The translations under genes were made by a program, and so were the position numbers. A stretch of 64,000 bases of DNA from Planctomycetota bacterium (GTDB lineage: Bacteria > Planctomycetota > Phycisphaerae > Sedimentisphaerales > Anaerohalosphaeraceae): contig VRUI01000002.1 of the NCBI GenBank assembly GCA_019456225.1, forward strand, positions 62,001 through 126,000, given 5' to 3'. The notes beneath the pieces were generated by a model. That model was not told the DNA's origin, did not search any database, and saw only the letters and a list, made by a program, of their open reading frames with translations. How positions within the stretch are numbered: the stretch's first letter is position 1; each line of letters opens with the position of its first letter. Positions 1-64,000 of the stretch are shown here, one piece after another.

Positions 1-392
1 TTTTGAAGGAAAAGACCGATCAAGTACATAGCAATAGTACAGATACGGTAGAACTATATCATGAAAAATTAAAAAAGCGAGTCGACGAGTTGCTTGCAAA
101 CGCAAAGCTGAAAATTGATTCCGATCTGCTTGCACGGGAAGTAGCGATATTCGCCGAAAGAAGCGACATCGCCGAAGAGACAACCCGTCTCAATTCCCAC
201 CTTAAGCAGTTTGAAAAAGCCTGCAAAGGCAACGAAAATGTTGGCAGACGGCTGGATTTCATCAGCCAGGAAATGCTGCGAGAAACAAATACGATAGGCA
301 GCAAGGCATTGAACGCCAGCATTAGCAACCTGGTTATAGATATGAAGTGTATTATCGACAGAATTAAAGAACAAGTTCAAAATGTTGAATAA
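1..392 (+). CDS. yicC: YicC family endoribonuclease, C-terminal part (5' end outside window)
   Basis: The reading frame is open at the left edge, so only the last ~130 residues are present. The segment matches the conserved C-terminal region of YicC/YloC proteins (DUF1732): an acidic helix, the block EVAIFAERSDIAEE, then RLNSHLKQF, the GRRLDFISQEM.RETNT block, and the typical ending IKEQVQNVE. Members are stress-associated endoribonucleases or RNA-binding proteins in the cytoplasm. The gene lies 17 bp upstream of guanylate kinase, an arrangement conserved in many bacteria (yicC-gmk-rpoZ), which supports the call. The true start cannot be seen. Confidence 0.88.
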   Translation, partial: LKEKTDQVHSNSTDTVELYHEKLKKRVDELLANAKLKIDSDLLAREVAIFAERSDIAEETTRLNSHLKQFEKACKGNENVGRRLDFISQEMLRETNTIGSKALNASISNLVIDMKCIIDRIKEQVQNVE

Positions 393-409
393 GGTTTAAT
401 TTCATAACC

Positions 410-988
410 ATGAAAGATAATAACGGAAAACTTATAGTAATAAGCGGCCCTTCCGGGGTTGGCAAAAGTACTATCTCTTCGGAAGTAGTAAAAAGACTCG
501 ACGCCTACCTCTGCACCTCCGTAACAACAAGAACCAAGGGCGAAAACGAAGTCGATGGAGAGCATTACCAGTTCATCACGACCGAAGAATTCAATAAGGG
601 CATAGTAGAAGATCGCTTCCTCGAATACGCCGAGGTCTTTGGAAACCATTACGGCACACCATGGCAGCCGATCGAAGACGCACTTGAAGAGGGCGAAACC
701 GTACTGCTGGAAATAGACGTACAAGGCGGACTCGCCGTCAAGAAGGTTTACAAAGATGTACAATTGATCTTCATCGTACCGCCGCACACCAGCGACCTCA
801 AAAAAAGATTGGATGGCAGACAAAGAGGCGAAAACGACGAATCGAGAAAGAAAAGGCTCCAGGGAGCCGGCGAAGAAACTGCAAAAGCATGGCAGCATTA
901 TGACCACATGGTCATTAATGACGACCTTGAAACAGCGATAAATGAAGTAATTGAAATTATACAGGGAAAGACCGGAGAAAACACATGA
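410..988 (+). CDS. gmk: Guanylate kinase
   Basis: This enzyme phosphorylates GMP to GDP with ATP in the cytoplasm. The P-loop GPSGVGKS is at residues 13-20. It is followed by the GMP-binding stretch [19 protein letters not shown], the segment [15 protein letters not shown], and LLEIDVQGG, all diagnostic of the family. The length of 192 aa is normal. The stop codon overlaps the ATG of rpoZ by four bases (ATGA), so the two genes are probably translationally coupled. Confidence 0.96.
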
Positions 989-1215
989 TAGAAGATTTGA
1001 AAGACACAGAGATAGTCAATAAGGTCGGCGGAAAGTTTAAGCTTTCGTCGCTTATTCAAAAACGCATGCTCGAACTTATGGAAGGCGCACGCCCTCTTAT
1101 CGATGATACCGAAGGTAAAACTATGATGGAGATCGTCATCGAAGAGATCAAGTTTGACAAGATCGCAATAGACACCGATACCAAAAAAAGCGATAAACCT
1201 GCATTCAAACTCTAA
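985..1215 (+). CDS. rpoZ: RNA polymerase omega subunit
   Basis: This is a 76-residue protein with the omega signature [22 protein letters not shown] followed by GARPLID. Omega helps assemble the beta' subunit into RNA polymerase. The start overlaps the gmk stop (ATGA), and the gmk-rpoZ pairing is the common bacterial order. The C-terminal tail is short and charged. The residues after about position 45 are less conserved, as is usual for this subunit. Confidence 0.93.
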
Positions 1216-1233
1216 GCAAACAAGATAGCCACA

Positions 1234-1797
1234 ATGTTAAGCGATCTTAATATATTACTTGGCGTAACGGGCGGGATAGCCGCCTACAAAGCAGTCGACC
1301 TGGCTAGCAAACTTACTTCAGCAGGTGCAAAGGTCAATTGCATCTTAACACATAGCGCCACAAAACTAATAAGGCCAAAATCCTTCGCGGCCATAACATC
1401 GCATCCGGTGTTGACCGGCATGTGGGAAAAACCCTCTGCCGGTTATAACGCTGAGATCAGCCATATCTCAATGGCCCAGAATGCCGACATCATCGTCATC
1501 GCACCGGCGACAGCCGACATCATCGGCAAAGCAGCAAACGGAATCTGCGACGATCTGCTAAGCACCACCCTCTGCGGATGCTGGAACAAACCGGTCTTGA
1601 TCGCACCTGCAATGAACAACAATATGTGGGAAAACCCAGCAGTCCAGAAAAACCTTGAAACACTAAAAGGATTCGGCTTTCATACAATAGGCCCGGAAAC
1701 AGGCAGGCTCGCCTGCGGCGCAGAAGCAATAGGAAGAATGGCAGAGCCGGCCGACATTCTGAAAAAAATAGAACAGATAGCGAAAGAAATTAAGTAA
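1234..1797 (+). CDS. coaC: Phosphopantothenoylcysteine decarboxylase (stand-alone CoaC)
   Basis: This flavoprotein of coenzyme A synthesis decarboxylates 4'-phosphopantothenoyl-cysteine. Residues expected at the active site are present: His77 in HISMAQ, the PAMNNNMW block (125-132) with Asn128, and Cys161 in LACG followed by GRMAEP. The N-terminal GVTGGIAAYKA is the FMN-binding start of the HFCD family. At 187 aa it covers only the N-terminal half of the usual CoaBC fusion. The second half is encoded by the next gene, 16 bp downstream, as a separate protein. Confidence 0.93.
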   Translation: MLSDLNILLGVTGGIAAYKAVDLASKLTSAGAKVNCILTHSATKLIRPKSFAAITSHPVLTGMWEKPSAGYNAEISHISMAQNADIIVIAPATADIIGKAANGICDDLLSTTLCGCWNKPVLIAPAMNNNMWENPAVQKNLETLKGFGFHTIGPETGRLACGAEAIGRMAEPADILKKIEQIAKEIK

Positions 1798-1813
1798 GCG
1801 GTAAAGGGTAATT

Positions 1814-2440
1814 GTGAATATACTCATAACTGCCGGCGGAACCAGGGAATACATCGACCCGGTACGTTTCATCTCAAACGCAAGTACCGGCAAAATGGGA
1901 TACGCCCTGGCTCGCGCAGCGATCAAAGCAGGTCACGCCGTCACACTAATCACCGCACCGACGGCCCTTAGAAAACCAGCCGCCGCAAAAATTGTCGAAG
2001 TAGAAACCTCCGCCGAAATGTTTAAAGCGGTCAAGGATCACTTTCGGCAATCGGACTGCCTGATAATGTCGGCAGCCGTCTCGGACTACAAACCCGAGAA
2101 GACTTCCAGAACAAAGATCAAAAAGTCTGATGCCGTGCTAACCATAAAACTTAAACCCACACAAGACATTCTTAAATGGACCGGACGCAATAAAACCAAA
2201 AGTCAATTCATCGCAGGATTCGCACTGGAAGACAAGTCTCTAAAACAAAACGCCGAAGCAAAACTAAAACAAAAAAATCTCGACATGATAATAGCCAACG
2301 CCCCAACAGCTATCGCCGCTGAAAAATCGACGATCTATATAAAAACCCAAAACACCGAATGGCTTAAACTACATAATATAAAAAAAGAAAAAACCGCCGC
2401 AAAGATAATCAGCATAATCAACAAATGTCTTGCAAGCTAA
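1814..2440 (+). CDS. coaB: Phosphopantothenate-cysteine ligase (stand-alone CoaB)
   Basis: This enzyme joins cysteine to 4'-phosphopantothenate, the step before CoaC. The GTG start at 1814 gives MNILITAGGTREYIDPVRFISN, the nucleotide-binding start of the CoaB domain, then the STGKMG motif, MSAAVSDYKP (the catalytic AAVSDY loop) and FIAGFALE. It is 208 aa, matching the C-terminal half of CoaBC. The two halves are separate genes with their own starts, so this is a natural split and not a frameshift: the junction has an in-frame stop and a 16-bp spacer. The 3' end overlaps the convergent peptidase gene by 4 bp. Confidence 0.92.
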   Translation: MNILITAGGTREYIDPVRFISNASTGKMGYALARAAIKAGHAVTLITAPTALRKPAAAKIVEVETSAEMFKAVKDHFRQSDCLIMSAAVSDYKPEKTSRTKIKKSDAVLTIKLKPTQDILKWTGRNKTKSQFIAGFALEDKSLKQNAEAKLKQKNLDMIIANAPTAIAAEKSTIYIKTQNTEWLKLHNIKKEKTAAKIISIINKCLAS

Positions 2441-4698
2441 ACCTTAATCTTCTTTTTCTCTCGGCATCGGCATTTAATCTCATTTTCCGAAATCCACTTC
2501 TTCCACGCATCTTTGTCCTTCTTAAAATCCTTCCGTGTAATCACCCTCAGGTGCTTGCCCGCGATCGCCCCGATCGCTGCCTCTTCATCAAACATAATAT
2601 GCTCAGCTTTTAGGCCTTTGTTCTTCTTTTTGAACTGCTTTATTATCTCCTGCTTATGCTTTTCTTTTAGCCTGGCGATCTCCTCTTCATTTTTTGCTGT
2701 TTTTTTCTTGTCCTTATCTTCCGCTTCGGATTTTTTCTCCTCTTTATCCTCCATCATCAAAAACGGGTGGTCTTTTAGAGGGAAAGATTCTCGCATTGAC
2801 CTGAGTCGTCTATCAGGCTTATAAACAGTCTCATCATCAAGCACATCAACAACTGCCGCCAAGCTTACTTTGTCAGAGCTAGCCATTATTGCATTCCTTC
2901 GAATATCAGCACGCAGTTCTTTATTCGTAATGATCTCTGCAATCTTGTCATTGACCTTTTGAGTATCACGAACCGGCGCATTACTAATCACCTCTTTCAA
3001 CAACTCATCGTTACCGCTTTCAAGCATAGCAAGCATCCATTGCTCCTTGCCCTTAAACCCTCCTTGCTTAAATCTCCTGTCGAGTCTTTCCTCGTAACTT
3101 TCAGAAACCTGACGGCCGTCGATCCTGGCAATAACTTTCTGCCAGTTTTCATTATATACTTTAGCTTGATCCGGTTTAGGCGCACCCCATTTCACCAGAC
3201 AATAATCAATGATCTCATCCTTTGTACCTGTGCATCCATACAACCATACATCAATGAATGGATGAAACGGACGTTTGCGGCTAAACAAACCGCCGATGTT
3301 AAAATTCAAATTGAATCTCACAAAAACCAGGTCCAGATCATAAACACCGTCTTCGCCGATGATAAGGCTGATGTCCTCATCATCGAACCTGTACTTTTTA
3401 AACCAGAACTCTCTGCCGAACAACATTACAGACAGCCTGTTTTGAGACACTTCTTTGATGATCTTTTTATACTCGGCAATAAGATCGTCCGTATATATCA
3501 GAAATATTTCGTTAAGCATGAGCATCCATTTGCCGTTTTCTTTAAGCCCCTCGTCCGAGATTGCTATCACCGGCAATATCCCCTCCAGCACGTCCCTTAC
3601 GAACTTTCTTCGCTCCGCCCTGGCGTAAACGCGATCTGTAGATGTCTTTCTTATTTTTTCAGCGATGGCCAGAAGCTTCTTATTGTCCTCTTTGCTTAAT
3701 CCGGCTTCTTCGTAGTTCAGATACAGCTTATCGAATATATAGTTTAGCGATACCAGTTCATCGTAATAGCCCCCGGCTGCGTTTTGCGAGGTTTCGATTT
3801 TATCGGCGCCGGCAAGGGCGACAACGGTTTCGTATATCGTCTCTGTCGAACCTGCCATCTTTTTATAGTCCAGCTTATCGGGGGTATCGGAAGGTTTGTG
3901 ATAATCCGGAAACAGGCCACACGTAAAAAACAGGCTCAAATCTACGGTATCACTGAAAGATACATGATCACCTCGCGGCCCGACAAACTCCGAGCCCAGC
4001 GGTAATAACTTAACCCCGTTTTTAGCTGCCGTTTTTGCCGTAGTCTGTCGCAGGGCAGGATACCTCTCGGCGCCTACCATACAAAGAGAACCGTCGACAA
4101 CATCAAAGAGTTCCCTGCCGAGCATATCGACCGTAACTGCGGCCACTACATTGGCATCACTGAAATCATCCCGCAAGGAAAACAGCATCGAGCCAACCAT
4201 TCCGACTTCCTCGGTATCGAAAAGAGCAAAACAAACCGTCCGTTTTAAAGGTTCGGCGCTTTGCGAAAGCCGTTCAGCTATCTCGAGCACCGCGGCAACT
4301 CCGGACGCATTATCGCCGGCGCCGAGACATAATCCATCCTTCGTCCTGCCGATATGATCATAATGTGCGCTGAGTATTACTATCTCATCGGAAAGTTCGC
4401 TCCCCGGCAATAGTCCTACGACATTGGTCCCCAAACCAAACTTCTGCTCAAAACCCTTGCAGTCACCCCATGGCAAAAGACCATAAACGGAAAACCGATC
4501 AACCAGATATTTACGAACTGTATTCGACTCCCAGCTGCCCGCCTTGCGGCCTTTAAGCCCGCGCTGGGCAAGAAACGCAACATGCCCCGAAAGCTCGGCC
4601 GCCTCGATCTCTTCACTTACCCGTTCAACAGGAATAGAAACACACCCGGAAAACAAAGCGGAAAGAAATAAAAAAAACAACCCAGAAAGAAAACGCAT
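2437..4698 (-). CDS. M28-family metallopeptidase lipoprotein with long C-terminal extension
   Basis: The start at 4698 is preferred because it has AAGGA six bases upstream; a second ATG two codons earlier lacks spacing. The N-terminus is a lipoprotein signal ending in FSGC (Cys19). Residues ~35-300 form a Zn-dependent aminopeptidase domain with the M28 ligands: His112 in AHYDH, Asp129 in GAGDNASG, Glu163-Glu164 in DTEEVG, Asp191 in VDMLG, and His267 in DYHKPSDT. It probably trims peptides in the periplasm or at the outer membrane. The remaining ~450 residues do not belong to the catalytic fold and I do not recognise them. They end in a Lys/Glu-rich helical stretch and a cysteine-containing tail. 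Confidence 0.88.
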   Translation of the reverse strand: MRFLSGLFFLFLSALFSGCVSIPVERVSEEIEAAELSGHVAFLAQRGLKGRKAGSWESNTVRKYLVDRFSVYGLLPWGDCKGFEQKFGLGTNVVGLLPGSELSDEIVILSAHYDHIGRTKDGLCLGAGDNASGVAAVLEIAERLSQSAEPLKRTVCFALFDTEEVGMVGSMLFSLRDDFSDANVVAAVTVDMLGRELFDVVDGSLCMVGAERYPALRQTTAKTAAKNGVKLLPLGSEFVGPRGDHVSFSDTVDLSLFFTCGLFPDYHKPSDTPDKLDYKKMAGSTETIYETVVALAGADKIETSQNAAGGYYDELVSLNYIFDKLYLNYEEAGLSKEDNKKLLAIAEKIRKTSTDRVYARAERRKFVRDVLEGILPVIAISDEGLKENGKWMLMLNEIFLIYTDDLIAEYKKIIKEVSQNRLSVMLFGREFWFKKYRFDDEDISLIIGEDGVYDLDLVFVRFNLNFNIGGLFSRKRPFHPFIDVWLYGCTGTKDEIIDYCLVKWGAPKPDQAKVYNENWQKVIARIDGRQVSESYEERLDRRFKQGGFKGKEQWMLAMLESGNDELLKEVISNAPVRDTQKVNDKIAEIITNKELRADIRRNAIMASSDKVSLAAVVDVLDDETVYKPDRRLRSMRESFPLKDHPFLMMEDKEEKKSEAEDKDKKKTAKNEEEIARLKEKHKQEIIKQFKKKNKGLKAEHIMFDEEAAIGAIAGKHLRVITRKDFKKDKDAWKKWISENEIKCRCREKKKIKV

Positions 4699-4782
4699 AA
4701 ACATTCCTTAAATCATACTGCCGACATCTTGCCGGCTGAGTAAAGCGAAGTCAAGATTTCACATTGGGATCACTAAAGAAAA

Positions 4783-5004
4783 CTATTTCAGCTCATCTGT
4801 CAGCTGGTTTATTTCCTCTTCGCCGAGATCTTCCGTAAATGACTTATCGACTTGTGAGATTATCTCCTTTATTTTTTCCGCGTCGCCTGCGGCCTCTTTC
4901 AGGTCGGCTACCTCTCCGGGCATCATATCTATCTTCGTTCCATCTTCTTTAAATACCGAACAGATCCCGGTTTCCGGACACATGTGAATATCAAGCTTTC
5001 CCAT
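4783..5004 (-). CDS. Small conserved-looking protein, function unknown
   Basis: This 73-residue protein has an excellent ribosome-binding site (AGGAG, 8-9 bases before the ATG). It starts MGKLDIHMCPETGICSVFKEDG and continues as an acidic helical protein. Two cysteines (positions 9 and 15) in a CPETGIC arrangement could bind a metal or form a disulfide; this is inference. It lies between the peptidase and the Nudix gene on the same strand. I do not recognise a family. Confidence 0.72.
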   Translation of the reverse strand: MGKLDIHMCPETGICSVFKEDGTKIDMMPGEVADLKEAAGDAEKIKEIISQVDKSFTEDLGEEEINQLTDELK

Positions 5005-5060
5005 TTCAAATCTCCTGAATTTAAAGTGAAATTTCTGTCGTAAATCTTTCTTAAACGGTT

Positions 5061-5720
5061 TTATCCCTGCGCTTGCGCTTCGGGCTCCTGTTTAAAGTTT
5101 TCGATACCGTCGAGGCATAACTGTGACCATGTTTCCAGGCTTTCGCGTACGTCTCGCAGTTGGGCAGGGGTCATAAAGTTCATTTGTGTTATCATCTGCT
5201 CGCGCTTTGTAACACCTTCGCTTTCAAGCTTCCAGTAATGGACGACGCCAAGGTGAACCTGTCCGACTTCGTTGGTGTCGTCGTTTAAAAGTGCGACTAT
5301 TTGGTCAGTATGTCGATCTTTGATATTCACTTCCTCAATAACCTCACGTGCAGCTGCCGTAAGGTACATCGCACGTGGATCAGTTTGGTAGTTTTTTTCA
5401 ACATTAAAGAGTCGATGGTCATCAACAGGATTAATATGGCCACCTATCCCCATTGATCTGTTCCCAATAAGACGTTTTTCGCCAGCTCGTTTACCCCGGA
5501 CATAGTTGAGGAATTTCCCGTCATAACCTATTATCACGTAAGGGATTAGCTGTTTGTAATCGGGGTTGACCTCGGCTTTCGACCTCGGCATAAAACTCAT
5601 AATTCCGGGTGTAAAAAGTTTTTCCAGGTAAGGGGCAACATCAAACTGCAAGCCGTGAAACATCCCCAGTTCTTCAATAACCTTCCGCTCAACTACAAGA
5701 ACCTGTTCTTCCTGCGCCAT
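5061..5720 (-). CDS. Nudix-like hydrolase (predicted MutT-type phosphoesterase)
   Basis: The protein contains a recognisable but stretched Nudix box. A glycine-rich start (MGIGGHINP, ~100) is separated by ~30 residues from REVIEEVNI (about 127-135), which carries the REUxEE core that binds the catalytic metal. The upstream YVIIGYDGKFLNYVRGKRAGEKRL resembles the strand that leads into the box. It resembles proteins described as predicted MutT-family phosphoesterases; the substrate is unknown. The ATG at 5720 is preferred to the GTG at 5729 because GGAAAGG is then correctly spaced. The last eight codons and stop lie inside a 26-bp repeat also found at 49572, so the tail EPEAQAQG appears repeat-derived. 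Confidence 0.75.
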   Translation of the reverse strand: MAQEEQVLVVERKVIEELGMFHGLQFDVAPYLEKLFTPGIMSFMPRSKAEVNPDYKQLIPYVIIGYDGKFLNYVRGKRAGEKRLIGNRSMGIGGHINPVDDHRLFNVEKNYQTDPRAMYLTAAAREVIEEVNIKDRHTDQIVALLNDDTNEVGQVHLGVVHYWKLESEGVTKREQMITQMNFMTPAQLRDVRESLETWSQLCLDGIENFKQEPEAQAQG

Positions 5721-5759
5721 AAAAAACACAACCTTTCCGAAATAATATTGACAGGTGAG

Positions 5760-5788
5760 AGTTTACTTTACGGCGCAAAAGTTGTCAA
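5760..5788 (-). promoter_or_regulatory. Sigma-70-type promoter for the Nudix gene
   Basis: Read on the minus strand this is TTGACA, a 17-bp spacer, then TAAACT. It lies 40 bp upstream of the Nudix gene start. The match to a housekeeping promoter is close (perfect -35, 4 of 6 at -10). Confidence 0.6.
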
Positions 5789-5854
5789 GTTAAACGAATT
5801 GAAAATTACAATAAGGAATTGATAAGCACTTGCCGGATAAGGAGTTAAAGTTTA

Positions 5855-7393
5855 TTAACTCAGTGCGGGCACATCTGTGTTCTGGCCCTGTTGGTCTGCC
5901 TGATCGGCCCTGGCGGCGTTTAGAGCATTAAAGATCGTGTAAACAGTAACGATCCCGCAAGCCCCGTTTTCATCAGCAACGGGCAAGGCCCTGACCGAAT
6001 GTTTGCACATCGTTTCCATCACGACGGCAAGCGTAGCGTCCGGCCGCAAAGTGTGAACCGGCCGGCTCATTATCCATCGCACTTTGATCTGCAAGGTCGC
6101 AGTGTCAAGCTCTCTTTTCCACTTTGAAAATATCGACTGTAAATACGGGCTCAGCGCTCCCTGTATGTCAGATTTTGATACTATACCTTGTATTGCGTCT
6201 GGTTTTCCTATTAGCGCATAGCCTGTGTTTTGCTGCTGCATTTTTGTTAAAACGGCTTCTACTGTGTCGTCCTGTGTTGCCCATGCGATGTCTGTTCGCA
6301 TGACGTTTTGAGCCTGGATATCTGTAAGAAAATTTTCTGTGATCTCACCTGGCAGGACAGCCGGCGAGTGTGTCATCTGCTCGATGACCTTTGATACGGG
6401 ACGATCTTCGTCGACAGTTTCTGTTTCGGATACTGTTTCGAATGGCTGTTCTTCTTTTTCTTCTTCTGTTTCAGGTTCCGTTTCGTCGGCAGCTGGTTCG
6501 GCGTCGGGTACCGGCTCTTCGGAGTCATCAGCTTTTTCGGCAGGTTCTTCGGCTGCTTTTTCTTCTTCTTTTGCCGGTTCTTCTGTCGCTTTTTCTTCGG
6601 CTACTGGTTCTTCATCTGTTTTTTCTGTCGACTCTGTAGGCTGGTCGGCTGGTGGCTCTGTTTTTGCTTCCTCTTCGGCTGCATCGGTTTTTTCAGTGAC
6701 AACTTCTTCTTTTGCTTCTGTTTCGGTTGCAGTTTCTTCAGCTTTGGGTTCTTCTTCTTGCGAAGCTTCTTCGTCAGTTTCCTCTGTTTTTTCTTCTTCT
6801 GACGGTTCTGGCTCAAATACTGATTTTGGGAATGCCGCCATGCAGAGGACGGAATCAAATGGTTCAATGGTCATTTCATATTTGACGGCGACTAGTTCAC
6901 TTTCTTTTGAAAGACCGATATTTTCTTCCGGTTTTAGCCAGGGCTTGCCTATGAATGTACCCGTCTGCAAGAGGTGGACGTGACCTTCCATTTCTTCTCT
7001 GAAGTACTTGTCCCATGATCCTACAAGCAGGTTGCCTACTTCGCCGACGGCGTCAGCGATTTCGTTTGCCTCTTTTTCTTTTCCCGTCCTTCTGTTCTGC
7101 ACGATAATCTTTTCGGGCAGCATTACGAAAGTGCCCGCTATCGTGAAGAGTGCATCCTGATCGAAAAGGATGTAGAAATCGCCGTTAATAACCCCTTTGC
7201 TCTCTATAATGAATACAGCAGTTACTTTTTTGAAATCGCTTTTGAGCTCTTTCATCGTTACGATCTGCTGGTCGGAGGCGGTGCCTTCAACTCCTACACC
7301 AAACATACCTGCGATGTCTTCGCAAAATGCATCAAATGCACCGGCTGTGTGTTCTATGGTACTTTTCTCAAGCTCTGCTATGGTATCAGGCAT
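5855..7393 (-). CDS. CheX/FliY-like phosphatase domain, acidic linker and CBS pair
   Basis: Three parts are visible in 512 aa. Residues 1-~195 resemble CheC/CheX/FliM-family domains and contain the E-x2-N phosphatase signature in EIADAVGEVGNLLVGSW. Residues ~195-345 are an extremely Glu/Thr/Pro/Ala-rich disordered linker. Residues ~360-500 form two CBS motifs (TDIAWATQDDTVEAVLTKM ... GIVSKSDI and IMSRPVHTLRPDATLAVVMETM ... GIVTVYTIF), which usually bind adenine nucleotides. It is the third gene after cheY and cheX on the same strand, 41 bp behind cheX. The likely role is a CheY-P phosphatase or switch partner whose activity responds to nucleotide state; this role is inference. Confidence 0.82.
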   Translation of the reverse strand: MPDTIAELEKSTIEHTAGAFDAFCEDIAGMFGVGVEGTASDQQIVTMKELKSDFKKVTAVFIIESKGVINGDFYILFDQDALFTIAGTFVMLPEKIIVQNRRTGKEKEANEIADAVGEVGNLLVGSWDKYFREEMEGHVHLLQTGTFIGKPWLKPEENIGLSKESELVAVKYEMTIEPFDSVLCMAAFPKSVFEPEPSEEEKTEETDEEASQEEEPKAEETATETEAKEEVVTEKTDAAEEEAKTEPPADQPTESTEKTDEEPVAEEKATEEPAKEEEKAAEEPAEKADDSEEPVPDAEPAADETEPETEEEKEEQPFETVSETETVDEDRPVSKVIEQMTHSPAVLPGEITENFLTDIQAQNVMRTDIAWATQDDTVEAVLTKMQQQNTGYALIGKPDAIQGIVSKSDIQGALSPYLQSIFSKWKRELDTATLQIKVRWIMSRPVHTLRPDATLAVVMETMCKHSVRALPVADENGACGIVTVYTIFNALNAARADQADQQGQNTDVPALS

Positions 7394-7434
7394 TTTGATT
7401 TATTCCGCCACTACTGGCAGATGTTCCATATTGA

Positions 7435-7908
7435 TCATTTTGCAATGCGATATTGTAATATTAGTTCAGCTACTGATTCGTCGATGTATATAGGCATTAT
7501 AATCTCGACTGATCCTTCTCCAAGGCTGCTTGTAAGTTCTCTTCCGCTTACTACGCATGGTATGGAGACATCGAGATTGCCGACATTCTTTTTAAGCAGG
7601 CTTGCTTTAAGGCTTCCTAACAGCATATTTGCTATCTCGCCTACCGCATCTCGAATTTCGTCCTGGCTAATACCATCATCGCCTTCCATCGCCAACATAT
7701 TGCATGCGATGGTTTTTGCACAATCCTTGTCACAGCAGATAGCCATACATCCTTCAATGCTGCCGGTAAATGTAATGGAACCTAAAAGCGTTTCGCCTTC
7801 GACAGTGATGCAATCCGGGCATTGCTCTACCGACATATAAATCATAGTCTCAAAAACTTCTTTCGCGCTTTCGAGCAGAACATCTTCAAAACAAATCTCA
7901 GTAATCAT
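7435..7908 (-). CDS. cheX: CheX-type chemotaxis phosphatase
   Basis: CheX proteins dephosphorylate CheY-P. The helix DAVGEIANMLLGSLK carries the catalytic E-x2-N motif, and the C-terminal half has the alternating strand pattern of the family (SIPCVVSGREL, VEIIMPIYID). The ATG at 7908 is chosen because GGAAAG lies upstream at usable spacing and the resulting 157 aa is the normal CheX length. A longer frame starting at 7974 has no ribosome-binding site. It sits between cheY and a second, larger CheX-domain protein. Confidence 0.87.
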   Translation of the reverse strand: MITEICFEDVLLESAKEVFETMIYMSVEQCPDCITVEGETLLGSITFTGSIEGCMAICCDKDCAKTIACNMLAMEGDDGISQDEIRDAVGEIANMLLGSLKASLLKKNVGNLDVSIPCVVSGRELTSSLGEGSVEIIMPIYIDESVAELILQYRIAK

Positions 7909-8030
7909 TTTATCATGCACTTTCCGGGAATTCCCATGCTCAAAATAAATATCTCTATTAATGGCATTAGACACAAAAGTTTTCTGTTGTATTCAGGTAT
8001 TCTCTGCTGCCAGTAAAGCTAAAATACAGA

Positions 8031-8405
8031 TCAGTTCATAAATGGCGAGAGGTTTTCCTGTATGCTTTCAGGTGTAAAGGGTTTTGTTACATACCCGTTT
8101 GCACCGTCGGCCAGAACGCCTTCGATGAGCTCTTCCGCACTTTCGGTAGAGATCATAACGATCTTTGTATCAGCACATGAATCCATCTTTCGGACTTCCT
8201 TAACCATTTCCAGGCCGCCCATTCCAGGCATGTTGATATCGCAGAGAATGATGTCAACGGGTTTGTCCTTTAGTTTTTCAAGTGCTTCATTTCCGTCGCC
8301 GGCCTCTTCAAAAGAATCGATATCCAAACCAGCCATCCGTAAGGTTCGAAGAATTATCTTACGCATTGTTGCCGAGTCGTCCACTAATAATAGTGACTTA
8401 GCCAT
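8031..8405 (-). CDS. cheY: Chemotaxis response regulator CheY
   Basis: This is a single receiver domain of 124 aa. The acidic pocket (Asp9, Asp10), phosphoacceptor Asp56, Thr87, Tyr105 and Lys108 are all present, and DINMPGMGG follows the phosphorylation site. When phosphorylated it is expected to bind the flagellar switch (FliM/FliN). AGGAG stands seven bases before the ATG. The gene lies between fliK and cheX in one leftward operon, so flagellar hook control and CheY signalling are co-transcribed. Confidence 0.93.
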   Translation of the reverse strand: MAKSLLLVDDSATMRKIILRTLRMAGLDIDSFEEAGDGNEALEKLKDKPVDIILCDINMPGMGGLEMVKEVRKMDSCADTKIVMISTESAEELIEGVLADGANGYVTKPFTPESIQENLSPFMN

Positions 8406-8561
8406 AATTTACTCCTGTTTACATATTGTTGATTGCGTTACAAATTTACCTGCCAAATTAAAATCCGCTTTAAAAGCCGGATCTAAAAAGACGCTTACAA
8501 AATCGTTCGACTTTATGGAAGGTCGACTTTAGATGCATTTTTAAGATGTTTGTATTTGAAA

Positions 8562-10244
8562 TCAGGCGTACATGTTTATCGCATCATCGGAGACCGTATT
8601 TATGTAGTTATCAGTGTTATTTGCCGGATTATACTGGCGCGAAAAGTTTCGGCTGCCAGTGCTCGACCCTTCGTTTTCCGGATTATCGGAACTGCCGCTG
8701 AACCCTTGACGTCCGGTATTATTGTTCTCATTTGCGGAATTATTGCCAAGTGCGTCCTGTGTATTTTGCTCAGTGAGGACTACTTCTACTCGTTTTACTA
8801 AGATGCCGCTATCGTTGAGTGATTTTATGATTACGGGCATTTCATCAGCTATTTCCTGGTGGGTTCTTGCTTTCTCGGCTTCGACAATTCCGACGATCTC
8901 ACCATTTCTCTGCTGGAACCTTATCATAACCCTTCCAAGTTCTGGCGGGTCGAGGGCAATTGATATTTGCTCGCGGCCTCTTGCCATCGATGAACGGATC
9001 TGCCCGGTGACCTGATTTACTATGTTGTTTGCCGGCTGGGGTTTAAAATCGAGTCTGGCAGTATTGCCGGTTACGGTTTTATTATCTGAGTCTGGTGAAA
9101 TCTGGATGAGCGTATCGGATCCTGTTTCCGATACAGATTCATTTGTTAGGGTTTTGCCGGCGTCCTTATTGGCAGTTCCGGTGGGAGTTAAAACTGTGTT
9201 TTTACTCGTCTCGGTGTTTGTTTCAGGAGTAGAAGTTATGCTCGCTTTTGATGTAATGCCGCCTTTTGCTTTTGAAATGCTTTTATCGAATTTATTTTGA
9301 AAATCAGCTTGCGAAATATTTTCCGATTGCACGATTGCTGGTTTCTGGTCAGCCTTGGAGGACTGGGTGTTAATATTGGTGTGTTCTGCCTGGGAGAGAT
9401 TAATTTTATTGTCGGCAGTAAGCTGATTTTCGTTGTTTTGCAGCGTTTTTGATACTGGTTGTGCTGTTTTTGGTTGGACTGTTTCTGGTTGTGCTGTTTT
9501 TGGTTGGACTGTTTCTGGTTGAGCTGTTTTTGGTTGGACTGTTTTTGGTTGTACTATTTCTGGTTTAACTGTTTCTGGTTGAGCTGCTTTTATCTGAACT
9601 TTTTCTGTTGGTTGTGTCAGATTATTTGCAGGCTTATTCAACTTTGATTCGTCAACAAGAGTTTTGATCGGGATACCAGTAGTCTCAGTTTTTGCACCTT
9701 TGGGAGTAACGGTTATTTTGTCGACGGGGGTAACTACTTTTTCGGCGGAGGTTTCTTTGGGCTGATTCTTTGTGACGGACTTTTTGATCAATGCATCTAT
9801 TACGCCAGGCTTTTCTGTTTTGGCCCGAGCATGCTGTTTTGCCCTGTTTATATTAATCAGAGGTGATATCCCTTTATTTACAATTTTTTCCGGGATTTTG
9901 GTCTCAGCAATCAGGATACCGGGCGGAATTAGTTCTGTATCGGAAATTTCGCAACCCTGCGGCCCTGGTTCTTTTTTATCCGGTTTGTTTTCTTTCTTTG
10001 ACATTTTTTTGGCAAGCACTTCGTTAAAATCCTTCTTGTCGCCCTTGCTATCGGAGGTAACCTGATCTCCCGTATCTGCTTTTGAGGGGGTTTTAGCTGT
10101 TCTTTCCGGTCTTTCTGCCGGGGTATTGTCACCGGGGGGAAAATCCTCCCGCTGCCTGGCGGGGGCAGGATTGCTCTTTTGGGATGGGGCATCGGCCCTT
10201 GGCGGTATGAATGTCTCTGCAACATTGGCTATCAAATTGTCCAT
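8562..10244 (-). CDS. fliK: Flagellar hook-length control protein
   Basis: FliK measures hook length and switches export specificity through FlhB. The call rests on the C-terminal Flg_hook region (~420-505): QISIALDPPELGRVMIRF followed by IVGIVEAEK and the helical segment ending SGILVKRVEVVLTEQ. The N-terminal ~400 residues are low-complexity Pro/Thr/Lys/Gln-rich, as expected of the ruler part, and contain a pentapeptide array (QPKTV/QPETA-like). The tail is Asn-rich. GGAG is nine bases upstream of the ATG, and a sigma-54-type promoter lies 40 bp further up. Confidence 0.87.
   Translation of the reverse strand: MDNLIANVAETFIPPRADAPSQKSNPAPARQREDFPPGDNTPAERPERTAKTPSKADTGDQVTSDSKGDKKDFNEVLAKKMSKKENKPDKKEPGPQGCEISDTELIPPGILIAETKIPEKIVNKGISPLININRAKQHARAKTEKPGVIDALIKKSVTKNQPKETSAEKVVTPVDKITVTPKGAKTETTGIPIKTLVDESKLNKPANNLTQPTEKVQIKAAQPETVKPEIVQPKTVQPKTAQPETVQPKTAQPETVQPKTAQPVSKTLQNNENQLTADNKINLSQAEHTNINTQSSKADQKPAIVQSENISQADFQNKFDKSISKAKGGITSKASITSTPETNTETSKNTVLTPTGTANKDAGKTLTNESVSETGSDTLIQISPDSDNKTVTGNTARLDFKPQPANNIVNQVTGQIRSSMARGREQISIALDPPELGRVMIRFQQRNGEIVGIVEAEKARTHQEIADEMPVIIKSLNDSGILVKRVEVVLTEQNTQDALGNNSANENNNTGRQGFSGSSDNPENEGSSTGSRNFSRQYNPANNTDNYINTVSDDAINMYA
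9451..9592 (-). repeat. 15/30-bp tandem repeat within fliK
   Basis: About nine 15-bp units, partly organised as 30-bp pairs, encode alternating QPETV and QPKTA-like pentapeptides in the ruler region of FliK. The phase keeps the reading frame, so copy number changes would alter ruler length without disrupting the protein. Confidence 0.85.
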
Positions 10245-10283
10245 TTACTTGCTCCGTATTTATATCAGTTCGTGTATACAGAT

Positions 10284-10299
10284 TGCAATTATCGTGCCA
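10284..10299 (-). promoter_or_regulatory. Sigma-54 (-24/-12) promoter of fliK-cheY-cheX
   Basis: On the minus strand this reads TGGCACGATAATTGCA. The GG and GC dinucleotides are separated by exactly 10 bp, and the flanking bases match the RpoN consensus almost completely. The predicted start is about 25-30 bp ahead of the fliK ATG. Confidence 0.85.
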
Positions 10300-10558
10300 A
10301 CAGCAATTGCAACACTCTGCAAATCTGCGTTATGTACTTATGTATTAAGGAGTTAAAGCAAATTACCGTTTTGCGATAGAGTTTATATTTCAGCGATATA
10401 AGCATTATCTGGAAGATAATACCGCAAGAATTGGATTTAATTTCCGCTTTTTTGAGATTTGAGAGCACATTATGGGTGGTTTGGTAATTATGTGTGAAAA
10501 ATTAGCATGGTGTCTAATTATCTGACGCTTTTAGATAGAGAGTTTAAGGAATTGACCA

Positions 10559-10672
10559 ATGAAAATAGCATTTAACTACTCATATAAGGATATATTTTTT
10601 GTATCTGTCTTATTTACAGGTTTTGGCATAGTTATTGCATTCAGTCCTTTGAAAAGTCTTATGCGCTATTAA
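10559..10672 (+). CDS. Possible 37-aa membrane peptide upstream of flgB
   Basis: An ATG-to-TAA frame of 37 codons begins MKIAFNYSYKDIFF and contains one hydrophobic stretch (about residues 13-30). AAGGA lies eight bases before the ATG. Against it, the sigma-54-type promoter at 10624 lies inside the frame, the region is AT-rich, and such a frame could arise by chance. Confidence 0.28.
   Translation: MKIAFNYSYKDIFFVSVLFTGFGIVIAFSPLKSLMRY
10624..10639 (+). promoter_or_regulatory. Sigma-54 (-24/-12) promoter of the flgB operon
   Basis: The sequence TGGCATAGTTATTGCA has GG and GC exactly 10 bp apart, as RpoN promoters require. It ends 46 bp before the flgB start, giving a short leader. With the divergent fliK promoter it indicates that class II flagellar genes here depend on sigma-54. 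Confidence 0.8.
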
Positions 10673-10685
10673 TCAGGAATATAAA

Positions 10686-11042
10686 ATGTCAGATATGAAA
10701 TTGCTTAATTACCTTCAGGCCGGGATCAATGCAGAGTCGACGCGGCAGTCGGTGATCGCCAATAATATGGCGAATATGAATACGAAAGGTTATCGCAAAT
10801 TCGATATCAAGTTCGAAGAGGCTTTTGCCAAACTCATTGACAGCAGTGAGGATTTTAACCCGAGCGATATCGAGGCTGAGTTGTTTCAGCCCAAGAATAC
10901 ACCAATAAATGCACAGGGTAATGACGTTAATATCCATGCCGAGGTTGGTGAACTTGTCAAGAATACCATCCGGCATAAGGCATTTGTCCGAATACTTGCT
11001 AAGAAATACCAGCAGTATGAACTGGCGATGAGAGTACCTTAG
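10686..11042 (+). CDS. flgB: Flagellar proximal rod protein FlgB
   Basis: FlgB builds the proximal rod in the periplasm. The N-terminal rod signature is clear (QSVIANNMANMNTKGYRKFDIKFEE), as is the C-terminal helix (VRILAKKYQQYELAMR) of the axial family. The length of 118 aa is normal. AGGA is eight bases upstream of the ATG. It is the first structural gene of the long rightward operon and is followed by flgC and fliE, the classical order. Confidence 0.93.
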   Translation: MSDMKLLNYLQAGINAESTRQSVIANNMANMNTKGYRKFDIKFEEAFAKLIDSSEDFNPSDIEAELFQPKNTPINAQGNDVNIHAEVGELVKNTIRHKAFVRILAKKYQQYELAMRVP

Positions 11043-11069
11043 CTCTAACTGACCTGCGGTCAGTTAGAG
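11043..11069 (+). other. 12-bp perfect stem-loop directly after the flgB stop codon
   Basis: CTCTAACTGACC and GGTCAGTTAGAG pair perfectly around a TGC loop. No T-run follows, so it is more likely an mRNA-stabilising or processing hairpin between flgB and flgC than a terminator. Confidence 0.7.
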
Positions 11070-11117
11070 AATTATAAATTACGAATTACGAATTAAGGAT
11101 TCGGCCTTGAGGCCGAG
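11069..11117. repeat. Heptamer array plus GGCC hairpin (flgB-flgC spacer)
   Basis: Five successive 7-bp units (GAATTAT, AAATTAC, GAATTAC, GAATTAA, GGATTCG) are followed by the hairpin CGGCCT-TG-AGGCCG. Similar arrays occur in many spacers of this window. Confidence 0.75.
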
Positions 11118-11123
11118 ACTATT

Positions 11124-11531
11124 ATGGATATAAGTAAAATTACCAGCCCTATTGATATTGCGATATCGGGGCTTAAGGCTCAAAATCGGAGTATCGAAGC
11201 GATTTCTTCTAATGTGGCTAACGCTCGTACTACCAATGCCGGTGGCGGGATGCCGTACCGGAGACTTGAAGCGATACTTAAGTCAACTGACGATGACGGT
11301 ATTTCCGGTGTTGAAGTTGATGATATCTCGGAAGATATGAGCGATTTTGCGAGAATTCTTTCTCCCGGGCATCCGCAGGCTGACGCCAATGGTTACCTGT
11401 TAATGCCTAATGTTGATATTCCTATCGAATTGATAAATTTGAATCTTGCCAGTCGTGCTTACCAGGCAAACGCGGCAGTTCTAAAACGATATCAAGCTAT
11501 GGCTAATACGAGCCTGGAATTATTAAAATAA
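11124..11531 (+). CDS. flgC: Flagellar proximal rod protein FlgC
   Basis: The N-terminus (DIAISGLKAQNRSIEAISSNVANART) and the C-terminal helix (NLASRAYQANAAVLKRYQAMANTSLEL) are the FlgC axial-protein signatures. The protein is 135 aa, typical of the family. No strong Shine-Dalgarno sequence precedes the ATG; the repeat-filled spacer occupies that position. It acts next to FlgB in the periplasmic rod. Confidence 0.92.
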   Translation: MDISKITSPIDIAISGLKAQNRSIEAISSNVANARTTNAGGGMPYRRLEAILKSTDDDGISGVEVDDISEDMSDFARILSPGHPQADANGYLLMPNVDIPIELINLNLASRAYQANAAVLKRYQAMANTSLELLK

Positions 11532-11605
11532 ATTAAACCGATCTTAGGCGTGTGCTAAAGCACAGCTAACGGTTCATTTTGAAATTACGAAACGAGGTTA
11601 TCAAG

Positions 11606-11911
11606 ATGGTGCAATTTAATCCTAATGCCGGGGCGATCAGACCGAATATCGGTACCGGTGGTGCAGCTAGTGCTCAAAAGGGTGCAGGCGGCGCCGACTT
11701 TGGCAAGATCGTCCAAAAGCAGTTGTCTAATGTTAACAGTTTGCAGGATGCCGAGGCATCGGCGGTTAAGGACCTGCTTGCCGGTAAGAGCCAGGATATT
11801 AATTCTGTGGTTGCCGCGGTTGCCAAGAGCGACATGAGCTTTAAGCTGATGGTCGGTGTTCGTAATAAGATCATCGAAGCTTATAAAGAAACTATGCGAA
11901 TGCAAATTTAG
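11606..11911 (+). CDS. fliE: Flagellar hook-basal body complex protein FliE
   Basis: FliE joins the MS ring to the rod. The family signature is the C-terminal helical pair: DFGKIVQKQLSNVNSLQDAEASAVKDLLAG, then VAAVAKSDMSFKLMVGVRNKIIEAYKETMRMQI. The ATG at 11606 (101 aa) is preferred over an upstream TTG at 11579 because GAGG lies eight bases before it and the extra codons add nothing family-like. It is flanked by flgC and fliF as usual. Confidence 0.93.
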   Translation: MVQFNPNAGAIRPNIGTGGAASAQKGAGGADFGKIVQKQLSNVNSLQDAEASAVKDLLAGKSQDINSVVAAVAKSDMSFKLMVGVRNKIIEAYKETMRMQI

Positions 11912-11940
11912 TTACAAGTAAAAAGTGACAGGTGACAGGT
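11911..11940. repeat. Heptamer array after fliE
   Basis: Starting in the fliE stop codon, the sequence reads GTTACAA, GTAAAAA, GTGACAG, GTGACAG, GT: four degenerate 7-bp units in phase. Confidence 0.7.
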
Positions 11941-11975
11941 TTAACACATAACGGCTTTACGGCGGAGTAGTATTT

Positions 11976-13472
11976 ATGAATTATCTTGAGAACATTTCGG
12001 TAGTCTGGCAGAAGCTTAGCCTCGTTCAGCGGGCTATGCTTATGGCGATACTCGTCGCCGGCGGTATTACGGCGGTATTTTTGACAAAGTGGGCGTCCAA
12101 ACCGGATATGCGTCCTTTATATACTGGCTTAAGTCCGGAAGATGCCAGTAAAGTCACCGAAAAGGTCGCTGAGAAGGGGATTCCATATGTGCTTCGCGGT
12201 TCCGGGAGTATCTATGTTCCTAAAGAACATGTTTATCAGCTTCGTAATGATTGTGCAGGAGCCGGATTGCCGAGCGGTGACAGCTCAGATTACTCGCTTT
12301 TTAGTGAGAACAAGTTTGGTTCGAGTCCTTTTATAAACAATGTTAATTTTAAGCGTGCCCAAGAGGGTGAACTTGCCAAATCCATTCAGGCATTCGATAC
12401 TATTACAAGCGCTCGCGTTCATATTGTTCAGCCTGAACAGAATCCTTTTACGAGTTCAGATCAGAATTCTACTGCCTCTGTCATATTGTATGTCCAGCCG
12501 GGATTCAATATCAGTCAGTCTACCGTCGCCGCGATCACTCATATGGTGGCAGGCGGTGTCGAGGGACTTGTTGCCAATGGGGTTATTGTTGTAGACAGCC
12601 AGGGGCACTTGCTTAGCAATGTCAATGAAAACGGGATATCCGGCAGTGCAAATTCCTTTATGGATTATAAGGAACGTACCGAGCAGAGGCTTGCCGCGAA
12701 TGCTCAGCGTATGCTCGATATATCGCTTGGGCCTGGGCGTTCTTCGATCGTTGTAAGTGCTGTTGTCGATATGGACAGCGAAGAGACAGAGATTATTACC
12801 TACGACAAGGGTGTCGCGAGCGACGAGGGGATTGAAACGATGACCAAGTTAACAGCCAGCGGTAACGATACAGACGGTAATCCGCTAAAGCCTGACGAAG
12901 AAGGTACTGAGAAGATCACGACAACATACCTAATACCGAAGACCGTTAAGAGGACCGTAAAGATGGCGGGTAAAATCATTTCGGTCTCTGTTGCCTGTAC
13001 TGTTGACCTTACTGATACTCCACCGGAAGCTGAAACTGCTGAGGGCGAGACGACGACTCCAGCTCCAGCAGTTACTAATAGAATGGCTGTTGAGGACGTT
13101 GAAGCGCTTATCTTCAATGCACTTGGCAAAGATATACTTACAAAGGAAAATCTTACGGTTATAGATGTTCCATTTTATCGCGCTGCGATACCTGAGCCGG
13201 TTAAAGCACCTTGGCATGTTGCGTATATTGGTATGGTTAAGCAGGGATCACTTGGGATCATGGCGATCTGTGCTTTGCTGGCGCTTAAGATTTTTAGCGG
13301 CAAAGTCAAACCGGGTAAGGGCGGCGCAGTTGCCCAACTCGGAAGCGGCGGTGAAAATGCTGTAGCGGCACTTCCGGCCGGCGATATGAGAGAACAGATT
13401 TCGCTCGCTTACAGGAGCGATCCTGAGCAAGTTAAAGAATTGTTTACCAGTTGGATCGAGGAAAAAGGTTAA
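11976..13472 (+). CDS. fliF: Flagellar MS-ring protein FliF
   Basis: FliF forms the inner-membrane MS ring. It has an N-terminal membrane segment (about 20-40), the YscJ/FliF ring-building region (RPLYTGLSPEDASKV..., ~46-220), and the VHIVQPEQNPF segment typical of the family. A second C-terminal membrane helix (about 413-435) is followed by a cytoplasmic tail that binds FliG. The length of 498 aa is slightly short but within range. GGAG lies 10 bases before the ATG. It is followed by fliG as expected. Confidence 0.95.
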   Translation: MNYLENISVVWQKLSLVQRAMLMAILVAGGITAVFLTKWASKPDMRPLYTGLSPEDASKVTEKVAEKGIPYVLRGSGSIYVPKEHVYQLRNDCAGAGLPSGDSSDYSLFSENKFGSSPFINNVNFKRAQEGELAKSIQAFDTITSARVHIVQPEQNPFTSSDQNSTASVILYVQPGFNISQSTVAAITHMVAGGVEGLVANGVIVVDSQGHLLSNVNENGISGSANSFMDYKERTEQRLAANAQRMLDISLGPGRSSIVVSAVVDMDSEETEIITYDKGVASDEGIETMTKLTASGNDTDGNPLKPDEEGTEKITTTYLIPKTVKRTVKMAGKIISVSVACTVDLTDTPPEAETAEGETTTPAPAVTNRMAVEDVEALIFNALGKDILTKENLTVIDVPFYRAAIPEPVKAPWHVAYIGMVKQGSLGIMAICALLALKIFSGKVKPGKGGAVAQLGSGGENAVAALPAGDMREQISLAYRSDPEQVKELFTSWIEEKG

Positions 13473-13475
13473 ATC

Positions 13476-13496
13476 GTAAGTCGTAAGTAGTAAGTT
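13476..13496. repeat. Heptamer array between fliF and fliG
   Basis: Three units GTAAGTC, GTAAGTA, GTAAGTT begin three bases after the fliF stop codon. The same GTAAGTC unit recurs after fliR at 22678. Confidence 0.72.
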
Positions 13497-13520
13497 GTTT
13501 ATTGTTTTAAGGGTTATTTA

Positions 13521-14516
13521 GTGGCTAAGTTAGTTGGATTACGCAAGGCAGCAACGTTGATCATGGGGCTTGACGGAGTTACGGCTATTGAATTGCTTAA
13601 GGGCCGTCCTCCTGAAGAGGTTCAGGAGATCGCATTGCTGCTGGCACAAGTTGACGCGTCCGGTCAACGGGACACTAAGGAAGAAGATAAAGTTGCGCGT
13701 GAGTTTCTTGATATTCTGCATAAGAGACAGTCGCAGCGATTTAGTATACGTAAGTTCCTCAATGAGATGCTTTCGTCTGTACTTGGTTCCAGTAAGGCCG
13801 AAGAGCTCAAGACTCAAATATTAAATACTACTCAGCAGAAGGATCCGTTTATCGATATTCGTTCTGCAACGACCGACGAACTTGTCCTTGCTCTTAAAGG
13901 TCAGCATCCTCAGACAATAGCTACGGTTATCGGCGAGTTATCGACACAGAAAAGCCAGGATGTACTTGAGCTTCTTGACGAAGAAACCAGGTCGCAGGCG
14001 GTTTTCAGGATGACAAACCTTGAGACTCTTCGTCCAGAAATGAAAAGGCGTATCGCCGAGATGGTTGACGAGCGGCTTGCAAAGTATAAAGGTGAAGTTC
14101 TCCCGGAAGGAAAGGAGCAGACTCTTCGGCGGCTTGCCGTCGTGCTTGGCGGCATGAAAACGCAAATGCGTGATGAACTGCTTGAAGCGATAACCGAAAA
14201 GGATGACGAGATCGGTTCGATGGTTCGTACCCTGATGATTACCTGGGAAGATATTACTTCTATCGCCGACAGGTCGCTTCAGGAATGTCTGCGAAATGTG
14301 GAAGCAGGCAAGATGGCAATTGCCCTGTTCGAGGCCGATTCGGAAATTACGACAAAGTTACGTTCGAATATTTCCGAACGTGCTGTCGAGATGCTTGACG
14401 AAGAAATCTCGCTTATGCAGGAACCGATGGAAGAAGAAGTTACCGAGGCGAGAGAAGAGATCGTTCGCCCGCTTCGCGAGGCTAACGAGGCCGGTACTTT
14501 GAGGATCGAGAAATAA
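13521..14516 (+). CDS. fliG: Flagellar motor switch protein FliG
   Basis: FliG is the rotor protein on the MS ring that contacts the stator. It starts at a GTG and shows the N-terminal FliF-binding domain, the middle domain with the EHPQTIA-like block (KGQHPQTIATVIGELS), and the C-terminal torque domain (SLQECLRNVEAGKMAIALFEAD ... MLDEEISLM). The length of 331 aa is typical. Charged residues for stator contact are present in the C-terminal domain. Confidence 0.95.
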   Translation: MAKLVGLRKAATLIMGLDGVTAIELLKGRPPEEVQEIALLLAQVDASGQRDTKEEDKVAREFLDILHKRQSQRFSIRKFLNEMLSSVLGSSKAEELKTQILNTTQQKDPFIDIRSATTDELVLALKGQHPQTIATVIGELSTQKSQDVLELLDEETRSQAVFRMTNLETLRPEMKRRIAEMVDERLAKYKGEVLPEGKEQTLRRLAVVLGGMKTQMRDELLEAITEKDDEIGSMVRTLMITWEDITSIADRSLQECLRNVEAGKMAIALFEADSEITTKLRSNISERAVEMLDEEISLMQEPMEEEVTEAREEIVRPLREANEAGTLRIEK

Positions 14517-14575
14517 AAGACGGGCCGAAAGCACCGGCAAGATGCCGGCGATACGATTTATAATTGGGAAATATA

Positions 14576-15142
14576 ATGTTAAATACGGTTTCAATAGTTT
14601 TGGACAGGCCAATTTCTTCTGCCCAGGTTTGCGGCGCCGGAGGTAACACTGAACCGGTTCAGCAGGCCGCTGCCGAGCAGGCGAAAGCTATGTTTGATAC
14701 TGAGATGCAAAAGATCGAAGCAGAGAAGAAGCGTATCGCCCAGCTTATATCGGCAGTCGAGGAGGCGGTGACAGAGATCGATGATCTGCGCAAGCGTGTG
14801 GTAACCGAAAATCAGAAGCAAATAGCTTTACTGGCAGTTGAGATCGCCAGAAAGATAATTGTTAGCGAGATCGAGGAAGGTAAGTATGATATTGCCGCGA
14901 TGATCGAAAAGGCTTTGCAGGCGTCTCCATCCAGAGATGGGGCAATGGTGCGACTTAACCCTGCAGATTATGTTACGGTTGAAGAGATAATGAAATCAGG
15001 AAGCAGTAATTTTGAAAATGTAAAATTTGAAGCAGACAGTTCTATTCTGCCAGCTCACTGTTTTGTGGCAACGTCAAAGGGTGTTGTCGAGTATTTTATC
15101 GATGATCAATTGAACAGCATTGGCAAATCGCTCGGCGAGTGA
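14576..15142 (+). CDS. fliH: Flagellar assembly protein FliH
   Basis: FliH is the stator-like peripheral subunit that regulates the FliI export ATPase. A coiled coil (about 40-95, EMQKIEAEKKRIAQLISAVEEAV) is followed by the helix ALLAVEIARKIIVSEIE and a C-terminal FliH/V-ATPase-E-like domain (AMVRLNPADYVTVEEIM). The ATG at 14576 has GGGA upstream; a TTG four codons earlier is less likely. Its stop overlaps the GTG start of fliI (GTGA). Confidence 0.88.
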   Translation: MLNTVSIVLDRPISSAQVCGAGGNTEPVQQAAAEQAKAMFDTEMQKIEAEKKRIAQLISAVEEAVTEIDDLRKRVVTENQKQIALLAVEIARKIIVSEIEEGKYDIAAMIEKALQASPSRDGAMVRLNPADYVTVEEIMKSGSSNFENVKFEADSSILPAHCFVATSKGVVEYFIDDQLNSIGKSLGE

Positions 15143-16575
15143 CGGACAATGATTTACCCAACAAGGGCAGACAGTACGGTTTTAGGAATATAGCAGTGGA
15201 AAATGACAACATTGATAATTTAGTTGACTTTGATAGTCTTCACTCGCGTCTTGCGGATATAAACCCTTTGACGTGTAAGGGGGCTATCACCAAAGTCGCG
15301 GGGCTCATTCTTGAGAGTAACGGGCCAAATATCGGTCTTGGCGAGCTTTGCGGTATTCATCTTGACGACGGTCGCAGAATCCTTGCCGAGGTTATTGGTT
15401 TCAGGAACGGCAATCTTATACTTTTGCCGCTTGAAGGTATTAGCGGTGTTCGGCAGGACAATATTGTTACAAGCCGTGCAAAACACCGTAATTTGACTGT
15501 AGGCAATGGTATTCTTGGCAGAGTAATCGACGGTCTTGGTCGCCCCATCGATGGAAAGGGTCCATTGATCGGTGATGACAGCAGGCCGGTTGACAATATG
15601 AGTGTTCCACCGCTTACACGTAAGATGATCACAGAACCTCTCTCTCTTGGTATACGTTCGATCGATGGTATGCTTACATGCGGACGCGGCCAGAGAGTTG
15701 GGATATTTGCCGGCAGCGGTGTTGGTAAAAGCGTTATCCTCGGTGAGATAGCAAACTCCAGCGAAGCAGAGATCAATATTCTTGCGCTGGTCGGTGAGCG
15801 CGGACGTGAAGTTCGCGAGTTTATAGAAGAAGATCTTGGCCCGGAAGGGCTTGCCAAGAGCATTATAATAGTTTCGACATCCGATACCGCCCCGGTGCAG
15901 AGGGTTAGGGCGGCTTTCGTAGCTGTTACTATTGCCGAGTATTTCCGCGACCAGGGCAAAGATGTTCTGTTTATGATGGATTCGCTGACGCGTTTTGCAC
16001 AGGCCCAACGTGAAATCGGTCTTGCAGCCGGTGAGCCTCCGGCAAGCAAGGGATATTGTCCGAGTGTATTTACATTGATGCCGCATTTGATAGAGCGGCT
16101 TGGCTGTAGCGATAAGGGAAGTATTACTGGTATCCTTACGGTCTTGACCGAAGGCGACGACATGAACGACCCGGTTGCCGATTCTGCCAGGTCACTGCTA
16201 GACGGTCATTTTGTTCTCTCGAGAAAGCTTGCCGAAAAGGGGCATTATCCGGCGGTAGATATTTTGCAGAGTATCAGCAGACTTATGGGTGTTGTTGTTT
16301 CTCGCGAGCATATGGCAGCTGCAAGAAAACTAAAGGAAATATACTCTATCTATGCAGACGCCGAAGATCTTATCAACATCGGTGCTTATGTCGCCGGCAG
16401 TAACCGGCGTATTGACGGAGCTATCGCCTTGATAGATCAAATCAACGCGTTTCTTATTCAGTCTGTCCGCGAGCGTTCAGATTTTAATGAGACGTCTAGC
16501 CGGCTTATAGAGATTGCCAGTCAGTGGGACTCTATTATTTCAGGTAATATAGCAACAGCAGCGACGAGAGTGTAG
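15139..16575 (+). CDS. fliI: Flagellum-specific export ATPase FliI
   Basis: FliI powers delivery of export substrates to the flagellar type III gate. The Walker A motif AGSGVGKS is at 191-198. The Walker B region VLFMMDSLTRFAQAQREI and the block GEPPASKGYCPSVF are diagnostic of the FliI/YscN/beta-ATPase family. The GTG start overlaps the fliH stop, consistent with coupling. At 478 aa it is slightly long owing to an N-terminal extension of about 25 residues; a GTG at 15196 is an alternative start that would remove part of this. Confidence 0.95.
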   Translation: MTDNDLPNKGRQYGFRNIAVENDNIDNLVDFDSLHSRLADINPLTCKGAITKVAGLILESNGPNIGLGELCGIHLDDGRRILAEVIGFRNGNLILLPLEGISGVRQDNIVTSRAKHRNLTVGNGILGRVIDGLGRPIDGKGPLIGDDSRPVDNMSVPPLTRKMITEPLSLGIRSIDGMLTCGRGQRVGIFAGSGVGKSVILGEIANSSEAEINILALVGERGREVREFIEEDLGPEGLAKSIIIVSTSDTAPVQRVRAAFVAVTIAEYFRDQGKDVLFMMDSLTRFAQAQREIGLAAGEPPASKGYCPSVFTLMPHLIERLGCSDKGSITGILTVLTEGDDMNDPVADSARSLLDGHFVLSRKLAEKGHYPAVDILQSISRLMGVVVSREHMAAARKLKEIYSIYADAEDLINIGAYVAGSNRRIDGAIALIDQINAFLIQSVRERSDFNETSSRLIEIASQWDSIISGNIATAATRV

Positions 16576-16584
16576 TATTTAGAA

Positions 16585-16605
16585 GTTACAGGTTACAAGA
16601 GTAAA
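16585..16605. repeat. Heptamer units between fliI and fliJ
   Basis: GTTACAG, GTTACAA, GAGTAAA follow the fliI stop in 7-bp phase. The units are the same type as those after fliE. Confidence 0.55.
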
Positions 16606-16632
16606 GGTTTTGCTGATTAAAGGATTTTATTT

Positions 16633-17085
16633 ATGGCGCGTTTTGTTTGGCGACTGCAACGGGTTCTGGACATCCGGGAAAAAGAAGAACGGGCATTAAG
16701 AAGTGAGCTTATGTCGTTGAGTGAACGTATGGTTGTGCTCAGGCAAGAGATAATGGTTATACGTGCACGGATTCATACGGCTCTTGAAGAGCTAAGTAGT
16801 AAGGAGCCTGTAGAACGGTTGTCGGCCCAGCAGCTTTTTATGAAGTATTCCGAATACAGTGAAATCGAGATAAATTCGCTTAGATCGGAACTTTCCGATG
16901 TCGATAAACAGCGAAAGGAAAAAATGAATGAGATACTTAAAAAACGTCAATCGATCAAGTCTCTTGGCAAACTGCGGGCCAAGGCAAGGGAAGTTTTCTG
17001 GGCTGAGTCAGCACAGAAAGAGCAGAAGGAGTTTGACGAGTATACGAATAACAAGTTCGGCAGACGTGCGGCTATGAGTGTTTAA
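16633..17085 (+). CDS. fliJ: Flagellar export protein FliJ
   Basis: FliJ is the coiled-coil central stalk of the export ATPase complex. The N-terminus FVWRLQRVLDIREKEERAL is typical, and the whole 150-aa protein is predicted alpha-helical coiled coil with no membrane segment. AGGA lies nine bases before the ATG. The position directly after fliI strengthens the call. Confidence 0.9.
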   Translation: MARFVWRLQRVLDIREKEERALRSELMSLSERMVVLRQEIMVIRARIHTALEELSSKEPVERLSAQQLFMKYSEYSEIEINSLRSELSDVDKQRKEKMNEILKKRQSIKSLGKLRAKAREVFWAESAQKEQKEFDEYTNNKFGRRAAMSV

Positions 17086-17120
17086 AGTCCGCTTAAAATC
17101 GTTACGATTGGAGTATAATT

Positions 17121-17834
17121 GTGAATAAAAAACAAATAATTATCATTGCAGGTGTCGGACTTATCTTTTTTGCGTTGTCATTTACGGTGGGTTTGTTTAC
17201 CAGGAAACCCAAAGAGGCTGTCGCCGACGGTAAAACACCCGAAGACGCACAGGTTGTCAAATCTCCTGACGGAAGTCCTGATGCGATCGATCAGACATGG
17301 ATGGGCGGAGCTGCGACGGCAAACAATTTTCAGGCAAAGCAGGCAAATTTTGACAAATCGCTTACAATAAAACAATTGAACAGCCTGATCTTTGAGATGC
17401 GTTCGAAACTTACAGAGTTTACGATTAAAGAAAAGATGCTTGACGAAAAAGAAGCTCGAGTTCAGATGGCAATTGACGAATTGCATAAGAATATAAAGGC
17501 GTTGGAGGAACTTCGGGTAAAGCTGGCAGTGACGGTTTCTTCGATCAAGCAACAGCAGACGGTCCTTGACGAGAGGCTGCTAATAATCGAAGAAATTGAG
17601 AGAACTAATCTTCAAAAAAATGCTTCGATATACGACAAGATGAAGGCCCAGCAGTCGGCCGAAATAATGATTAATCTGATCAAGCAAAAACAGTTGGATT
17701 CTGTAGTTAAGCTCGCTTATTACATGACTGAACGTACGTCCGCCAACATGCTTGCTGAGATCAATAAGAAAGAACCGGAACTGGCCGCTACGATAAGCGA
17801 CAAGCTCCGTTGGATCGAAGAGGTTAAGCCATAG
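17121..17834 (+). CDS. MotE-like membrane-anchored coiled-coil protein
   Basis: This protein has 237 aa with a GTG start. A single N-terminal membrane helix (about 4-25) is followed by a linker, a long coiled coil (about 78-165) and a C-terminal helical part (AEIMINLIKQKQLDSVVKLAYYMTERTSANMLAEI) that resembles the MgtE N-terminal repeat domain. This architecture fits MotE-type chaperones, which localise stator protein MotC in other bacteria. Its position between fliJ and motA agrees. The exact role here is inferred from context. Confidence 0.72.
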   Translation: MNKKQIIIIAGVGLIFFALSFTVGLFTRKPKEAVADGKTPEDAQVVKSPDGSPDAIDQTWMGGAATANNFQAKQANFDKSLTIKQLNSLIFEMRSKLTEFTIKEKMLDEKEARVQMAIDELHKNIKALEELRVKLAVTVSSIKQQQTVLDERLLIIEEIERTNLQKNASIYDKMKAQQSAEIMINLIKQKQLDSVVKLAYYMTERTSANMLAEINKKEPELAATISDKLRWIEEVKP

Positions 17835-17849
17835 AAAGTAAAGTGTCTC

Positions 17850-17900
17850 CGCCGCGGGCGGATGTACCATATTTTATAATGAATAATGAATGATACGGTC
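17850..17900. repeat. GC hairpin plus heptamer units upstream of motA
   Basis: A CCGCC-GC-GGGCGG-type hairpin near 17850 is followed by ATTTTAT, AATGAAT, AATGAAT, GATACGG in 7-bp phase and then GTCCA-C-TGGAC. The order mirrors other repeat-filled spacers of the window. Confidence 0.5.
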
Positions 17901-17966
17901 CACTGGACTGAGGCTATTTTTTACTAAAAATAATATCTAATTCAGATTTCTGGAAAGTTTTTCACG

Positions 17967-18737
17967 ATGGATATTGCCACAATTATTGGTATATTGGCAG
18001 GCTTTGGAATTATTATCGGGGCTATCGCAACCGGCGGCGGGGCAAGGATGTTCATGCATGTACCATCATTGCTGATCGTTCTTGGGGGCATGCTTTGTAC
18101 TGTTTTGATCCACTTTTCTCTGAATCAGTTTTTGAGCATTTTTGGTATTGTGAAAAACACATTTGTCAATAAAGCGACGACTCTGAGTGAGCTTATCCAG
18201 CAGATGGTTAATTATGCTGCGATCAACCGAAGGGATGGTGCTCTTGCTCTTGAGCAGGAGATGCGTAATGTTGATAACAAGTTTCTTAGTAAAGGTTTGC
18301 AGGCGCTTGTTGACGGACAGGAGGAAGATGATATTCGCGACCTGATGAACATGGAGACGATCTATATGCAGCAACGTCATGCCGACGGTAAGAAGATACT
18401 GGAATTTATGGGAGCGTCTGCTCCGGCCTTTGGTATGATCGGTACGCTGATCGGTCTCGTTAAGATGCTTCAGAGCCTTTCAGACCCTGATTCGCTTGGT
18501 GCCGGTATGGCAATTGCTTTGATTACAACGTTTTATGGCGCGGTTTTCGCTAACCTGATTTTTATTCCGCTTGCCGGCAAGCTTGGTCAGTACTCCAAGA
18601 ACGAATCGCTTGCGATGGAGATGACCATCGAGGGTATCTGCGCTATTGTCAAAGGCGACAGCCCTACAATTGTCAGAGAAAAAATGCAGGCATTTGTTTC
18701 GTCTTGTAAGCGTGAGGAAATTAAGGTCAATATTTAG
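17967..18737 (+). CDS. motA: Flagellar motor stator protein MotA
   Basis: MotA is the ion-channel stator subunit of the inner membrane. Four membrane helices are visible (IIGILAGFGIIIGAIATG near the N-terminus, SLLIVLGGMLCTVLIHF, and the pair around GASAPAFGMIGTLIGLVKML and IALITTFYGAVFANLIFIPLAGKL). The large cytoplasmic loop carries the charged residues that meet FliG. The 256 aa length is typical of the MotA/PomA family. One motA is followed by two motB genes. Confidence 0.94.
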   Translation: MDIATIIGILAGFGIIIGAIATGGGARMFMHVPSLLIVLGGMLCTVLIHFSLNQFLSIFGIVKNTFVNKATTLSELIQQMVNYAAINRRDGALALEQEMRNVDNKFLSKGLQALVDGQEEDDIRDLMNMETIYMQQRHADGKKILEFMGASAPAFGMIGTLIGLVKMLQSLSDPDSLGAGMAIALITTFYGAVFANLIFIPLAGKLGQYSKNESLAMEMTIEGICAIVKGDSPTIVREKMQAFVSSCKREEIKVNI

Positions 18738-18806
18738 TCTATAGTCCTCCAAAGGCGGATGTTCCATCTTTGGATTTTGTTATTAGTTTTATTATTGAGT
18801 TGCCCA

Positions 18807-19475
18807 ATGGCACGGAACAAAAAAAAAGTTGAACCGGAGGAAAGTGTCGGTGCCCCCGAGTGGATGGTTACTTTCAGTGACTGCATGACTCTTCTTCTTA
18901 CTTTTTTTGTTCTTCTTTTGAGTTTTTCAAGTTTTGATTCGAGTTCATTAGATAATGTCCAGAAAGCTTTCGGGCTTGGTAGACCGGATTCTGCCGCTCA
19001 GGTGGGGAATAGGAAGAGTTCGTTGGCACGATCTGATGCCATCAAGGTAATCGAAGAGATTCCAGAAGGTAGCCGTATACCTACACCCGACGATATAGCG
19101 CTTGGTAAATTGGCTGAAATGAAACGACTTACGGACTATAAGCAACAGAAAGTTTTCTCGATCAGGTCGAAGGATATTTTTGCCGGTAATGGCAGTGCGA
19201 TTTATCAGAAAAATAGAGTAGTACTGGATTATATGGTGACATTTTTGAAAGCCAAGCCCAGCCGGGTTGTGATATGTGAGTTTGATCCGAAAAAACCTCA
19301 TATATCCGACAAAAAGAGCGTCCTTAGAGCCTGGGCACTAATGAATTATTTTGTCAAATCTAATGTCGATGCCGACCGTTTTAGTATAACCGGCTCTTCA
19401 ATGCTTGGCAGAAAAGATGATGTCACTGAACGTCAGGTTGTTATTACTCTGCTTGAGGAAGGTATTTATGAATGA
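18807..19475 (+). CDS. motB: Flagellar motor stator protein MotB (first copy)
   Basis: The N-terminal plug and membrane helix PEWMVTFSDCMTLLLTFFVLLLSF contain the essential proton-binding Asp (residue 25 from the ATG at 18807). A longer frame from 18759 begins inside a repeated GGCGGATGTTCC string and is unlikely. The C-terminal periplasmic region (about 110-220) should be the OmpA-like peptidoglycan-binding domain but is divergent and short. The stop overlaps the next motB by four bases (ATGA). Confidence 0.87.
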   Translation: MARNKKKVEPEESVGAPEWMVTFSDCMTLLLTFFVLLLSFSSFDSSSLDNVQKAFGLGRPDSAAQVGNRKSSLARSDAIKVIEEIPEGSRIPTPDDIALGKLAEMKRLTDYKQQKVFSIRSKDIFAGNGSAIYQKNRVVLDYMVTFLKAKPSRVVICEFDPKKPHISDKKSVLRAWALMNYFVKSNVDADRFSITGSSMLGRKDDVTERQVVITLLEEGIYE

Positions 19476-20200
19476 GTAATAAAATAGAACCGCCAAAAGA
19501 AGAAAAAATGAAAGTTCCAGCGTACATCGTTACGTTTTCGGATATGATCACTTTGCTGCTTACGTTTTTTGTTCTTCTATTATCCATGGCATCAGAACAG
19601 GTCAACAAAGCTAAGCTTGAGAAGGGCAGGAATGCATTTATTAAATCACTTACGAATTTCGGACTCGACGGGATCGGTTACGGCAAAAAGCCTACGATGG
19701 ATGCCGGCGATCCCGCTACTTTGCATAAGGTCAATAAGGATGAGGAATTTACTGAAGAGGCGGCGTTGGATATGACCGAGGAGACAGTTCGGCGGATATT
19801 TGATGAACTTGAGAAGCGTATGACGATTACTCCGGCTGAGATTATTGGTAAATCTCCGGATTTTTGGGCTACGAGTATTAAGTTTAAGAAAGGCGATACG
19901 GTTTTGAATAAATCTGCGGTTAAGTATCTGGAGAATTTTTCACTTAATCTGCAGCAAAGTATAGGCAGAGAGAGCTTAACTATGTATGTAGTGGGTTTGG
20001 CGCCGGATGAGGAATCTCTTAGAAACCAGTGTGTGGTTTCGGCGGAACGGGCACAGGCGGCAGCTAATTTACTCAGGGAGTCTTTGCCTAAAGAAATTCG
20101 CTGGAATATTCACAGTTGGGGGGCCGGCGCAGGGGGGCGGTGGAAAAGCAACGGTCCGGCTGAAGAGAGTCAGATTATTATAGCCGTTCTTGGGAGTTGA
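19472..20200 (+). CDS. MotB-like stator protein (second copy)
   Basis: This second MotB paralogue starts within the stop codon of the first. It has the same helix (YIVTFSDMITLLLTFFVLLLSM) with the channel Asp at residue 24, then a linker and an OmpA-like domain (residues ~140-240: NKSAVKYLENFSLNL ... SAERAQAAANLL). The two copies differ strongly outside the helix. Because they are translationally coupled, a stator with two different B subunits is possible. The pairing is inference; the duplication is seen directly. Confidence 0.86.
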   Translation: MSNKIEPPKEEKMKVPAYIVTFSDMITLLLTFFVLLLSMASEQVNKAKLEKGRNAFIKSLTNFGLDGIGYGKKPTMDAGDPATLHKVNKDEEFTEEAALDMTEETVRRIFDELEKRMTITPAEIIGKSPDFWATSIKFKKGDTVLNKSAVKYLENFSLNLQQSIGRESLTMYVVGLAPDEESLRNQCVVSAERAQAAANLLRESLPKEIRWNIHSWGAGAGGRWKSNGPAEESQIIIAVLGS

Positions 20201-20346
20201 CAAGCTGTAAATCCGTGCCTCGGCTGGTATACTTGGAGCTTTTGGTCCTGGTTTGTGTAAAGATATTATACGTTGTTTTTTGGTTTTCAGGTGGGATTCT
20301 GCGCTTTTTGGGGGATTATTCAATTCTTATGGGTATTTTGGGTTTT

Positions 20347-20362
20347 GGGTATGCTATTTGCA
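20347..20362 (+). promoter_or_regulatory. Sigma-54-like promoter upstream of fliO
   Basis: GGGTATGCTATTTGCA has GG and GC exactly 10 bp apart and the TTGCA of the -12 box. It ends 57 bp before the fliO start. The -24 half is less perfect than in the other examples. Confidence 0.55.
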
Positions 20363-20418
20363 TTCATTAAGACTGGTTTGGTTCAGTTTTAATAATTAAT
20401 AACTGGGAAATTTGAAGA

Positions 20419-20811
20419 ATGCTTAAAGTAAAAAATACTCTTGTTCTGGGTGGTTTGATAACGGCGTGGCCGGTGCTTTGTTTTGGCGTAACTGACCCCA
20501 ATGGTCAATTCAATGTCCCCGGCGACGATAGCAATTTCTTTAGTACTTTGATAACGTCTATCTTTTTCATTGTTGTTCTCGGTGGAATCGCACTCTATCT
20601 CTCTAAGAAGCTCATGCCAAAACTCCGCCCGACGTCCGGTCAGGATATCAATATTCGCGAGACGATCCATCTGGGCCCTAATAAGACGATACATCTTGTC
20701 GAAGTCGGCAAAAAGAAGTTCCTTGTCGGAAGCACCTCAGAAAATATTTCTATGCTTGCCGATGTAACCGAAACACTTGACGCCAAAGATGGCGATCAAG
20801 ATATTATTTGA
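20419..20811 (+). CDS. fliO: Flagellar biosynthesis protein FliO
   Basis: FliO is a small membrane protein that helps assemble the FliP-FliR gate. A signal or first hydrophobic stretch (8-24) is followed by a membrane helix (about 40-62, LITSIFFIVVLGGIALYLSKK). The C-terminal cytoplasmic SH3-like part has the family feature INIRETIHLGPNKTIHLVEVGKKKFLVG. It is 130 aa and directly precedes fliP. Confidence 0.88.
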   Translation: MLKVKNTLVLGGLITAWPVLCFGVTDPNGQFNVPGDDSNFFSTLITSIFFIVVLGGIALYLSKKLMPKLRPTSGQDINIRETIHLGPNKTIHLVEVGKKKFLVGSTSENISMLADVTETLDAKDGDQDII

Positions 20812-20818
20812 GGACGCC

Positions 20819-21637
20819 ATGTCGATTAAAAATATACTAGTAATCATGGTTTGTTTCTGGCTGGTTCTTCCGGCAGGTTTGGTTTCTGCCATAGGCGAAG
20901 AGGATGCCGGCAAAGAGAAAGCCAGGTCGATGCCGGGTGTTGGAGAAATTCTTGATGTGATCGGCAAGGCGACGACACCTGAAGAGACGGGCGACCAAAA
21001 ACCGGAATGGTCCGGGCCTATCAAATTGGTTATTGTTTTTACCGCTCTTGCGATAATCCCAAGCCTTTTGATCATGATGACTTCGTTTACTCGTATCATT
21101 ATCGTATTGTCATTTGCCAGGCGTGCGCTTGGTACGCAGACCATTCCTCCGACGACGGCAATCATCGGGCTTGCGATGTTTCTTACGCTGTTTACGATGG
21201 CGCCGACTTTTTCCGAGATCAACGAGAAGGCTATCGGCCCGTATCTTGCAGATGAGGTCGATTTTAATGCGGCACTTGCGGTGACGGGTGAAAGTATCAA
21301 AGGCTTCATGCTCAAACAGGTTCTTCGACGACCAGCGGATCTTAACCTCTTTGTTCAGATGTCCAGAATCGAAAAGCCCGAAAGCCCGGAAATGGTTCCG
21401 CTTTATGTGACGATACCGGCATTTATTATCAGTGAGTTTCGGACGGCTTTTGAGATGGGGTGCCTTTTGTTTATTCCGTTTTTGCTGATCGATCTTGTTA
21501 CTGCGAGTATTCTTTTAAGTGCCGGAATGATGATGCTTCCGCCGGTTATGGTATCGCTGCCGTTCAAGCTGATTTTGTTTATTCTTGTTGACGGTTGGTC
21601 GCTGCTTGCTAAGAGTTTGAGTTTGAGTTTTGGATAG
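20819..21637 (+). CDS. fliP: Flagellar export gate protein FliP
   Basis: FliP forms the core of the export gate. The mature part matches the family well: PSLLIMMTSFTRIIIVLSFARRALGTQTIPP, then FVQMSRIEKPESPEMVPLYVTIPAFIISEFRTAFEMGCLLFIPFLLIDLVTASILLSAGMMMLPP. The N-terminus looks like a signal peptide. The ATG at 20819 (272 aa) with a TGAGG sequence seven bases upstream is preferred over an ATG at 20777, which would overlap fliO. Confidence 0.95.
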   Translation: MSIKNILVIMVCFWLVLPAGLVSAIGEEDAGKEKARSMPGVGEILDVIGKATTPEETGDQKPEWSGPIKLVIVFTALAIIPSLLIMMTSFTRIIIVLSFARRALGTQTIPPTTAIIGLAMFLTLFTMAPTFSEINEKAIGPYLADEVDFNAALAVTGESIKGFMLKQVLRRPADLNLFVQMSRIEKPESPEMVPLYVTIPAFIISEFRTAFEMGCLLFIPFLLIDLVTASILLSAGMMMLPPVMVSLPFKLILFILVDGWSLLAKSLSLSFG

Positions 21638-21651
21638 TAGGAGATACTGTT

Positions 21652-21921
21652 TTGGATGCTAATTGGGTATTGTTTATAGGTCGTCATACTCTTGAGACGG
21701 CTTTTCTGGTCGCCGCTCCGATACTTATTGTTTGTATTATTGTCGGTCTTCTGGTTTCTCTGTTTCAGGCAGTCACATCACTTAAAGACATGACGTTGTC
21801 TATGGTCCCAAAGCTCTTTGCCGTTGGGATTACCGCGGTAATATTCGGCGGGTGGATGCTTGAGGTTGTCTTGAGGTTTACTAATGAGATTTTTTCCTAC
21901 ATTCAGAATTACGGTTCGTAA
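21652..21921 (+). CDS. fliQ: Flagellar export gate protein FliQ
   Basis: This is an 89-aa protein with two membrane helices and the family sequence LETAFLVAAPILIVCIIVGLLVSLFQAVTSLKDMTLSMVPK. The start is a TTG at 21652 with AGGAG about ten bases upstream; no in-frame ATG lies closer. It follows fliP and precedes fliR by 2 bp, the standard gate-gene order. Confidence 0.94.
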   Translation: MDANWVLFIGRHTLETAFLVAAPILIVCIIVGLLVSLFQAVTSLKDMTLSMVPKLFAVGITAVIFGGWMLEVVLRFTNEIFSYIQNYGS

Positions 21922-21923
21922 CT

Positions 21924-22673
21924 ATGGAATTCTTTGAAGGAAGAATCCTTGCCTTTGTGATGGTCCTAACCAGGGTGTCGGCGTTTATGATATCTGCTCC
22001 GATTTTCAGTTGGGTGGCGATCCCAATGCGAATTAGAGTTGCTGTGGCGTTTTTGACAAGTATATTTTTTGCCATGATAACTCCGGCTGCAGAGTCTGTA
22101 AATTCGATCATTTCGGTTTTCCTTTTGCTCGCCAATGAAGCGGTGTACGGCATCGCTTTGGGACTTTCGACAACGTTGCTGTACTCTGCTGTGAAAATGA
22201 GCGGCAGGATAGCCGAGCGGCAAATGGGTATGGCAATGGCCGAGGTGATGGACCCGTTTACCGGCGAAAGAGCCCAGCCGATCGGCATGATGATGGAGAT
22301 ATTATTTATTATGCTGCTGCTATCGGTAGACGCTCATCACCTTTTTTTAAAGACGATAGCAAGAAGTTTCGAAGTTTTTGCACCGGGAAGCATTCCGGAA
22401 GTGGCGATGCTTGTAAAGGGGATAGTTTCAGCAGGTTCAATGATGCTTGTAATGGCTCTTAAACTTGCAGTTCCGATCATGGGAGTGTTTATGGTTATGA
22501 CTGTTGTGCTTGGAGTGCTTGCGAGGATCGCACCGGAAATGAATATTTTCTTTCTGAGCTTTCCGATCAGGATTGGGCTTGGACTTATAATGATAACTTA
22601 TTTGGTACCGTTTATAAACAGCTATACGGTCCAGTTTGCTAAGCTTCTTAGTAAGCTTTTGCCGTTGAGTTGA
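21924..22673 (+). CDS. fliR: Flagellar export gate protein FliR
   Basis: FliR completes the helical FliP/Q/R gate. The 249-aa protein is largely hydrophobic and has the characteristic N-terminus FVMVLTRVSAFMISAPIFSWVAIPMRIRVAVAF and the middle segment RIAERQMGMAMAEVMDPFTGE. The ATG follows the fliQ stop after two bases, so translation is probably coupled. Confidence 0.94.
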   Translation: MEFFEGRILAFVMVLTRVSAFMISAPIFSWVAIPMRIRVAVAFLTSIFFAMITPAAESVNSIISVFLLLANEAVYGIALGLSTTLLYSAVKMSGRIAERQMGMAMAEVMDPFTGERAQPIGMMMEILFIMLLLSVDAHHLFLKTIARSFEVFAPGSIPEVAMLVKGIVSAGSMMLVMALKLAVPIMGVFMVMTVVLGVLARIAPEMNIFFLSFPIRIGLGLIMITYLVPFINSYTVQFAKLLSKLLPLS

Positions 22674-22677
22674 TTTT

Positions 22678-22698
22678 GTAAGTCGTAAATAATATAAT
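22678..22698. repeat. Heptamer units between fliR and flhB
   Basis: GTAAGTC, GTAAATA, ATATAAT follow the fliR stop. The first unit is identical to the fliF-fliG spacer unit. Confidence 0.5.
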
Positions 22699-22726
22699 AA
22701 AATGCGACAAGAAAGTAGAATATTAA

Positions 22727-23812
22727 ATGGCTGAGAAACCTGCCGGCGAACGTACCGAAAAACCGTCACCGCGACGGATACGCAAAACGCGTAAAAAGGG
22801 AAAGGTTCCGCAAAGCCAGGAGCTGCCCTCGGTGATCTCGCTTGCTACACTTCTTGTCGTATGCACGGTAATGGGGCCCAAAGTCTTCAGGTGGTTCAGA
22901 ACGCAGATCTCCGAAAGTATGGCAATCAACAATGAATTCATGTCCGGGCCGGACGCTTTTGTCGGTTTTTTTTCTTCGAAGATGATCGAGATGACGTTAA
23001 TAGCAGCTCCGTTTTTTATCGCACTAACAGTGGCAGGCATCGCCAGTTCAATTTTTGTCGGCGGCATAACCTGGTCAATGAATCCTCTTAAGTGGAAACT
23101 AAGTGCCATATCGCCTATAAAGGGTGTTAAGAATTTATTTTCTCTAAGCTCTGTTATGAATCTCTTTCTGTCGGTAGTGAAGATCATTATTATATCGGTG
23201 ATAGTCTATTTATATTTCCGCGATAAGCTCCCATCGTTCATGGAACTACAATGGTTATGGCCGGCTGATATGCCAGGTGCGATCGCAGAGCCTGTTGCAG
23301 GCGTTGTACTTCGTATCTGCATAGCGCTGATCTCAGTAGCATTGATCGATGTTGCTTATCAGAAATGGAAATATATGAAAGATATGAAGATGACCAAGCA
23401 GGAGCTTAAGGAAGAGCATAAGGAAACCGACGGGTCTCCTGAAGTTAAGAGCAAACTCCGCCAAAAACAGATTGCGATAGCGACTAAACGCATGCTTAAA
23501 GAGGTGCCAAAGGCAGATGTGATACTGGTTAACCCGACTCATGTCGCGGTAGCTATAAGGTATGACTCGGCGGTGTCGGACGCGCCGGTTGTCAAAGCTA
23601 AGGGCGGCGACCATATGTGTGAAAAGATCAAAGAGATCGCAAGAGCTTATGGCGTGCCCATCGTTCGCAAGCCTAAACTGGCAAGGACTATCTTTAAGAC
23701 TGTCAAGATCGATGAACCGGTCCCGGAAAGCCTGTTTGTCGCAGTCGCCGAGATACTTGCAATGATCTACAGACTCAGGCAGAAAAAACGTATGGCACAA
23801 GCAAATGTATAA
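22727..23812 (+). CDS. flhB: Flagellar export switch protein FlhB
   Basis: FlhB sets export substrate specificity together with FliK. The N-terminus EKPSPRRIRKTRKKGKVPQSQE, four membrane helices and the cytoplasmic domain are all present. The self-cleavage motif NPTH is at 269-272 inside VILVNPTHVAVAIRYD. The 361-aa length is typical. The next gene downstream is not a normal flhA but an FlhA-like chimera. Confidence 0.95.
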   Translation: MAEKPAGERTEKPSPRRIRKTRKKGKVPQSQELPSVISLATLLVVCTVMGPKVFRWFRTQISESMAINNEFMSGPDAFVGFFSSKMIEMTLIAAPFFIALTVAGIASSIFVGGITWSMNPLKWKLSAISPIKGVKNLFSLSSVMNLFLSVVKIIIISVIVYLYFRDKLPSFMELQWLWPADMPGAIAEPVAGVVLRICIALISVALIDVAYQKWKYMKDMKMTKQELKEEHKETDGSPEVKSKLRQKQIAIATKRMLKEVPKADVILVNPTHVAVAIRYDSAVSDAPVVKAKGGDHMCEKIKEIARAYGVPIVRKPKLARTIFKTVKIDEPVPESLFVAVAEILAMIYRLRQKKRMAQANV

Positions 23813-23885
23813 TGATTATTGGATAATGTATAATGAATGAAACCGCCTTCGGCGGATGTTTTTTTTCGCGGGCTTCAAGCTCGCA
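23810..23885. repeat. Heptamer array with two hairpins between flhB and the FlhA-like gene
   Basis: TAATGAT, TATTGGA, TAATGTA, TAATGAA start at the flhB stop codon. They are followed by CCGCC-TTC-GGCGG and eight T residues, and then a second hairpin (GCGGGCTT/AGCTCGC). The hairpin with T-run could attenuate transcription into the downstream gene. A near-copy of the heptamer block lies at 34142-34180 on the other strand. Confidence 0.65.
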
Positions 23886-23915
23886 CTACGGAATGCGTAT
23901 TAATAATTATTTATT

Positions 23916-25514
23916 ATGTCAGAAATCGTAACCTATAAAAGTGATTCGACTGTTGAGACTGAGGCACGCCGTGCCATGGAGCCTTGTCTGCTTGCACGCG
24001 GACTGGTTTTATTTGGAGTCAGTTCACTGGTGATCATTGCGGCGATCGCTGTTCCGATCCCGGAGAGTTTTTTGGGGTTGCTTGACGCTGGATGGATACT
24101 TACGGTCTGTTTGTCGGCAGCAATCCTGACACTTTCGATCATGGCAAAAAATCTGTCAGAGCTTTCAGGGTTTGCCTCGTTTGTCATATCGATCACTTTG
24201 ATGCGGCTTGGGTTTGCCGTTGCTTCTGCAAAGTCGATAATTATTCATCAATCGGCTGGAAGTCTTATCGAAAAAACCGGTTCACTTTTGATGCTGGAGA
24301 ATCTTTCCCTTTATGCGGTCGTTATACCGGTTGCGATTCTGGCCGGGGTCGTTATGATATTTATGGCGACCAACGTCGTGATTAAAAAGACATCAAAATA
24401 TACGACCGACACTTTGCCCTTTAAATACATCAGTGCCGAAGCAGATCTTAATGCTTCGGTCATAAACGAGTCACAGGCAGCGGAAATTAAAGGCAAGATC
24501 CAGGCGGAGGCGAAGTTTTACATTTCCATGGCAACTACGGGAAAATTCCTCCGGTTTGACGCGGTAATAAATGTCCTGATCGTTGGATGCGGGGCACTTG
24601 TGATATTAAAATCCCATGCGGCAAAGGGGGTCAGCGGCAGCGTTGTAGGAGATGGGGCCGTGGAGGTAGGCATAATGCTTGCGCTAGGACTTTGGGCTGT
24701 GGTATTTTTGCCGGCAATTGTACTTGCGTTTTCAAGCGGTTCAGTTGTTAACAAGAAAAATATGCATGCTGACAGCGGCATTGCTGTCGGTGCCGCCGGC
24801 AATGACAATAACCAAACAGAAACAGTCGATAGCGAGGAAAACGAGTTTGAATTGCTTAACCCGGATTTCGTTGACGTTTCCAGCCAGGTCGGAAACGGAA
24901 GAAGGCTTGACATTGCCGATGATTTTGCAGACAATTCAGATTATAACATTGAATCGAAAAACAAAGATATTGCTAACGAAGTCACTGAGGGTGAAGATAT
25001 GTATGCTGATATTGCAGAGTTGATCATGGCAGAGTGTCAAAACGGACCTGTGACAGCGCTTCTATGCTCCGAGAGCGTTGAACTGCTGCCGGTAACTACA
25101 GCTGTTAAGATCGCCGTAGAACTGACGGATCGCGAAAAAAAATGTTTACTGATCGATGCCGATACAGCTAGAGATGCTGTTTATAAAGTATTTGATATCG
25201 CCCCTGATTCCGGGGCAGAACCGGTTGACTCCTGCATAGAAAATCTTTCGGTCTGGGCTGTTTGCAACGAGAGCAAGACTATAGGCAACGATCTTGCCGC
25301 CAAGATAAACAAGGTCGGCGGCGATTACGATTGCATTATAATCTATGCGCCGCGGATTGAAGATTCAAACTTTTACGGCAAGCTAGCCGGTTTTGTTAGT
25401 GTTGCGGGATTTGCTACCGGCAGCAACGATAACGATGAAAAGTATATCCTACAGTTAAAAGGGTTGCTTGCTTCGGTGGATTGCAAGTGTATTGTCAGAG
25501 AGAGTCTGGCTTAG
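23916..25514 (+). CDS. FlhA-like membrane protein with MinD/BY-kinase-like C-terminal domain
   Basis: Residues ~28-280 are a shortened FlhA export-gate membrane domain. They align with the authentic FlhA at 56493-58634: FASFVISITLMRLGFAVASAK versus FPSLLLFVTLFRLSLNVASTR, EADLNAS versus DADLNAG, and FLRFDA versus FIRGDA, so the conserved gate Asp (here Asp215) is kept. The FlhA cytoplasmic substrate-docking domain is absent. After an acidic linker (~281-360) comes a P-loop-like fold (361-532): a TALLCSES strand, KKCLLIDADTARDAV (411-), ENLSVWAV, and YDCIIIYAPRIED (471-483). This matches the MinD/BY-kinase pattern, but the Walker A Gly/Lys residues are replaced by VELLPVTT. It stands where flhA-flhF-flhG often follows flhB. 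No Shine-Dalgarno sequence is seen. Function is unknown. Confidence 0.82.
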   Translation: MSEIVTYKSDSTVETEARRAMEPCLLARGLVLFGVSSLVIIAAIAVPIPESFLGLLDAGWILTVCLSAAILTLSIMAKNLSELSGFASFVISITLMRLGFAVASAKSIIIHQSAGSLIEKTGSLLMLENLSLYAVVIPVAILAGVVMIFMATNVVIKKTSKYTTDTLPFKYISAEADLNASVINESQAAEIKGKIQAEAKFYISMATTGKFLRFDAVINVLIVGCGALVILKSHAAKGVSGSVVGDGAVEVGIMLALGLWAVVFLPAIVLAFSSGSVVNKKNMHADSGIAVGAAGNDNNQTETVDSEENEFELLNPDFVDVSSQVGNGRRLDIADDFADNSDYNIESKNKDIANEVTEGEDMYADIAELIMAECQNGPVTALLCSESVELLPVTTAVKIAVELTDREKKCLLIDADTARDAVYKVFDIAPDSGAEPVDSCIENLSVWAVCNESKTIGNDLAAKINKVGGDYDCIIIYAPRIEDSNFYGKLAGFVSVAGFATGSNDNDEKYILQLKGLLASVDCKCIVRESLA

Positions 25515-25517
25515 CAA

Positions 25518-27917
25518 TTAGCGCTGGATCTGGAGCATACTCAGTGCGGATAATTGCTGCTGTAGTAATGTCATGGTTTTTTCAAGACGGGCAAACTTTG
25601 CGGTCAGTCGCTGTTCTTTCCTGTCAAGTCTTTTCTCTTCCTGTTCAATCCTCTTGTCAAGTTCTTCCATGGCTTTGTCACCGCTTTTAGTATCAATGGA
25701 AAGGTATCCGTTGGATGAGTCGAGGACATCGTCGAGGCGTTCATGGAGAGCACCAGCAAATCCCTGTTGAACATGGATGGTTGCTGTATAAGTCTGGCTC
25801 GGGGAAGTTGAACCCACATCAATGGATATTTGCAAGTCACGTTCGGGGTACCATTCGCTTTCTTCGTCAAGCCGATCCTTCATAATAATAATACCGGTTA
25901 GAATATTCCAGTCGGTCTGGTCTCGCCATTCTGTTTCTGTTGAGAGCTTAATCTTTGCAGATGAAATATTACCGTCTGCTCCAGTAGTAACTTCTACGTC
26001 ATAGTTCCCAGCCTGGGTAAATTTACTGGAATCTTTGAAGTTGATAGTTTCCTTGTCGGTTCCGCTGCTTCTTCCAGTATTGAAGGCACCTAAAAGTGCT
26101 GCGACTGCCTCATAATCATTATCGATAGCTTCGTCGAGCTTCGCTTCGTCAAGCGAAATGGTTCCTAGCTTTTCTTGATCATCGCTGAAATCCAGGCCGA
26201 TCTCCCAGGCGTATAGATACTCTTCCTCGCCTTCAACAAATCCCGAAGCGGGAGTTCTCATACCGGTCCTCATAATGGATTGGATTACTCTTGCTGTGTA
26301 GCTTAAGATCAGGACGCCTGCAGTGTTTGTTTCTTTATCGTATGCTGTTTTTTCCTTAATAAAGGATACTGTTGAGTTGTAGGTATTTACAAGACCTCTG
26401 AGCTTTGCTTTTAATTTATTTGTGTCTTTGTTCAGGCTGATCTGTACCGTTCCAACGTCGTAAAGTTCCATCGATACGCCGGGCAGGACGTTTGTAAGTG
26501 AATTTGAACTTCTGCTTATGAAGGCTTTTGCGGTTTCTTCTACGGAATAATTTGAAGCAGTCGCAGGCGTAAGACCGCTGGGATCTATCGAGATCATTGA
26601 CGCATCGCCTATCGAAGATGCAAACGTAAATGTCACATCGCCTGCGTCAAGAGTACCCGCAACGGTTATGTCGTCGGCGCTTACGTTCGTAAGCAATTCC
26701 AGAGCATCCTGTATGTCCTGGGCCGTCGCGTCATAGTTAATATTAGCCGTTTCCTCACCGCCATATGTAAGGGTAAATGTTCCCAAAGTTGGTGATGTAG
26801 TTGCAGATAGTGTTTGTACTTCCGAGGCTGGGTAGCCGTCTACTTTGATCAGACTGTCCTGAGCGGCCTGGGTTTCGAGGAAGTCTGCGGGACTAATATT
26901 AGTATTAGTAACATCATCTGCATAATCCCCGCCTTTTGTTCCGCCATCACCGGCTGCAATACTGAAAGTAGGCAAGCTAAGCGAAATCGGATCGCCGACA
27001 TCCACTCCGGTCAAGGCTAGTGAGATTGTTGTATTCTCATAACCACTGACATCATCGGTCAGGGTAATCCTTCCATCCTCAAACTTGGCCTTTGCGAATC
27101 CATCATAGGCGTCATTGATACGGTCGATAAGGTGACCGACAGTCATGTCTACCGTAAAGTTAAGATCCTTCTGGGCGATCGCGTTGCCTAAGTAGTTATT
27201 GCCTGTGATCTCGATAACTTCCGAGCCTGTGTAGGTTCCAGTGGTGAATCCGTCGAGATCAACTAACTTCGTTGCCAGAGATGCGTCTTCAGAATCCTTT
27301 TCCAGTTTTGCGTTTGCTGCAAGTACTTGTGTTGTACTGGAGTTTATTGTGATCTGGTAGTCGGAGCCGGCATCGTTGCCGCTGAGGACGAGATGGAAGA
27401 CTCCTTCGTTACCATTGTCGTACTCAAGCAGAGTTGCAGTTACGCCAGGGTTGTTTGTGTCATTGTTAATCAGGCCTGCGAGGTCTTCGAGTGTCGTTGA
27501 CGCGTCAGTGTTTATGATTCTTTCCTCATGGTTGTACGAATAGATGAATTTGCCGGAACCAACGAGTGATTCTTTGAGTAGGAATCCTGAATGAACCAAG
27601 CGTTCTGAGTTTGCCAGTTGGTTCACCTCGATCTCGTGATTGCCTTCAAAAACACCGGTCGATGCAGCTGTCGCGGTGAGAATGTCTTTGTCGCTTGAGG
27701 TGGCCTTAAAAGCAGTGAGGTTATCAAAATTGGATAGAGATGACAGTGAATCATAGAATGAACTAAGTTTACCTCTCAACTCTTCAAGAGCGGTGTTTCT
27801 CTCTTGATACCGGTTTTTTTGGACTTTATATGTATACAGTCTCTGCTTACTGACAGTCATAAGCTGCTGAACTATAGTAGCGGTATCTATTCCGGTTGAT
27901 ATGCCGGGTAATTGCAT
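25518..27917 (-). CDS. fliD: Flagellar filament cap protein FliD
   Basis: FliD (HAP2) caps the filament and folds exported flagellin. The N-terminus MQLPGISTGIDTATIVQQLM and the coiled-coil that follows are diagnostic, as is the C-terminal coiled coil (KAMEELDKRIEQEEKRLDRKEQRL ... LQQQLSALSML). The 799-aa length is large because of several inserted beta-rich domains between ~170 and 480, which form the exposed part. A sigma-28-like promoter lies 71-96 bp upstream, fitting late expression. Confidence 0.93.
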   Translation of the reverse strand: MQLPGISTGIDTATIVQQLMTVSKQRLYTYKVQKNRYQERNTALEELRGKLSSFYDSLSSLSNFDNLTAFKATSSDKDILTATAASTGVFEGNHEIEVNQLANSERLVHSGFLLKESLVGSGKFIYSYNHEERIINTDASTTLEDLAGLINNDTNNPGVTATLLEYDNGNEGVFHLVLSGNDAGSDYQITINSSTTQVLAANAKLEKDSEDASLATKLVDLDGFTTGTYTGSEVIEITGNNYLGNAIAQKDLNFTVDMTVGHLIDRINDAYDGFAKAKFEDGRITLTDDVSGYENTTISLALTGVDVGDPISLSLPTFSIAAGDGGTKGGDYADDVTNTNISPADFLETQAAQDSLIKVDGYPASEVQTLSATTSPTLGTFTLTYGGEETANINYDATAQDIQDALELLTNVSADDITVAGTLDAGDVTFTFASSIGDASMISIDPSGLTPATASNYSVEETAKAFISRSSNSLTNVLPGVSMELYDVGTVQISLNKDTNKLKAKLRGLVNTYNSTVSFIKEKTAYDKETNTAGVLILSYTARVIQSIMRTGMRTPASGFVEGEEEYLYAWEIGLDFSDDQEKLGTISLDEAKLDEAIDNDYEAVAALLGAFNTGRSSGTDKETINFKDSSKFTQAGNYDVEVTTGADGNISSAKIKLSTETEWRDQTDWNILTGIIIMKDRLDEESEWYPERDLQISIDVGSTSPSQTYTATIHVQQGFAGALHERLDDVLDSSNGYLSIDTKSGDKAMEELDKRIEQEEKRLDRKEQRLTAKFARLEKTMTLLQQQLSALSMLQIQR

Positions 27918-27987
27918 TTTTGGTCTCGTAATTAATAAATTCTAAACTGTTACAAATCCGTTTATTTGAGGACTTACTTACTATTTC

Positions 27988-28013
27988 TTATCGAATCAAC
28001 GGGCTAAACCTTA
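27988..28013 (-). promoter_or_regulatory. Sigma-28-like promoter of fliD
   Basis: Read leftward: TAAGGTTT, a 10-bp spacer, TTCGATAA. The half-sites match the FliA consensus (TAAAGTTT/GCCGATAA) in 7 and 6 of 8 positions, although the spacer is one base shorter than usual. fliD is a late gene in most bacteria. Confidence 0.5.
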
Positions 28014-28072
28014 AGTAAATTGCAGGCGGAAAACATAGGTTTTTCCGCAGACCGATAATTAATCACGCACTC

Positions 28073-28453
28073 CTACAGTAAATTAGAATGCGTGGGCATA
28101 ATTTCGTTTTTATATGCTCCTACAGATTTTTTTCCTTTCCGGATTTTTTTCAGTTCCGATGATACTAACAGTTTTCTTTCGGCAGTTGCCAGTGTAAGTT
28201 CTTTGTAAAGTCTTTGAATATTTTGTCGCTGAGTGACGAATTTATCGTCTTTTAGAATTTCTTTTTGTCCTATAATATTAACAAAATCAGTAGTCTGGCC
28301 AGCTAGATCGAAGGCTGCTTTGTCGCGTGAAGTTCGCATAAGCCGGAGTTGTTTTTTAAGGATATCTTCAAGACCGGCGACAAGTTTCTCATCACTGCTC
28401 TGAGGAGGGGGCGACTGAGTCGTTGAGTTTGAGGCATTAGTCGTGTTATCCAT
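28073..28453 (-). CDS. Putative flagellar export chaperone (FliT/FlgN-like)
   Basis: This 126-aa mostly helical protein overlaps the end of the preceding TPR gene by 8 bp and precedes fliD on the same strand, where fliS/fliT genes usually lie. The C-terminus (SSELKKIRKGKKSVGAYKNE) resembles the end of FliT/FlgN-type chaperones, which carry a basic helix ending in an AY motif. The N-terminus is Ser/Thr/Pro-rich and probably disordered. The assignment rests on helical character and position; no strong family motif is present. Confidence 0.5.
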   Translation of the reverse strand: MDNTTNASNSTTQSPPPQSSDEKLVAGLEDILKKQLRLMRTSRDKAAFDLAGQTTDFVNIIGQKEILKDDKFVTQRQNIQRLYKELTLATAERKLLVSSELKKIRKGKKSVGAYKNEIMPTHSNLL

Positions 28454-29111
28454 GATTAACCCCGTTTGCTGCTTTGTTTTGAGCGATAAGATAGTCGACT
28501 TCTTCGAGGAGATTTGCAGAATCCTTATTTTGCGGCTCTATCATGAGAATGTCGAGCAGGATTTTTTTTGACTGGAAAAAACTCGAGTCTTTCATGTATA
28601 GCGTTGCCAGACAGAACATTACCGATGTGTCGTCGGCGTGCATGTCAAGATAGACTTCAAGGTAGTGGATGACTTTTGAAAAAGACCCCATAAGGCAGGA
28701 TGTCTGGAACAGACCGAGCAAGGCAGTTAGATTGTCAGTGTCGAGTTTGAGGCATTTGAGGAAGTGATCAAAAGCATCGCTAAATTGACCGCTCTGCTGG
28801 TAGGCTATACCCAAACCGCAATGAGCTTTTGCACAATTTTCATCGAGTCTTTTGGCAACCTTAAATGCGTTAATGGATTCTGCGAGGCGTCCCTTTTGAA
28901 GTGCGATCATTCCGATACCGACATATGGGTCGGCATGGTCGGGATCAATTACAGCAGCGCGGTCGTAGCATTCTTGTGCTTGGGCAAACTGTCCTACAGA
29001 GGCATAGCAATCGCCAAGTTCACTGACATCCAGTACTTCGTCTATAAGATTGTCCCGGGAAAGGTCATAATTCTTTATGACACCAAGCTTGGTTTTATCA
29101 TCTTCAAACAT
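28446..29111 (-). CDS. TPR-repeat protein of the flagellar cluster
   Basis: In 221 aa at least three tetratricopeptide repeats are visible (ASVGQFAQAQECYDRAAVIDPDHADPYVGIGMIAL, KGRLAESINAFKVAKRLDENCAKAHCGLGIAY, SGQFSDAFDHFLKCLKLDTDNLTALLGLF). It is probably a cytoplasmic scaffold. It sits second in a three-gene operon between flgL and fliD. TPR proteins in this position may assist flagellin export or modification, but the sequence alone does not show this. Confidence 0.8.
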   Translation of the reverse strand: MFEDDKTKLGVIKNYDLSRDNLIDEVLDVSELGDCYASVGQFAQAQECYDRAAVIDPDHADPYVGIGMIALQKGRLAESINAFKVAKRLDENCAKAHCGLGIAYQQSGQFSDAFDHFLKCLKLDTDNLTALLGLFQTSCLMGSFSKVIHYLEVYLDMHADDTSVMFCLATLYMKDSSFFQSKKILLDILMIEPQNKDSANLLEEVDYLIAQNKAANGVNHG

Positions 29112-29137
29112 CTAATACGTTCCGTTTATAATACAGT

Positions 29138-29953
29138 TTATTTCACAGTAGGTATTGTCTTTTCCAGTTCAATCAGAATGTCGTTAAGGAACCGGTTATC
29201 ACTGTTTTGCGAGTTTTTCAGCAGATTGTCGATTTTGTCGATACTTTCCGAATTAAGCGTCTCTTCTTCGGATGAGTTTAACCTTACTACTATTTTGCAC
29301 ACCTTCGGCAGCGATAATACTCTCTGGAGATTTTCGCCGCAACCGTCGAACCATGCTATGTCGCACCAGTTGACCATATCCGCCAGTTCGTCTGAGGTTT
29401 TTGATGCAAAAGGCTCGGTCATGAATCTTTCAGAAGCGAATTTGTAGAAAGCATCGGTTTCGTCGCTTCCAAAGAAAGCTATTTTCGGTCTTTTGCTTTT
29501 AACAACTTCTATCATTGAGTTTAGCAATTCTTCGCTATCCGATAACTCAATCGATTTCAGTATCATCTCAACCGCCGAAGCCTTGTCTGATTGTTCAAGG
29601 AAATGATTGGCAGTTCTAATGGTTAGATCGGGGCTTAGAATTCCAAGCCGCTCCAAATCGCCGAAGAGTTCGGCAGCCTGTTGCATTTTACCGTCCGTCA
29701 GATATGCCTCAGCGAGGTTCCAATATGATTGGCCGTAATTATTGTCGGCGATGACGGCTTTCTTAAAGTGCTCGACAGCCTGATCAGTTTGCCCAAGGCA
29801 ATAGAGAACAGCGCCGGTATCGCTTAGAGCCTCGGCGTCATCAGGGTAATCTTCCAGATGGCGTTGCATATAGACCAGTGATTCCTGATGATCTCCCTGT
29901 TCGGCAAGGGCAAGTCCTTTAGTATATGTCTCTGACTGAGTTTTGGTTGACAT
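29138..29953 (-). CDS. TPR protein fused to a glycosyltransferase-like N-terminal domain
   Basis: Residues 1-~150 contain three to four TPR repeats (GDHQESLVYMQRHLEDYPDDAEALSDTGAVLY and following). Residues ~168-245 contain PKIAFFGSDETDAFYKF ... DMVNWCDIAWFDGCGENLQ ... LPKVCKIVVRLNSSE. This closely follows the N-terminal Rossmann half of GT4-type glycosyltransferases found near flagellin loci (KIAFF ... WADIVWFEWC ... LPKVCKTVCRLHSYE). The C-terminal sugar-nucleotide-binding half is absent, so it is probably not an active transferase. A role in flagellin handling is inferred from position only. Confidence 0.72.
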   Translation of the reverse strand: MSTKTQSETYTKGLALAEQGDHQESLVYMQRHLEDYPDDAEALSDTGAVLYCLGQTDQAVEHFKKAVIADNNYGQSYWNLAEAYLTDGKMQQAAELFGDLERLGILSPDLTIRTANHFLEQSDKASAVEMILKSIELSDSEELLNSMIEVVKSKRPKIAFFGSDETDAFYKFASERFMTEPFASKTSDELADMVNWCDIAWFDGCGENLQRVLSLPKVCKIVVRLNSSEEETLNSESIDKIDNLLKNSQNSDNRFLNDILIELEKTIPTVK

Positions 29954-29998
29954 TTAATGTCTCCTGGTTTTTTAATTTCATCAATTTATATTCTTTCT

Positions 29999-30014
29999 TG
30001 CAAATACTGTGCCG
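29999..30014 (-). promoter_or_regulatory. Sigma-54-like promoter of the TPR/TPR/chaperone operon
   Basis: On the minus strand this reads CGGCACAGTATTTGCA with GG and GC 10 bp apart. It ends 46 bp before the first TPR gene. Only the first base departs from the TGGCAC consensus. Confidence 0.75.
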
Positions 30015-30091
30015 GAATTGTTATTTACCGCCACCGCATGAAATAAAGGTGTTACCGGCGGCAAGGTGTATAAAAATCATCCGAACTGTCA

Positions 30092-31258
30092 TTACAGGAA
30101 ATCCATCAGTGAAGTTGACAATAGCTTTCCTGCGATTGCCATCGACATCTGGTAAAGAGTTTCTCTGCGTGTAAGATCAACGGCGATCTGTGCGATGTCT
30201 GCGTCCTGAAGTCGGGAGATCTCTTCTTTTGAACTGAACTGGATATTTTCGTATCCGTCACGCATGATTCCAAGTGTCGACGATCTGCCGCCGATGATGG
30301 AAAAACCTGATACGACCTTCTTGTGCACAGTGTATAATGAGCTGGCGACAGCGCTTAGTTCCTCTTTAACGTCAGTTGGCGAACCAAGCAGATCACGGAT
30401 GCTAATGAGCAGATTAAATACATCGTGAGTACCCGGAACATTTGCAGTTACTGTACCAGTATCCGTAAGTCCGGTGGTATCTACAAATAACACTTTTCCA
30501 GTACGCGAATCCGTTACAGCTGTATTAGCGTCTCCGCCAATTGGAACGGTTACAGTAGACAGACCACCATCTATCGAAAGGACGTAATTTGGTCCCGATG
30601 TTGTCACATCAAGGTCAAAATATCCTTCAATACTTGAAGTTCCTGTCCCGACAGCTGCTCCTGTCGCGTTTGTGATAAATTCTACAGATTGGCGACTGTT
30701 TTCCCTGAACATTTTATCTCCAATAAAGACCGACGAGATTTCAACGTTGGGAGCAACTTCGATCTTCCTGTCTTCATAGCTGCCGTTGTAAGTCACCTTT
30801 GTAATACTACTGCCTGATCTTTCTACAATATATGGTGTCGATGCACTGTCGGCTCCTCCAAAAAATCTTTGACCCTTATGTTCGGTATTTGCCAATGATA
30901 CGAGAGACTCCAGCAAATCATCGATACCAAGTGCCAGGGCGGCTTTGTTGTAATCTCCCATTGAAAGGGCTGCGGTAAGATCTGCCTCAAATTTGGTAAG
31001 TTGCCCGGACATCATGCTAAAAAGGTCACTTACCACGTCGAGTCGACCGGAAAAATCGTCTATTTCACCGATAAAGTATTCCAGCTTAGAATTGTTGGAG
31101 TTCAGTGCCATTACACGGTTAGCATCTGAAGGGTTGTCCGATGCCCTGTTGATCTGGCTGCCTGTGGAAACCTGTTCCTGCAGCAATGCCATGGCAGTCG
31201 CCTGTTTTTCCAGGGCATAACTTGTCGATCTGTAAATTCCGTCAAATGAAAAACTCAT
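30092..31258 (-). CDS. flgL: Flagellar hook-filament junction protein FlgL
   Basis: FlgL (HAP3) joins hook and filament. The flagellin-like N-terminus (QVSTGSQINRASDNPSDANRVMALNS) and C-terminus (LQDADIAQIAVDLTRRETLYQMSMAIAGKLLSTSLMDFL) are clear. The D0/D1 arms enclose a variable central part (~150-270). The 388-aa length is a little larger than enteric FlgL. It follows flgK on the same strand after a 12-bp gap. Confidence 0.93.
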   Translation of the reverse strand: MSFSFDGIYRSTSYALEKQATAMALLQEQVSTGSQINRASDNPSDANRVMALNSNNSKLEYFIGEIDDFSGRLDVVSDLFSMMSGQLTKFEADLTAALSMGDYNKAALALGIDDLLESLVSLANTEHKGQRFFGGADSASTPYIVERSGSSITKVTYNGSYEDRKIEVAPNVEISSVFIGDKMFRENSRQSVEFITNATGAAVGTGTSSIEGYFDLDVTTSGPNYVLSIDGGLSTVTVPIGGDANTAVTDSRTGKVLFVDTTGLTDTGTVTANVPGTHDVFNLLISIRDLLGSPTDVKEELSAVASSLYTVHKKVVSGFSIIGGRSSTLGIMRDGYENIQFSSKEEISRLQDADIAQIAVDLTRRETLYQMSMAIAGKLLSTSLMDFL

Positions 31259-31270
31259 GTTATCGCCTTA

Positions 31271-33523
31271 TTAAAGAATGTTCATTATTTCCTGCATGCT
31301 GTCTTTGATCATATTCATGTACTTGGCCATTGATTGAAACATCTGTTCGTATATCATCAGTTCAGCAGCTTCGTTGTTTATATCGACTCCGCTTACTTCG
31401 TCCCTCTGGTTTTTCAGTTCAATTTTTACGTTTTCGGAGTTTTCCTGGTTAATTGTTTTCACTCTTATATCTTGTGCCAAACCGGTTGTGATTTTTCTGT
31501 AATACCCTTCATGTGTCAGAGTTCCAAGACTTGCCATTGGTTTTTCGGAAAGCTGAGAAATTCTCTTTATATTTTCGTTGTCGGTCATTTCTATGCCCAT
31601 GGATACGGATATCTGTGCCGCACTATCGCCGATCCTTTCACTCAGAGCTATCGACGTAGCATCATAACCTTTGAAGAAACTGTTTATTCCCGACACCGCC
31701 AGAAAATCGGAAGTATCTGAGTCTGCCAGGGCTTCTATCTGGAATGTTTGTCCGTTGACCAGTGATCCGGCATCCATTTGAAGTTTTATTCCCTGGCTGG
31801 AATCAACAACAAAGGTACTCGCCGCACTGTAACCGGAACCAATGTTTACAGTGTTTACGAGTTGGTTAGCCGAGTTTCTTATCGTAAGTGAAAGCCCGCC
31901 TGTAACACCTACCACGCCTGTCCCATTTACAGTACAAGTATATGTTTCATCGGCATCTCCCAAATAAACCCCGGACACAATCGGGCTCTTGACCGTAATT
32001 ATTTCGGCGTTTGCGACAGTACCTGCGGCGAAACTTATCTCCATGCCATCAACAGTTGTAAGCGCGTCACCGGGTGTATACCCTATGGGGACATTTATCG
32101 TATCTACCAGTGTTCCGGACTGATCTCTTACCTCTACATCAAATGCATCTGTCCCAACTGTTTCAAAACCAGTAACATTTGTTGTCGTCATTGTAAAGTT
32201 TTGGTTGGATGTGCCGGTGTACGTTCCACCGAACGAGGGAACTGATGTCCCTAACAAATTGTAACTTAATATCGTTGGCTCTGATGCCGGGAGAGGACTT
32301 GGAATAAAGTCGAATTTGTAATTAGAATCTGCTTCTATGTGCAAAGATGAATTATTGATTGAAGATGAAAGGCCATTGATAGAATCAAATTGTGCGGCTA
32401 TAGATGTCATTGTATCCGTTGCCGCAACTATGTTTATTGAGTATCTTGTTATCACGCCGGTTGTTGTATTTGTAACTCGTACGTTAATAGTTCCGTCAGA
32501 TATTGCAGGCACGATTTCCGATAAGTTATCGCTTGCCATGACCCAGCCATCAAGGGATGTAAACGAACCCCCGGTTTCGGTATCTTTGTTGTAACTCGGT
32601 ACGCCTTGTACGTGATATTTGTTTATTGTTGTTATTATATCAAGAGCAAGTGCGTCGAACTCTTGTTTTAATGTACCTAGGTATTCGTTTTTTACACCGA
32701 TGAGTCCGCCGAGTTTTCCACCCCGCGCTTCTGTGTTGTAGATTTTGACATCCACTGGCGAAATACCCAGTGTACCAGATGTGACCGGGCTAATTTCAAT
32801 GCTTGTTGAGTTAGTACCCATTACTATTGGGATACCACCGATGAATACGTTAACTATAGCACCGGTACCTTCCTGCTGTGTGGTTACCCCGATAAGTCTG
32901 GATATCTCGGTGATGGCCTGGTCTCGATGGTCGCGGAGGTTACTTCCTTCGACTCCCTGAATATCGAGGGCCTGCAGCTTAATGTTCATCTCGGCAACGC
33001 TTGCAGAGAGGGTGTTGATCTCGCCAGCCAGGTTAACGGCTTCGAGATGTATCTGCTCTGCAGTTTCTTCGAGAAATCTTCCAATAGTGTTAAACTGACT
33101 TGCCAGAACAGTGGCCTGGTTTGAAACGGTACCTTGTTCGATATCATTTTGAGGATCTGACGAAAGCTGCTTCAAGGAATTATAAAAATCGGTAATAGTG
33201 GTACTCAGTCCTGTGCCGTTCATGTCGCCTAGTATGTTTTCGATAGACTTAAGCACGGACAACTCTCTGGAGTACTGCTCGCCGGCGGCCTCTTGTTTTA
33301 GTATAGCCAATTCAATGAACCGGTCGATCATTCGAGTCGGTTCAAGAGTAATGACACCCTGACCAATAGATATCCCATAAGCGTATTCAGGGTCATTTGC
33401 TCGTAGATTGACCCTCTGACGATGGTAACCTTCGGTCGCAATATTTGCTATATTGTTACCTATCGTGGTCATCGCATTGTGGGCGGCTTGTATTCCGCTT
33501 ATGCCTATTGAAAAGTCACTCAT
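31271..33523 (-). CDS. flgK: Flagellar hook-associated protein FlgK
   Basis: FlgK (HAP1) is the first junction protein on the hook. The rod/hook-type N-terminus (GISGIQAAHNAMTTIGNNIANIATEGYHRQRV), the segment LERDHRDQAI-like (NLRDHRDQAITEISRLIG) and the C-terminus (VSGVDINNEAAELMIYEQMFQSMAKYMNMIKDSMQEIMNIL) identify it. The 750-aa length reflects a large beta-rich insertion between ~330 and 620. It lies between flgN, its probable chaperone, and flgL. Confidence 0.94.
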   Translation of the reverse strand: MSDFSIGISGIQAAHNAMTTIGNNIANIATEGYHRQRVNLRANDPEYAYGISIGQGVITLEPTRMIDRFIELAILKQEAAGEQYSRELSVLKSIENILGDMNGTGLSTTITDFYNSLKQLSSDPQNDIEQGTVSNQATVLASQFNTIGRFLEETAEQIHLEAVNLAGEINTLSASVAEMNIKLQALDIQGVEGSNLRDHRDQAITEISRLIGVTTQQEGTGAIVNVFIGGIPIVMGTNSTSIEISPVTSGTLGISPVDVKIYNTEARGGKLGGLIGVKNEYLGTLKQEFDALALDIITTINKYHVQGVPSYNKDTETGGSFTSLDGWVMASDNLSEIVPAISDGTINVRVTNTTTGVITRYSINIVAATDTMTSIAAQFDSINGLSSSINNSSLHIEADSNYKFDFIPSPLPASEPTILSYNLLGTSVPSFGGTYTGTSNQNFTMTTTNVTGFETVGTDAFDVEVRDQSGTLVDTINVPIGYTPGDALTTVDGMEISFAAGTVANAEIITVKSPIVSGVYLGDADETYTCTVNGTGVVGVTGGLSLTIRNSANQLVNTVNIGSGYSAASTFVVDSSQGIKLQMDAGSLVNGQTFQIEALADSDTSDFLAVSGINSFFKGYDATSIALSERIGDSAAQISVSMGIEMTDNENIKRISQLSEKPMASLGTLTHEGYYRKITTGLAQDIRVKTINQENSENVKIELKNQRDEVSGVDINNEAAELMIYEQMFQSMAKYMNMIKDSMQEIMNIL

Positions 33524-33535
33524 TTTCTGATCCCG

Positions 33536-34054
33536 CTATAGTTGGAGGTTCACAATACTTTGTTTCTTTTGCCATTTCATAGAACCCTGACGATTATATG
33601 TCGCCTCGTCCCGTCTACCGTTTAAAAGTGCCGATAGCATTACTTCGTTAAATCGGCTGCACTCGGAAAGTAGCATAAACGTGCTGAGGTGTTCGGTCTT
33701 AAATCGTGCCAGTAGGCGTTCGAGTTTTTCTTTTGTCTCCCGGATCTGCTCGCTGCGCTCGGGCTCAAGGATTTGTATCAACTTAGTAAGCGTCATCTCC
33801 TTCATTTCGCATCCCCATATCCGCGCAAGCTCTTTTCTTATCGCCTGTCTTCGGTTTTCGACGCTGGCATATTTTTCGGTTTTGATCCTGGCCTTTTCAA
33901 GAAGCAGATTCAGGCTTTTGTCGTCACGTTTAATGATCATACCCCGCAACTGATCAAGCATCTCCAGGGTAGAGTCTATATGCTCAATATCTCTTTCGAG
34001 TACGTCGATAAGCGGATCAATATAATTGTCGAACTCTAAACTCAAGGTTTTCAT
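33536..34054 (-). CDS. flgN: FlgN-family export chaperone
   Basis: FlgN binds FlgK and FlgL before export. The 172-aa protein is a helical coiled coil (DVLERDIEHIDSTLEMLDQLRGMI ... RESEQI-like region), and the C-terminus YNRQGSMKWQKKQSIVNLQL resembles the conserved end of the family. It directly precedes flgK with a 12-bp gap. The family is weakly conserved, so the position counts strongly in this call. Confidence 0.78.
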   Translation of the reverse strand: MKTLSLEFDNYIDPLIDVLERDIEHIDSTLEMLDQLRGMIIKRDDKSLNLLLEKARIKTEKYASVENRRQAIRKELARIWGCEMKEMTLTKLIQILEPERSEQIRETKEKLERLLARFKTEHLSTFMLLSECSRFNEVMLSALLNGRRDEATYNRQGSMKWQKKQSIVNLQL

Positions 34055-34127
34055 TTTCGGCTCTTTAAAATTGTTTCATTTAAAATTAAAGACTTTGTAT
34101 AGTGTAGCTTTTTAAATAAAATAGCTT

Positions 34128-34181
34128 CGCCCGTAAGGGCAAATCGTTCATTATACATTATACAATAATCATTATTCATTT
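34128..34181. repeat. Heptamer array plus GCCC hairpin between flgJ and flgN
   Basis: On the minus strand, units AAATGAA, TAATGAT, TATTGTA, TAATGTA, TAATGAA are followed by GCCC-TTAC-GGGC. The unit order nearly duplicates the block after flhB (23810), although the two loci are 10 kb apart and inverted. Confidence 0.7.
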
Positions 34182-34186
34182 CTTTC

Positions 34187-34561
34187 TCAGGCAGTCTGAT
34201 CTATCTTCATAATAGCTTCATCTGCCCCTTCGACGGACTTTGTTTCCTGCTGATCGGGAGACATTGACTTATAAATATTTTTCCATAAACCAAAGCCGCC
34301 CTTACTGCCAACCTCGTCAGCCAGGAAACTCCAGAACATATCCTGTATCTGCTTCGAAGAACCATCCTCAGCAAAGCTCGATTCCCCGATCGTCTCTTTC
34401 ATCTGATTCATAAGCTGACCGATGAGAATAGATTCAAAGTCTTTGGCGACTTTCATCTTTTTCGCGTTGTCTGCGCCATCGACCCCTTTGGCCATCTCGG
34501 ACGCTCTTTTGGCATCGCCAGTCTGGACGGGAGCATTTTTAAACAGGTTTACAGCTTCCAT
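34187..34561 (-). CDS. flgJ: Rod-binding protein (FlgJ N-terminal domain only)
   Basis: The 124-aa protein has the rod-cap signature KKMKVAKDFESILIGQLMNQMKETI and QIQDMFWSFLADEVGSKGGFGLWKNIY. The C-terminal muramidase domain found in enteric FlgJ is absent, so peptidoglycan opening must be done by another enzyme. It follows flgI immediately, in the usual order. Confidence 0.9.
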   Translation of the reverse strand: MEAVNLFKNAPVQTGDAKRASEMAKGVDGADNAKKMKVAKDFESILIGQLMNQMKETIGESSFAEDGSSKQIQDMFWSFLADEVGSKGGFGLWKNIYKSMSPDQQETKSVEGADEAIMKIDQTA

Positions 34562-34568
34562 ATTATTC

Positions 34569-35708
34569 CTACATCATTTTAAGTTCTGCCTGGAGATAGC
34601 CGCCTAATTTTAATGCGCTAAAGATCGCTATTAGATCTCTTGGCGAGGCACCTATCGAATTTAGAGCTTTTGCCAGTTCTGAAACGGTAACAACTTTGTC
34701 GATCGGTATCAAGTATCCTTCCTCTTCGATAACGTCAAGTGCTGTGTCAGGTACGGTGACTGTTTCGCCGGAATCTGAGAACGGTGATCGAGGCTGGGAC
34801 ACAAATGCCGATTCTTTGACCTTAACTATAAGGCTGCCCTGTGATATCCCACAGGCACTAATACCCACATTTTCACCGACGATGATCGTTCCGGTTTTTT
34901 CATTGATGACCACTATCGCCGGCATATCGACTTCGACCCTCAGCAATGTGATAGTGTTTATAAAAGCCGGAACATCATCTTCATCCATCTCATCGGGAAG
35001 CTTTACCACTACAGTACCGGCATTTTTTGCGGTCGCACTGCCGGAATATTTCTCGTTGATTGCCTTCTTGATATTAACTGCTGTCGAAAAGTCCTTATTG
35101 CGAAGGTTAAGCGTTATAAAGTTTTTGCCGCCGAGATTTTCAATGAATGTGGCGAGTTCTTCTTTTTCAACGTGAGCACCTCCGGGTATTCTTCCCGATG
35201 TCGTATGGTTTTTAGTGGTAGAGGCGGCACTTCCACTCGCAGAGAAACCACCGAGAAAAAGAGCGCCGCTGGCCAGTGCATACGACTGCCCGTCGGCACC
35301 TTTAAGCACGGTGCTCAACAACATTCCGCCCTGAAGGCTGCTTGCGTCCTGAAAGGTTGAAACATCGACGTCTATCTTAGTCCCCAGTATGTCGAATGGC
35401 CCGAGTTCGGCAGTTACCATTACCACCGCGACGCTTCCGGTAGAAAGGTCCGACGGATCTACAGTCAGGTTCGAACGTCTCAGGATGTTGGTGATCATTC
35501 GCGAAGACAGCTTGCTTTTGTCGCCGGTTCCATTTAGACCAACCACCAGGCCTATACCGGTAAGCGGGTTTCCTCGGATTCCTTTTACAGTTGTTATATC
35601 TTTAATCCTGGTTGTTTTTTCTTTAACCCCCTCGGCAGAGGTTATTTGAACCGTCAAAACCGCCACGAAAAACAGGGCCGCAACTTTATATTTATTGTTT
35701 ATCTTCAC
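34569..35708 (-). CDS. flgI: Flagellar P-ring protein FlgI
   Basis: FlgI forms the periplasmic P ring. A signal peptide (AALFFVAVLTVQITSAEG) is followed by the family start TRIKDITTVKGIRGNPLTGIGLVVGLNGTGDKS, and the C-terminus ASPRDLIAIFSALKLGGYLQAELKMM is typical. The start is a GTG at 35708 with GGAAA eight bases upstream. It is 379 aa, as usual. Presence of P- and L-ring genes shows a diderm envelope. Confidence 0.95.
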   Translation of the reverse strand: MKINNKYKVAALFFVAVLTVQITSAEGVKEKTTRIKDITTVKGIRGNPLTGIGLVVGLNGTGDKSKLSSRMITNILRRSNLTVDPSDLSTGSVAVVMVTAELGPFDILGTKIDVDVSTFQDASSLQGGMLLSTVLKGADGQSYALASGALFLGGFSASGSAASTTKNHTTSGRIPGGAHVEKEELATFIENLGGKNFITLNLRNKDFSTAVNIKKAINEKYSGSATAKNAGTVVVKLPDEMDEDDVPAFINTITLLRVEVDMPAIVVINEKTGTIIVGENVGISACGISQGSLIVKVKESAFVSQPRSPFSDSGETVTVPDTALDVIEEEGYLIPIDKVVTVSELAKALNSIGASPRDLIAIFSALKLGGYLQAELKMM

Positions 35709-35770
35709 TTTATCATTTCCAAATAATATTTTATAACTTAATACATTTTAGAATGTCTTATATCAACCGG

Positions 35771-36409
35771 TTAGAATGGCCAGATAAAATCGAGTATTTT
35801 CCCGATCCAGCCGACCTTGCTGTACGTTTCACTTACGCCCTCGTTAGCGATCACCAAATAGAAGTTGGCAACCTGCTCACTTTTAATTGTGTTGTCATAT
35901 TTTATATCGCTTGGCCTTACTATTCCGCTGATGTTTATAATCTGTTTGTCACCGCCTACACTTCGCTGAATCTTTCCGATCACTACGAGATTTCCGTTGG
36001 GGTGGACATCTTCCACTATTACACTCACTTTGTCCTTAATTTCACGTTCGTCTTTTGTTTCCGATTTCCCGTCGAGCTTTTTTTTAGAACTTGTGCCGTC
36101 AGAAATACCAAGGGATGGCAAATTCATATTAATTGGAATCAGAGAATGCTTAATGCCGAGTTTTCCGTCCCATGCGGCGCTGTGGCTGGTTGATTTTTCA
36201 AGCTTTCTTTTAAGTTTATTTTCGATCTCGGTCACTTCGCTTATAACGATAGTGAGGATATCGCCGACTTTTTTTGCGGTGTCATCACCGGTAATATCCT
36301 TCGCATTCTTGTCTCTTTTGGCGAATATCGAGCCTGCACCGACAAACTGAACGTTTACGATCACTGTCAGCACAAATATTATTATTACAACTGTTCTTTT
36401 TCTGTTCAT
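35771..36409 (-). CDS. flgH: Flagellar L-ring protein FlgH without a lipobox
   Basis: The C-terminal two thirds match FlgH: VGDILTIVISEVTEIENK, VIVEDVHPNGNLVVIGKIQRSV, IINISGIVRPSDIKYDNTIKSEQVANF and the ending VGWIGKILDFIWPF. The start at 36409 is chosen because GGAAAGGA precedes it; a frame from 36457 lacks this. The signal peptide (MNRKRTVVIIIFVLTVIVNVQFVGAG) has no cysteine, so unlike enteric FlgH this protein cannot be a lipoprotein. Its outer-membrane anchoring must differ. Confidence 0.92.
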   Translation of the reverse strand: MNRKRTVVIIIFVLTVIVNVQFVGAGSIFAKRDKNAKDITGDDTAKKVGDILTIVISEVTEIENKLKRKLEKSTSHSAAWDGKLGIKHSLIPINMNLPSLGISDGTSSKKKLDGKSETKDEREIKDKVSVIVEDVHPNGNLVVIGKIQRSVGGDKQIINISGIVRPSDIKYDNTIKSEQVANFYLVIANEGVSETYSKVGWIGKILDFIWPF

Positions 36410-36462
36410 GATTTTTCCTTTCCAGAAGCTGATCAAAATCTCATTTCGATTTATCATAAAAA

Positions 36463-37428
36463 CTAAATTGCCGGTGAAACAGTTCCGTCATGATTTACCT
36501 TGCAGGTTATGATCCTTTTTGAATCAATATTCCTTACCTTTATCAACTCACCAAACGCACCTTCGCCTAAAGCCTTTCCGTTGACAGTCAATTTAATCGC
36601 CGCCGTATCGATCTTTATAACCACTTTAGAATTTCGTTTGACTAGTATTTCCGGCTTGGCTTTTGTCAGTAATGAATTACGGATTTGCTGACCGCTCTTT
36701 ATTTTTCTTTTGACGATAAGCCCGACAGGCAGCTTCCATCCCTTTGGCTCGGGATACTTGCTTGCTATCGTTTCGATCTTTATGTTGCTGGAGCTTAGAA
36801 TGGCCCCTGCAGGTATATCTGCTTTGGCGACGATAAGGCGGCGGTTATACATAGGCCTGTATGCAACTTGACTGGTACCTGTCTTTTTACCGCCTAGCAT
36901 AACGTCTACATCTACGACAACCTGCGAGGTTGAAATCCTTTTGCTCAGGCGGGGAACAAATGTTATTTCGCCTTTCTGTGAGGCAAGGACGACGTTTCTA
37001 CAGTTTCTGATAAGTTCATAAGAGGCAATCGACGTATCGGTTTTATTTTTCTTGAGGAACTCGCTCGCCCTGGCAGCGATATCCTTTGCCGATATTATTA
37101 GTTCCCTGCGACCTACTTTGATGTCTTTTGCTCCGCTGAAACTGACATTCTTTGAGGCGATCCTGTATGCGGCAAGTCTGCTTAGAATTGTTCTGCGAGT
37201 TACCGTTATCTTCTGGCCGGCAACGGAGAATTTCCCCAATGTAATAGCGGAAGCTTTCGCGACATCTTCCGGCTTTCCCCGTATTATCGCCACATCACCG
37301 AGCAGCATGGAATCGCCGGTTATATTAATTTCCCTTGGAAGATACAATTTAATCGCACCGGCACTTGCCGCCTGTGTCACAAGGCACGCCGCCGCAATCA
37401 AAGTTAATATTACAATTTTTGTTTTCAT
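36463..37428 (-). CDS. flgA: Flagella basal body P-ring formation protein FlgA
   Basis: FlgA is a periplasmic chaperone for FlgI. A signal peptide (VILTLIAAACLVTQAASAGA) is followed by a divergent N-terminal region. The SAF-like C-terminal domain has RRLIVAKADIPAGAILSSSNIKIE, then LIVKRKIKSGQQIRNSLLTKAKPEILVKRNSKV and GEGAFGELIKVRNIDSKRIITCKV. The 321-aa length is larger than enteric FlgA because of the N-terminal part. It lies between flgG and flgH. Confidence 0.9.
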   Translation of the reverse strand: MKTKIVILTLIAAACLVTQAASAGAIKLYLPREINITGDSMLLGDVAIIRGKPEDVAKASAITLGKFSVAGQKITVTRRTILSRLAAYRIASKNVSFSGAKDIKVGRRELIISAKDIAARASEFLKKNKTDTSIASYELIRNCRNVVLASQKGEITFVPRLSKRISTSQVVVDVDVMLGGKKTGTSQVAYRPMYNRRLIVAKADIPAGAILSSSNIKIETIASKYPEPKGWKLPVGLIVKRKIKSGQQIRNSLLTKAKPEILVKRNSKVVIKIDTAAIKLTVNGKALGEGAFGELIKVRNIDSKRIITCKVNHDGTVSPAI

Positions 37429-37434
37429 TTTATC

Positions 37435-38217
37435 TTACCTGATTAACTGGTTTGCAGTCTGCAGCATTCCGTCGCCTGTTTTGATTGCTCGCGAATTAAT
37501 TTCGTATGCTCTCTGTGCGGTAATAAGATTTACCAGTTCCGATACCATCTGGACATTTGACTTTTCGAGCATACCACCCTGTATCGTTCCATAACCGTTT
37601 TCGCCGGCAATTCCGATAAGAGCGGCTCCACTTGATTCGGTTTCTGAGTAAAGGTTTCCACCCTCTGCACTAAGGCCTTCGGCGTTTGGAAATTTCACCA
37701 GTTGAATTTGCCCAAGATTGCTTTGAGTTTCGTTTACCATTGCCGTTACGGTTCCATCCGAACCAACGCCAAAGGATGTTGCATCCTGGGGTATCGTTAT
37801 CGCCGGTTGAATAGCATATCCCGCCGCGGTAACCAATTCACCGTTAGCATTTTTGAAGAAAGCCCCATCGCGAGTATATCTCGATTCGCCGCTTGGAAGC
37901 ATAACCTCAAAGAAACCATCGCCCATAATCGCCATATCTGTTTTTCTACCGGTGTTTTCCATTTCTCCCGGTGTAAAGACCTTTGCCGTCGCGGCAAACT
38001 TCACACCGCTGCCGATCTCAACCTCAGCCGGTGCGATAACGCCGCTTGCCACTTCCCTTCCGGCTTGTTTAAGCTTTATATAGAGAAGGTCCTCGAATAT
38101 CGCCTGCCTTCTTTTATAACCGTTGGTATTGATATTTGCGAGATTATTGGCGATTGTATCAACCATCTTCTGCTGCGCATTCATGCCCGTCGCTGCTGTT
38201 GAAAATGCTCTTAACAT
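37435..38217 (-). CDS. flgG: Flagellar distal rod protein FlgG
   Basis: The protein begins with the family signature AFSTAATGMNAQQKMVDTIANNLANINTNGYKRRQAIFEDLLY and ends EINSRAIKTGDGMLQTANQLIR. The 260-aa length is standard. AGGAG stands about eight bases before the ATG. It is preceded by the related flgF on the same strand, as in other rod operons. Confidence 0.95.
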   Translation of the reverse strand: MLRAFSTAATGMNAQQKMVDTIANNLANINTNGYKRRQAIFEDLLYIKLKQAGREVASGVIAPAEVEIGSGVKFAATAKVFTPGEMENTGRKTDMAIMGDGFFEVMLPSGESRYTRDGAFFKNANGELVTAAGYAIQPAITIPQDATSFGVGSDGTVTAMVNETQSNLGQIQLVKFPNAEGLSAEGGNLYSETESSGAALIGIAGENGYGTIQGGMLEKSNVQMVSELVNLITAQRAYEINSRAIKTGDGMLQTANQLIR

Positions 38218-38282
38218 TGCTGCTCCTGATATTTAATTAAACTTTAGATTTTTATTTATTATTCATTTTAGACGAAGGCAAA

Positions 38283-39020
38283 TCATCCCATCGCCACGTT
38301 GAGTATCACTTTTGTGCTATCACTTTGTTTAGTCATCACCTTCATACTCGCTTCATACATCCTGCTCACCGTAATGAGGTTGATCGTCTCTCTTACGCTA
38401 TCTACATTCGAGGACTCACGATAACCCTGTTCTACGCTTGATTTGACTGCCGCAACGGGCATCACATCATTCGGTGCAACAAAACAGTTATCTCCGGCAG
38501 GCTTTAACTTTGCCATGTCTGCGCCGAATTCTACCATGCGTATTTTACCAATGTTCGCACCTGCCGCCATTACGCTACCGTCTCCGGCTATCACCAGTTG
38601 GGAGTCACTGATTTCGGCAGGGATCGTGATCGGACCGTTCTTACCTGCTATCAATCGACCCTGATAGTCTATGATCTGACCGTTACTATTGCGGCCGAAC
38701 TGCCCGTTCCGCGTATATTCAGTTTTGTCCGGACTTTCTATAACAAAAAATGCCTCGCCTTTGATCGCCAGGTCCAGCGGTCTTTCTGTGTGATCCAGAT
38801 TCCCTTGTGAAAAGTCAATTACTGACTTAAATTGTATTACACCGCCTGAATCACTCCCGGAACCAAGTATAGCAGTCTGCTCTGCGAGTTTATTGGAGAA
38901 TGAACTCGCTCTTCTCTTAAAACCCGCAGTGTTTGCGTTTGCGATGTTATGGGTGATCGCATGGTACTCCTGCATTAAAGCGGAAGTGCTGGATTTTAAA
39001 TTTGAGCTTACTTCAAGCAT
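38283..39020 (-). CDS. flgF: Flagellar rod protein FlgF
   Basis: This flgG paralogue has EYHAITHNIANANTAGFKRRASSF at the N-terminus, the middle block RPLDLAIKGEAFFVIESPDKTEYTRNGQF, and the C-terminus ETINLITVSRMYEASMKVMTKQSDSTK. It is 245 aa. GGAAAG precedes the ATG. The order flgF-flgG supports FlgF over a second FlgG. Confidence 0.9.
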   Translation of the reverse strand: MLEVSSNLKSSTSALMQEYHAITHNIANANTAGFKRRASSFSNKLAEQTAILGSGSDSGGVIQFKSVIDFSQGNLDHTERPLDLAIKGEAFFVIESPDKTEYTRNGQFGRNSNGQIIDYQGRLIAGKNGPITIPAEISDSQLVIAGDGSVMAAGANIGKIRMVEFGADMAKLKPAGDNCFVAPNDVMPVAAVKSSVEQGYRESSNVDSVRETINLITVSRMYEASMKVMTKQSDSTKVILNVAMG

Positions 39021-39049
39021 TTATATAACTTTCCAATGCAACGGTTTTT

Positions 39050-40252
39050 TTAATTTTGCAACAGCTCATGCTGTTCTTGTTCCTCTATCTGTTTCTGCAT
39101 CTCCAGCTCTTCTTCTTTTGCGACGATTCCTCTGACCGCATCGTTTGTAGCTTTAATAAGCTCATTAATACAAGCTTCGCTAATATCGATCATTTCGGCG
39201 ACAATAACATATCCATCTTTATCATTTTCACATCGTCTTACTTCGGCGGCATTTTGTATGATCCTGTTCGGTGACAGCTCAAATATTACGAGTATTCGTT
39301 CGCCCGTTCTGACTTTCAATGGAGCGATGATCTTCAAACCGGGACCGCTAAGTTCAGTTATCCTGGCGGCAATGAACTGCGGAAGAATATCATTTACAGC
39401 ATCTTCGACAGTTTTTCCACATTGAAAACGCGCAACGTAACCGTGCATGCTTACCGGTGCATGTACGAATTTCCTTCTATTAATAAACCTGATATTATCA
39501 GTATGACTGAGGATCAGTTCCCTGTTCTCGCAACTTACGATCAGCGTGTCGAATTTCCAGAGTACCGCACCGAGTTGGTAAAGTACACGCCATATCTCGC
39601 CTGGTTTCCCCGGGAATTCGTCTTCGGTTTTCAGTTTCAGTTCGAAATGACTGTTCTCGGCGACAACAGCCGTCACCGGGTAGGCATCCTTACTGTGAGT
39701 ACGAGAGATAAGTACGTTTCTTCCGACGGGAATCTGCCTGCTGCTTAGGCCTTTGTGCCTGAAACTGTACTCATCGGGTGAATGAACAGCAGCTTTTTCT
39801 TTAAATCCAAGTTTTTCCTTCAGGGAGATTATCTGCTGGTTGAGATGTTTTCGTTCTACCAGTGTTTTTCCCTTTGAAAAACTTCTCTTCATAACGATAG
39901 ATGAACCCTGGTCAAAAGCTCTAGAAACGGTAAAGATCGAATCGATCTTTTTCAGTTTGCTGCCCTTTGCGATATCCAGCAGCAATTGACTTTCCTCCGC
40001 ATTTAGAGCGAGTCTTTCAAGACTCTTATCAAAGAGATCCTTGCTTATCTCCTCTTCCTTCCATTTGCGGCTTTTTCTATAAAGCATCAGGGCAACGAGC
40101 AAAACACCAACGAGAATAAGCCCGGCGACAAAAATACGAATGTCGGCCATACCCCTTTTGCCGTGAAGACGACTAAAGCCCCTGAGCTTTTCGCTCGTAC
40201 TTAGCGTTTTTACTGAAAAATCAATAAAATTACTTGTAATATATTCGATCAT
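39050..40252 (-). CDS. Membrane-anchored PilZ-domain protein
   Basis: The 400-aa protein has a membrane helix at about 39-60 (IFVAGLILVGVLLVALMLY), a helical region, and a C-terminal PilZ-like domain (about 255-370). That domain contains the Arg motif in NRRKFVHAPV and the ELSGPGLKI stretch corresponding to the D/N-x-S-x-x-G motif, which together bind cyclic di-GMP. A YcgR-like N-terminal part may precede it. It lies between flgE and flgF, so it probably links cyclic di-GMP to flagellar function or assembly. The start is uncertain: an ATG at 40150 with AAGGGG close by is the alternative. Confidence 0.72.
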   Translation of the reverse strand: MIEYITSNFIDFSVKTLSTSEKLRGFSRLHGKRGMADIRIFVAGLILVGVLLVALMLYRKSRKWKEEEISKDLFDKSLERLALNAEESQLLLDIAKGSKLKKIDSIFTVSRAFDQGSSIVMKRSFSKGKTLVERKHLNQQIISLKEKLGFKEKAAVHSPDEYSFRHKGLSSRQIPVGRNVLISRTHSKDAYPVTAVVAENSHFELKLKTEDEFPGKPGEIWRVLYQLGAVLWKFDTLIVSCENRELILSHTDNIRFINRRKFVHAPVSMHGYVARFQCGKTVEDAVNDILPQFIAARITELSGPGLKIIAPLKVRTGERILVIFELSPNRIIQNAAEVRRCENDKDGYVIVAEMIDISEACINELIKATNDAVRGIVAKEEELEMQKQIEEQEQHELLQN

Positions 40253-40266
40253 ATTAACTTTACATA

Positions 40267-41958
40267 TTATCTAATAAGATTAGTCAGTTCTCTAAGAACC
40301 TCATTTGCAACACGAATTGTTCTAGCATTCGCCTGGAATCCGTTTTGTGCCTGGATCATTGTTACGAATTCTTCGGCGACCTGTACATTTGATTTTTCCA
40401 GTCTCTGTCCTTCGATCCTTCCGGCACTACCGCTGCCGGATGTTAGGGCAACCGGATCTCCTGAGTTTGCCGAAGCGACGAAATATCCCTTACCGACACT
40501 TTCAAGGCCTGCCGCGTTCTGGAATACAGACAACTGAATCGTTGCGATAATTTTCTTGGCACCGTTGGAGAATGTTCCCATTATTTTCCCATCGGTCGCC
40601 GAAATACTTGCAAGCTGACCTGCTGTAAATCCATCCTGACCTGTCGATGCTGCTGTCGATGAAATGCCCTCGCCTGTTTTAAACTGCGTCAATCCATCGA
40701 ACATTCCAACCGTACCGGTTGTCATCGATATATTCTGCGTCGTTGAAGGGTCATTGCTAAATCTAATATCGAAAGCCGCTGCAGTATCGGTTAATGACTG
40801 GAATGCTCCATCTGAAGCTCGAAACGTGATGCCGGTAACTCTTCTGTCAACAAGTTGACTTATACCACCTGTCAACTTTGTCAAAACAAAATCCCAGGTA
40901 TTAGACGGGCTGTCATCTTTCACGAAAGCTCCGGAAAGAGTATGTTTTCCGCCCATCGCGTCAAACACGTCAATCGAGGTCAGTTGGGTGTCCTCTCCGC
41001 CCGCTTCAAGCATCTGAAAATAACCTGGAGTTTCAAGTGCCGCACTGCCACCGCCGGTAAATGAAAGATTCATATCGAGTAAGCTGTATCCGGTTGTTTT
41101 GTCAATGAGACGAATCTGACCGTTTACCAGGCTTGCTGTCGCGCCTGTCGCAGATGCAGAATCAAAACCGGCTGCGGAATTAATTGCTGTAACAAGATCG
41201 CCAAGAGTTGAGGTGGCAGCAGGAACAGTCCAGTTGTAGCTCACTGCGGTACCATCATGTTCTGTGCCGGTTATTGCGATTACATCTGCGGCATTGAATG
41301 CTCCGGAATACTGGTCTAATGCATCAAGTCGTGTTGTGCTTAACGCATTTGTGAGACCATCGGAGGCAAGCACGTAAACAGTACCAGAGGTCAAAGTTGC
41401 TGTCGTTGGAGATCCGCCGTCGGCTCTAAGATTACCGGACAGATTGAATGTGGTCGTCGCCCTTGCCTGCATCGCCGCATCAAACGGAATATTAATATTG
41501 GGGTCGCCCAATACCTGGAATCCGTCTGCCTCGCCTTCTGATCCGATCCTCTGAACCCTGTAACCTGTTGCAGGGTCTACTAACATCGAATTGGCGTCAA
41601 CAGCAAAAGAGCCTACACGGGTGAACTGGTTTTCGCTTCCGGTGTTGAGAACAAAATACCCTTCACCCGAAATCGCCATATCAAGGGCCGCACCCGTATT
41701 TTCAAAGCCGCCTTGAGCCATGTTACGTGTTATCGAGGAAATTCCCACGCCGCTTCCGAGTTGCTGTGGGTTTGTACCACCAAGCGTAGCTGTCGGCGAA
41801 GCACCTTTGCTTATATTTTCACTTAACAGCTCCGAAAAGCCAATACTCGAACCTTTAAAACCGGTTGTATTTACGTTTGCAAGGTTATTGCCTGCAACTT
41901 CCAGCATCTGCTGGTGAGCCTGAAGCCCGGTAACTCCTGAGGATAATGCACTGCCCAT
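40267..41958 (-). CDS. flgE: Flagellar hook protein FlgE
   Basis: FlgE polymerises into the hook. The N-terminus SSGVTGLQAHQQMLEVAGNNLANVNTTGFKGSSIGFSELLSE and the C-terminus GQRLEKSNVQVAEEFVTMIQAQNGFQANARTIRVANEVLRELTNLIR are diagnostic. The 563-aa length is larger than enteric FlgE because of central beta-rich domains (~150-330). It follows flgD. Confidence 0.95.
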   Translation of the reverse strand: MGSALSSGVTGLQAHQQMLEVAGNNLANVNTTGFKGSSIGFSELLSENISKGASPTATLGGTNPQQLGSGVGISSITRNMAQGGFENTGAALDMAISGEGYFVLNTGSENQFTRVGSFAVDANSMLVDPATGYRVQRIGSEGEADGFQVLGDPNINIPFDAAMQARATTTFNLSGNLRADGGSPTTATLTSGTVYVLASDGLTNALSTTRLDALDQYSGAFNAADVIAITGTEHDGTAVSYNWTVPAATSTLGDLVTAINSAAGFDSASATGATASLVNGQIRLIDKTTGYSLLDMNLSFTGGGSAALETPGYFQMLEAGGEDTQLTSIDVFDAMGGKHTLSGAFVKDDSPSNTWDFVLTKLTGGISQLVDRRVTGITFRASDGAFQSLTDTAAAFDIRFSNDPSTTQNISMTTGTVGMFDGLTQFKTGEGISSTAASTGQDGFTAGQLASISATDGKIMGTFSNGAKKIIATIQLSVFQNAAGLESVGKGYFVASANSGDPVALTSGSGSAGRIEGQRLEKSNVQVAEEFVTMIQAQNGFQANARTIRVANEVLRELTNLIR

Positions 41959-42026
41959 TGATTATCTCCTTCAATATATAAACGTTTTGCATAATTTGCT
42001 TTTGATTTCTATTATTTAGTTTTGAT

Positions 42027-42461
42027 CTACGGATTATTGAAAGGGTCCATAACGCTTGTAACTTTTTCTGCATCTATAGTATATTCTGTTATCATAAGAT
42101 TTGCCGGGTCAACCTCAGCAACTCTCAGCATCTCCGTGTCTCCAAGCATATCCATTTTGAGTACCTGACCACTTCTGACCACACCGGGAACACCATCGGA
42201 GTTGGTCGAATCCATATCAATAAACGAGACTTTTTTACCGATTATGTCATTGGCAAAGCTTCGCTGAGTGTTTTCGAGCACCTGGTCAAAACTCTGGTTA
42301 AGCCTTTCCAACTGTTCGAGCTGAGAAAACTGCGCAAGCTGGGCGGCCATATCTCCATTGCTCATTGGTTCAAGCGGGTTCTGATTCTGCAGCTGTGTAA
42401 CGAGCAGGTTCATATAATCAAGCTGCAAATTGCTAGATGACCGTGCTGATCCTATTGCCAT
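42027..42461 (-). CDS. flgD: Flagellar hook-capping protein FlgD
   Basis: FlgD caps the growing hook. The N-terminal signature DYMNLLVTQLQNQNPLEPMSNGDMAAQLAQFSQLEQLERLNQ is clear. The protein is only 144 aa, so the C-terminal tudor/Ig-like cap domains of longer FlgD proteins are largely missing; a short beta-rich stretch remains (VRSGQVLKMDMLGD). It is the first gene of the hook/rod operon and has a sigma-54-type promoter 59 bp upstream. Confidence 0.92.
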   Translation of the reverse strand: MAIGSARSSSNLQLDYMNLLVTQLQNQNPLEPMSNGDMAAQLAQFSQLEQLERLNQSFDQVLENTQRSFANDIIGKKVSFIDMDSTNSDGVPGVVRSGQVLKMDMLGDTEMLRVAEVDPANLMITEYTIDAEKVTSVMDPFNNP

Positions 42462-42519
42462 TTTCTAACTCCATATAAACGATTTAAGCGCATTAATACT
42501 TACACCTGAGATTTCAGTA

Positions 42520-42535
42520 TGCAATTTTTGTGCCA
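42520..42535 (-). promoter_or_regulatory. Sigma-54 (-24/-12) promoter of the flgD-flgE hook/rod operon
   Basis: On the minus strand this reads TGGCACAAAAATTGCA, a perfect -24/-12 match with GG and GC 10 bp apart. It ends 59 bp before the flgD start and faces the hook/rod genes down to flgL. Confidence 0.85.
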
Positions 42536-42968
42536 CCTGTTTATCAGCAGGCACAAGCAATCAATGTAAACCTTTTAAACACAAAGACTTAAATTTAATA
42601 CACAATTTCAACAGGACACCAGATGCGCGCATAATTTAAAGCAGAATGGATAATAATTCCCCACCCGAAGGAAGATTTTACCAAATTGTATCGTTCTGCA
42701 GCGGTTTTCGTTTTGCAGGAATTTTTAATGTCTATATTTGCTTGTTTTATTTATACCGGGCATACAGGATATTGTCGACATTTCCCACCTATGGTTTTGG
42801 GCGTTTTTTTTGAATTTTTTTTGCAATTAATTGACAGAAAACGAGAAAAATGCAGATATTTTGAAATTAATGAAGAAAAATGGCGCGTTTTTGAACGTTT
42901 TTTGAGTGGTTATTCAGGGGATAAATAAATTCAACAAAGGGGAAATGTCCGCTCTGCGGACATTTCTG

Positions 42969-43026
42969 GTGTGAAAGAAATCGTGTGAAATTGAACGTGT
43001 GAAAAAGAACGTGTGAAAGGTGAACC
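42969..43026. repeat. Alternating heptamer array (GTGTGAA plus variable unit)
   Basis: GTGTGAA occurs four times at exact 14-bp spacing, each followed by a variable 7-mer (AGAAATC, ATTGAAC, AAAGAAC, AGGTGAA). The array has no open reading frame. Confidence 0.8.
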
Positions 43027-43209
43027 ACTAATCCCGATGTACATCGGGGCTAATTTACACTAATTTTTTATGGGGTATTCTCGCGCGGCGTTCGGCGGGC
43101 AGCGGGCAGCGGAAAAAAAGTAGTGAGGAGTGTGGTGGTGTTACGGGGGCTATAGTATATGTATACCCAAAATGTCGCTCGTCGACATAGCGCGTTCTAG
43201 TGACAAGTT

Positions 43210-43370
43210 GGAAGGTGGCAAGTGGGGGTTGACAGCAATTACTAATTACGAATTACGAATTGAGGAATCGGCCGGAGGCCGAGGCGATTTTATTGGAAGG
43301 TGGCAAGTGGGGGTTGACAGCAATTACTAATTACTAATTGAGGAAACGGCCTTTGGCCGAGGCATTTTTA
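43210..43370. repeat. 85-bp tandem duplication containing heptamers and GGCC hairpins
   Basis: The unit GGAAGGTGGCAAGTGGGGG... starts at 43210 and again at 43295. Each copy contains GCAATTA/CTAATTA-type heptamers (43235-43269 and 43320-43347) and ends in a GGCC-nnn-GGCC hairpin, GAGGC and a T-rich stretch. The copies differ by one heptamer unit and by the hairpin loop. Confidence 0.8.
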
Positions 43371-43383
43371 TTTAAAAACTTTG

Positions 43384-43453
43384 CCACAGAGAGCACAGAG
43401 GGCCACCGAGGAAAAGAGAGAATTTATCCGCGGATTTCGCGGATTGCACGGAT
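43384..43453. repeat. Nonamer-phased arrays
   Basis: Two blocks have a 9-bp period: CCACAGAGA/GCACAGAGG (43384-43401, with a degraded third unit) and TCCGCGGAT/TTCGCGGAT/TGCACGGAT (43427-43453). They are not coding. Confidence 0.65.
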
Positions 43454-43575
43454 TAAAAACTAAAAGCAAAAGATAGTTAAAAGCAAAAACTTGAACCACT
43501 AATTGACACTAATTTGCACTAATTTTTTTTTGGGGATTTTTTCTTTACTTTTTGTTGTTTTCTGGTAATATTTTT

Positions 43576-43629
43576 TTAGCGATCAGCAATTAGCAATTAG
43601 CGATTAGCTGGTTGAACCGCCTTTGGCGG
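43576..43629. repeat. Heptamer array plus CCGCC-TTT-GGCGG hairpin
   Basis: TTAGCGA, TCAGCAA, TTAGCAA, TTAGCGA, TTAGCTG are in 7-bp phase, then GTTGAAC, then CCGCCTTTGGCGG. A homologous array with six units lies at 45173, on the other side of the next gene. Confidence 0.78.
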
Positions 43630-43718
43630 GGCTGGTTTTATTTTAAGAGGTTGGCGGGCGTTACGATTTATTCCCGACGTGAAGCCGGGATGTTCCAGAT
43701 TTAGGGATTTGGGAGATT

Positions 43719-43835
43719 GTCAATTGGGTTGTAAAAAAGGGCAGTTAATTAAATGGACTGGATTGCAGGATACTATTTTACCTAAACCCCCGAAAAAGGC
43801 TCCCGGAGCCTTTAGTTAATAGAGCCTTTAGTTAA
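43719..43835. repeat. 73-bp repeated element, copy A, with bidirectional terminator
   Basis: The core 43719-43791 is one of three ungapped copies (others at 45261 and 49294), 69 of 73 positions identical to each. It is followed by AAAGGCTCC-C-GGAGCCTTT, a perfect stem that could terminate transcription in either direction, and two copies of GAGCCTTTAGTTAAT. It ends 31 bp before the next ATG. Neither strand is open. Confidence 0.85.
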
Positions 43836-43865
43836 TATTATAATTTTGATACTAAGGGATGTGGT

Positions 43866-45056
43866 ATGAACAACAAAACCCCAATGGCAGTATTTTGCGG
43901 AGTCTTTATTATTTGTGCATGCGGTATTTGCGTCGCCGAATCCCCGCCGCCAAAGCCACTGACCGTCAAACCCTTTCAGCAAACCAGGGCGATGAAGGAA
44001 ATCGCCGACCAGGTCGGCAAACTCGCCGCAAGCGATATACCCGCTTCGGTTGTATTTGCCAAAGAGCTTGTAAAAGTGCTCAATGCCCACAAAGTGAAGA
44101 TGCCCGAAAAACTCGCCAAACTCAAAGCCCCGAAACCGCCTTTGCCTGACTATGAAGAAATGACCGAGAGCATATTCAAGCCGACGCACAAGATAGATGA
44201 ATTATGTGCCAAGAGCATATGGACCAAATATCCCGATTACGCGCTTCCTGCATCGCTTAGAAATGAATTGCTCGCTGCGATAGCCTGCCATTGTCCAAAC
44301 GGCGCTAACAGATTTGATTCGGCACGTCAGCTTTATGATCGAATAAACGATAATCCGGAGGAGTACCCGGATGTTCCGTTTAGATTGGTGCATAAGGCGA
44401 CTGTTTCGGCTATAAATTATATATTAGACAGAGCTTCTAAAGGAAAGTTCAGCGGAGATAATTCAGCGGTTGTGCTTTATGGGATCGCACTTTCTGCCAA
44501 TCATATCGCCCTGGAATCGATGATTGCCGAAAAACCTTCTAACCAAGCACTCGACAAAATAGTTGCTGAGTACAAAGCTAAAACAGATGCTCTGCTCAAA
44601 GCAGCGAAAGATGAAAAGCTGATCATAGCACTTACAAGAGCTAAGCAGAACTTCAAAAAATTCGATCGCATGACAGATATGTGGGCACAGTTGGCGGTCA
44701 TTAAAAAGGGATTAGAGCCGGTGATCAAGGGGTTTATCGATGCGGTCAACAAGGAAGACAAAAAAGCTGCGTCAAAATATATGACAGAAGAAATGGCTGA
44801 GGGTTTATTGAAACAAGTATCATTACGTGAGGCGATTTCGCAGACGAAAGATCAAAAAGTAAAAGAGGTCAAATTCCTGCTGCTCGGCAATCCAGACGGG
44901 GGAGGCGTCAAAGATGGAAAGCTGACTATAGGTTCTATCCAGGTGCATTTAAATATAATCTACTATAAAGGTCAGCCAAAACAAATAAAACGTGATCTGC
45001 CGGTAGTATTGACGCCAAATGGCTGGTTAATCGGCAATCCAAAAAAGAAAGTATAG
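43866..45056 (+). CDS. Secreted protein of unknown function
   Basis: The 396-aa protein has a Sec signal peptide (MAVFCGVFIICACGICVAES) and a Pro-rich segment, then a largely helical middle part (about 80-290). The C-terminal region (about 295-395) contains VIKGFIDAVNKEDKKAASKYMTEE and alternating strands ending VVLTPNGWLIGNPKKK, reminiscent of NTF2/DUF4878-type lipoprotein domains. I do not recognise a defined family. The gene is bounded on both sides by the same repeat types (73-bp element and heptamer arrays), as if it had been inserted as a unit. Confidence 0.75.
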   Translation: MNNKTPMAVFCGVFIICACGICVAESPPPKPLTVKPFQQTRAMKEIADQVGKLAASDIPASVVFAKELVKVLNAHKVKMPEKLAKLKAPKPPLPDYEEMTESIFKPTHKIDELCAKSIWTKYPDYALPASLRNELLAAIACHCPNGANRFDSARQLYDRINDNPEEYPDVPFRLVHKATVSAINYILDRASKGKFSGDNSAVVLYGIALSANHIALESMIAEKPSNQALDKIVAEYKAKTDALLKAAKDEKLIIALTRAKQNFKKFDRMTDMWAQLAVIKKGLEPVIKGFIDAVNKEDKKAASKYMTEEMAEGLLKQVSLREAISQTKDQKVKEVKFLLLGNPDGGGVKDGKLTIGSIQVHLNIIYYKGQPKQIKRDLPVVLTPNGWLIGNPKKKV

Positions 45057-45172
45057 ATATAGGATGGATGGTAAGGTGAACCACTAATCCCGATGTACAT
45101 CGGGGCTAATTTGCACTAATTTTTTTTTGGGGTTTTTTTCTTTATTTTTTATTGTTTTCTGGTAATATATTT

Positions 45173-45214
45173 TTAGCGATCAGCAAGTAGCGAACAGCGA
45201 ACAGCAATTAGTCC
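45173..45214. repeat. Heptamer array
   Basis: Six 7-bp units: TTAGCGA, TCAGCAA, GTAGCGA, ACAGCGA, ACAGCAA, TTAGTCC. The first two are identical to the array at 43576, and the flanking GGTAATATnTTTT is shared too. Confidence 0.78.
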
Positions 45215-45260
45215 GCCATAAAGATTTGTCGGATTTCGCTTCGCTCAAATTTGGGAGTTT

Positions 45261-45334
45261 GTCAATTGGGTTGTAAAAAAGGGCAGTTAATTAAATGGAC
45301 GGGATTACAGCATGCTATTTTACCTAAACCCCCG
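45261..45334. repeat. 73-bp repeated element, copy B
   Basis: The core aligns without gaps to copies A and C. After the shared ACCTAAACCCCC the downstream part differs: a short ACCC-CGC-GGGT hairpin replaces the GGCTCC terminator. Confidence 0.85.
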
Positions 45335-45524
45335 GAAACTACCCCGCGGGTCTTCAGTTATACCTTTTATTTTATTTAGGGTTTTTGCTCTTTACTTTTT
45401 GGGGATTGGCGGGTAGTTTGGAGAGGTGAAAAGTAACAGGTGGGAAAGTGACAAGGTGGTGGGAAGCGGCTGTTGGCCGTTGGTTTTTATTGGATTTTGA
45501 ATTTGTGATAGAGAGATTTGGGAT

Positions 45525-45563
45525 TTAGCCATTAGCTGTTAGCTGTGGAATCGGCGGAGCCGA
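45525..45563. repeat. Heptamer units plus CGGC-GGA-GCCG hairpin
   Basis: TTAGCCA, TTAGCTG, TTAGCTG, TGGAATC are in 7-bp phase, followed by CGGCGGAGCCG. Confidence 0.65.
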
Positions 45564-45598
45564 TGTTGTTTAAAAAAAGTGGTTTTAAAATAGGGTTT

Positions 45599-45612
45599 GT
45601 GAATTTATTCAC
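45599..45612 (+). promoter_or_regulatory. Palindromic leader element shared with the next gene
   Basis: GTGAATTTATTCAC is a perfect 14-bp palindrome preceded by GGGTTT, 48 bp before the protease start. A matching GGGTTT plus GTGAATGGATTTAC stands 56 bp before the following gene (46499-46512). It is a candidate operator. Confidence 0.5.
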
Positions 45613-45660
45613 AGATAAAGGGGTTGCCTCCCTCTTTAATTTTCATAAGGGAAATATAAT

Positions 45661-46479
45661 ATGTCTGACAGGCGATCAGTTTTCAAATCAGTCAAATCTG
45701 CAACCGTTGCTTTGGCTATAATGACCGAAAGAAACGATGGCAGTTGTCCATTTAAGATTGTAGGTTCTGGGTTTTGTGTTGACAGCATAGGAATCATAGT
45801 AACTTGTAGACATGTCCTTTCTGGTTTCATGCCCCTGCCTATAATGCAACAAATTGACAGGGTTAAGCAGACTGGTAATCTTGCCGTACGCCACACTCCA
45901 CATGTAATTTTTTACGGAACCAATCTTCAGCCAAAGCCTGACCATATCTATTCTGTTCCTACTCAAGTTAGCATATGCTCAGCAAAAACAGACTTTGATG
46001 TAGCTCTTATCAGGGTTAGTCCACATGCTGCATTTCCTAGAGGTTTTCCTTTTTTGGAAATTGAGGATTATGGTAATATATGTGAAGGCGATGAAATTGC
46101 GACATGTGGTTTTCCTTTAGGAAATTATCTACACGACCAAATAGGAACGGCTACAAGTTCATTCACGAAAGGGATAATAAGTTCTATAATCCCCGGACCG
46201 GATGTTCCGAAAAAACACTTAAAAGGTTTTCAGCTAAATCTCACAGCAACCGGTGGTAATAGCGGAGGTCCTGTATTTTCATTGACTACGGGCAAGGTGT
46301 TTGGTGTTTTACAGGGTGGTGTTGTTGATCCTAGAGGGATGATCGTGCCCAATTTAACGAAGGCAGAACCGGTTTACCCGGTTTTCGAACATAATTCCCT
46401 AGAAGAGATGAAAAAGATGGAAATACCAAAAACTGATGCTGATTGTGCTGCTCTTATGAAAAGTGTACGAAAAAAATGA
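45661..46479 (+). CDS. Trypsin-like serine protease (S1 fold)
   Basis: The 272-aa protein shows a complete catalytic triad: His51 in VTCRHVL, Asp113 in DFDVALIRV, and Ser201 in ATGGNSGGPVF. The N-terminal VGSGFCVDSIGIIVTC is the typical first barrel. No signal peptide or membrane segment is visible, so it is probably cytoplasmic, unlike HtrA/DegP, and no PDZ domain follows. The C-terminal tail is short and charged. It precedes an AlbA_2 gene with a similar leader, suggesting a joint system; intracellular proteases of this kind occur in defence modules, which is inference here. Confidence 0.88.
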   Translation: MSDRRSVFKSVKSATVALAIMTERNDGSCPFKIVGSGFCVDSIGIIVTCRHVLSGFMPLPIMQQIDRVKQTGNLAVRHTPHVIFYGTNLQPKPDHIYSVPTQVSICSAKTDFDVALIRVSPHAAFPRGFPFLEIEDYGNICEGDEIATCGFPLGNYLHDQIGTATSSFTKGIISSIIPGPDVPKKHLKGFQLNLTATGGNSGGPVFSLTTGKVFGVLQGGVVDPRGMIVPNLTKAEPVYPVFEHNSLEEMKKMEIPKTDADCAALMKSVRKK

Positions 46480-46498
46480 CAAAGAAGAAATTGGGTTT

Positions 46499-46512
46499 GT
46501 GAATGGATTTAC
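46499..46512 (+). promoter_or_regulatory. Imperfect palindromic leader before the AlbA_2 gene
   Basis: TTGGGTTTGTGAATGGATTTAC parallels the leader at 45593-45612 and is followed, as there, by CCTTTAATT-like sequence before the gene. The palindrome has mismatches near the centre. Confidence 0.4.
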
Positions 46513-46568
46513 ATAAAATACCGTGCCCCTTTAATTATTCTGTAAAGATATTATAGAAAGTTTTGGCG

Positions 46569-47729
46569 ATGCTTCTTGAGTACAATACGAAACGCAACCT
46601 CCAAAGTCTCATTGACAATAGAGTGCCTGAAGGAATAACCATAGATTACAAACAGGCTCTTAATATAGAAAGACCACGCGATAAAAAGGAATTCTTGAAT
46701 GATATTAGTTCCTTTGCAAATACTCAAGGCGGTCATATTATTTATGGCATGAAAGAAGGAAAAGGTATCGCCTCTGAACTATGTGGTATCACATTAGAAA
46801 ACGCTGACACAGAAAAGCAGAAACTTGAAAATCTTATCCGTGATGGTTTAGAACCGAGAGCATATGGTATACATATAGAACCTATCATATTAAGTGATGA
46901 TAAATACGCACTTGTTATCCGAATTCCCAGAAGTTACAACCCTCCCCATATGGTAATAATTGATGGACATCGTAAGTTTTATGGCCGAAATTCATCTGGA
47001 AAATACCCCTTAAACGTTGAGGATTTACGTGTTATATTTGGTCTTGCGGATGAAATCACAAAGAAAGCAAAGGAATTCTGTTACGACAGACTTTTTAAAA
47101 TCAAATCCGGTCAACCCCCTGTTCCTTTGTTAGAAGGACCAAAGTACGTCCTACATTTAATTCCTTTTGGCTCTTTTAGGCCGACTGGCAATTATGACTT
47201 GTCTCAATTTAGCAAAGATCATAACAATTTGCCTAATATCCAGTATAAAGTTCACGATGGCAGATATAACTTTGATGGTTATGTTACACATAAGGGGTAT
47301 TTTAATAGTAGCGATTCAAAGCCAACTCATTCGTACACCCAAATTTTTCGTAATGGCATAATCGAAGCAGTTTATATGGAATATAATCCTAGCGCGGAAG
47401 GTAAAATAAATAAGATAATAAACCTAGATTGTGAACGCATGATAATAAATGCAATGAAAAAATATTTAGACATACAACAAAGTATAGGGATTACCCCACC
47501 GGTATTCGTTATATTTACTCTTCTTGGAGTAAAAAATGTTCGTATTGGGCGTCGTGTGTTTAGTGAATTAGAACCTATAGATTATTCTATTCCTTTCACG
47601 CAAGATGATTTAATCTTGCCGGAGATTGTTTTTTCAAATTTTGACAATTCTCAAATTGAACAACAGGTGCGTCAGGTTTTTGATATTGTGCTTAATACTG
47701 CTAATCTTACACGCGAGAATATAACATAG
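46569..47729 (+). CDS. AlbA_2 (Schlafen-like) domain protein
   Basis: Residues ~5-155 match the AlbA_2/divergent AAA-4 domain: ITIDYKQALN (the E/D-x-K-like start), EFLNDISSFANTQGGHIIYGMKEGKG, LENLIRDGLEPRAYGIHIEPI, and HRKFYGRNSSGKYPLNVEDLRVIF. These domains occur in predicted nucleic-acid-binding regulators and Schlafen-like effectors. The ~230-residue C-terminal part is not recognised. The ATG at 46569 is preferred to a TTG two codons upstream. Codon usage appears more AT-rich than in the flagellar genes, suggesting transfer. Confidence 0.85.
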   Translation: MLLEYNTKRNLQSLIDNRVPEGITIDYKQALNIERPRDKKEFLNDISSFANTQGGHIIYGMKEGKGIASELCGITLENADTEKQKLENLIRDGLEPRAYGIHIEPIILSDDKYALVIRIPRSYNPPHMVIIDGHRKFYGRNSSGKYPLNVEDLRVIFGLADEITKKAKEFCYDRLFKIKSGQPPVPLLEGPKYVLHLIPFGSFRPTGNYDLSQFSKDHNNLPNIQYKVHDGRYNFDGYVTHKGYFNSSDSKPTHSYTQIFRNGIIEAVYMEYNPSAEGKINKIINLDCERMIINAMKKYLDIQQSIGITPPVFVIFTLLGVKNVRIGRRVFSELEPIDYSIPFTQDDLILPEIVFSNFDNSQIEQQVRQVFDIVLNTANLTRENIT

Positions 47730-47840
47730 CCTTGTATGATTGGTTGATTATTAAGACATGCTGAGTTATTTAATTAAAGAGCTTGGCCGAGTCTGCCATA
47801 GGTGGATAAATATTGTTAGGCCTAAAAGGAGATATAGAAA

Positions 47841-48809
47841 TTGCCAGATCAAGAAAAAAAACATGATCTATTTGATTTTATGTCTCAAATTAGTGTGGAG
47901 ATGGCTTCCGAATATAATCGCATTCAAAAGCGTGCCACTGAAGACCCTGGAACAGCTGGAGATCAAGGTGAAGAAAATTGGGCGGCTTTATTAAGAGATT
48001 GGTTGCCGCCAACATATCAGATTGTGACAAAAGGAAGAATCATTAGCCATGAAGGAAAGACTAGCCCGCAAATTGATGTGCTGGTATTAAAGTCTTCCTA
48101 TCCAAAAAAGTTACTGGATAAAAAAGTTTATTTAGCTGCTGGGGTAGCGGCAGCCTTTGAATGCAAAGTAACACTGAAAGCTTCGCATATTACAGAAGCC
48201 ATCGAAAACTGTGTCGAAATAAAGAATTTATTTCCAGCTCGAAAAGGTTCTCCGTATAAAGAACTTCATTCCCCAATTGTGTATGGCTTGCTAGCACATT
48301 CTCATAATTGGAAAGGGAAAAAATCAACTCCTTTGGAAAATATTGAAAATAAGCTGCTCGAAAAAGATCAAAAGTTCGTTGATCATCCTAGAAAAGCACT
48401 TGACCTTGTTTGTGTGGCAGACCTAGCAGCTTGGGTTTTATTCAAAATGACATTTTATGGGCCAAAACAATCTAAGGATTGGGAAAGAATGGCTCCAATT
48501 TATGGAACTTTGGGATCAGCTTCGACGGGATACATAGAGCATAGCAAAAATAGTTTGAACCAGGAAAGTCATTTCACGCCAGTTGGAACATTCATTTCAT
48601 ATCTATCCAAGAGCCTTGCGTGGGAAAATCATGAGTATAGGAGCTTGGCGGACTATTATAGAATCACGTATATTAGTGGCTCAGGACAAGGCACCAGTAT
48701 GAGAAGGTGGAGTGCAGATATTTATTCTGATGACATCAGGACAAAAGTTGAAAATGGCATGTTGAGTAATGGAGCTCCTTGGGATGAATGGTCAATCTGC
48801 TTTCCATAG
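47841..48809 (+). CDS. DUF6602-type predicted nuclease
   Basis: The 322-aa protein starts at a TTG with a near-perfect ribosome-binding site (AAAGGAGA, eight bases upstream). The N-terminal half carries GEENWAALLRDWLPPTYQIVTKGRI, then SPQIDVLVL with Asp79, and AAFECKVTL with Glu107 and Lys109. This is a D...E-x-K arrangement of the PD-(D/E)xK nuclease fold, and the family resembles DUF6602. The C-terminal half is not recognised. It lies 111 bp behind the AlbA_2 gene on the same strand and has similar AT-rich codon use. Confidence 0.78.
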   Translation: MPDQEKKHDLFDFMSQISVEMASEYNRIQKRATEDPGTAGDQGEENWAALLRDWLPPTYQIVTKGRIISHEGKTSPQIDVLVLKSSYPKKLLDKKVYLAAGVAAAFECKVTLKASHITEAIENCVEIKNLFPARKGSPYKELHSPIVYGLLAHSHNWKGKKSTPLENIENKLLEKDQKFVDHPRKALDLVCVADLAAWVLFKMTFYGPKQSKDWERMAPIYGTLGSASTGYIEHSKNSLNQESHFTPVGTFISYLSKSLAWENHEYRSLADYYRITYISGSGQGTSMRRWSADIYSDDIRTKVENGMLSNGAPWDEWSICFP

Positions 48810-49417
48810 GAGGAAATTAAAGGTGTCAGTGTGAATTTTTGGGATTTGGCGCACTCCTTTGGAGTGCTTGACCCCGGATTGGTGAATCCGGGGCTAAATG
48901 AATTGGAATTCTTGTATGATTAATTTTGGGGTTACAGAACGTAAACGGCAGGGGCTTGAGCGGCGTATGCTTGATTGCGGTCTGCTTGAGGATGATCCAT
49001 TCGACTGCGCTCAGGACAAGCATTGAAGAAAAATTCGTTCGAAGCAGTGGGGCGGTTTGTGCGGGCCCTTTGGGCCCTTACCCCCTACCGCGGGGGTAGG
49101 GGGTTAAGTGGTTTGGAAACCGCCTTTGGCGGATACTATTACATGCTGTGTCCCGGGTTCCTCCTTCGACTTCGGGCCTTTGGTCCTTCGCTCAGGATGA
49201 CAGGGGGATTTCGATTTATAATTGATTCCCGACGTGAAGCCGGGATGTTCCAGATTGATGATTTATTAATGTGTTTTTGGGAAATGGGAGATTGTCAATT
49301 GGGTTGTAAAATAGGGCAGTTAATTAAAGGGACGGGATTGCAGGATGCTATTTTACCTAAACCCCCGAAAAAGGCTCCCGGAGCCTTTAGTTAACAGGAG
49401 CCTTTAGTTAACAGCCT
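48810..49417. other. Repeat-rich spacer between the nuclease-like gene and a small leftward ORF
   Basis: No convincing gene is present. Visible elements are: CCCCGGATT...AATCCGGGG (48873), ATTCGACTGCGCTCAGGACAAG (48999), GGGCCCTTTGGGCCC followed by a CCCCCTACCGCGGGGGTAGGGGG stem (about 49058-49104), CCGCCTTTGGCGG (49123), CTTCGCTCAGGATGAC (49187), TCCCG...CGGGA (49226), and copy C of the 73-bp element (49294). It is a concentration of interspersed palindromic units. Confidence 0.7.
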
Positions 49418-49420
49418 TTA
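49294..49420. repeat. 73-bp repeated element, copy C, with terminator and TTTAGTTAAC repeats
   Basis: The core 49294-49366 is followed by the same AAAGGCTCC-C-GGAGCCTTT stem as copy A and by three copies of CCTTTAGTTAAC (versus two AGTTAAT copies in A). In the minus direction the stem is followed by TTTTTCGG, so it can terminate transcripts of the leftward genes at 49418-52343. Confidence 0.85.
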
Positions 49421-49522
49421 GTTAACATTGTACTGGTCGGGGAAATCGGCAAGGATTCCTGGCACCCAGAGAAGAAAAATCACAAACAACCATACGAAAT
49501 AACGCTTACATACTTTTGTCAT
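49418..49522 (-). CDS. 34-aa hydrophobic peptide
   Basis: The ORF (ATG at 49522, TAA at 49418) encodes MTKVCKRYFVWLFVIFLLW followed by VPGILADFPDQYNVN. It looks like a signal peptide or single membrane helix with a short exported tail. AGGTAGG lies about nine bases upstream of the ATG. It follows the dihaem protein gene on the same strand and ends at the repeat terminator. A very short secreted peptide is plausible; the evidence is the ribosome-binding site and composition. Confidence 0.5.
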   Translation of the reverse strand: MTKVCKRYFVWLFVIFLLWVPGILADFPDQYNVN

Positions 49523-49571
49523 AATAATCCTACCTAACTGTCACGTTTTTTGTGTGCTTTCAGCGCAGCGA

Positions 49572-49621
49572 TTATCCCTGCGCTCGCGCTTCGGGCTACT
49601 GTTGGCAAGATGCCAACAGTA
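49572..49621. repeat. REP-like unit plus 11-bp stem-loop downstream of the dihaem gene
   Basis: The 26-bp unit TTATCCCTGCGCT...TTCGGGCT (49572-49597) also occurs at 5061-5086 with one mismatch. It is followed by a perfect 11-bp stem (TACTGTTGGCA / TGCCAACAGTA) with loop AGA. Confidence 0.75.
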
Positions 49622-49643
49622 TGTAACAATGCCGGCAGTTCGT

Positions 49644-52343
49644 CTATCTCTTCTCTTCCGGTACCGGTGACGTATAGCTAAGCGCCGTCTCAAATGTAGG
49701 TACCGGCCTATAGTTTGGGTGGTCCTTGTGCTTCGTATTTCTCCTACCCCAGTACGATCCATAGTACTGGGCATTGCTGTCAACCCATGTTGTTATCCGA
49801 ATCATATCTTCCTGCGAGATCTTAATGTCTTTGTGCTGCTTAGCAAGTCTTTCCGCATGTTCTGCCAACGTCTTATCCTTAAGCTTAACCTTGCCAGGAT
49901 TCAACATCGCCACAAGTACACTTGCATGTGACCCAAGCGATCTCGGAGGCAAGTAATGAACATTGCCCGTCTTCGGATGATTCTCACCGATAGTCGGTCC
50001 GACCAGATCGTAACTTCTTCTGCCCTTACCGCCGCGTCTTTCCGGTATCAGCTTTTCATACGACACGCTAAAAAATTGTGTCTCTTCACCAGTCAAAACA
50101 AGGCCAGCCTTTGGCTTATCGCCGCTATGGCACTTGATGCAGTGCTTGTCAAGAACCGGCTGGACATCCGTAGCATAATGAATTGGCCGTTGACCAGTCT
50201 TTTCGCCCGGCTGAGGCCCCGGCATCGATGGCGCCCTTTTAAGTGCCATTACAACATTCATTTGTCGCTTCTTCGGCAGATTATCCGGCATCTCATGACA
50301 GCCGATACAGCTTCGCACCTCACCAGGCCGATAGTTTACATAAGTCCTCTCACGCTGAACCTCCATGTAATTCTCGTCCAAAACCTGGAACGAAATATTC
50401 CTGTCAGCAGGTACAATAAAGTACGCCGAACCATCGTCATAAACCGGCACGATACCATGCTGAACTTTCAGCCCAAGTGCCGTATCCTTTGTAATAACCG
50501 CATGCTGCTGATCGTACTCGTCACCACCCCAGCGGCGTCTCGTCGCCCATGGTCGCGGCATCTGCTCGTTAATACGGATATACTTGATAGTGCCCCGCTC
50601 AACATCGTCAAGGCCGTGATAAACGTCGGTGACAATACAAGCCGCCTGGTCCTTCTTGGCTAGCAGTTCATTTTTTGCACTTGCAAGAACAGGAGGCTTA
50701 ACTCTCGGCTTCAACGGCATCGGCATAAAGCACCCAATATTGCCAGCCTGATAGATCAGCTCCGCATCGCCATTGTCACTGAGAAGATATAGTTGCCAGT
50801 CGATCTTGTTACGATAGCTTTCGCCATTGGGATTCATACTTACAAGAAACTCATCTTTAGACAGCGGATAAGGATCCTTGAAAACACGCTTGCCGCGATT
50901 GTCCACATCCCTGAAATGAAAGCCTCCTTCGCCCGGAATAACAATATCATCCGTAACAAACTCCATCGGCTCAGTAGTGCGAATGTTTTTCGTAGTGTCG
51001 ATCTTAATGACCGTTCCGATAGAGTTCTGCGGGTAGTGAGGCACACCCATTGCGACGAAAAGATTATTCTCGCCAGGTATCGCTCTGCCCTGCGTTATCG
51101 TCGGAGGCAGCGAAATATCGTTACCATAGATCTCCGCTGACGCATACCCATCCGGATGCATCGCCCAAAGACACTTAACACTTACAGCACCCTTGTCATA
51201 ATACTCCCAGCGTGTATACATGATCCGCCCGTCATTCAAAACACTCGGCGTAGCTTCACTGACCGAACTGTTCGTAAGTTTCTCCATATTGCTGCCATCG
51301 CCATCAATGCGATACAATACCGTCGTCGTAAAGATGTCCGGGCTGTCACAGAGAATACCATACTGACACCGCGTCGAGATAAAACATATCCCGCCGTCAG
51401 GCAGATAACAAGGGTCCATGTCATCGGTACCATGATGATAACCCCGCTGATATTTCTTAACTAGTTCCGCCTCATCTTCCTGCGGGAAAGTCAGCTGCTT
51501 CAAACCGCTGCCGTCAACATTGCATTCGTACAACCTGTAGCCAATATTATTCGCGCCCTTCCAGCAGAACACGATTTTCTTAGCATCAAACGAAAGATCA
51601 AACCTTCCAAACACGCCACCCTCAAGCCCCTTGACGACATCTTTAATTTTGCCGGTCTTAAGGTCAAGCGTGCAGATATTGCCAAACGGGTCGAAACTGC
51701 TGTTGATATAATCCGTATAATAGTGATTCGACGTATACTTCATGCGCTTGACAAAGATAAGTTTGTCGACACCCTGATCGATAAGTTTCTTCGCTGCCTC
51801 TTTCGAAAACTTCGGCTCATACTTGACCGGCCCAAGGCTCTCCACTTCGATGCTATCAAACCACGCCTTACCAGTCGCATCTCCCCAGCCGCCAAACAAA
51901 CAATTGATCATCACTTCGCCGCCGGTACTTTCAAAAACACACTGAACATGCTGCCAGTCCTGCGTTCCTTTTATCGAGCGAGTCTTAAAATTCGTCCCAT
52001 GAACACTTAGAACCGCACCCCACCCTTCATCTTTAAGATTTTCTGTCTTAATAAAGCCCCAGAGCTTGTATTTATGATAAGGCTTAAGTATGATCTTCTG
52101 CCCCCACGAAGCATTGCCGCCAGTCTTCGATGATATCATAAGACTGCTTTTGTCATGAAAGCCATCTTTAGACATCTCAAACTTCGCCTTCCCGCCCCAC
52201 GTCGATGCCGCCCCAACCTTAGGCAGACCGTTTTCGACCTCCTGGAAACGATAGTTTTTAAGCAGATTGTTCGCAAAACTCAGATTGGCTGTTGAAAATA
52301 GAACTAAAAAGACAAGTGTGACGCTGTGTTTGAAAGTTTTCAC
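49644..52343 (-). CDS. Dihaem c / beta-propeller protein (hydrazine-synthase-alpha-like family)
   Basis: The GTG at 52343 (AAGGGG upstream) gives a clean signal peptide, KTFKHSVTLVFLVLFSTANLSFA; an ATG at 52373 adds ten residues. An N-terminal carbohydrate-binding-like beta domain (~25-165) is followed by a TolB/PD40-type propeller (DMDPCYLPDGGICFISTR, EATPSVLNDGRIMYTRWEYYDKG). Next comes the middle region typical of HzsA-like planctomycete proteins (GCFMPMPLKPRVKPPVL, VYHGLDDVERGTIKYIRINEQMPRPW). Two haem c motifs follow: CIGCH at 679-683 and CIKCH at 735-739. It is a periplasmic redox protein. No hydrazine synthase beta/gamma genes are nearby, so an anammox role is not implied. Confidence 0.87.
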   Translation of the reverse strand: MKTFKHSVTLVFLVLFSTANLSFANNLLKNYRFQEVENGLPKVGAASTWGGKAKFEMSKDGFHDKSSLMISSKTGGNASWGQKIILKPYHKYKLWGFIKTENLKDEGWGAVLSVHGTNFKTRSIKGTQDWQHVQCVFESTGGEVMINCLFGGWGDATGKAWFDSIEVESLGPVKYEPKFSKEAAKKLIDQGVDKLIFVKRMKYTSNHYYTDYINSSFDPFGNICTLDLKTGKIKDVVKGLEGGVFGRFDLSFDAKKIVFCWKGANNIGYRLYECNVDGSGLKQLTFPQEDEAELVKKYQRGYHHGTDDMDPCYLPDGGICFISTRCQYGILCDSPDIFTTTVLYRIDGDGSNMEKLTNSSVSEATPSVLNDGRIMYTRWEYYDKGAVSVKCLWAMHPDGYASAEIYGNDISLPPTITQGRAIPGENNLFVAMGVPHYPQNSIGTVIKIDTTKNIRTTEPMEFVTDDIVIPGEGGFHFRDVDNRGKRVFKDPYPLSKDEFLVSMNPNGESYRNKIDWQLYLLSDNGDAELIYQAGNIGCFMPMPLKPRVKPPVLASAKNELLAKKDQAACIVTDVYHGLDDVERGTIKYIRINEQMPRPWATRRRWGGDEYDQQHAVITKDTALGLKVQHGIVPVYDDGSAYFIVPADRNISFQVLDENYMEVQRERTYVNYRPGEVRSCIGCHEMPDNLPKKRQMNVVMALKRAPSMPGPQPGEKTGQRPIHYATDVQPVLDKHCIKCHSGDKPKAGLVLTGEETQFFSVSYEKLIPERRGGKGRRSYDLVGPTIGENHPKTGNVHYLPPRSLGSHASVLVAMLNPGKVKLKDKTLAEHAERLAKQHKDIKISQEDMIRITTWVDSNAQYYGSYWGRRNTKHKDHPNYRPVPTFETALSYTSPVPEEKR

Positions 52344-52692
52344 CGTAAAACCCCTTAAAATGAGATTTCCCATATAACCTTATATATTTCAGCTCAGCTA
52401 CGCCGCTAAGCCTCTTTTCCAATAGGATACCAGATTGACCTCAAAAACTCAAGCTCTCCAGCTTCATTTTGAGGCTGTTTCTGCCAAAATAATAGTCAAA
52501 ACACGAATTTGGCAACTGACTATCGTTTCTTTGACATACCTCACCCAGTGTCTCCGTCTGAAATCCATGTTTTTCAGCAATTCTTATCATTAGTCATAAC
52601 CAATGCCCACAGTAAACTCTCCGACCAACGCACGTTCCGTATGCGCACAAAAAAAGCCCTGAAAAACGCTTCGAATCAGTTTTACAGGGCTT
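52344..52692. other. Spacer upstream of the dihaem gene
   Basis: This 349-bp stretch holds a clear intrinsic terminator at its right end (52652-52694). I see no convincing promoter for the dihaem gene; TTGCCA with a TATTAT 15 bp downstream (minus strand, near 52490-52515) is only a weak candidate. Confidence 0.5.
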
Positions 52693-52694
52693 TT
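52652..52694 (-). terminator. Intrinsic terminator after the zinc-ribbon gene
   Basis: On the minus strand AAAAGCCCTG pairs with CAGGGCTTTT around a 23-base loop and is followed by a run of seven T residues. It overlaps the stop region of the zinc-ribbon gene and insulates it from the dihaem gene. Confidence 0.8.
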
Positions 52695-52893
52695 AGCCGA
52701 AACAGTTGCCTTTTCCATCAACAAATACGCCTCCGCCGATCCCATCGATGGCACTTAGAGCTTCGCCAAGCTCTTCCATCGCCGGAACCTTGAACAGTAT
52801 CAGGCATTTCGGGCAGGTTATTCTCCGGTCAGCAGCATCTGAAGACAGTAATATCCGATCATTACAGCGAGGACATTTAACACACATCTTCAT
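52693..52893 (-). CDS. Small zinc-ribbon protein
   Basis: From the ATG at 52893 the protein has 66 aa with two CPxC knuckles (CPRC and CPKC, separated by ~15 residues), the MJ0042-type zinc ribbon common in Planctomycetota. It continues as an acidic helix and a Gly-rich tail. A frame beginning at 52938 would add a hydrophobic N-terminus without ribosome-binding site. It probably binds Zn2+ and a protein or nucleic acid partner, which is not known. Confidence 0.68.
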   Translation of the reverse strand: MKMCVKCPRCNDRILLSSDAADRRITCPKCLILFKVPAMEELGEALSAIDGIGGGVFVDGKGNCFG

Positions 52894-53049
52894 ACAATAC
52901 GCTTCTAAAAAAAGAGAAAATAAAAAAGGCGAGGACAAATATTGAAAGCGGACGGCAAACCGTATTCCTCGCCATTTAAGATCAATCCATTATATTATAG
53001 ACGGTACAGCCTTCCCTGGCTGGCATTGCCGTTATATTTAAAACTGTTA

Positions 53050-53325
53050 CTAAATTCCAAATTCCACGATATTGTCTGCGGCTTGCTGAATGTTTTCCGG
53101 GGTATCGAGCTGGCCGGACGCCATAAGCTGCTGTGCTTTGTCTACAGCTGCCTGATTAATTCCTTGTGCGGCAAGTGCAGCCCTAATAAAATCGATACTT
53201 GGCTCACCTACGGAAATTCCGCCGGCCTGAACTACTTTACCACGCTGCCTGTTCGTCATTTTAGATGTAAAATCTCTGGCAAGTCTTTGGACATTGTAAA
53301 TATTAGCATTTTCAATATTCATCAT
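53050..53325 (-). CDS. flgM: FlgM-like anti-sigma-28 factor
   Basis: The 91-aa protein has a disordered, basic N-terminal half and a C-terminal helix pair (NQAAVDKAQQLMASGQLDTPENIQQAADNIVEFGI). This resembles the sigma-28-binding end of FlgM, where GxLDxPExIxxAAxxIL-type sequences occur. AAAGGA precedes the tandem ATG codons. A close sigma-28 promoter lies upstream and fliA is 2 kb away on the same strand; negative feedback of this kind is typical for flgM. The family is weakly conserved, so context adds much. Confidence 0.78.
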   Translation of the reverse strand: MMNIENANIYNVQRLARDFTSKMTNRQRGKVVQAGGISVGEPSIDFIRAALAAQGINQAAVDKAQQLMASGQLDTPENIQQAADNIVEFGI

Positions 53326-53440
53326 TACATCCTTTTACATAAACGCGACCCTCGCAGTTTTAGTTGCATCATCTAATTTAAAACTATCAAGTCCACAAGT
53401 ACGAAAGTACACCATAAAGTTATCTTACTCACTATTAATA

Positions 53441-53467
53441 TTATCGCATCGCATCTGAAAAACTTTA
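53441..53467 (-). promoter_or_regulatory. Sigma-28 (FliA) promoter of flgM
   Basis: Read leftward: TAAAGTTT, exactly 11 bp, TGCGATAA. This matches the FliA consensus TAAAGTTT-N11-GCCGATAA at 14 of 16 positions. It lies 116 bp upstream of the flgM start. Confidence 0.8.
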
Positions 53468-53547
53468 ATAATTTTACTGGAATTTTCAATTTTTCATTAA
53501 AGCTCTGCTATTACTACTGAAAATCGTAGTTTTCTTCGTAAATATCC

Positions 53548-54177
53548 CTACTCAAGTGTCTGAGAAATCTCATAAGTAATAAATTTATTATATATTCTCG
53601 GACTATACATAACTATTTCCCACTCCATCGGTTTATATCCGGATCTCATCTGAGTACTGAAGAACGACTTGATTCTTTCTTCTGTTTTCGCATCTGTGCT
53701 GTCCCACACCTGGTCAATCGCCCAGAGAAGCTGACCAGTCGTACAGTCAACAAGTTCTAGTTTAAGGCCAATTGAATATCGCGGGAAGGGACGGTAACGT
53801 ACTATCTCCCCGTAAAGGACGGCGGCGGCGCCGAATCTTGTTTGAATGTCGCCAAGTTGCTTCATCGAAATATCTGAATCTGTAGAAAGGTTTAAGCTTT
53901 TCCATTTCGGGTCTTTAATATACAGGGTATCGAGCCCGAATATCTGTTTTTTCTGTATTTCTTCCGAAAGTGCCATGGTCAGTTCTTTGCCTAGCTCCTG
54001 GTTCGCCGAAAGATTCTCCATCTCAAGCATTACCACCCTGCCGATCGACTTGAGGTTGTAATCTGGGTACCTGTAAAATCTCAGCGGGTTTATAGAGTCG
54101 TCTTTTTTCGTCTCAAATAAGCATCCTGAGATCGGCAGCAGTGCTAATGCCAGAAGCAATATAATATTCTTTATCAT
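53548..54177 (-). CDS. Lipoprotein, CsgG/LpoB-like
   Basis: A lipoprotein signal with LPISGC (Cys19) is followed by a ~190-residue domain with alternating strands and helices (SIGRVVMLEMENLSANQELGKELTMALSEEIQKKQIFGL ... FGAAAVLYGEIVRYRPFPRYSIGLKLELVDCTTGQLLWAIDQVWD). The pattern resembles CsgG/LpoB/TolB-N-like domains that associate with outer-membrane complexes. It lies in the operon between fliA and flgM, so a role in basal-body or outer-membrane anchoring is possible. The family call is tentative. Confidence 0.7.
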   Translation of the reverse strand: MIKNIILLLALALLPISGCLFETKKDDSINPLRFYRYPDYNLKSIGRVVMLEMENLSANQELGKELTMALSEEIQKKQIFGLDTLYIKDPKWKSLNLSTDSDISMKQLGDIQTRFGAAAVLYGEIVRYRPFPRYSIGLKLELVDCTTGQLLWAIDQVWDSTDAKTEERIKSFFSTQMRSGYKPMEWEIVMYSPRIYNKFITYEISQTLE

Positions 54178-54216
54178 TTTCTTTTTCCCGTAACAAACAC
54201 GGTTACAATTGCCAAA

Positions 54217-54247
54217 AACAAACTAAAGACTAAAAACTAATAACTAT
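54217..54247. repeat. Heptamer array between the two lipoprotein genes
   Basis: On the minus strand ATAGTTA, TTAGTTT, TTAGTCT, TTAGTTT are in 7-bp phase between the stop of one gene and the start of the next. Confidence 0.65.
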
Positions 54248-54269
54248 TTCACTTCTCCCCAGGATAGGT

Positions 54270-54770
54270 TTATTCAGCTCCGAGGAGTTTTAGTATTCTT
54301 ACCAGAGCCTTAAGCTGCTCTTTGTGAACTTCGTTGATCTCCTCGCGGAAGCCGAGGACGTTGGCTTTCCAACCGTCAAGTTCTTTTCTCATTTCGATAA
54401 GCAATTCGTTGGCGTCTGAAAGTTCCTTTTCGGTTATTTTAAGATTTGCGCTCATCGCATCGAATCTTTTAACAAGCCTTTCATTATCAGTTGTCAGTTC
54501 AGCGTTAAGTTTTTCCAGAAGTTCGTTCTTCGATTTAAATTCTTTGTACTTCTCGGTCCAGTTGCGAACATCTCCAAGATTACTATTATCGCCAGTGTTT
54601 GATATAAATCTTTTCCTGCTGTCAGTTGGGACATGCTCCTGGGAATCCGGCTTTTTCTTTATTCCGGTGAACGTCGCGTGGGCTATCTCTTCAGGAACAT
54701 TCATATTACATCCGCTCAACACTATAATTACCAAGGTTAAAACCAGAAATGTTTTTTTAATATGGTTCAT
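54270..54770 (-). CDS. Coiled-coil lipoprotein
   Basis: From the ATG at 54770 (GGA eight bases upstream) the signal LVIIVLSGC places the lipidated Cys at residue 21. The rest (about 60-160) is a long charged coiled coil (WTEKYKEFKSKNELLEKLNAEL ... LIEMRKELDGWKANVLGF). A TTG four codons upstream is not needed. It is the neighbour of the second lipoprotein within the fliA-flgM segment. I do not recognise a family; outer-membrane attachment is inferred from the lipobox. Confidence 0.75.
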   Translation of the reverse strand: MNHIKKTFLVLTLVIIVLSGCNMNVPEEIAHATFTGIKKKPDSQEHVPTDSRKRFISNTGDNSNLGDVRNWTEKYKEFKSKNELLEKLNAELTTDNERLVKRFDAMSANLKITEKELSDANELLIEMRKELDGWKANVLGFREEINEVHKEQLKALVRILKLLGAE

Positions 54771-54806
54771 TGTATTTTCCAATAAATAATTCGTTTAGTT
54801 TTTGAG

Positions 54807-55043
54807 TTAATTATAATTACATTTTATCTGACTTACTGTTCCGCACGGACAAACCACTTCGATCGTTGCATACTCGGCAGTGGTTTCTATCACTCTTGCA
54901 CTGGCCTGTGCGTCTTCTGACGGAGGTTTTCCCTCGTCTGCCGGAACACTGCCAATCGCCAGTGACCCTATCGGAAGCTGAAAAACACCTTCGACATTAA
55001 CTTTGCTGCTCTTTATTATAGGCGACAAAAATGCGGTACTCAT
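54807..55043 (-). CDS. Small protein with a CPCG motif, unknown function
   Basis: The 78-aa protein begins MSTAFLSPIIKSSKVNVEGVF and ends with VVCPCGTVSQIKCNYN. Three cysteines near the C-terminus (CPC...C) suggest a metal site or disulfide. AAGGA lies upstream. It has no membrane segment. Genes of this size in fliA operons include FlbD-like regulators, but no such motif is seen. Confidence 0.6.
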   Translation of the reverse strand: MSTAFLSPIIKSSKVNVEGVFQLPIGSLAIGSVPADEGKPPSEDAQASARVIETTAEYATIEVVCPCGTVSQIKCNYN

Positions 55044-55095
55044 TTATTATTATATCCTTTCTATATTATTCGTGCTGCCAACGCACGATTCCTGC

Positions 55096-55338
55096 TCAGG
55101 CACGAAAATCTATATGATCCATATCTTTGTCAGCAAGAACTTCTTTTTCTTCGATCTCAAGTTCTTCTTCGAGTTTTTCGTCAATGCCACCGCTCTGCTT
55201 GACGTCATGACGGTCTTTTCTTTTGTTTTCGTCTTTTTTTTCTTTTCTTCTTTCGATGCTGTTACTGAGATTGCTTAGTCCTTGAATATGGTGCAGGGTA
55301 TCTATCGGGTTGATATTGATATCTCTATCGACCATCAT
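55096..55338 (-). CDS. Small charged protein, unknown function
   Basis: The 80-aa protein overlaps the 3' end of fliA by 14 bp. The ATG ATG start has AAGGA about six bases upstream, which supports translation. The N-terminal ~28 residues are hydrophobic/polar (INPIDTLHHIQGLSNLSNSIERR) and the remainder is very Lys/Glu/Asp-rich, probably disordered or helical. I do not recognise a family. Confidence 0.6.
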   Translation of the reverse strand: MMVDRDININPIDTLHHIQGLSNLSNSIERRKEKKDENKRKDRHDVKQSGGIDEKLEEELEIEEKEVLADKDMDHIDFRA

Positions 55339-56125
55339 CGTATTCCTTTAGCTGGCTTGACAGTGAAAAGATCGCACTTGCATGAAGCTGGCTCACTCTC
55401 GACTCGGTAACCTCCAGTGCAAGGGAAGCCTCTTTCATTGTCAGTTCCTGATGATAATACAGTATTATCACCTGCCTTTGTTTCTCAGGCAAGTTCGTTA
55501 TGCATTCTGCGAGCATGGAGGCAAGTTCTCTTTTTTCGATAGCCGATTCCGGGGTGTCGGTCTTATGGGCAATAAGAACATCACCCAGTGCAGGCTCATC
55601 GTCATTAAGACCATGGATGGACATAAAATGCCTGGACCTTGCATTCTCGAATATTTTGTAGAGCTTATCTACGGTAATATCCATTTTGCCGGCAAGTTTT
55701 TCGTCTTCGATGATGAATCCGGTCTTTTCAATATTTTCCCGGGATATCTCTTCTGCCTGCTGAATCTGTTTGGAAAGGTTTGCAGGCGCAAACGACCAGC
55801 TTCTAAGCTCGTCGATAATTGCACCTTTAACCCTTATATAAGCGTATGTCTTAAACTCGGCATTTCTCGTCGGATCGAAATCACGAGCCGCTTTTACCAG
55901 TCCGACACTCCCTGCCGAGACAAGATCTTCCTTTGTAAGCGGAGGTTTTATGTAAGTAGTGACCTGGTCGACGATCCTTCCGACCATCGGCAAATACTCT
56001 ATAACCATTTTGTCCGGGTCGTGCTTTTTTTGACCGGAGGCATAGGCTTTGGCAGCAAGTCCCTTGAGACACTGCTGATTCGCTTGCTCGACCGAATTGT
56101 CTGTTTCAACTGTCACCGATAACAC
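55325..56125 (-). CDS. fliA: Flagellar sigma factor FliA (sigma-28)
   Basis: The 266-aa protein has the sigma-70-family regions in FliA order: region 2 (VIEYLPMVGRIVDQV ... LTKEDLVSAGSVGLVKAARDFDPTRNAEFKTYAYIRVKGAIIDELRSW), region 3, and region 4 (NLPEKQRQVIILYYHQELTMKEASLALEVTESRVSQLHASAI). It directs late flagellar transcription. The GTG at 56125 is used here; GTG at 56116 is an alternative. The short upstream spacer is filled with heptamer repeats. flgM downstream is its probable inhibitor. Confidence 0.94.
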   Translation of the reverse strand: MLSVTVETDNSVEQANQQCLKGLAAKAYASGQKKHDPDKMVIEYLPMVGRIVDQVTTYIKPPLTKEDLVSAGSVGLVKAARDFDPTRNAEFKTYAYIRVKGAIIDELRSWSFAPANLSKQIQQAEEISRENIEKTGFIIEDEKLAGKMDITVDKLYKIFENARSRHFMSIHGLNDDEPALGDVLIAHKTDTPESAIEKRELASMLAECITNLPEKQRQVIILYYHQELTMKEASLALEVTESRVSQLHASAIFSLSSQLKEYDDGR

Positions 56126-56131
56126 CCGCTT

Positions 56132-56158
56132 AATGCTAATCGCTAATTACTAAACTAC
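56132..56158. repeat. Heptamer units upstream of fliA
   Basis: On the minus strand TAGTAGT, TTAGTAA, TTAGCGA, TTAGCAT run in 7-bp phase from the stop codon of the preceding gene to the fliA start. Confidence 0.6.
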
Positions 56159-56394
56159 TATTGTTCTTCGGCATTTTCATCTTCACTTATCTTACTGTCA
56201 ACCATCGCAGTAAGAACGATCCTTGCGACAATACGCAAAGCTATTGTCATCATGCAATATACAAATACGGCTCCACATATTGCCCTATAGCTGCACGTAA
56301 TTGGCTCAACTCCATTGATCACGCCCATAATGGCTACTAAAAATAACGCCGCTATTGAAAATATTCCCGCAATAGAACTAATATACTGCTTCAT
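56158..56394 (-). CDS. Small membrane protein between flhA and fliA
   Basis: The 78-aa protein has two predicted membrane helices (about 6-26 and 40-62: IAGIFSIAALFLVAIMGVI and AICGAVFVYCMMTIALRIVARIV) and an acidic cytoplasmic tail (SEDENAEEQ). AGGA lies seven bases before the ATG. No family is recognised. Its position suggests an accessory membrane component of the export or motor apparatus, which is inference. Confidence 0.72.
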   Translation of the reverse strand: MKQYISSIAGIFSIAALFLVAIMGVINGVEPITCSYRAICGAVFVYCMMTIALRIVARIVLTAMVDSKISEDENAEEQ

Positions 56395-56404
56395 CTCTGT
56401 TTCC

Positions 56405-56475
56405 TAATATAAAAGCCTCGGCCAAAAGGTCGAATCCACCAATAATCATTCATAAATAATCAATCTCAAACTGGC
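56405..56475. repeat. Heptamer units plus GACC-TTTT-GGCC hairpin after flhA
   Basis: On the minus strand TTGATTA, TTTATGA, ATGATTA, TTGGTGG are followed by CGACC-TTTT-GGCCG, GAGGC and TTTTA. This is the same hairpin-GAGGC-T order as at 43350. Confidence 0.6.
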
Positions 56476-56492
56476 CGATCGGCTAATTTGAG

Positions 56493-58634
56493 TTATCCAC
56501 CGACAAGTGCCGGCGTCTGTGCCGACGACTGTTCTGTCATCTGTCCCGTCATTTCTATTGAAACCGTCTCAACTGGTTCTATCTCTGTGCCAAGTGATAT
56601 CTCATCATACGCCAGCACCGGAAGTCTCGACAGCGATCTTTCGGTCATTGCGGCAAGGGCCGCTCTCTGCCTCGAGTCGCATATCAAAACAACATTTTCA
56701 TAAGCCTTTTCCATCGCCGATCTCCATGCGTCAGCGAGTTTATTGTTGATTGCCATTGCCTGGTCCGGTGGTATTGCAAGGGTAAGTTCGTCGCCTTGCT
56801 TCTGGAGCGAGTTCAACATATAGTGCTCTAATGCCGGATCCAGCGTGATCGCCATTATCTTCTCTGTATTCGGTTCTTTATATCTTTCTGTGATCGTCCT
56901 GCTTAGTTTTTTCCGGGTAAGCTCGGTAAGCAGCGTCGGACTCTTAGTCTTGGCCGCGTTCTCACCGAGTGACTCAAGTATCTGCGCAAAGTTTCTAACC
57001 GGGATCCTGTCTTTAAGGAGATTTTGCAACACTCGCTGCAAAAGACCGAGTGAAACAAGATCTCCGACAACTTCCCCAACCAGCGATGGCTGATCCTTTC
57101 TAAGACGATTGACCAGTGCCTGAACATCTTCACGTGTAAGCATCTCATGAGCATACTGAGCAAGAGTCTCTGACAAGTGAGTTATCAGCACAGACTCCGG
57201 GTCGATGACGGTATACCCGCAAAGCGATGCGTTTTCCTTTTCCTCTTTAGTAACCCAAAGCGCCGGCAATCCATAAACCGGTTCCGTCGTGGGTATCCCC
57301 TGTATGGGTGAGTGAACGGTTCCCGAATCCATCGCAAGGAATTTATCCGGTTCAAGCCGGCCTTCGGCGATGGTATGATCGAAAAGCCTGATCTGGTAGA
57401 CGTTGGGCTCAAGGTTAATATTGTCGCAAAGACGAACAAGCGGCATTATAATACCAAGCTCTTTTGCAAACTTCTTTCTAAGTGCCCCGATACGCTCGAA
57501 CACATTACTCTTCTTTCTGGGATCGACCATCTCGATAAGCCTTACGCCGACCTGCACAGAGATCATATCGACATTTAGAAGTTCTTCAACCGGAGCCTTG
57601 TCACCATCATCGCTTTTCGTTGTATCCTTGGACTCGACCGTTTTCCTGCGCTGCTCATTTTTTGCTTTTACCATAGAACGTGAGATGATCGCACATCCGG
57701 CACCGATTAGGAAGAACGGTATTTTCGGCAGACCGGGAACAAGCCCCATCAGGCAGATCAGAACAGCCGCTATCATCAAAGGCTGAGAGTTACGCAAAAG
57801 CTGCCTGGTCATGTCATGGCTTACGCTCTGGTTGGAGGTTGTTTTCGTCACCAGAAAACCGGAGCTTATCGCGATAATAACAGAAGGGATCTGACTGACA
57901 AGACCGTCACCGATCGACAGCCTTGAATATGTCTGGGCAGCGTCTGCAACACCCATACCGTCCATTGAACCTATAACGATACCGCCGATAAGGTTTACGC
58001 ACGTAATGATCAAACCGGCGATAGCATCACCGCGAATGAACTTACTGGCACCATCCATCGCTCCGTAAAATTCACTTTCCTTTGAGATGTCTTTTCGCCG
58101 TTGCTTGGCTTCTGCATCCGTAATGGCGCCGGCGTTAAGATCAGCGTCGATAGCCATCTGCTTACCCGGCATCGCGTCAAGAGTAAACCTGGCGTTTACC
58201 TCACTGATACGCTCGGAACCCTTGGTGATAACGATGAACTGGATCACCACAAGAATAAGGAACATAACAAGACCGACTATAAGGTTTCCGCCGATAACGA
58301 GATTGCCAAATGTCTCGATCATGTCGCCGGCATTAGCATTAAGCAGAATAAGCCTCGTTGAAGCGACGTTAAGAGAAAGTCGAAAAAGTGTCACAAACAG
58401 CAATAGAGATGGAAACGTAGACAACTCCAACGCGTTCTTTGCCGAAAGCGTAATTATCAAAATACTGATAGCAAGAGCGATACTGCACGACAAAAGCAAG
58501 TCAAGTATAAACGTCGGCAGCGGGATGATCAACATCGCCAGAACCGCAGCAATACCTACAGCAAAGCTAATACTGCTATGCCGGGCAAGAATACCTGAAA
58601 TCGATTTATCGTTATTAGTAGTTTGTGTACTCAT
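56493..58634 (-). CDS. flhA: Flagellar export platform protein FlhA
   Basis: This is a full-length FlhA (713 aa). The N-terminal half has eight membrane helices with the FHIPEP-family signature FPSLLLFVTLFRLSLNVASTRLIL, the ADLNAG segment, and SKFIRGDAIAGLI with the conserved gate Asp. The C-terminal cytoplasmic docking domain (about 350-690) is intact, including IRIFD-like YQIRLFDHTIAEGRL and the segment LLKDRIPVRNFAQILESLGENA. It is the authentic export platform, whereas the gene at 23916 is a truncated paralogue. fliN lies upstream. Confidence 0.96.
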   Translation of the reverse strand: MSTQTTNNDKSISGILARHSSISFAVGIAAVLAMLIIPLPTFILDLLLSCSIALAISILIITLSAKNALELSTFPSLLLFVTLFRLSLNVASTRLILLNANAGDMIETFGNLVIGGNLIVGLVMFLILVVIQFIVITKGSERISEVNARFTLDAMPGKQMAIDADLNAGAITDAEAKQRRKDISKESEFYGAMDGASKFIRGDAIAGLIITCVNLIGGIVIGSMDGMGVADAAQTYSRLSIGDGLVSQIPSVIIAISSGFLVTKTTSNQSVSHDMTRQLLRNSQPLMIAAVLICLMGLVPGLPKIPFFLIGAGCAIISRSMVKAKNEQRRKTVESKDTTKSDDGDKAPVEELLNVDMISVQVGVRLIEMVDPRKKSNVFERIGALRKKFAKELGIIMPLVRLCDNINLEPNVYQIRLFDHTIAEGRLEPDKFLAMDSGTVHSPIQGIPTTEPVYGLPALWVTKEEKENASLCGYTVIDPESVLITHLSETLAQYAHEMLTREDVQALVNRLRKDQPSLVGEVVGDLVSLGLLQRVLQNLLKDRIPVRNFAQILESLGENAAKTKSPTLLTELTRKKLSRTITERYKEPNTEKIMAITLDPALEHYMLNSLQKQGDELTLAIPPDQAMAINNKLADAWRSAMEKAYENVVLICDSRQRAALAAMTERSLSRLPVLAYDEISLGTEIEPVETVSIEMTGQMTEQSSAQTPALVGG

Positions 58635-58635
58635 A

Positions 58636-58656
58636 GTCTAATCGCTAATCGCTATT
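58636..58656. repeat. Heptamer units between fliN and flhA
   Basis: On the minus strand the fliN stop is followed by CGATTAG, CGATTAG, ACTATGA. The array occupies the place of the ribosome-binding site of flhA. Confidence 0.55.
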
Positions 58657-59001
58657 TGATTTCATCCCAAGAACTTCCGTGATACGAATTGCAAAGTGAC
58701 CGTCAACGACCACAATACTTCCGGTCGCAAATTTATCACCCTGCACATAAACTTCTGCCGGTTCGTCGACAAGCTTATCCATCTGCAAAACGGACCCGGG
58801 ACCAAGCTGAAGAAGCCTGCGAATCGGCACCTGCGTTTTGCCAAGGGTAACGTTTACAGACATCGTAATATCGAGTAGAAGATCAAGATTACCGTCACCG
58901 GAATCCGCTCCCGAATCAACCGCTTCGGTCATCTCAACATTCTGTGCCTCGGTCGTTTTTTCTTCCTGCGTAGCTTCTTGTTCTTCGACTGCTTGTGCCA
59001 T
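58645..59001 (-). CDS. fliN: Flagellar motor switch protein FliN
   Basis: After an acidic N-terminal tail, the SpoA domain (about 45-115) has LLDITMSVNVTLGKTQVPIRRLLQLGPGSVLQMDKLVDEPAEVYVQGDKFATGSIVVVDGHFAIRITEVL, the standard FliN sequence. The 118-aa length is typical. It forms the C ring with FliM. AGGA stands nine bases upstream of the ATG. Confidence 0.95.
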   Translation of the reverse strand: MAQAVEEQEATQEEKTTEAQNVEMTEAVDSGADSGDGNLDLLLDITMSVNVTLGKTQVPIRRLLQLGPGSVLQMDKLVDEPAEVYVQGDKFATGSIVVVDGHFAIRITEVLGMKSNSD

Positions 59002-59030
59002 TTTTCATATCCTGTTAATTAAAACTTTTG

Positions 59031-60014
59031 CTAATTATTTAATTCATTGCCAGGTTTCACCATATCCGATACTGCCAGCGCATACCTGTTCAAAGTCTTT
59101 GCCGGAAAACCGTGAAAAAACACCTTATCTTCGATGATCGCTTCAACCGGTTCGCTGGCCTTTCTGTCGAGGACGATCACATCTCCTACAGACAGATTCA
59201 TAAGATTAGATATCGCTACGGTCGCTTTTCCCAGAAGAACATCGACTTCGATGGGTATTTCATTAAGATTGGAAATCACCGCGTCCTTGACTTGCTGGGT
59301 CTTCGACTGCTTTTCGTCTGGAAAAGGTATTTCCAGCATCGGACCAAACTGACTCGACAAAACAACCAGTGAGGCTTCGACTGTGCTTTCGCTTTGCTTA
59401 ACCTGTAATTGCAACAGTGTAAACTCTTCATAGTCCATGCACTCTATTGGCCAGTCTCGGTCGGAAATAACTGACAAACTGCGAACACCTGAAAGTTCCT
59501 GCTTGATGAGTAATTCCGAAAACCTGCTCAAAAGATTTTCGCAAAGATCAACGAGCAGTAACTCTTCGAGATTCGACATTTCATACTCTTCAGCAACTTC
59601 CTCGTTTATATCACCAAGCATCTTCGACGTCCACTGAATCGCGGACAAATAAGGTAATATCAAAACACCGATCTCACGATTACTCCCGTCGGTAAAAACC
59701 ATATAAAAGTTTTTCTTATCTTCACAAAGCTCTTTCCTTATGCCCTCGCAGTAAAACTCCTTAACTGGAGGAATGATCACGCTGGACGGCTCGTTGCACA
59801 TCTCGGAAAACTCCTCGGCAAGGTCAGCGGAAAACTGAGTACAAAATTGTGACAGCATCACACGATGAGTCTCACTGAACTGATGCGGACGCTTCCAGTC
59901 ATAGTCGATTGCTTCAACGTCACTGTCGTCAACCGGACCATTGTCCCTGGCTGCGGCAAGAATCTCTCTCAGCTTATTTCTGGTTAATCTAATGTTATCG
60001 TCAGCTTCGGTCAT
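59031..60014 (-). CDS. fliM: Flagellar motor switch protein FliM
   Basis: FliM binds CheY-P and controls rotation. The middle CheC-like domain (about 55-235) and the C-terminal SpoA domain (about 245-325, EIPIEVDVLLGKATVAISNLMNLSVGDVIVLDRKASEPVEAII) are present. The N-terminal CheY-binding peptide, normally LSQxEIDALL, is here LTRNKLREIL: the hydrophobic spacing is kept but the acidic residues are replaced by basic ones. The ATG overlaps the fliL stop (ATGA). Confidence 0.91.
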   Translation of the reverse strand: MTEADDNIRLTRNKLREILAAARDNGPVDDSDVEAIDYDWKRPHQFSETHRVMLSQFCTQFSADLAEEFSEMCNEPSSVIIPPVKEFYCEGIRKELCEDKKNFYMVFTDGSNREIGVLILPYLSAIQWTSKMLGDINEEVAEEYEMSNLEELLLVDLCENLLSRFSELLIKQELSGVRSLSVISDRDWPIECMDYEEFTLLQLQVKQSESTVEASLVVLSSQFGPMLEIPFPDEKQSKTQQVKDAVISNLNEIPIEVDVLLGKATVAISNLMNLSVGDVIVLDRKASEPVEAIIEDKVFFHGFPAKTLNRYALAVSDMVKPGNELNN

Positions 60015-60577
60015 TGAATAATAAAGTCCTTCAGCATAACTCGCTGGATAAGAGGTTTTGTGTCTGGGAAAAGTATTTCGTTGAAATTTTCTCGGATATC
60101 ACTTTTCATACGAGTCTGATTCATACTGCCGCTTACCTGCTCAAGCTTCAAACCTGCAAGATAGGTACCCAGCCAATCTCGTAGACGGATAACCTTATCT
60201 GTAAGAAACTTTTTCCCCTTCTCATCATCCATATCGGCAGAAAGTTCTAAAACCACGGTTATCTGGATCATGCGTGTCGATCCACGCTCATTAAGGTTAG
60301 ATGTAATAGCCTCAAGTGGAAACGTCCAGGGTTTTGCTCCTTTGGGACTGTCAGACAGATAAGCTTCGGTTTCGGCTTTCTTCTCCTCAGCTTCCTTATC
60401 AACTTTCGGCGGAGCAGCTTTAGCAAATAAACCCGAAAGACCGTAACCGCCCCCGGCACAAACAATTGCCACTACGAATGTTATTATCCATCCGACAAGA
60501 CCGCCCTTTTTACCGGACGTTGACTCTTCGTCTTTTGACTCTTCTTTTGGCTCTTCTTTTTTTTCTTCGTCTGCCAT
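60011..60577 (-). CDS. fliL: Flagellar basal body-associated protein FliL
   Basis: FliL stabilises the stator and rod. A charged N-terminal tail is followed by a single membrane helix (about 29-50: GWIITFVVAIVCAGGGYGLSGLFA) and a periplasmic domain with ITVVLELSADMDDEKGKKFLTDKVIRLRDWLGTYLAG, the family pattern. The 188-aa length is usual. It overlaps fliM by four bases. Confidence 0.88.
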   Translation of the reverse strand: MADEEKKEEPKEESKDEESTSGKKGGLVGWIITFVVAIVCAGGGYGLSGLFAKAAPPKVDKEAEEKKAETEAYLSDSPKGAKPWTFPLEAITSNLNERGSTRMIQITVVLELSADMDDEKGKKFLTDKVIRLRDWLGTYLAGLKLEQVSGSMNQTRMKSDIRENFNEILFPDTKPLIQRVMLKDFIIQ

Positions 60578-60603
60578 GAGTATTTCCCGTTTTTACTAAT
60601 TGT

Positions 60604-62007
60604 TTACCTTGCCGTCATCAATAAATCGCTCTTACGATATTGCTTGATCTTCTCTCTGATAGTTCGGTCACTTATCCCAAGGACTTTCGCAGCTTTTAGT
60701 CGATTTCCGTCTGTTTGTTTAAGAGTGGCCATAATCGCGTGTTTTTCTATCTCGGCAAGAGACATTGAACCAAGAAATTCGCTTAATTTTGATGACTCAT
60801 TTTTAGGCCCAACATTCAGTTCGTCCAGCAGCCAGGAAACATCGGCAAGAGTAAGAACAGGACCGCTGCCGAGAATCAATGAAGTCCTGACAACATTTCT
60901 AAGCTGCCTTACATTGCCCGGCCAGTTGTACTTGCAGAACACGTCGATCATCAGAGGGTCCAGTCGCTCGATCGAACGGTTTGCTTCCGGAGAAAGCTGG
61001 TTTACAAAATGCCATACCAGCGGCACGATATCTTCGAACCTGTCTTTTAGCGGCGGAACAACCAGCCGGATACCGGCAAGCCGGTAATACAGATCCGCCC
61101 GGAAATTACCCTTATGCACTTCGCTTAGAATATTCCGGTTGGTCGTGCTTATCACCCTTACGTTGACATTTATAGTTTCATTACCGCCGACCCGTTCAAT
61201 GTCCTGCTCTTCCAGTGCACGCAATAGCTGCGACTGAAAAGCCGACGGGGTTTCTGTTATCTCATCAAGCAGTAATGTGCCGCCATGGGCCCTTTCAAAT
61301 CTGCCTTTTCGAAGTCCGCCGGCGCCGGTAAATGCACCCTTTTCATGGCCGAACAACTCGCTTTCCATAAGAGTTTCGCTCAGCGAAGCGCAGTTGACAC
61401 GAATATAAGGCCCGTTTACTCGTTTGCTCTGGTTATGTATGAGATGGGCAATAAGCTCCTTGCCCGTTCCGCTTTCACCGGAGATTAGAACCGGTGTTGA
61501 TGTGGCCGCGATCTTTTTTGCAAGCTCAACAGTCCTGGCAAGTTCACTGCCTACTCCGACTATATGGTAGAGTGTTTTAAACTGATGATGCATCGATGCT
61601 ATTGCCGGTGCGTCGTGATTAGGCATGTATTTGTTGATGATCTTAACCAGTACGTCCTTGTCGACGGGTTTTGCCAGATAGTCCGCAAAACCGGCGCGAA
61701 TAGCACAAGTGCCCGCATGTGCCGAATCTTCCTCGCCAAGCATGACAACCGGCATCTCGGGATGATCGCAGGTTATATCGCTCAATACAGGACCGGGTTG
61801 TTTAGCCTGGCAAAGCCATTCGAAACTGCTGCTGACAAAAATGACATTAAATTTACCCTGGTCGAGAAGTTTGCGTGCCGACTTCTTATTCTTAGCAACT
61901 GTCGCACTGATACCCCGTTCGGCAAGGCACTCAAGCAATGCCCTCTCGGGTTTGTCGTCCATAACAAGAACGATATGGATCACATTGTCCTGGCGATTGT
62001 CTCTCAT
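60604..62007 (-). CDS. NtrC-family sigma-54 activator with degenerate receiver
   Basis: Three domains are visible. Residues 10-130 form a receiver with Asp17/Asp18 and Lys113 but the phosphoacceptor position (VIFVSSSFE, ~58-60) is Ser, so classical phosphorylation is unlikely. Residues 148-390 form the AAA+ domain: Walker A GESGTGKE (177-184), the sigma-54 contact loop GAFTGA (224-229) and Walker B LLLDEI (245-250). Residues ~420-467 form a Fis-type helix-turn-helix ([22 protein letters not shown]). It matches FlrC/FleQ/FlgR-type flagellar activators and should drive the -24/-12 promoters of this window. Confidence 0.93.
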
Positions 62008-62918
62008 TTTACCTCGGTCATTATCAGTGTCATTGGCTTTTCAACCAGGAGCCATTTGAGAACCTGCTTCTTTGTTCTGGCACAATTTGTCCAGTCAGAA
62101 CCTGGATGCTCAACTATCAGCTGATCGTAAATCTTGATCGCTTCGAGGTTATCGACGTTATATAGACAGTTGCCGATCTGAAAAAGTATCCACGCCCTTT
62201 TAGGATTTGCGTTTTTGGTGACAGGAAGGCTCGTTTCAAATGCTTTGCGGTAATATTTCAAAGCCTTAACTTTATCACCAATATGAAAGAGGGATTCTGC
62301 AAGCTCAAACATATCGACAATATCAGAAGTGTTTTCTGGAAGTACAACTCTCGGCTGCTTTTCTTTCGATAAAGAGACGCTTTCGACAGTTTTTACGCTA
62401 TCTGCTTTTAAGTCCGATTTAATAACATCCTTTTTGGCTTCCACCAAAGGTACGGTTTCTTGCTGAGTAGTTTTGGATTCTTCTGAAAAACTCAGTGATT
62501 TCAACTGCAAAAGGACATCCTTTAACTGTGAGTCAATGCTTGAACTGCCCACGCCAGAAAGGGACGTAATCGACGAATTCTTTAGTTTCTCACGCAGTTG
62601 TCTAGTCTTATCAAGAGTCGCAGAACCGGCTTTTTCAATATCAGACGCTTGTTTCTGACCGGAAGCGTCTTTGACCTTAACGGCCTGACTGGAACCGGTA
62701 ACCTTCGTCGGCTGGGCCTTATTATTGTCGTTCTTTTCAGAAGAGGGTTTAACCTTACTCTTAGATTTATCGAGCAATGCCAGTAGTTTATCTTCGCCAA
62801 AGTCCGATTTTGCCATTAACTTACCAATATAGCTATCGAGAATATCACCGGAAGCCGTATAAGACGATAACATAACAAAGACCGTCAGCACAATGTAGAT
62901 TTTTTGAGTTTTATTCAT
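62004..62918 (-). CDS. Secreted TPR-containing protein, YbgF-like organisation
   Basis: The ATG at 62918 overlaps the stop of the upstream gene by 8 bp and gives a signal peptide (KIYIVLTVFVMLSSYTASG). A Lys/Ser/Gln-rich low-complexity segment (about 45-220) leads to a C-terminal TPR pair (DMFELAESLFHIGDKVKALKYYRKAFETSL, IKIYDQLIVEHPGSDW). The stop overlaps the regulator ATG (ATGA). The 304-aa architecture resembles periplasmic scaffold proteins; coupling to the regulator gene suggests a flagellar or envelope role. Confidence 0.75.
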   Translation of the reverse strand: MNKTQKIYIVLTVFVMLSSYTASGDILDSYIGKLMAKSDFGEDKLLALLDKSKSKVKPSSEKNDNNKAQPTKVTGSSQAVKVKDASGQKQASDIEKAGSATLDKTRQLREKLKNSSITSLSGVGSSSIDSQLKDVLLQLKSLSFSEESKTTQQETVPLVEAKKDVIKSDLKADSVKTVESVSLSKEKQPRVVLPENTSDIVDMFELAESLFHIGDKVKALKYYRKAFETSLPVTKNANPKRAWILFQIGNCLYNVDNLEAIKIYDQLIVEHPGSDWTNCARTKKQVLKWLLVEKPMTLIMTEVK

Positions 62919-64000
62919 TTTTGGAAATCTCATATTTATCAAATATCCCCGCAAAAGCCTCGGCGGCTTTTTCATATTTTTTCTGTTTCTTATATGCTCT
63001 TCCAAGTATCCGGCATGTTTGATACCTGATATCTTTTGTGTTTGGAGAATTTAGTACTCCCAGGCAGACTTCCACCGCCTGCTGCTCTTTGCCCAATTCC
63101 ATGCAAATCTCTGCAAACTCGTTATTAGCTGTAAGTAAAAGCTCGCCTGGCGGCATGTCGGTAATCGCAATGGCAATCTCGTCATATGCCTTCTCAAGCT
63201 CATCGGCTGCCACATAACATCTTCCAAGTTCCAGCATCAGCGTCGACCGCAGCTGAAAGTTGGCCATATATGCGATCTTCTGCTTGAGTATCGAAATCCC
63301 GTCACCGGGAAGGTTCATTGCATTATATATACGCGACTTTGCTATCACAACTTCGCATTGCTGCTTTGGCGGCAGTGACATTTCCGGAATATTTTCGATC
63401 AGATTGGCCGCTTCTACAATGTCGCCCTTTTCGATCAGCGTTTCTGTTATCTCTATCACTATCCTGCTAAACTCTTCTTTTGTAAGATCGCCGGCAAGGG
63501 CATATTTATATGCCGAAACCGCTTCTGTGTATTTGCCAAGGTTAAACTTGGTCTTCGCCATAAAGTAATAAGCCTTATAAACATCAATGCTTGGCGGATC
63601 GGTTAAAACCTTGAAACATTTGTCAAACCACTCTTCTGATGACTTATAGTCTCTCAAATAGAACTTACTGACAGCGGCTCCAAAAGCAGCTTCTGCTTTG
63701 GCTGCAATGGTAAGATTGACATGGAACACTTTTTTAAACAAACTGAAAGCTTCGGGATACAGCTTGATCGACAAATTCGCCTTTGCCAGGTAAAGATATG
63801 CTTCGTCGGCGATCCTTGCGCTGGGGTATTCAAGGACCAGCTGTTTTAGATACCTTTGGGCAGCGGGATAGTTCTTCTGGTTTGTTTTGATCTTGCTCGA
63901 GTTCAGCAACGCGAAAGGGGCAAGCGAATTCTTGGAATGCCGGCTCAGAATGATTTTATACTCGGTCAAAGCAACATCGTGCATCTCCGAAAGTTCACGC
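62911..64000 (-). CDS. TPR-repeat protein, 5' end outside window
   Basis: The reading frame is open through the right edge (the residues before the first internal Met read RELSE), so the start lies beyond the window. At least eight tetratricopeptide-like repeats are visible (YPAAQRYLKQLVLEYPSARIADEAYLYLA, LYPEAFSLFKKVFHVNLTIAAKAEAAFGA, YTEAVSAYKYALAGDLTKEEF and others). It resembles periplasmic or outer-membrane TPR scaffolds. It is co-transcribed with the secreted TPR protein and the sigma-54 activator. Confidence 0.8.
   Translation of the reverse strand, partial: RELSEMHDVALTEYKIILSRHSKNSLAPFALLNSSKIKTNQKNYPAAQRYLKQLVLEYPSARIADEAYLYLAKANLSIKLYPEAFSLFKKVFHVNLTIAAKAEAAFGAAVSKFYLRDYKSSEEWFDKCFKVLTDPPSIDVYKAYYFMAKTKFNLGKYTEAVSAYKYALAGDLTKEEFSRIVIEITETLIEKGDIVEAANLIENIPEMSLPPKQQCEVVIAKSRIYNAMNLPGDGISILKQKIAYMANFQLRSTLMLELGRCYVAADELEKAYDEIAIAITDMPPGELLLTANNEFAEICMELGKEQQAVEVCLGVLNSPNTKDIRYQTCRILGRAYKKQKKYEKAAEAFAGIFDKYEISKNE

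Follow-up and report, generated by a model that had tools for sequence, protein, structure and literature searches.

A planctomycete protein that joins a CheC/CheX-clan domain to a CBS pair through a variable acidic linker, encoded beside cheY and cheX: a putative second CheY-P phosphatase

The DNA analysed here (the window, a stretch of 64,000 nucleotides from a bacterium of the Planctomycetota) carries at 5855..7393 on the minus strand a gene, recognised from its open reading frame and Pfam matches, whose 512-aa product consists of a CheC/CheX-clan domain, an acidic linker and a CBS pair (CheX-CBS hereafter). The preliminary description had placed a gene at these positions and the gene is real, although it has to be read from the minus strand, where translation gives a single 512-aa frame, while the plus strand is full of stops. 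Its statement that the gene follows cheY and cheX was borne out by Pfam: directly upstream on the same strand, 41 bases away, lies a stand-alone cheX (7435..7974, minus strand, Pfam CheX 72.3 bits), followed by cheY, encoding a single-domain response regulator (8031..8405, minus strand, Pfam Response_reg 94.8 bits; top NCBIfam match the E. coli-type CheY, below its cut-off), and beyond cheY by fliK and a flagellar cluster. Alignment of the cheX family suggests a start at the ATG at 7908 rather than at the GTG at 7974. Promoter and terminator scans both stayed at chance level (8 promoters found vs 9.0 expected; 9 terminators found vs 6.4 expected). The single CheA of the genome is located elsewhere, together with cheR, cheD and cheB, and separate FliM and FliN-like genes are present besides the CheX-CBS gene. 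The FliM-type protein of the window (59031-60014) is very divergent in the lineage, with 20-34% identity to its relatives and a mean column identity of 34% vs 52% for the CheX-CBS N-terminal domain. Elsewhere in the window, a low-G+C stretch within the flagellar region (45661-48809; G+C 0.367 at 46-48 kb) codes for a trypsin-like protease, a Schlafen AlbA_2 protein and a DUF6602 protein and looks like an inserted island, and two adjoining frames at 1234-2440 give the sequence impression of split CoaBC halves as separate genes.

The N-terminal phosphatase-like domain (residues 1-193; 6815..7393, minus strand) was assigned to the CheC/CheX/FliY clan from a sub-threshold Pfam match, an AlphaFold2 model, and Foldseek and VIA comparisons. 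Against a cut-off of 27, Pfam CheX scores 23.6 bits for the whole protein and 26.0 bits for residues 1-193 alone, reaching 27.1 bits only when frame neighbours are included, and at E 0.01 it matches just 4 of 23 family members. NCBIfam holds no family for residues 1-193 and gives only weak matches for the whole protein, with no match to FliY; PHROGs gave no match, and a single-sequence phmmer search of the PDB with residues 1-197 returned nothing but an antibody chain (E 0.97), so the fold was taken from the structure model. AlphaFold2 on residues 1-193 with 57 sequences gave pLDDT 94.7 and pTM 0.90. The top Foldseek match of this model is Thermotoga FliY (4hyn, E 7e-10, TMq 0.77), followed by FliM, CheC (1xkr/2f9z, E about 1e-8) and CheX (1xko, E 7e-7); VIA-align ranks the FliM middle domain first (Z 19.6, rmsd 2.6, 176 aligned), then FliY (Z 18.3, rmsd 3.0, 181 aligned), CheC (Z 15.9, rmsd 3.6, 181 aligned) and CheX (Z 13.4, rmsd 3.0, 149 aligned), with unrelated folds at or below 3.1. 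The matches to FliY, the FliM middle domain, CheC and CheX span nearly the whole domain. Because of these rankings the model identifies it as a CheC-clan domain of FliY/FliM/CheC size and not as CheX proper. The preliminary description had called it a CheX-type domain and had named structure prediction of the N-terminal part as a check; the predicted fold is indeed of the CheC clan, but its nearest folds are FliY, FliM and CheC rather than CheX. At the sequence level the leaning is the opposite: when profiles are compared, a match to the family of the adjacent CheX appears over residues 60-130, the active-site region (E 1.3e-4, probability 54%), and none to the FliM of the lineage. Among PDB sequences FliY is the sole coherent profile match (E 0.013). 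A FliM paralogue was considered, and the domain is not called one because hhalign with the lineage's own FliM gave only E 0.24.

The active-site stretch D114-E118-N121 (D-x3-E-x2-N; 7031..7054, minus strand) was defined on an alignment of 57 N-terminal domains (A4), made up of the window copy and 56 of the 68 loci of the family described below (loci carry L numbers, genomes G numbers); L039, L053 and L077, with several matches per frame, were left out, as were L079, L080, L088, L091, L094, L096, L097, L098 and L100, where the domain is missing or cut short. The E-x2-N phosphatase motif noted earlier is confirmed as E118-V-G-N121, with E and N each kept in 54 of 57 sequences. D114 and H140 (6974..6976, minus strand) are each kept in 53, all four residues together likewise in 53 of 57, and every exception falls in one of four loci (L045, L056, L081 and L090; L045 and L056 are 76% identical). 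Since H140 is missing from the same four loci, and no others, in which D114, E118 or N121 is changed, it may be a further active-site residue. Outside the active-site helix the four degenerate copies keep 18-19 of 21 conserved positions; the copies of G059 and G060 carry D114N/E118D/N121K and keep 18 of 21. In the CheC family the motif is commonly extended by x22-P, a proline 23 residues after the asparagine, which is not taken as defining; the corresponding position here is T144 and not proline (column T 33, S 9 of 57). Compared by eye with CheC, the domain shows no evident counterpart of the first of the two active sites of the CheC type. In the CheC/CheX/FliY family the asparagine positions the attacking water, and an acidic side chain forms a pair with the lysine of the receiver (PMC3035606).

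The domain is followed by an acidic low-complexity linker (residues 194-331; 6401..6814, minus strand), recognised by composition and variable in relatives. An acidic disordered linker of about 150 residues had been proposed; the acidic low-complexity character holds, while the length is 138 aa, of which 45% are D+E, 9% K+R and a single residue belongs to the set WFYILMC, giving a net charge of -50. In relatives the linker ranges from about 23 to 319 residues, has no conserved sequence and is poor in hydrophobics (length table n=56, of which the four values for L039, L042, L053 and L077 are artefacts caused by match limits that had widened). Because it is long, variable and hydrophobic-poor, we read it as a leash and not as an allosteric relay.

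The C-terminal CBS pair (Bateman module, residues 332-512; 5858..6400, minus strand) was assigned by Pfam, AlphaFold2 and VIA: Pfam CBS matches two stretches (72.2 bits; cut-off 24), and the model has pLDDT 89.0 and matches AcuB with AMP and ADP best (VIA Z 16.9, rmsd 5.1, 145 aligned), with many other CBS pairs, including CBSX2-AMP and AMPK gamma, close behind. The CBS alignment (A5, 62 sequences: the window and 61 loci) includes L079, L080, L091 and L100, where the phosphatase domain is absent or cut off, and leaves out the arm-CBS copies (described below) of L045, L056, L088, L094, L096, L097 and L098, as well as L073 and L095. Between the two CBS motifs it reveals a conserved segment (residues 413-442, of the type SPYL..FAKWRRP.DDATLQIK.KWIM; 6068..6157, minus strand) in which S415, Y417, F422, D430 and A432 are invariant in 62 of 62 sequences. 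S/T-x2-D is the ribose-binding motif of CBS sites. Site 1 keeps it as S406-x2-D409 (column S 59, D 45, N 14 of 62), whereas site 2 reads T483-x2-T486 in the window copy, where 50 of 62 sequences have D at position 486; the motif is thus retained at the first site and the acid of the second is replaced. The preliminary description, noting that CBS pairs usually sense AMP/ATP or related nucleotides, had suggested a coupling of cell energy state to CheY-P turnover. Such an energy sensor, in which the CBS pair reads AMP, ADP or ATP and allosterically tunes the phosphatase rate so that energy sets the CheY-P lifetime, would agree with the retained site 1, with the fold matches to nucleotide-bound CBS pairs and to AMPK gamma, and with the strict fusion of both domains, but the variation of the unconserved linker makes it ill-suited to direct relay, the acid of site 2 is lost in the window copy, and CbpB, which binds c-di-AMP, is also a weak NCBIfam match of the whole protein. 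We regard the energy sensor as possible but rather unlikely.

The preliminary description had proposed a domain search for CheX plus CBS fusions. A scan of 84,980 species (one genome each) yielded a conserved family at 68 loci, nearly all with planctomycete titles (Planctomycetota, Planctomycetes, Phycisphaerae, Phycisphaerales, Sedimentisphaerales or uncultured bacterium, and one Candidatus Kuenenia, a name that likewise belongs to the planctomycetes); the scan patterns were built from the CheX-CBS family itself, and distant CheX and CBS fusions elsewhere may escape them. Both parts score above the limits in 56 frames of the 68 loci, the remaining loci being contig-end cuts, split frames, CBS copies without the domain (L080, L091) and arm-CBS paralogues. 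Across the class, the N-terminal domain occurs in 30 of 298 genomes, all 30 of them in the window's own order, and the CBS pair lies in the same frame in all 30 class loci read. Strong matches to the CheX-CBS gene were found in 31 of 59 relatives searched, a count that leaves out G038, which matches only generic CBS. Both halves show about 35-55% identity in relatives and the linker is not conserved, and on this sequence evidence the fusion is far beyond chance. The earlier remark that this combination is not known from described chemotaxis systems agrees with the literature searched, in which no paper describes a CheC/CheX-type domain fused to a CBS pair. Each of the components is known already; what is apparently new, at least to us, is how they are combined and that the gene keeps a constant position next to cheY and cheX within a single order.

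The gene is linked to chemotaxis through its neighbours cheY and cheX and, in relatives, cheA as well. Among the 50 loci that offer 1.5 kb or more of upstream sequence, cheX lies directly upstream in 44 and the full cheY-cheX pair in 43, and cheA lies directly downstream in 28 of the 46 loci having at least 2.5 kb downstream (recounted with frames over 300 aa); an apparent cheA near L090 proved to be an Hpt-CBS protein. The row at L051 reads CheA, CheR, CheD, receiver-CheX fusion, Hpt, CheD and CheB, the fusion (12942-13790) being a response-regulator receiver joined to a CheX domain within the che string and beside two cheD genes. Where cheX is adjacent, all 44 loci have E and N intact, vs 2 of 6 where it is not (Fisher p 6.5e-5, uncorrected for relatedness). 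All six genomes without an adjacent cheX match FliF (G059 with a fragment only), and five of them show no CheA (G059, G060, G062, G063 and G064), while a control set with the full string (G065-G070) has CheA in 6 of 6 and FliF in 5 of 6. The four active-site exceptions all stand without a neighbouring cheX, three of them in genomes that have no CheA and keep FliF (one as a fragment). This link between active site and CheA is not perfect, because G061, with a broken site, has a CheA (in a shorter frame of 539 aa), and L049 and L082 have intact sites without CheA. Incomplete metagenome-assembled genomes can explain part of the missing CheA, which is unlikely for G059 and G060, by their titles two single-record chromosomes without CheA in which the active site is gone.

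Linkage to the flagellum was also found among the relatives: FliF is present in 31 of 31 with the gene vs 15 of 28 without (Fisher p 9e-6), and CheA in 25 of 31 vs 8 of 28 (p 7e-5), neither test being corrected for relatedness; the association with CheA weakens when only genomes with a flagellum are compared (25 of 31 vs 7 of 15, p 0.038, likewise uncorrected). The family is kept in flagellated genomes without CheA, including G053, G057 and G060, some with a broken active site. These patterns could mean that CheX-CBS is first of all a motor protein, a FliM-middle/FliY-like, rotor-associated part with a structural or regulatory role at the switch and a phosphatase activity that is secondary or lost. 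The FliM middle domain, which is not a phosphatase, and FliY stand at the top of the VIA list; besides the FliF figures, 6 of 31 holders of the gene are without CheA, G059 and G060 keep the gene with all three active-site residues changed, the degenerate copies retain the conserved positions noted above, and FliY of Epsilonproteobacteria and Leptospira is likewise without active sites (PMC6946799). The Pfam SPOA/FliN domain (PF01052) is, however, absent from CheX-CBS and present in the FliM-type protein of the window, separate FliM and FliN-like genes exist, the profile comparison with FliM finds nothing, and E and N are kept wherever cheX is adjacent. We consider a protein that serves the motor first improbable.

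The same CBS type was found at eight loci on long charged or helical arms in place of the phosphatase domain (arm-CBS). In three of the eight (L088, L094, L097) flgE is the neighbour or next neighbour, in two (L045, L056) the arm-CBS gene lies directly upstream of a degenerate CheX-CBS gene, and three show neither context. One explanation is general docking, in which the CBS pair of the lineage pairs with arm-CBS proteins and carries several cargoes, the phosphatase domain being one of them; the shared CBS subfamily and both of these contexts speak for it, but arm-CBS copies are rare (2 among the 59 relatives) and 5 of the 8 loci have no flgE nearby, and we doubt that general docking is the answer. 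Other CBS fusions were observed in passing. At L090 (4031-4921) an Hpt domain precedes a CBS pair, a second chemotaxis-type CBS fusion; its gene adjoins a CheX-CBS copy that carries E118Q, and the genome gave no match to CheA. A match on contig C89 of the window's own genome was ruled out as a second CheX-CBS, having no phosphatase domain; this CBS-pair paralogue (L030, 6062-7453) has a zinc-knuckle-like N-terminus (CxxC...HWP...C) and a charged arm, lies beside genes that by eye resemble a Ser/Thr kinase and an FHA protein, and shares a similar motif with L096.

Among known systems, FliY resembles CheX-CBS as its top Foldseek match, in fusing a phosphatase-type domain to a second module and in its flagellar gene linkage, but the second module is a SPOA/FliN domain there and a CBS pair on a long linker here. 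CheX and CheC share the clan fold and the D-x3-E-x2-N motif, and the CheX-CBS gene stands in one string with cheY and a true cheX; they differ in that the present domain is fused to a CBS pair and falls below the Pfam CheX cut-off, and solved CheX chains have about 150 residues against 193 here. AcuB and other Bateman proteins have the CBS-pair fold in common with CheX-CBS, which differs from them by its lineage-specific invariant inter-CBS segment and by the leash behind a phosphatase-like domain. In Leptospira a CheC/CheX domain is likewise fused to a further chemotaxis component, but the partner is CheA and not CBS (PMC10782961, the main text of which does not mention CBS).

We propose, with about an even chance of being right, that CheX-CBS is a lineage-specific second CheY-P phosphatase held by a leash, the CBS end of which anchors or oligomerises it, probably in a nucleotide-dependent way. 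This proposal builds on the predicted fold and on the observed active site, gene context, domain coupling and lineage range, and from these we infer catalysis, docking, partner and nucleotide. Following the scheme of the CheC/CheX/FliY family, the N-terminal CheC/FliY-like domain would bind CheY-P and insert E118, which would form a salt bridge with the lysine of the receiver, while N121 would place the water for its attack. The linker, long and flexible, would serve as the leash, and the CBS pair as the fixed end that dimerises the protein or docks it, probably on or near the flagellar or chemosensory machinery. A bound adenine nucleotide probably sets the state of the CBS pair and would alter the place or density of the held phosphatase rather than transmit a shape change through the linker. 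Docking is suggested by the properties of the linker, the invariant inter-CBS segment and the position of arm-CBS genes near flgE, although in only 3 of 8 loci. CheY-P hydrolysis is likely the original chemistry, because the domain belongs to this clan, its active site is conserved and its gene lies in a string with cheY and cheX; catalysis cannot be the sole role, because flagellated genomes that have no CheA still keep the gene, some of them with a broken site, and its retention there needs a further role, perhaps at the motor.

In a bolder form, which we think unlikely, the CBS pair would be a nucleotide-gated flagellum anchor, the counterpart of the SPOA domain of FliY, keeping a leashed CheC-like phosphatase at the motor or at the signalling complex. 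In lineages that retained the flagellum but lost chemotaxis, with CheA and the neighbouring cheY and cheX gone, CheX-CBS would continue as a pseudo-phosphatase with a motor role, the anchor being its core function. The active-site losses parallel the catalytically dead FliY, and these natural losses, with the site broken only where no cheX is adjacent and the gene kept with the flagellum, make anchor versus catalysis testable. CheY-P removal sets the duration of the swimming signal, and the evolutionary coupling of a phosphatase-like domain with a CBS pair would offer a new means to place or tune this removal, perhaps through nucleotide state. The order concerned is represented here largely by metagenome bins.

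Follow-up and report, generated by a model that had tools for sequence, protein, structure and literature searches.

An FlhA-like membrane protein joined to a putative BY pseudokinase domain in the flagellar export cluster of a Sedimentisphaerales bacterium

We identified, directly downstream of flhB in a planctomycete flagellar cluster, a gene for a two-part protein that we call flhAx. Its membrane half is homologous to the N-terminal part of FlhA and its C-terminal half is, by sequence, a putative BY pseudokinase: a BY-kinase fold without the catalytic motifs. The gene is conserved and both halves are under purifying selection, so the export machine of these bacteria probably has an undescribed extra part. 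We put at about even the chance that this part is a non-transporting FlhA-like membrane subunit with a scaffolding or regulatory role at the flagellar export gate. A search of the open-access literature turned up no report of a comparable FlhA paralogue and, to our knowledge, FlhA has so far been treated as one component, an indivisible design of proton channel and docking ring.

Genomic context

The window, as we call the whole stretch of DNA that was analyzed, comprises 64,000 nt from a Planctomycetota bacterium (assembly GCA_019456225.1, contig VRUI01000002.1, positions 62,001 to 126,000, forward strand). GTDB places this organism in Phycisphaerae; Sedimentisphaerales; Anaerohalosphaeraceae, and its family is labelled f1 below. 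The features identified are listed in Table 1.

Table 1. Features of the flhAx locus and of the regular flhA gene, in window coordinates
Feature	Position	Strand	Basis
fliO	20419-20811	+	Pfam FliO
fliP	20777-21637	+	named from sequence and gene order
fliQ	21652-21921	+	named from sequence and gene order
fliR	21924-22673	+	named from sequence and gene order
flhB, directly upstream of flhAx	22727-23812	+	Pfam Bac_export_2, E 1e-113
Terminator-like hairpin with T-run in the flhB-flhAx gap	23843-23867	+	
flhAx, FlhA-TM/BY-pseudokinase chimera, 532 aa	23916-25514	+	ORF, Pfam, homologues in relatives
flhAx residues 40-286, FlhA-like TM1-TM6 with FHIPEP cytoplasmic loop, without TM7-8	24033-24773	+	Pfam FHIPEP, hhalign
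flhAx residues 287-360, low-confidence linker, probably disordered	24774-24995	+	predicted model
flhAx residues 312-318, linker motif ELLNPDF, kept in most f1 members	24849-24869	+	
flhAx residues 361-532, putative BY-kinase-like pseudokinase domain	24996-25511	+	profile and predicted fold
flhAx residues 391-394, LPVT replacing Walker A GKTT (Lys to Pro)	25086-25097	+	
flhAx residues 411-416, LLIDAD, Walker A' retained (Asp414 invariant)	25146-25163	+	
flhAx residues 474-479, IIIYAP replacing Walker B IIDSPP (Asp to Tyr)	25335-25352	+	
fliD-like gene, convergent, 3 bases past flhAx	25518-27917	-	named from sequence and context; same neighbor in relatives
Regular full-length flhA, 713 aa	56493-58634	-	FHIPEP, 817 bits

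The fliP-fliQ-fliR order of the window recurs in relatives when the loci are compared. FHIPEP matches in this genome number two, flhAx and a regular flhA whose product retains the tested export residues in the alignment; flhAx thus comes on top of a normal FlhA, as the original prediction held. The regular flhA adjoins a sigma-70 family gene, fliA-like, and both lie within 55325-58634. No FlhF was found above the cut-off in the window's genome. In some other f1 genomes the gap between flhB and flhAx contains promoter-like pairs, TTGAAC or TTGCCC with TATACT, as judged by eye.

The membrane half

Residues 40 to 286 of flhAx match Pfam FHIPEP with 93.9 bits (cut-off 29.1) and an E value of 1.2e-26, and they cover the profile only up to position 243 of 657. 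The protein also matches TIGR01398 (FlhA; E 4e-27), at 94.8 bits, which is below the equivalog cut-off of 772 bits. Profile-profile alignment (hhalign) of the flhAx family with FlhA gives E 2.5e-33 across FlhA residues 16 to 268 and ends there; the C-terminal domain has no similarity to FlhA. By these alignments, flhAx keeps TM1 to TM6 of FlhA (and SctV) together with the FHIPEP loop, and the homology ends where TM6 ends. The cytoplasmic docking domain, FlhAC, is gone, as originally proposed, and TM7-8 with it. We considered whether the linker motif ELLNPDF is left over from the beginning of FlhA domain D1 (ELLNVD in the FlhA of the window) and rejected this: the profile alignment stops before it, and the motif is absent from the f7 members that were read.

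The membrane half has six hydrophobic segments, and its predicted model has a pLDDT of about 75 to 90 over most of its length. FlhA is absent among the fold matches listed for the full-length model, so the identity of this half rests on sequence. The full-length model returned middling matches only, with unrelated Clp1 rows topping VIA-align; the C-terminal domain was therefore folded separately.

Three features had been singled out at the outset as specific to FlhA: the VASAK stretch, ADLNAS and a gate aspartate, Asp215. All three occur in the window protein, where Asp215 corresponds to FlhA Asp208, but the gate aspartates are not a family-wide trait. In Salmonella FlhA, Arg94, Asp208 and Asp249 are critical for export (PMC3139655); the window protein has Lys, Asp and Leu at these positions. 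Across 36 family members the essential Asp249 is retained in none, and the Asp208 position is occupied by Asp in 9 members and by Glu in 10. Likewise, none of the 36 retains position 137, a Gln in the local FlhA, and a single member retains Asp199. Better preserved are Asp45 (34/36), the Arg94 position (Arg or Lys in 34/36), and Pro161 and Lys163 of the FHIPEP loop (29 and 27 members). The regular FlhA proteins of the order keep these proton-path and FHIPEP positions almost without exception. Since Asp249 is kept in none of the 36, flhAx is unlikely to be a working, proton-pumping gate.

Selective loss of the proton path was rejected as a description of these changes. Taken together, the proton-path positions have a rate of conservation of 0.26, against 0.33 at other positions invariant in FlhA, a difference that is not significant (P 0.20), even if no member retains Asp249 or position 137. 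The membrane half thus drifted overall and not just at the proton path. What it retains is the ring-building part of FlhA: according to a structure preprint, the core of the FlhA ring consists of TM2-6, TM1 and TM7-8 decorate neighboring subunits, and the FlhB linker threads the FHIPEP cup (PMC13308203).

The pseudokinase half

As a single sequence, the C-terminal domain of the window protein has a weak Pfam match (AAA_31, E 5e-4). A family profile built from 37 domains, both fused and standalone, was run against solved structures. It matched the BY-kinases CapB1 (4jlv, E 1.4e-12), BceF (6z0p, 1.3e-11), VpsO (1.6e-8) and Wzc (8e-6), then MinD and Soj (about 3e-5) and a site-determining protein of the FlhG/MinD type (4e-4). 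Folded alone, the domain has a mean pLDDT of 72.8 and a pTM of 0.75, and the model contains the Rossmann sheet that had been anticipated for residues 361 to 532. Its nearest folds, which match along the entire domain, are VpsO (Z 16.7), Wzc (16.6) and CapA1B1 (16.6); the best 19 rows are all BY-kinases, and FlhG scores Z 12.8. In both sequence profile and fold, BY-kinases are the best matches, ahead of FlhG and MinD, which narrows the earlier assignment to a MinD/BY-kinase class.

The domain departs from BY-kinases (Wzc, CapB, BceF, VpsO; TIGR01007) at the catalytic motifs. The Walker A Gly and Lys are missing, as first reported, and LPVT stands in place of GKTT, so that proline occupies the position of the catalytic lysine. 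Of the other motifs, Walker A' (LLIDxD) is retained, the Walker B aspartate is lost, and the last 25 residues contain at most one tyrosine, so the Tyr-rich C-terminal cluster is absent. BY-kinase domains are joined to a polysaccharide co-polymerase, whereas this one is joined to a flagellar gate core. Among described proteins there is also a parallel with the BY pseudokinases EcpK and HfsB, which have the same fold without catalytic motifs, are reported in forms fused to membrane proteins, and for which, in the case of EcpK, a scaffold role has been proposed; these serve polysaccharide co-polymerases, unlike the flhAx domain, which follows FlhA TM1-6 in a flagellar cluster (PMC12004946).

Distribution and selection

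A search of 59 related genomes with the flhAx protein recovered about 25 full-length two-part homologues of 486 to 589 aa, about 19-32% identical. Altogether there are about 36 orthologues, in one order of the Phycisphaerae. Run against 161 genomes of the order, a profile detected flhAx in most f1 members that have FlhA and, outside f1, in 11 genomes of f7, two of f4 and one of f3, with one shortened form in f2. Sampling 298 genomes from the class and 392 from the phylum gave no further flhAx at an E value of 1e-57 or better, a threshold at which weaker cases could be missed; two matches in family f16 are confined to the membrane part and look like ordinary FlhA. A contig scan with a single flhAx protein gave no match, and one with a four-row alignment recovered six named loci, in relatives that are Planctomycetota/Phycisphaerae metagenome assemblies. 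Orthologues of the same two-part architecture in dozens of genomes place the observation far above chance and exclude a frameshifted normal flhA at the site.

We counted by hand the f1 genomes with a completeness of about 88% or more: FlhA and flhAx occur together in 18, FlhA only in three, neither in three and flhAx alone in none. In most loci of f1 and f7 the order is fliO-P-Q-R-flhB-flhAx followed by convergent fliD, and a few contigs have other neighbors. We consider it highly improbable that flhAx is an independent membrane protein, such as a sensor or channel, that has the FlhA fold and a role outside the flagellum. The promoter-like pairs seen by eye in some f1 genomes would suit such a protein, but flhAx lies within or beside flagellar export genes wherever the flanking sequence suffices, bar the few rearranged contigs, and within f1 it was not found without flagellar genes.

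For nine close pairs of flhAx genes, dN/dS is 0.09 to 0.51 in the membrane half and 0.10 to 0.48 in the pseudokinase half. The gene is dispensable for a flagellum, since many f7 genomes that have a full FlhA do without it, as does at least one f1 genome that is nearly complete (G144). One genome (G155, L158:7821-9071) has a shortened flhAx after flhB, of 416 aa, with no Pfam match and much of the FHIPEP loop missing; it has a pseudokinase-like domain and may be a loss intermediate or a variant. In many relatives fliD is followed downstream by ORFs of great length, about 980 to 2430 aa (L048, L053, L055, L153).

A proposed role at the export gate

The FlhA-like TM1-6 core, the location in the fliOPQR-flhB cluster and the co-occurrence with flagellar genes support a role at the gate, and the terminator-like hairpin between flhB and flhAx in the window speaks against it. 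In the proposed mechanism, flhAx would insert at the base of the gate, beside FlhB and/or the FlhA ring, via its TM2-6 core, the segment from which the Salmonella FlhA ring is built. The substitutions R94A, D208A and D249A make FlhA dominant negative, which has been read as inactive subunits being incorporated (PMC3139655). Such a subunit could neither pump protons nor dock cargo; instead, its pseudokinase would form a platform in the cytoplasm to which a partner binds without being phosphorylated, in line with the proposal for EcpK, and the outcome may be control of gate assembly, of FlhA ring formation or of export timing.

A selected relative of FlhA that has the ring core, minus essential proton-path residues and the docking ring, would show that the halves of the gate are evolutionarily separable, and the pseudokinase it acquired would belong to the type that controls the export of polysaccharides. 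It would also allow us to ask what the FlhA membrane core does alone (assembly, FlhB contact) and whether mixed FlhA rings exist.

Origin of the locus

Genes near flhB bear on where flhAx came from. Family f5 has flhB-flhA-flhF-flhG contiguously and the class outgroup has flhB-flhA. The other families that were read have flhA apart from flhB, and in most of their loci either flhAx or no gene at all separates flhB from fliD. The position after flhB, to which the original prediction attached weight, is the ancestral flhA position; flhAx now stands there and flhA appears to have been relocated. In a tree of the membrane halves the flhAx sequences group as a single clade (UFBoot 93) next to the order's FlhA; their branches are long, with a mean tip depth of 3.7 versus 1.1 for FlhA. 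Parsimony suggests that flhA was duplicated or moved, that the copy at the old locus became flhAx, and that losses followed.

Such a history could also leave a functionless relic of a duplicated flhA that is slowly decaying at its old locus. The long branches, the absence of flhAx from many f7, f2 and f4 genomes, and the shortened gene of G155 would fit this. Against it are dN/dS values well below 1 in both domains, the gain of a new and conserved domain, open frames in about 25 full loci and the conserved place of the gene, and we regard decay as very unlikely.

Among 159 genomes of the order, 11 have an FlhF above the cut-off; these all belong to f5, and none was found in f1 or the other families sampled. 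It is conceivable, though unlikely, that flhAx governs flagellar placement or number in place of a putatively lost FlhF and FlhG, with the membrane part as a tether at the nascent gate and the pseudokinase, of a MinD-related fold, recruiting the gate to a cell site. The FlhF distribution is what such a factor would predict. However, most f7 and f2 genomes have neither FlhF nor flhAx and still carry flagellar genes, and the domain is not closest to FlhG. FlhG/FleN, whose broad P-loop superfamily the domain shares, has the deviant Walker A (KGGxGKT) of MinD-type ATPases; flhAx has LPVT and no P-loop, and therefore no MinD-type ATP switch.

Returning to the gate, a fuller version of our preferred reading is that the export apparatus of the order has a second, proton-dead subunit of the FlhA type in which a BY-pseudokinase platform replaces the docking ring, a hitherto unrecognized regulatory part that arose where flhA used to lie, in a clade that has no FlhF. 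We offer this tentatively, at somewhat less than an even chance.

A standalone pseudokinase family

Standalone proteins, mostly of 190 to 290 aa and usually with an N-terminal TM segment, carry the C-terminal domain of flhAx as well, LPVT included. The C-domain profile of the fusion scores 80 to 149 bits on these, 18 to 58 on BY-kinases, 14 on the FlhG of sister family f5 and 12 on MinD. Because the standalone family scores highest, the fused and standalone domains share an ancestor. The base of the two in the C-domain tree has low support (UFBoot 42), so either form may be the older. The suggestion that flhAx arose by fusion with flhG is not supported by these scores. An origin by deletion between flhA and flhG, which in f5 lies two genes after flhA, was rejected on the same comparison.

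Standalone genes mostly end a cluster of SMC, two M16 peptidases and a coiled-coil protein. It is quite unlikely, in our estimate, that flhAx links the gate to the partner of the standalone pseudokinase, with the shared domain as an adaptor that binds the coiled-coil protein and thereby ties gate assembly to an envelope or cell-cycle module. The profile scores, the LPVT and LLIDxD..R motifs common to both domain types, and the coiled-coil gene that precedes the standalone gene in most loci would be expected of such an adaptor; the standalone gene is, however, retained in genomes in which no FlhA match was found (G015, G033).

One standalone gene lies at G000:C83:21278-21925 (locus L063:9270-9956), and similar genes occur in L064-L082. 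In the phylum sample at E 1e-12, strong matches to the standalone pseudokinase are all in the family of the window, and the others resemble BY-kinases. The coiled-coil protein encoded upstream has 386 to 1146 aa (L063:9960-11312, L066:2271-5711 and orthologues), with a conserved N-terminal motif D.DILQC.A.I and a C-terminal motif I...DI..[FY]C.
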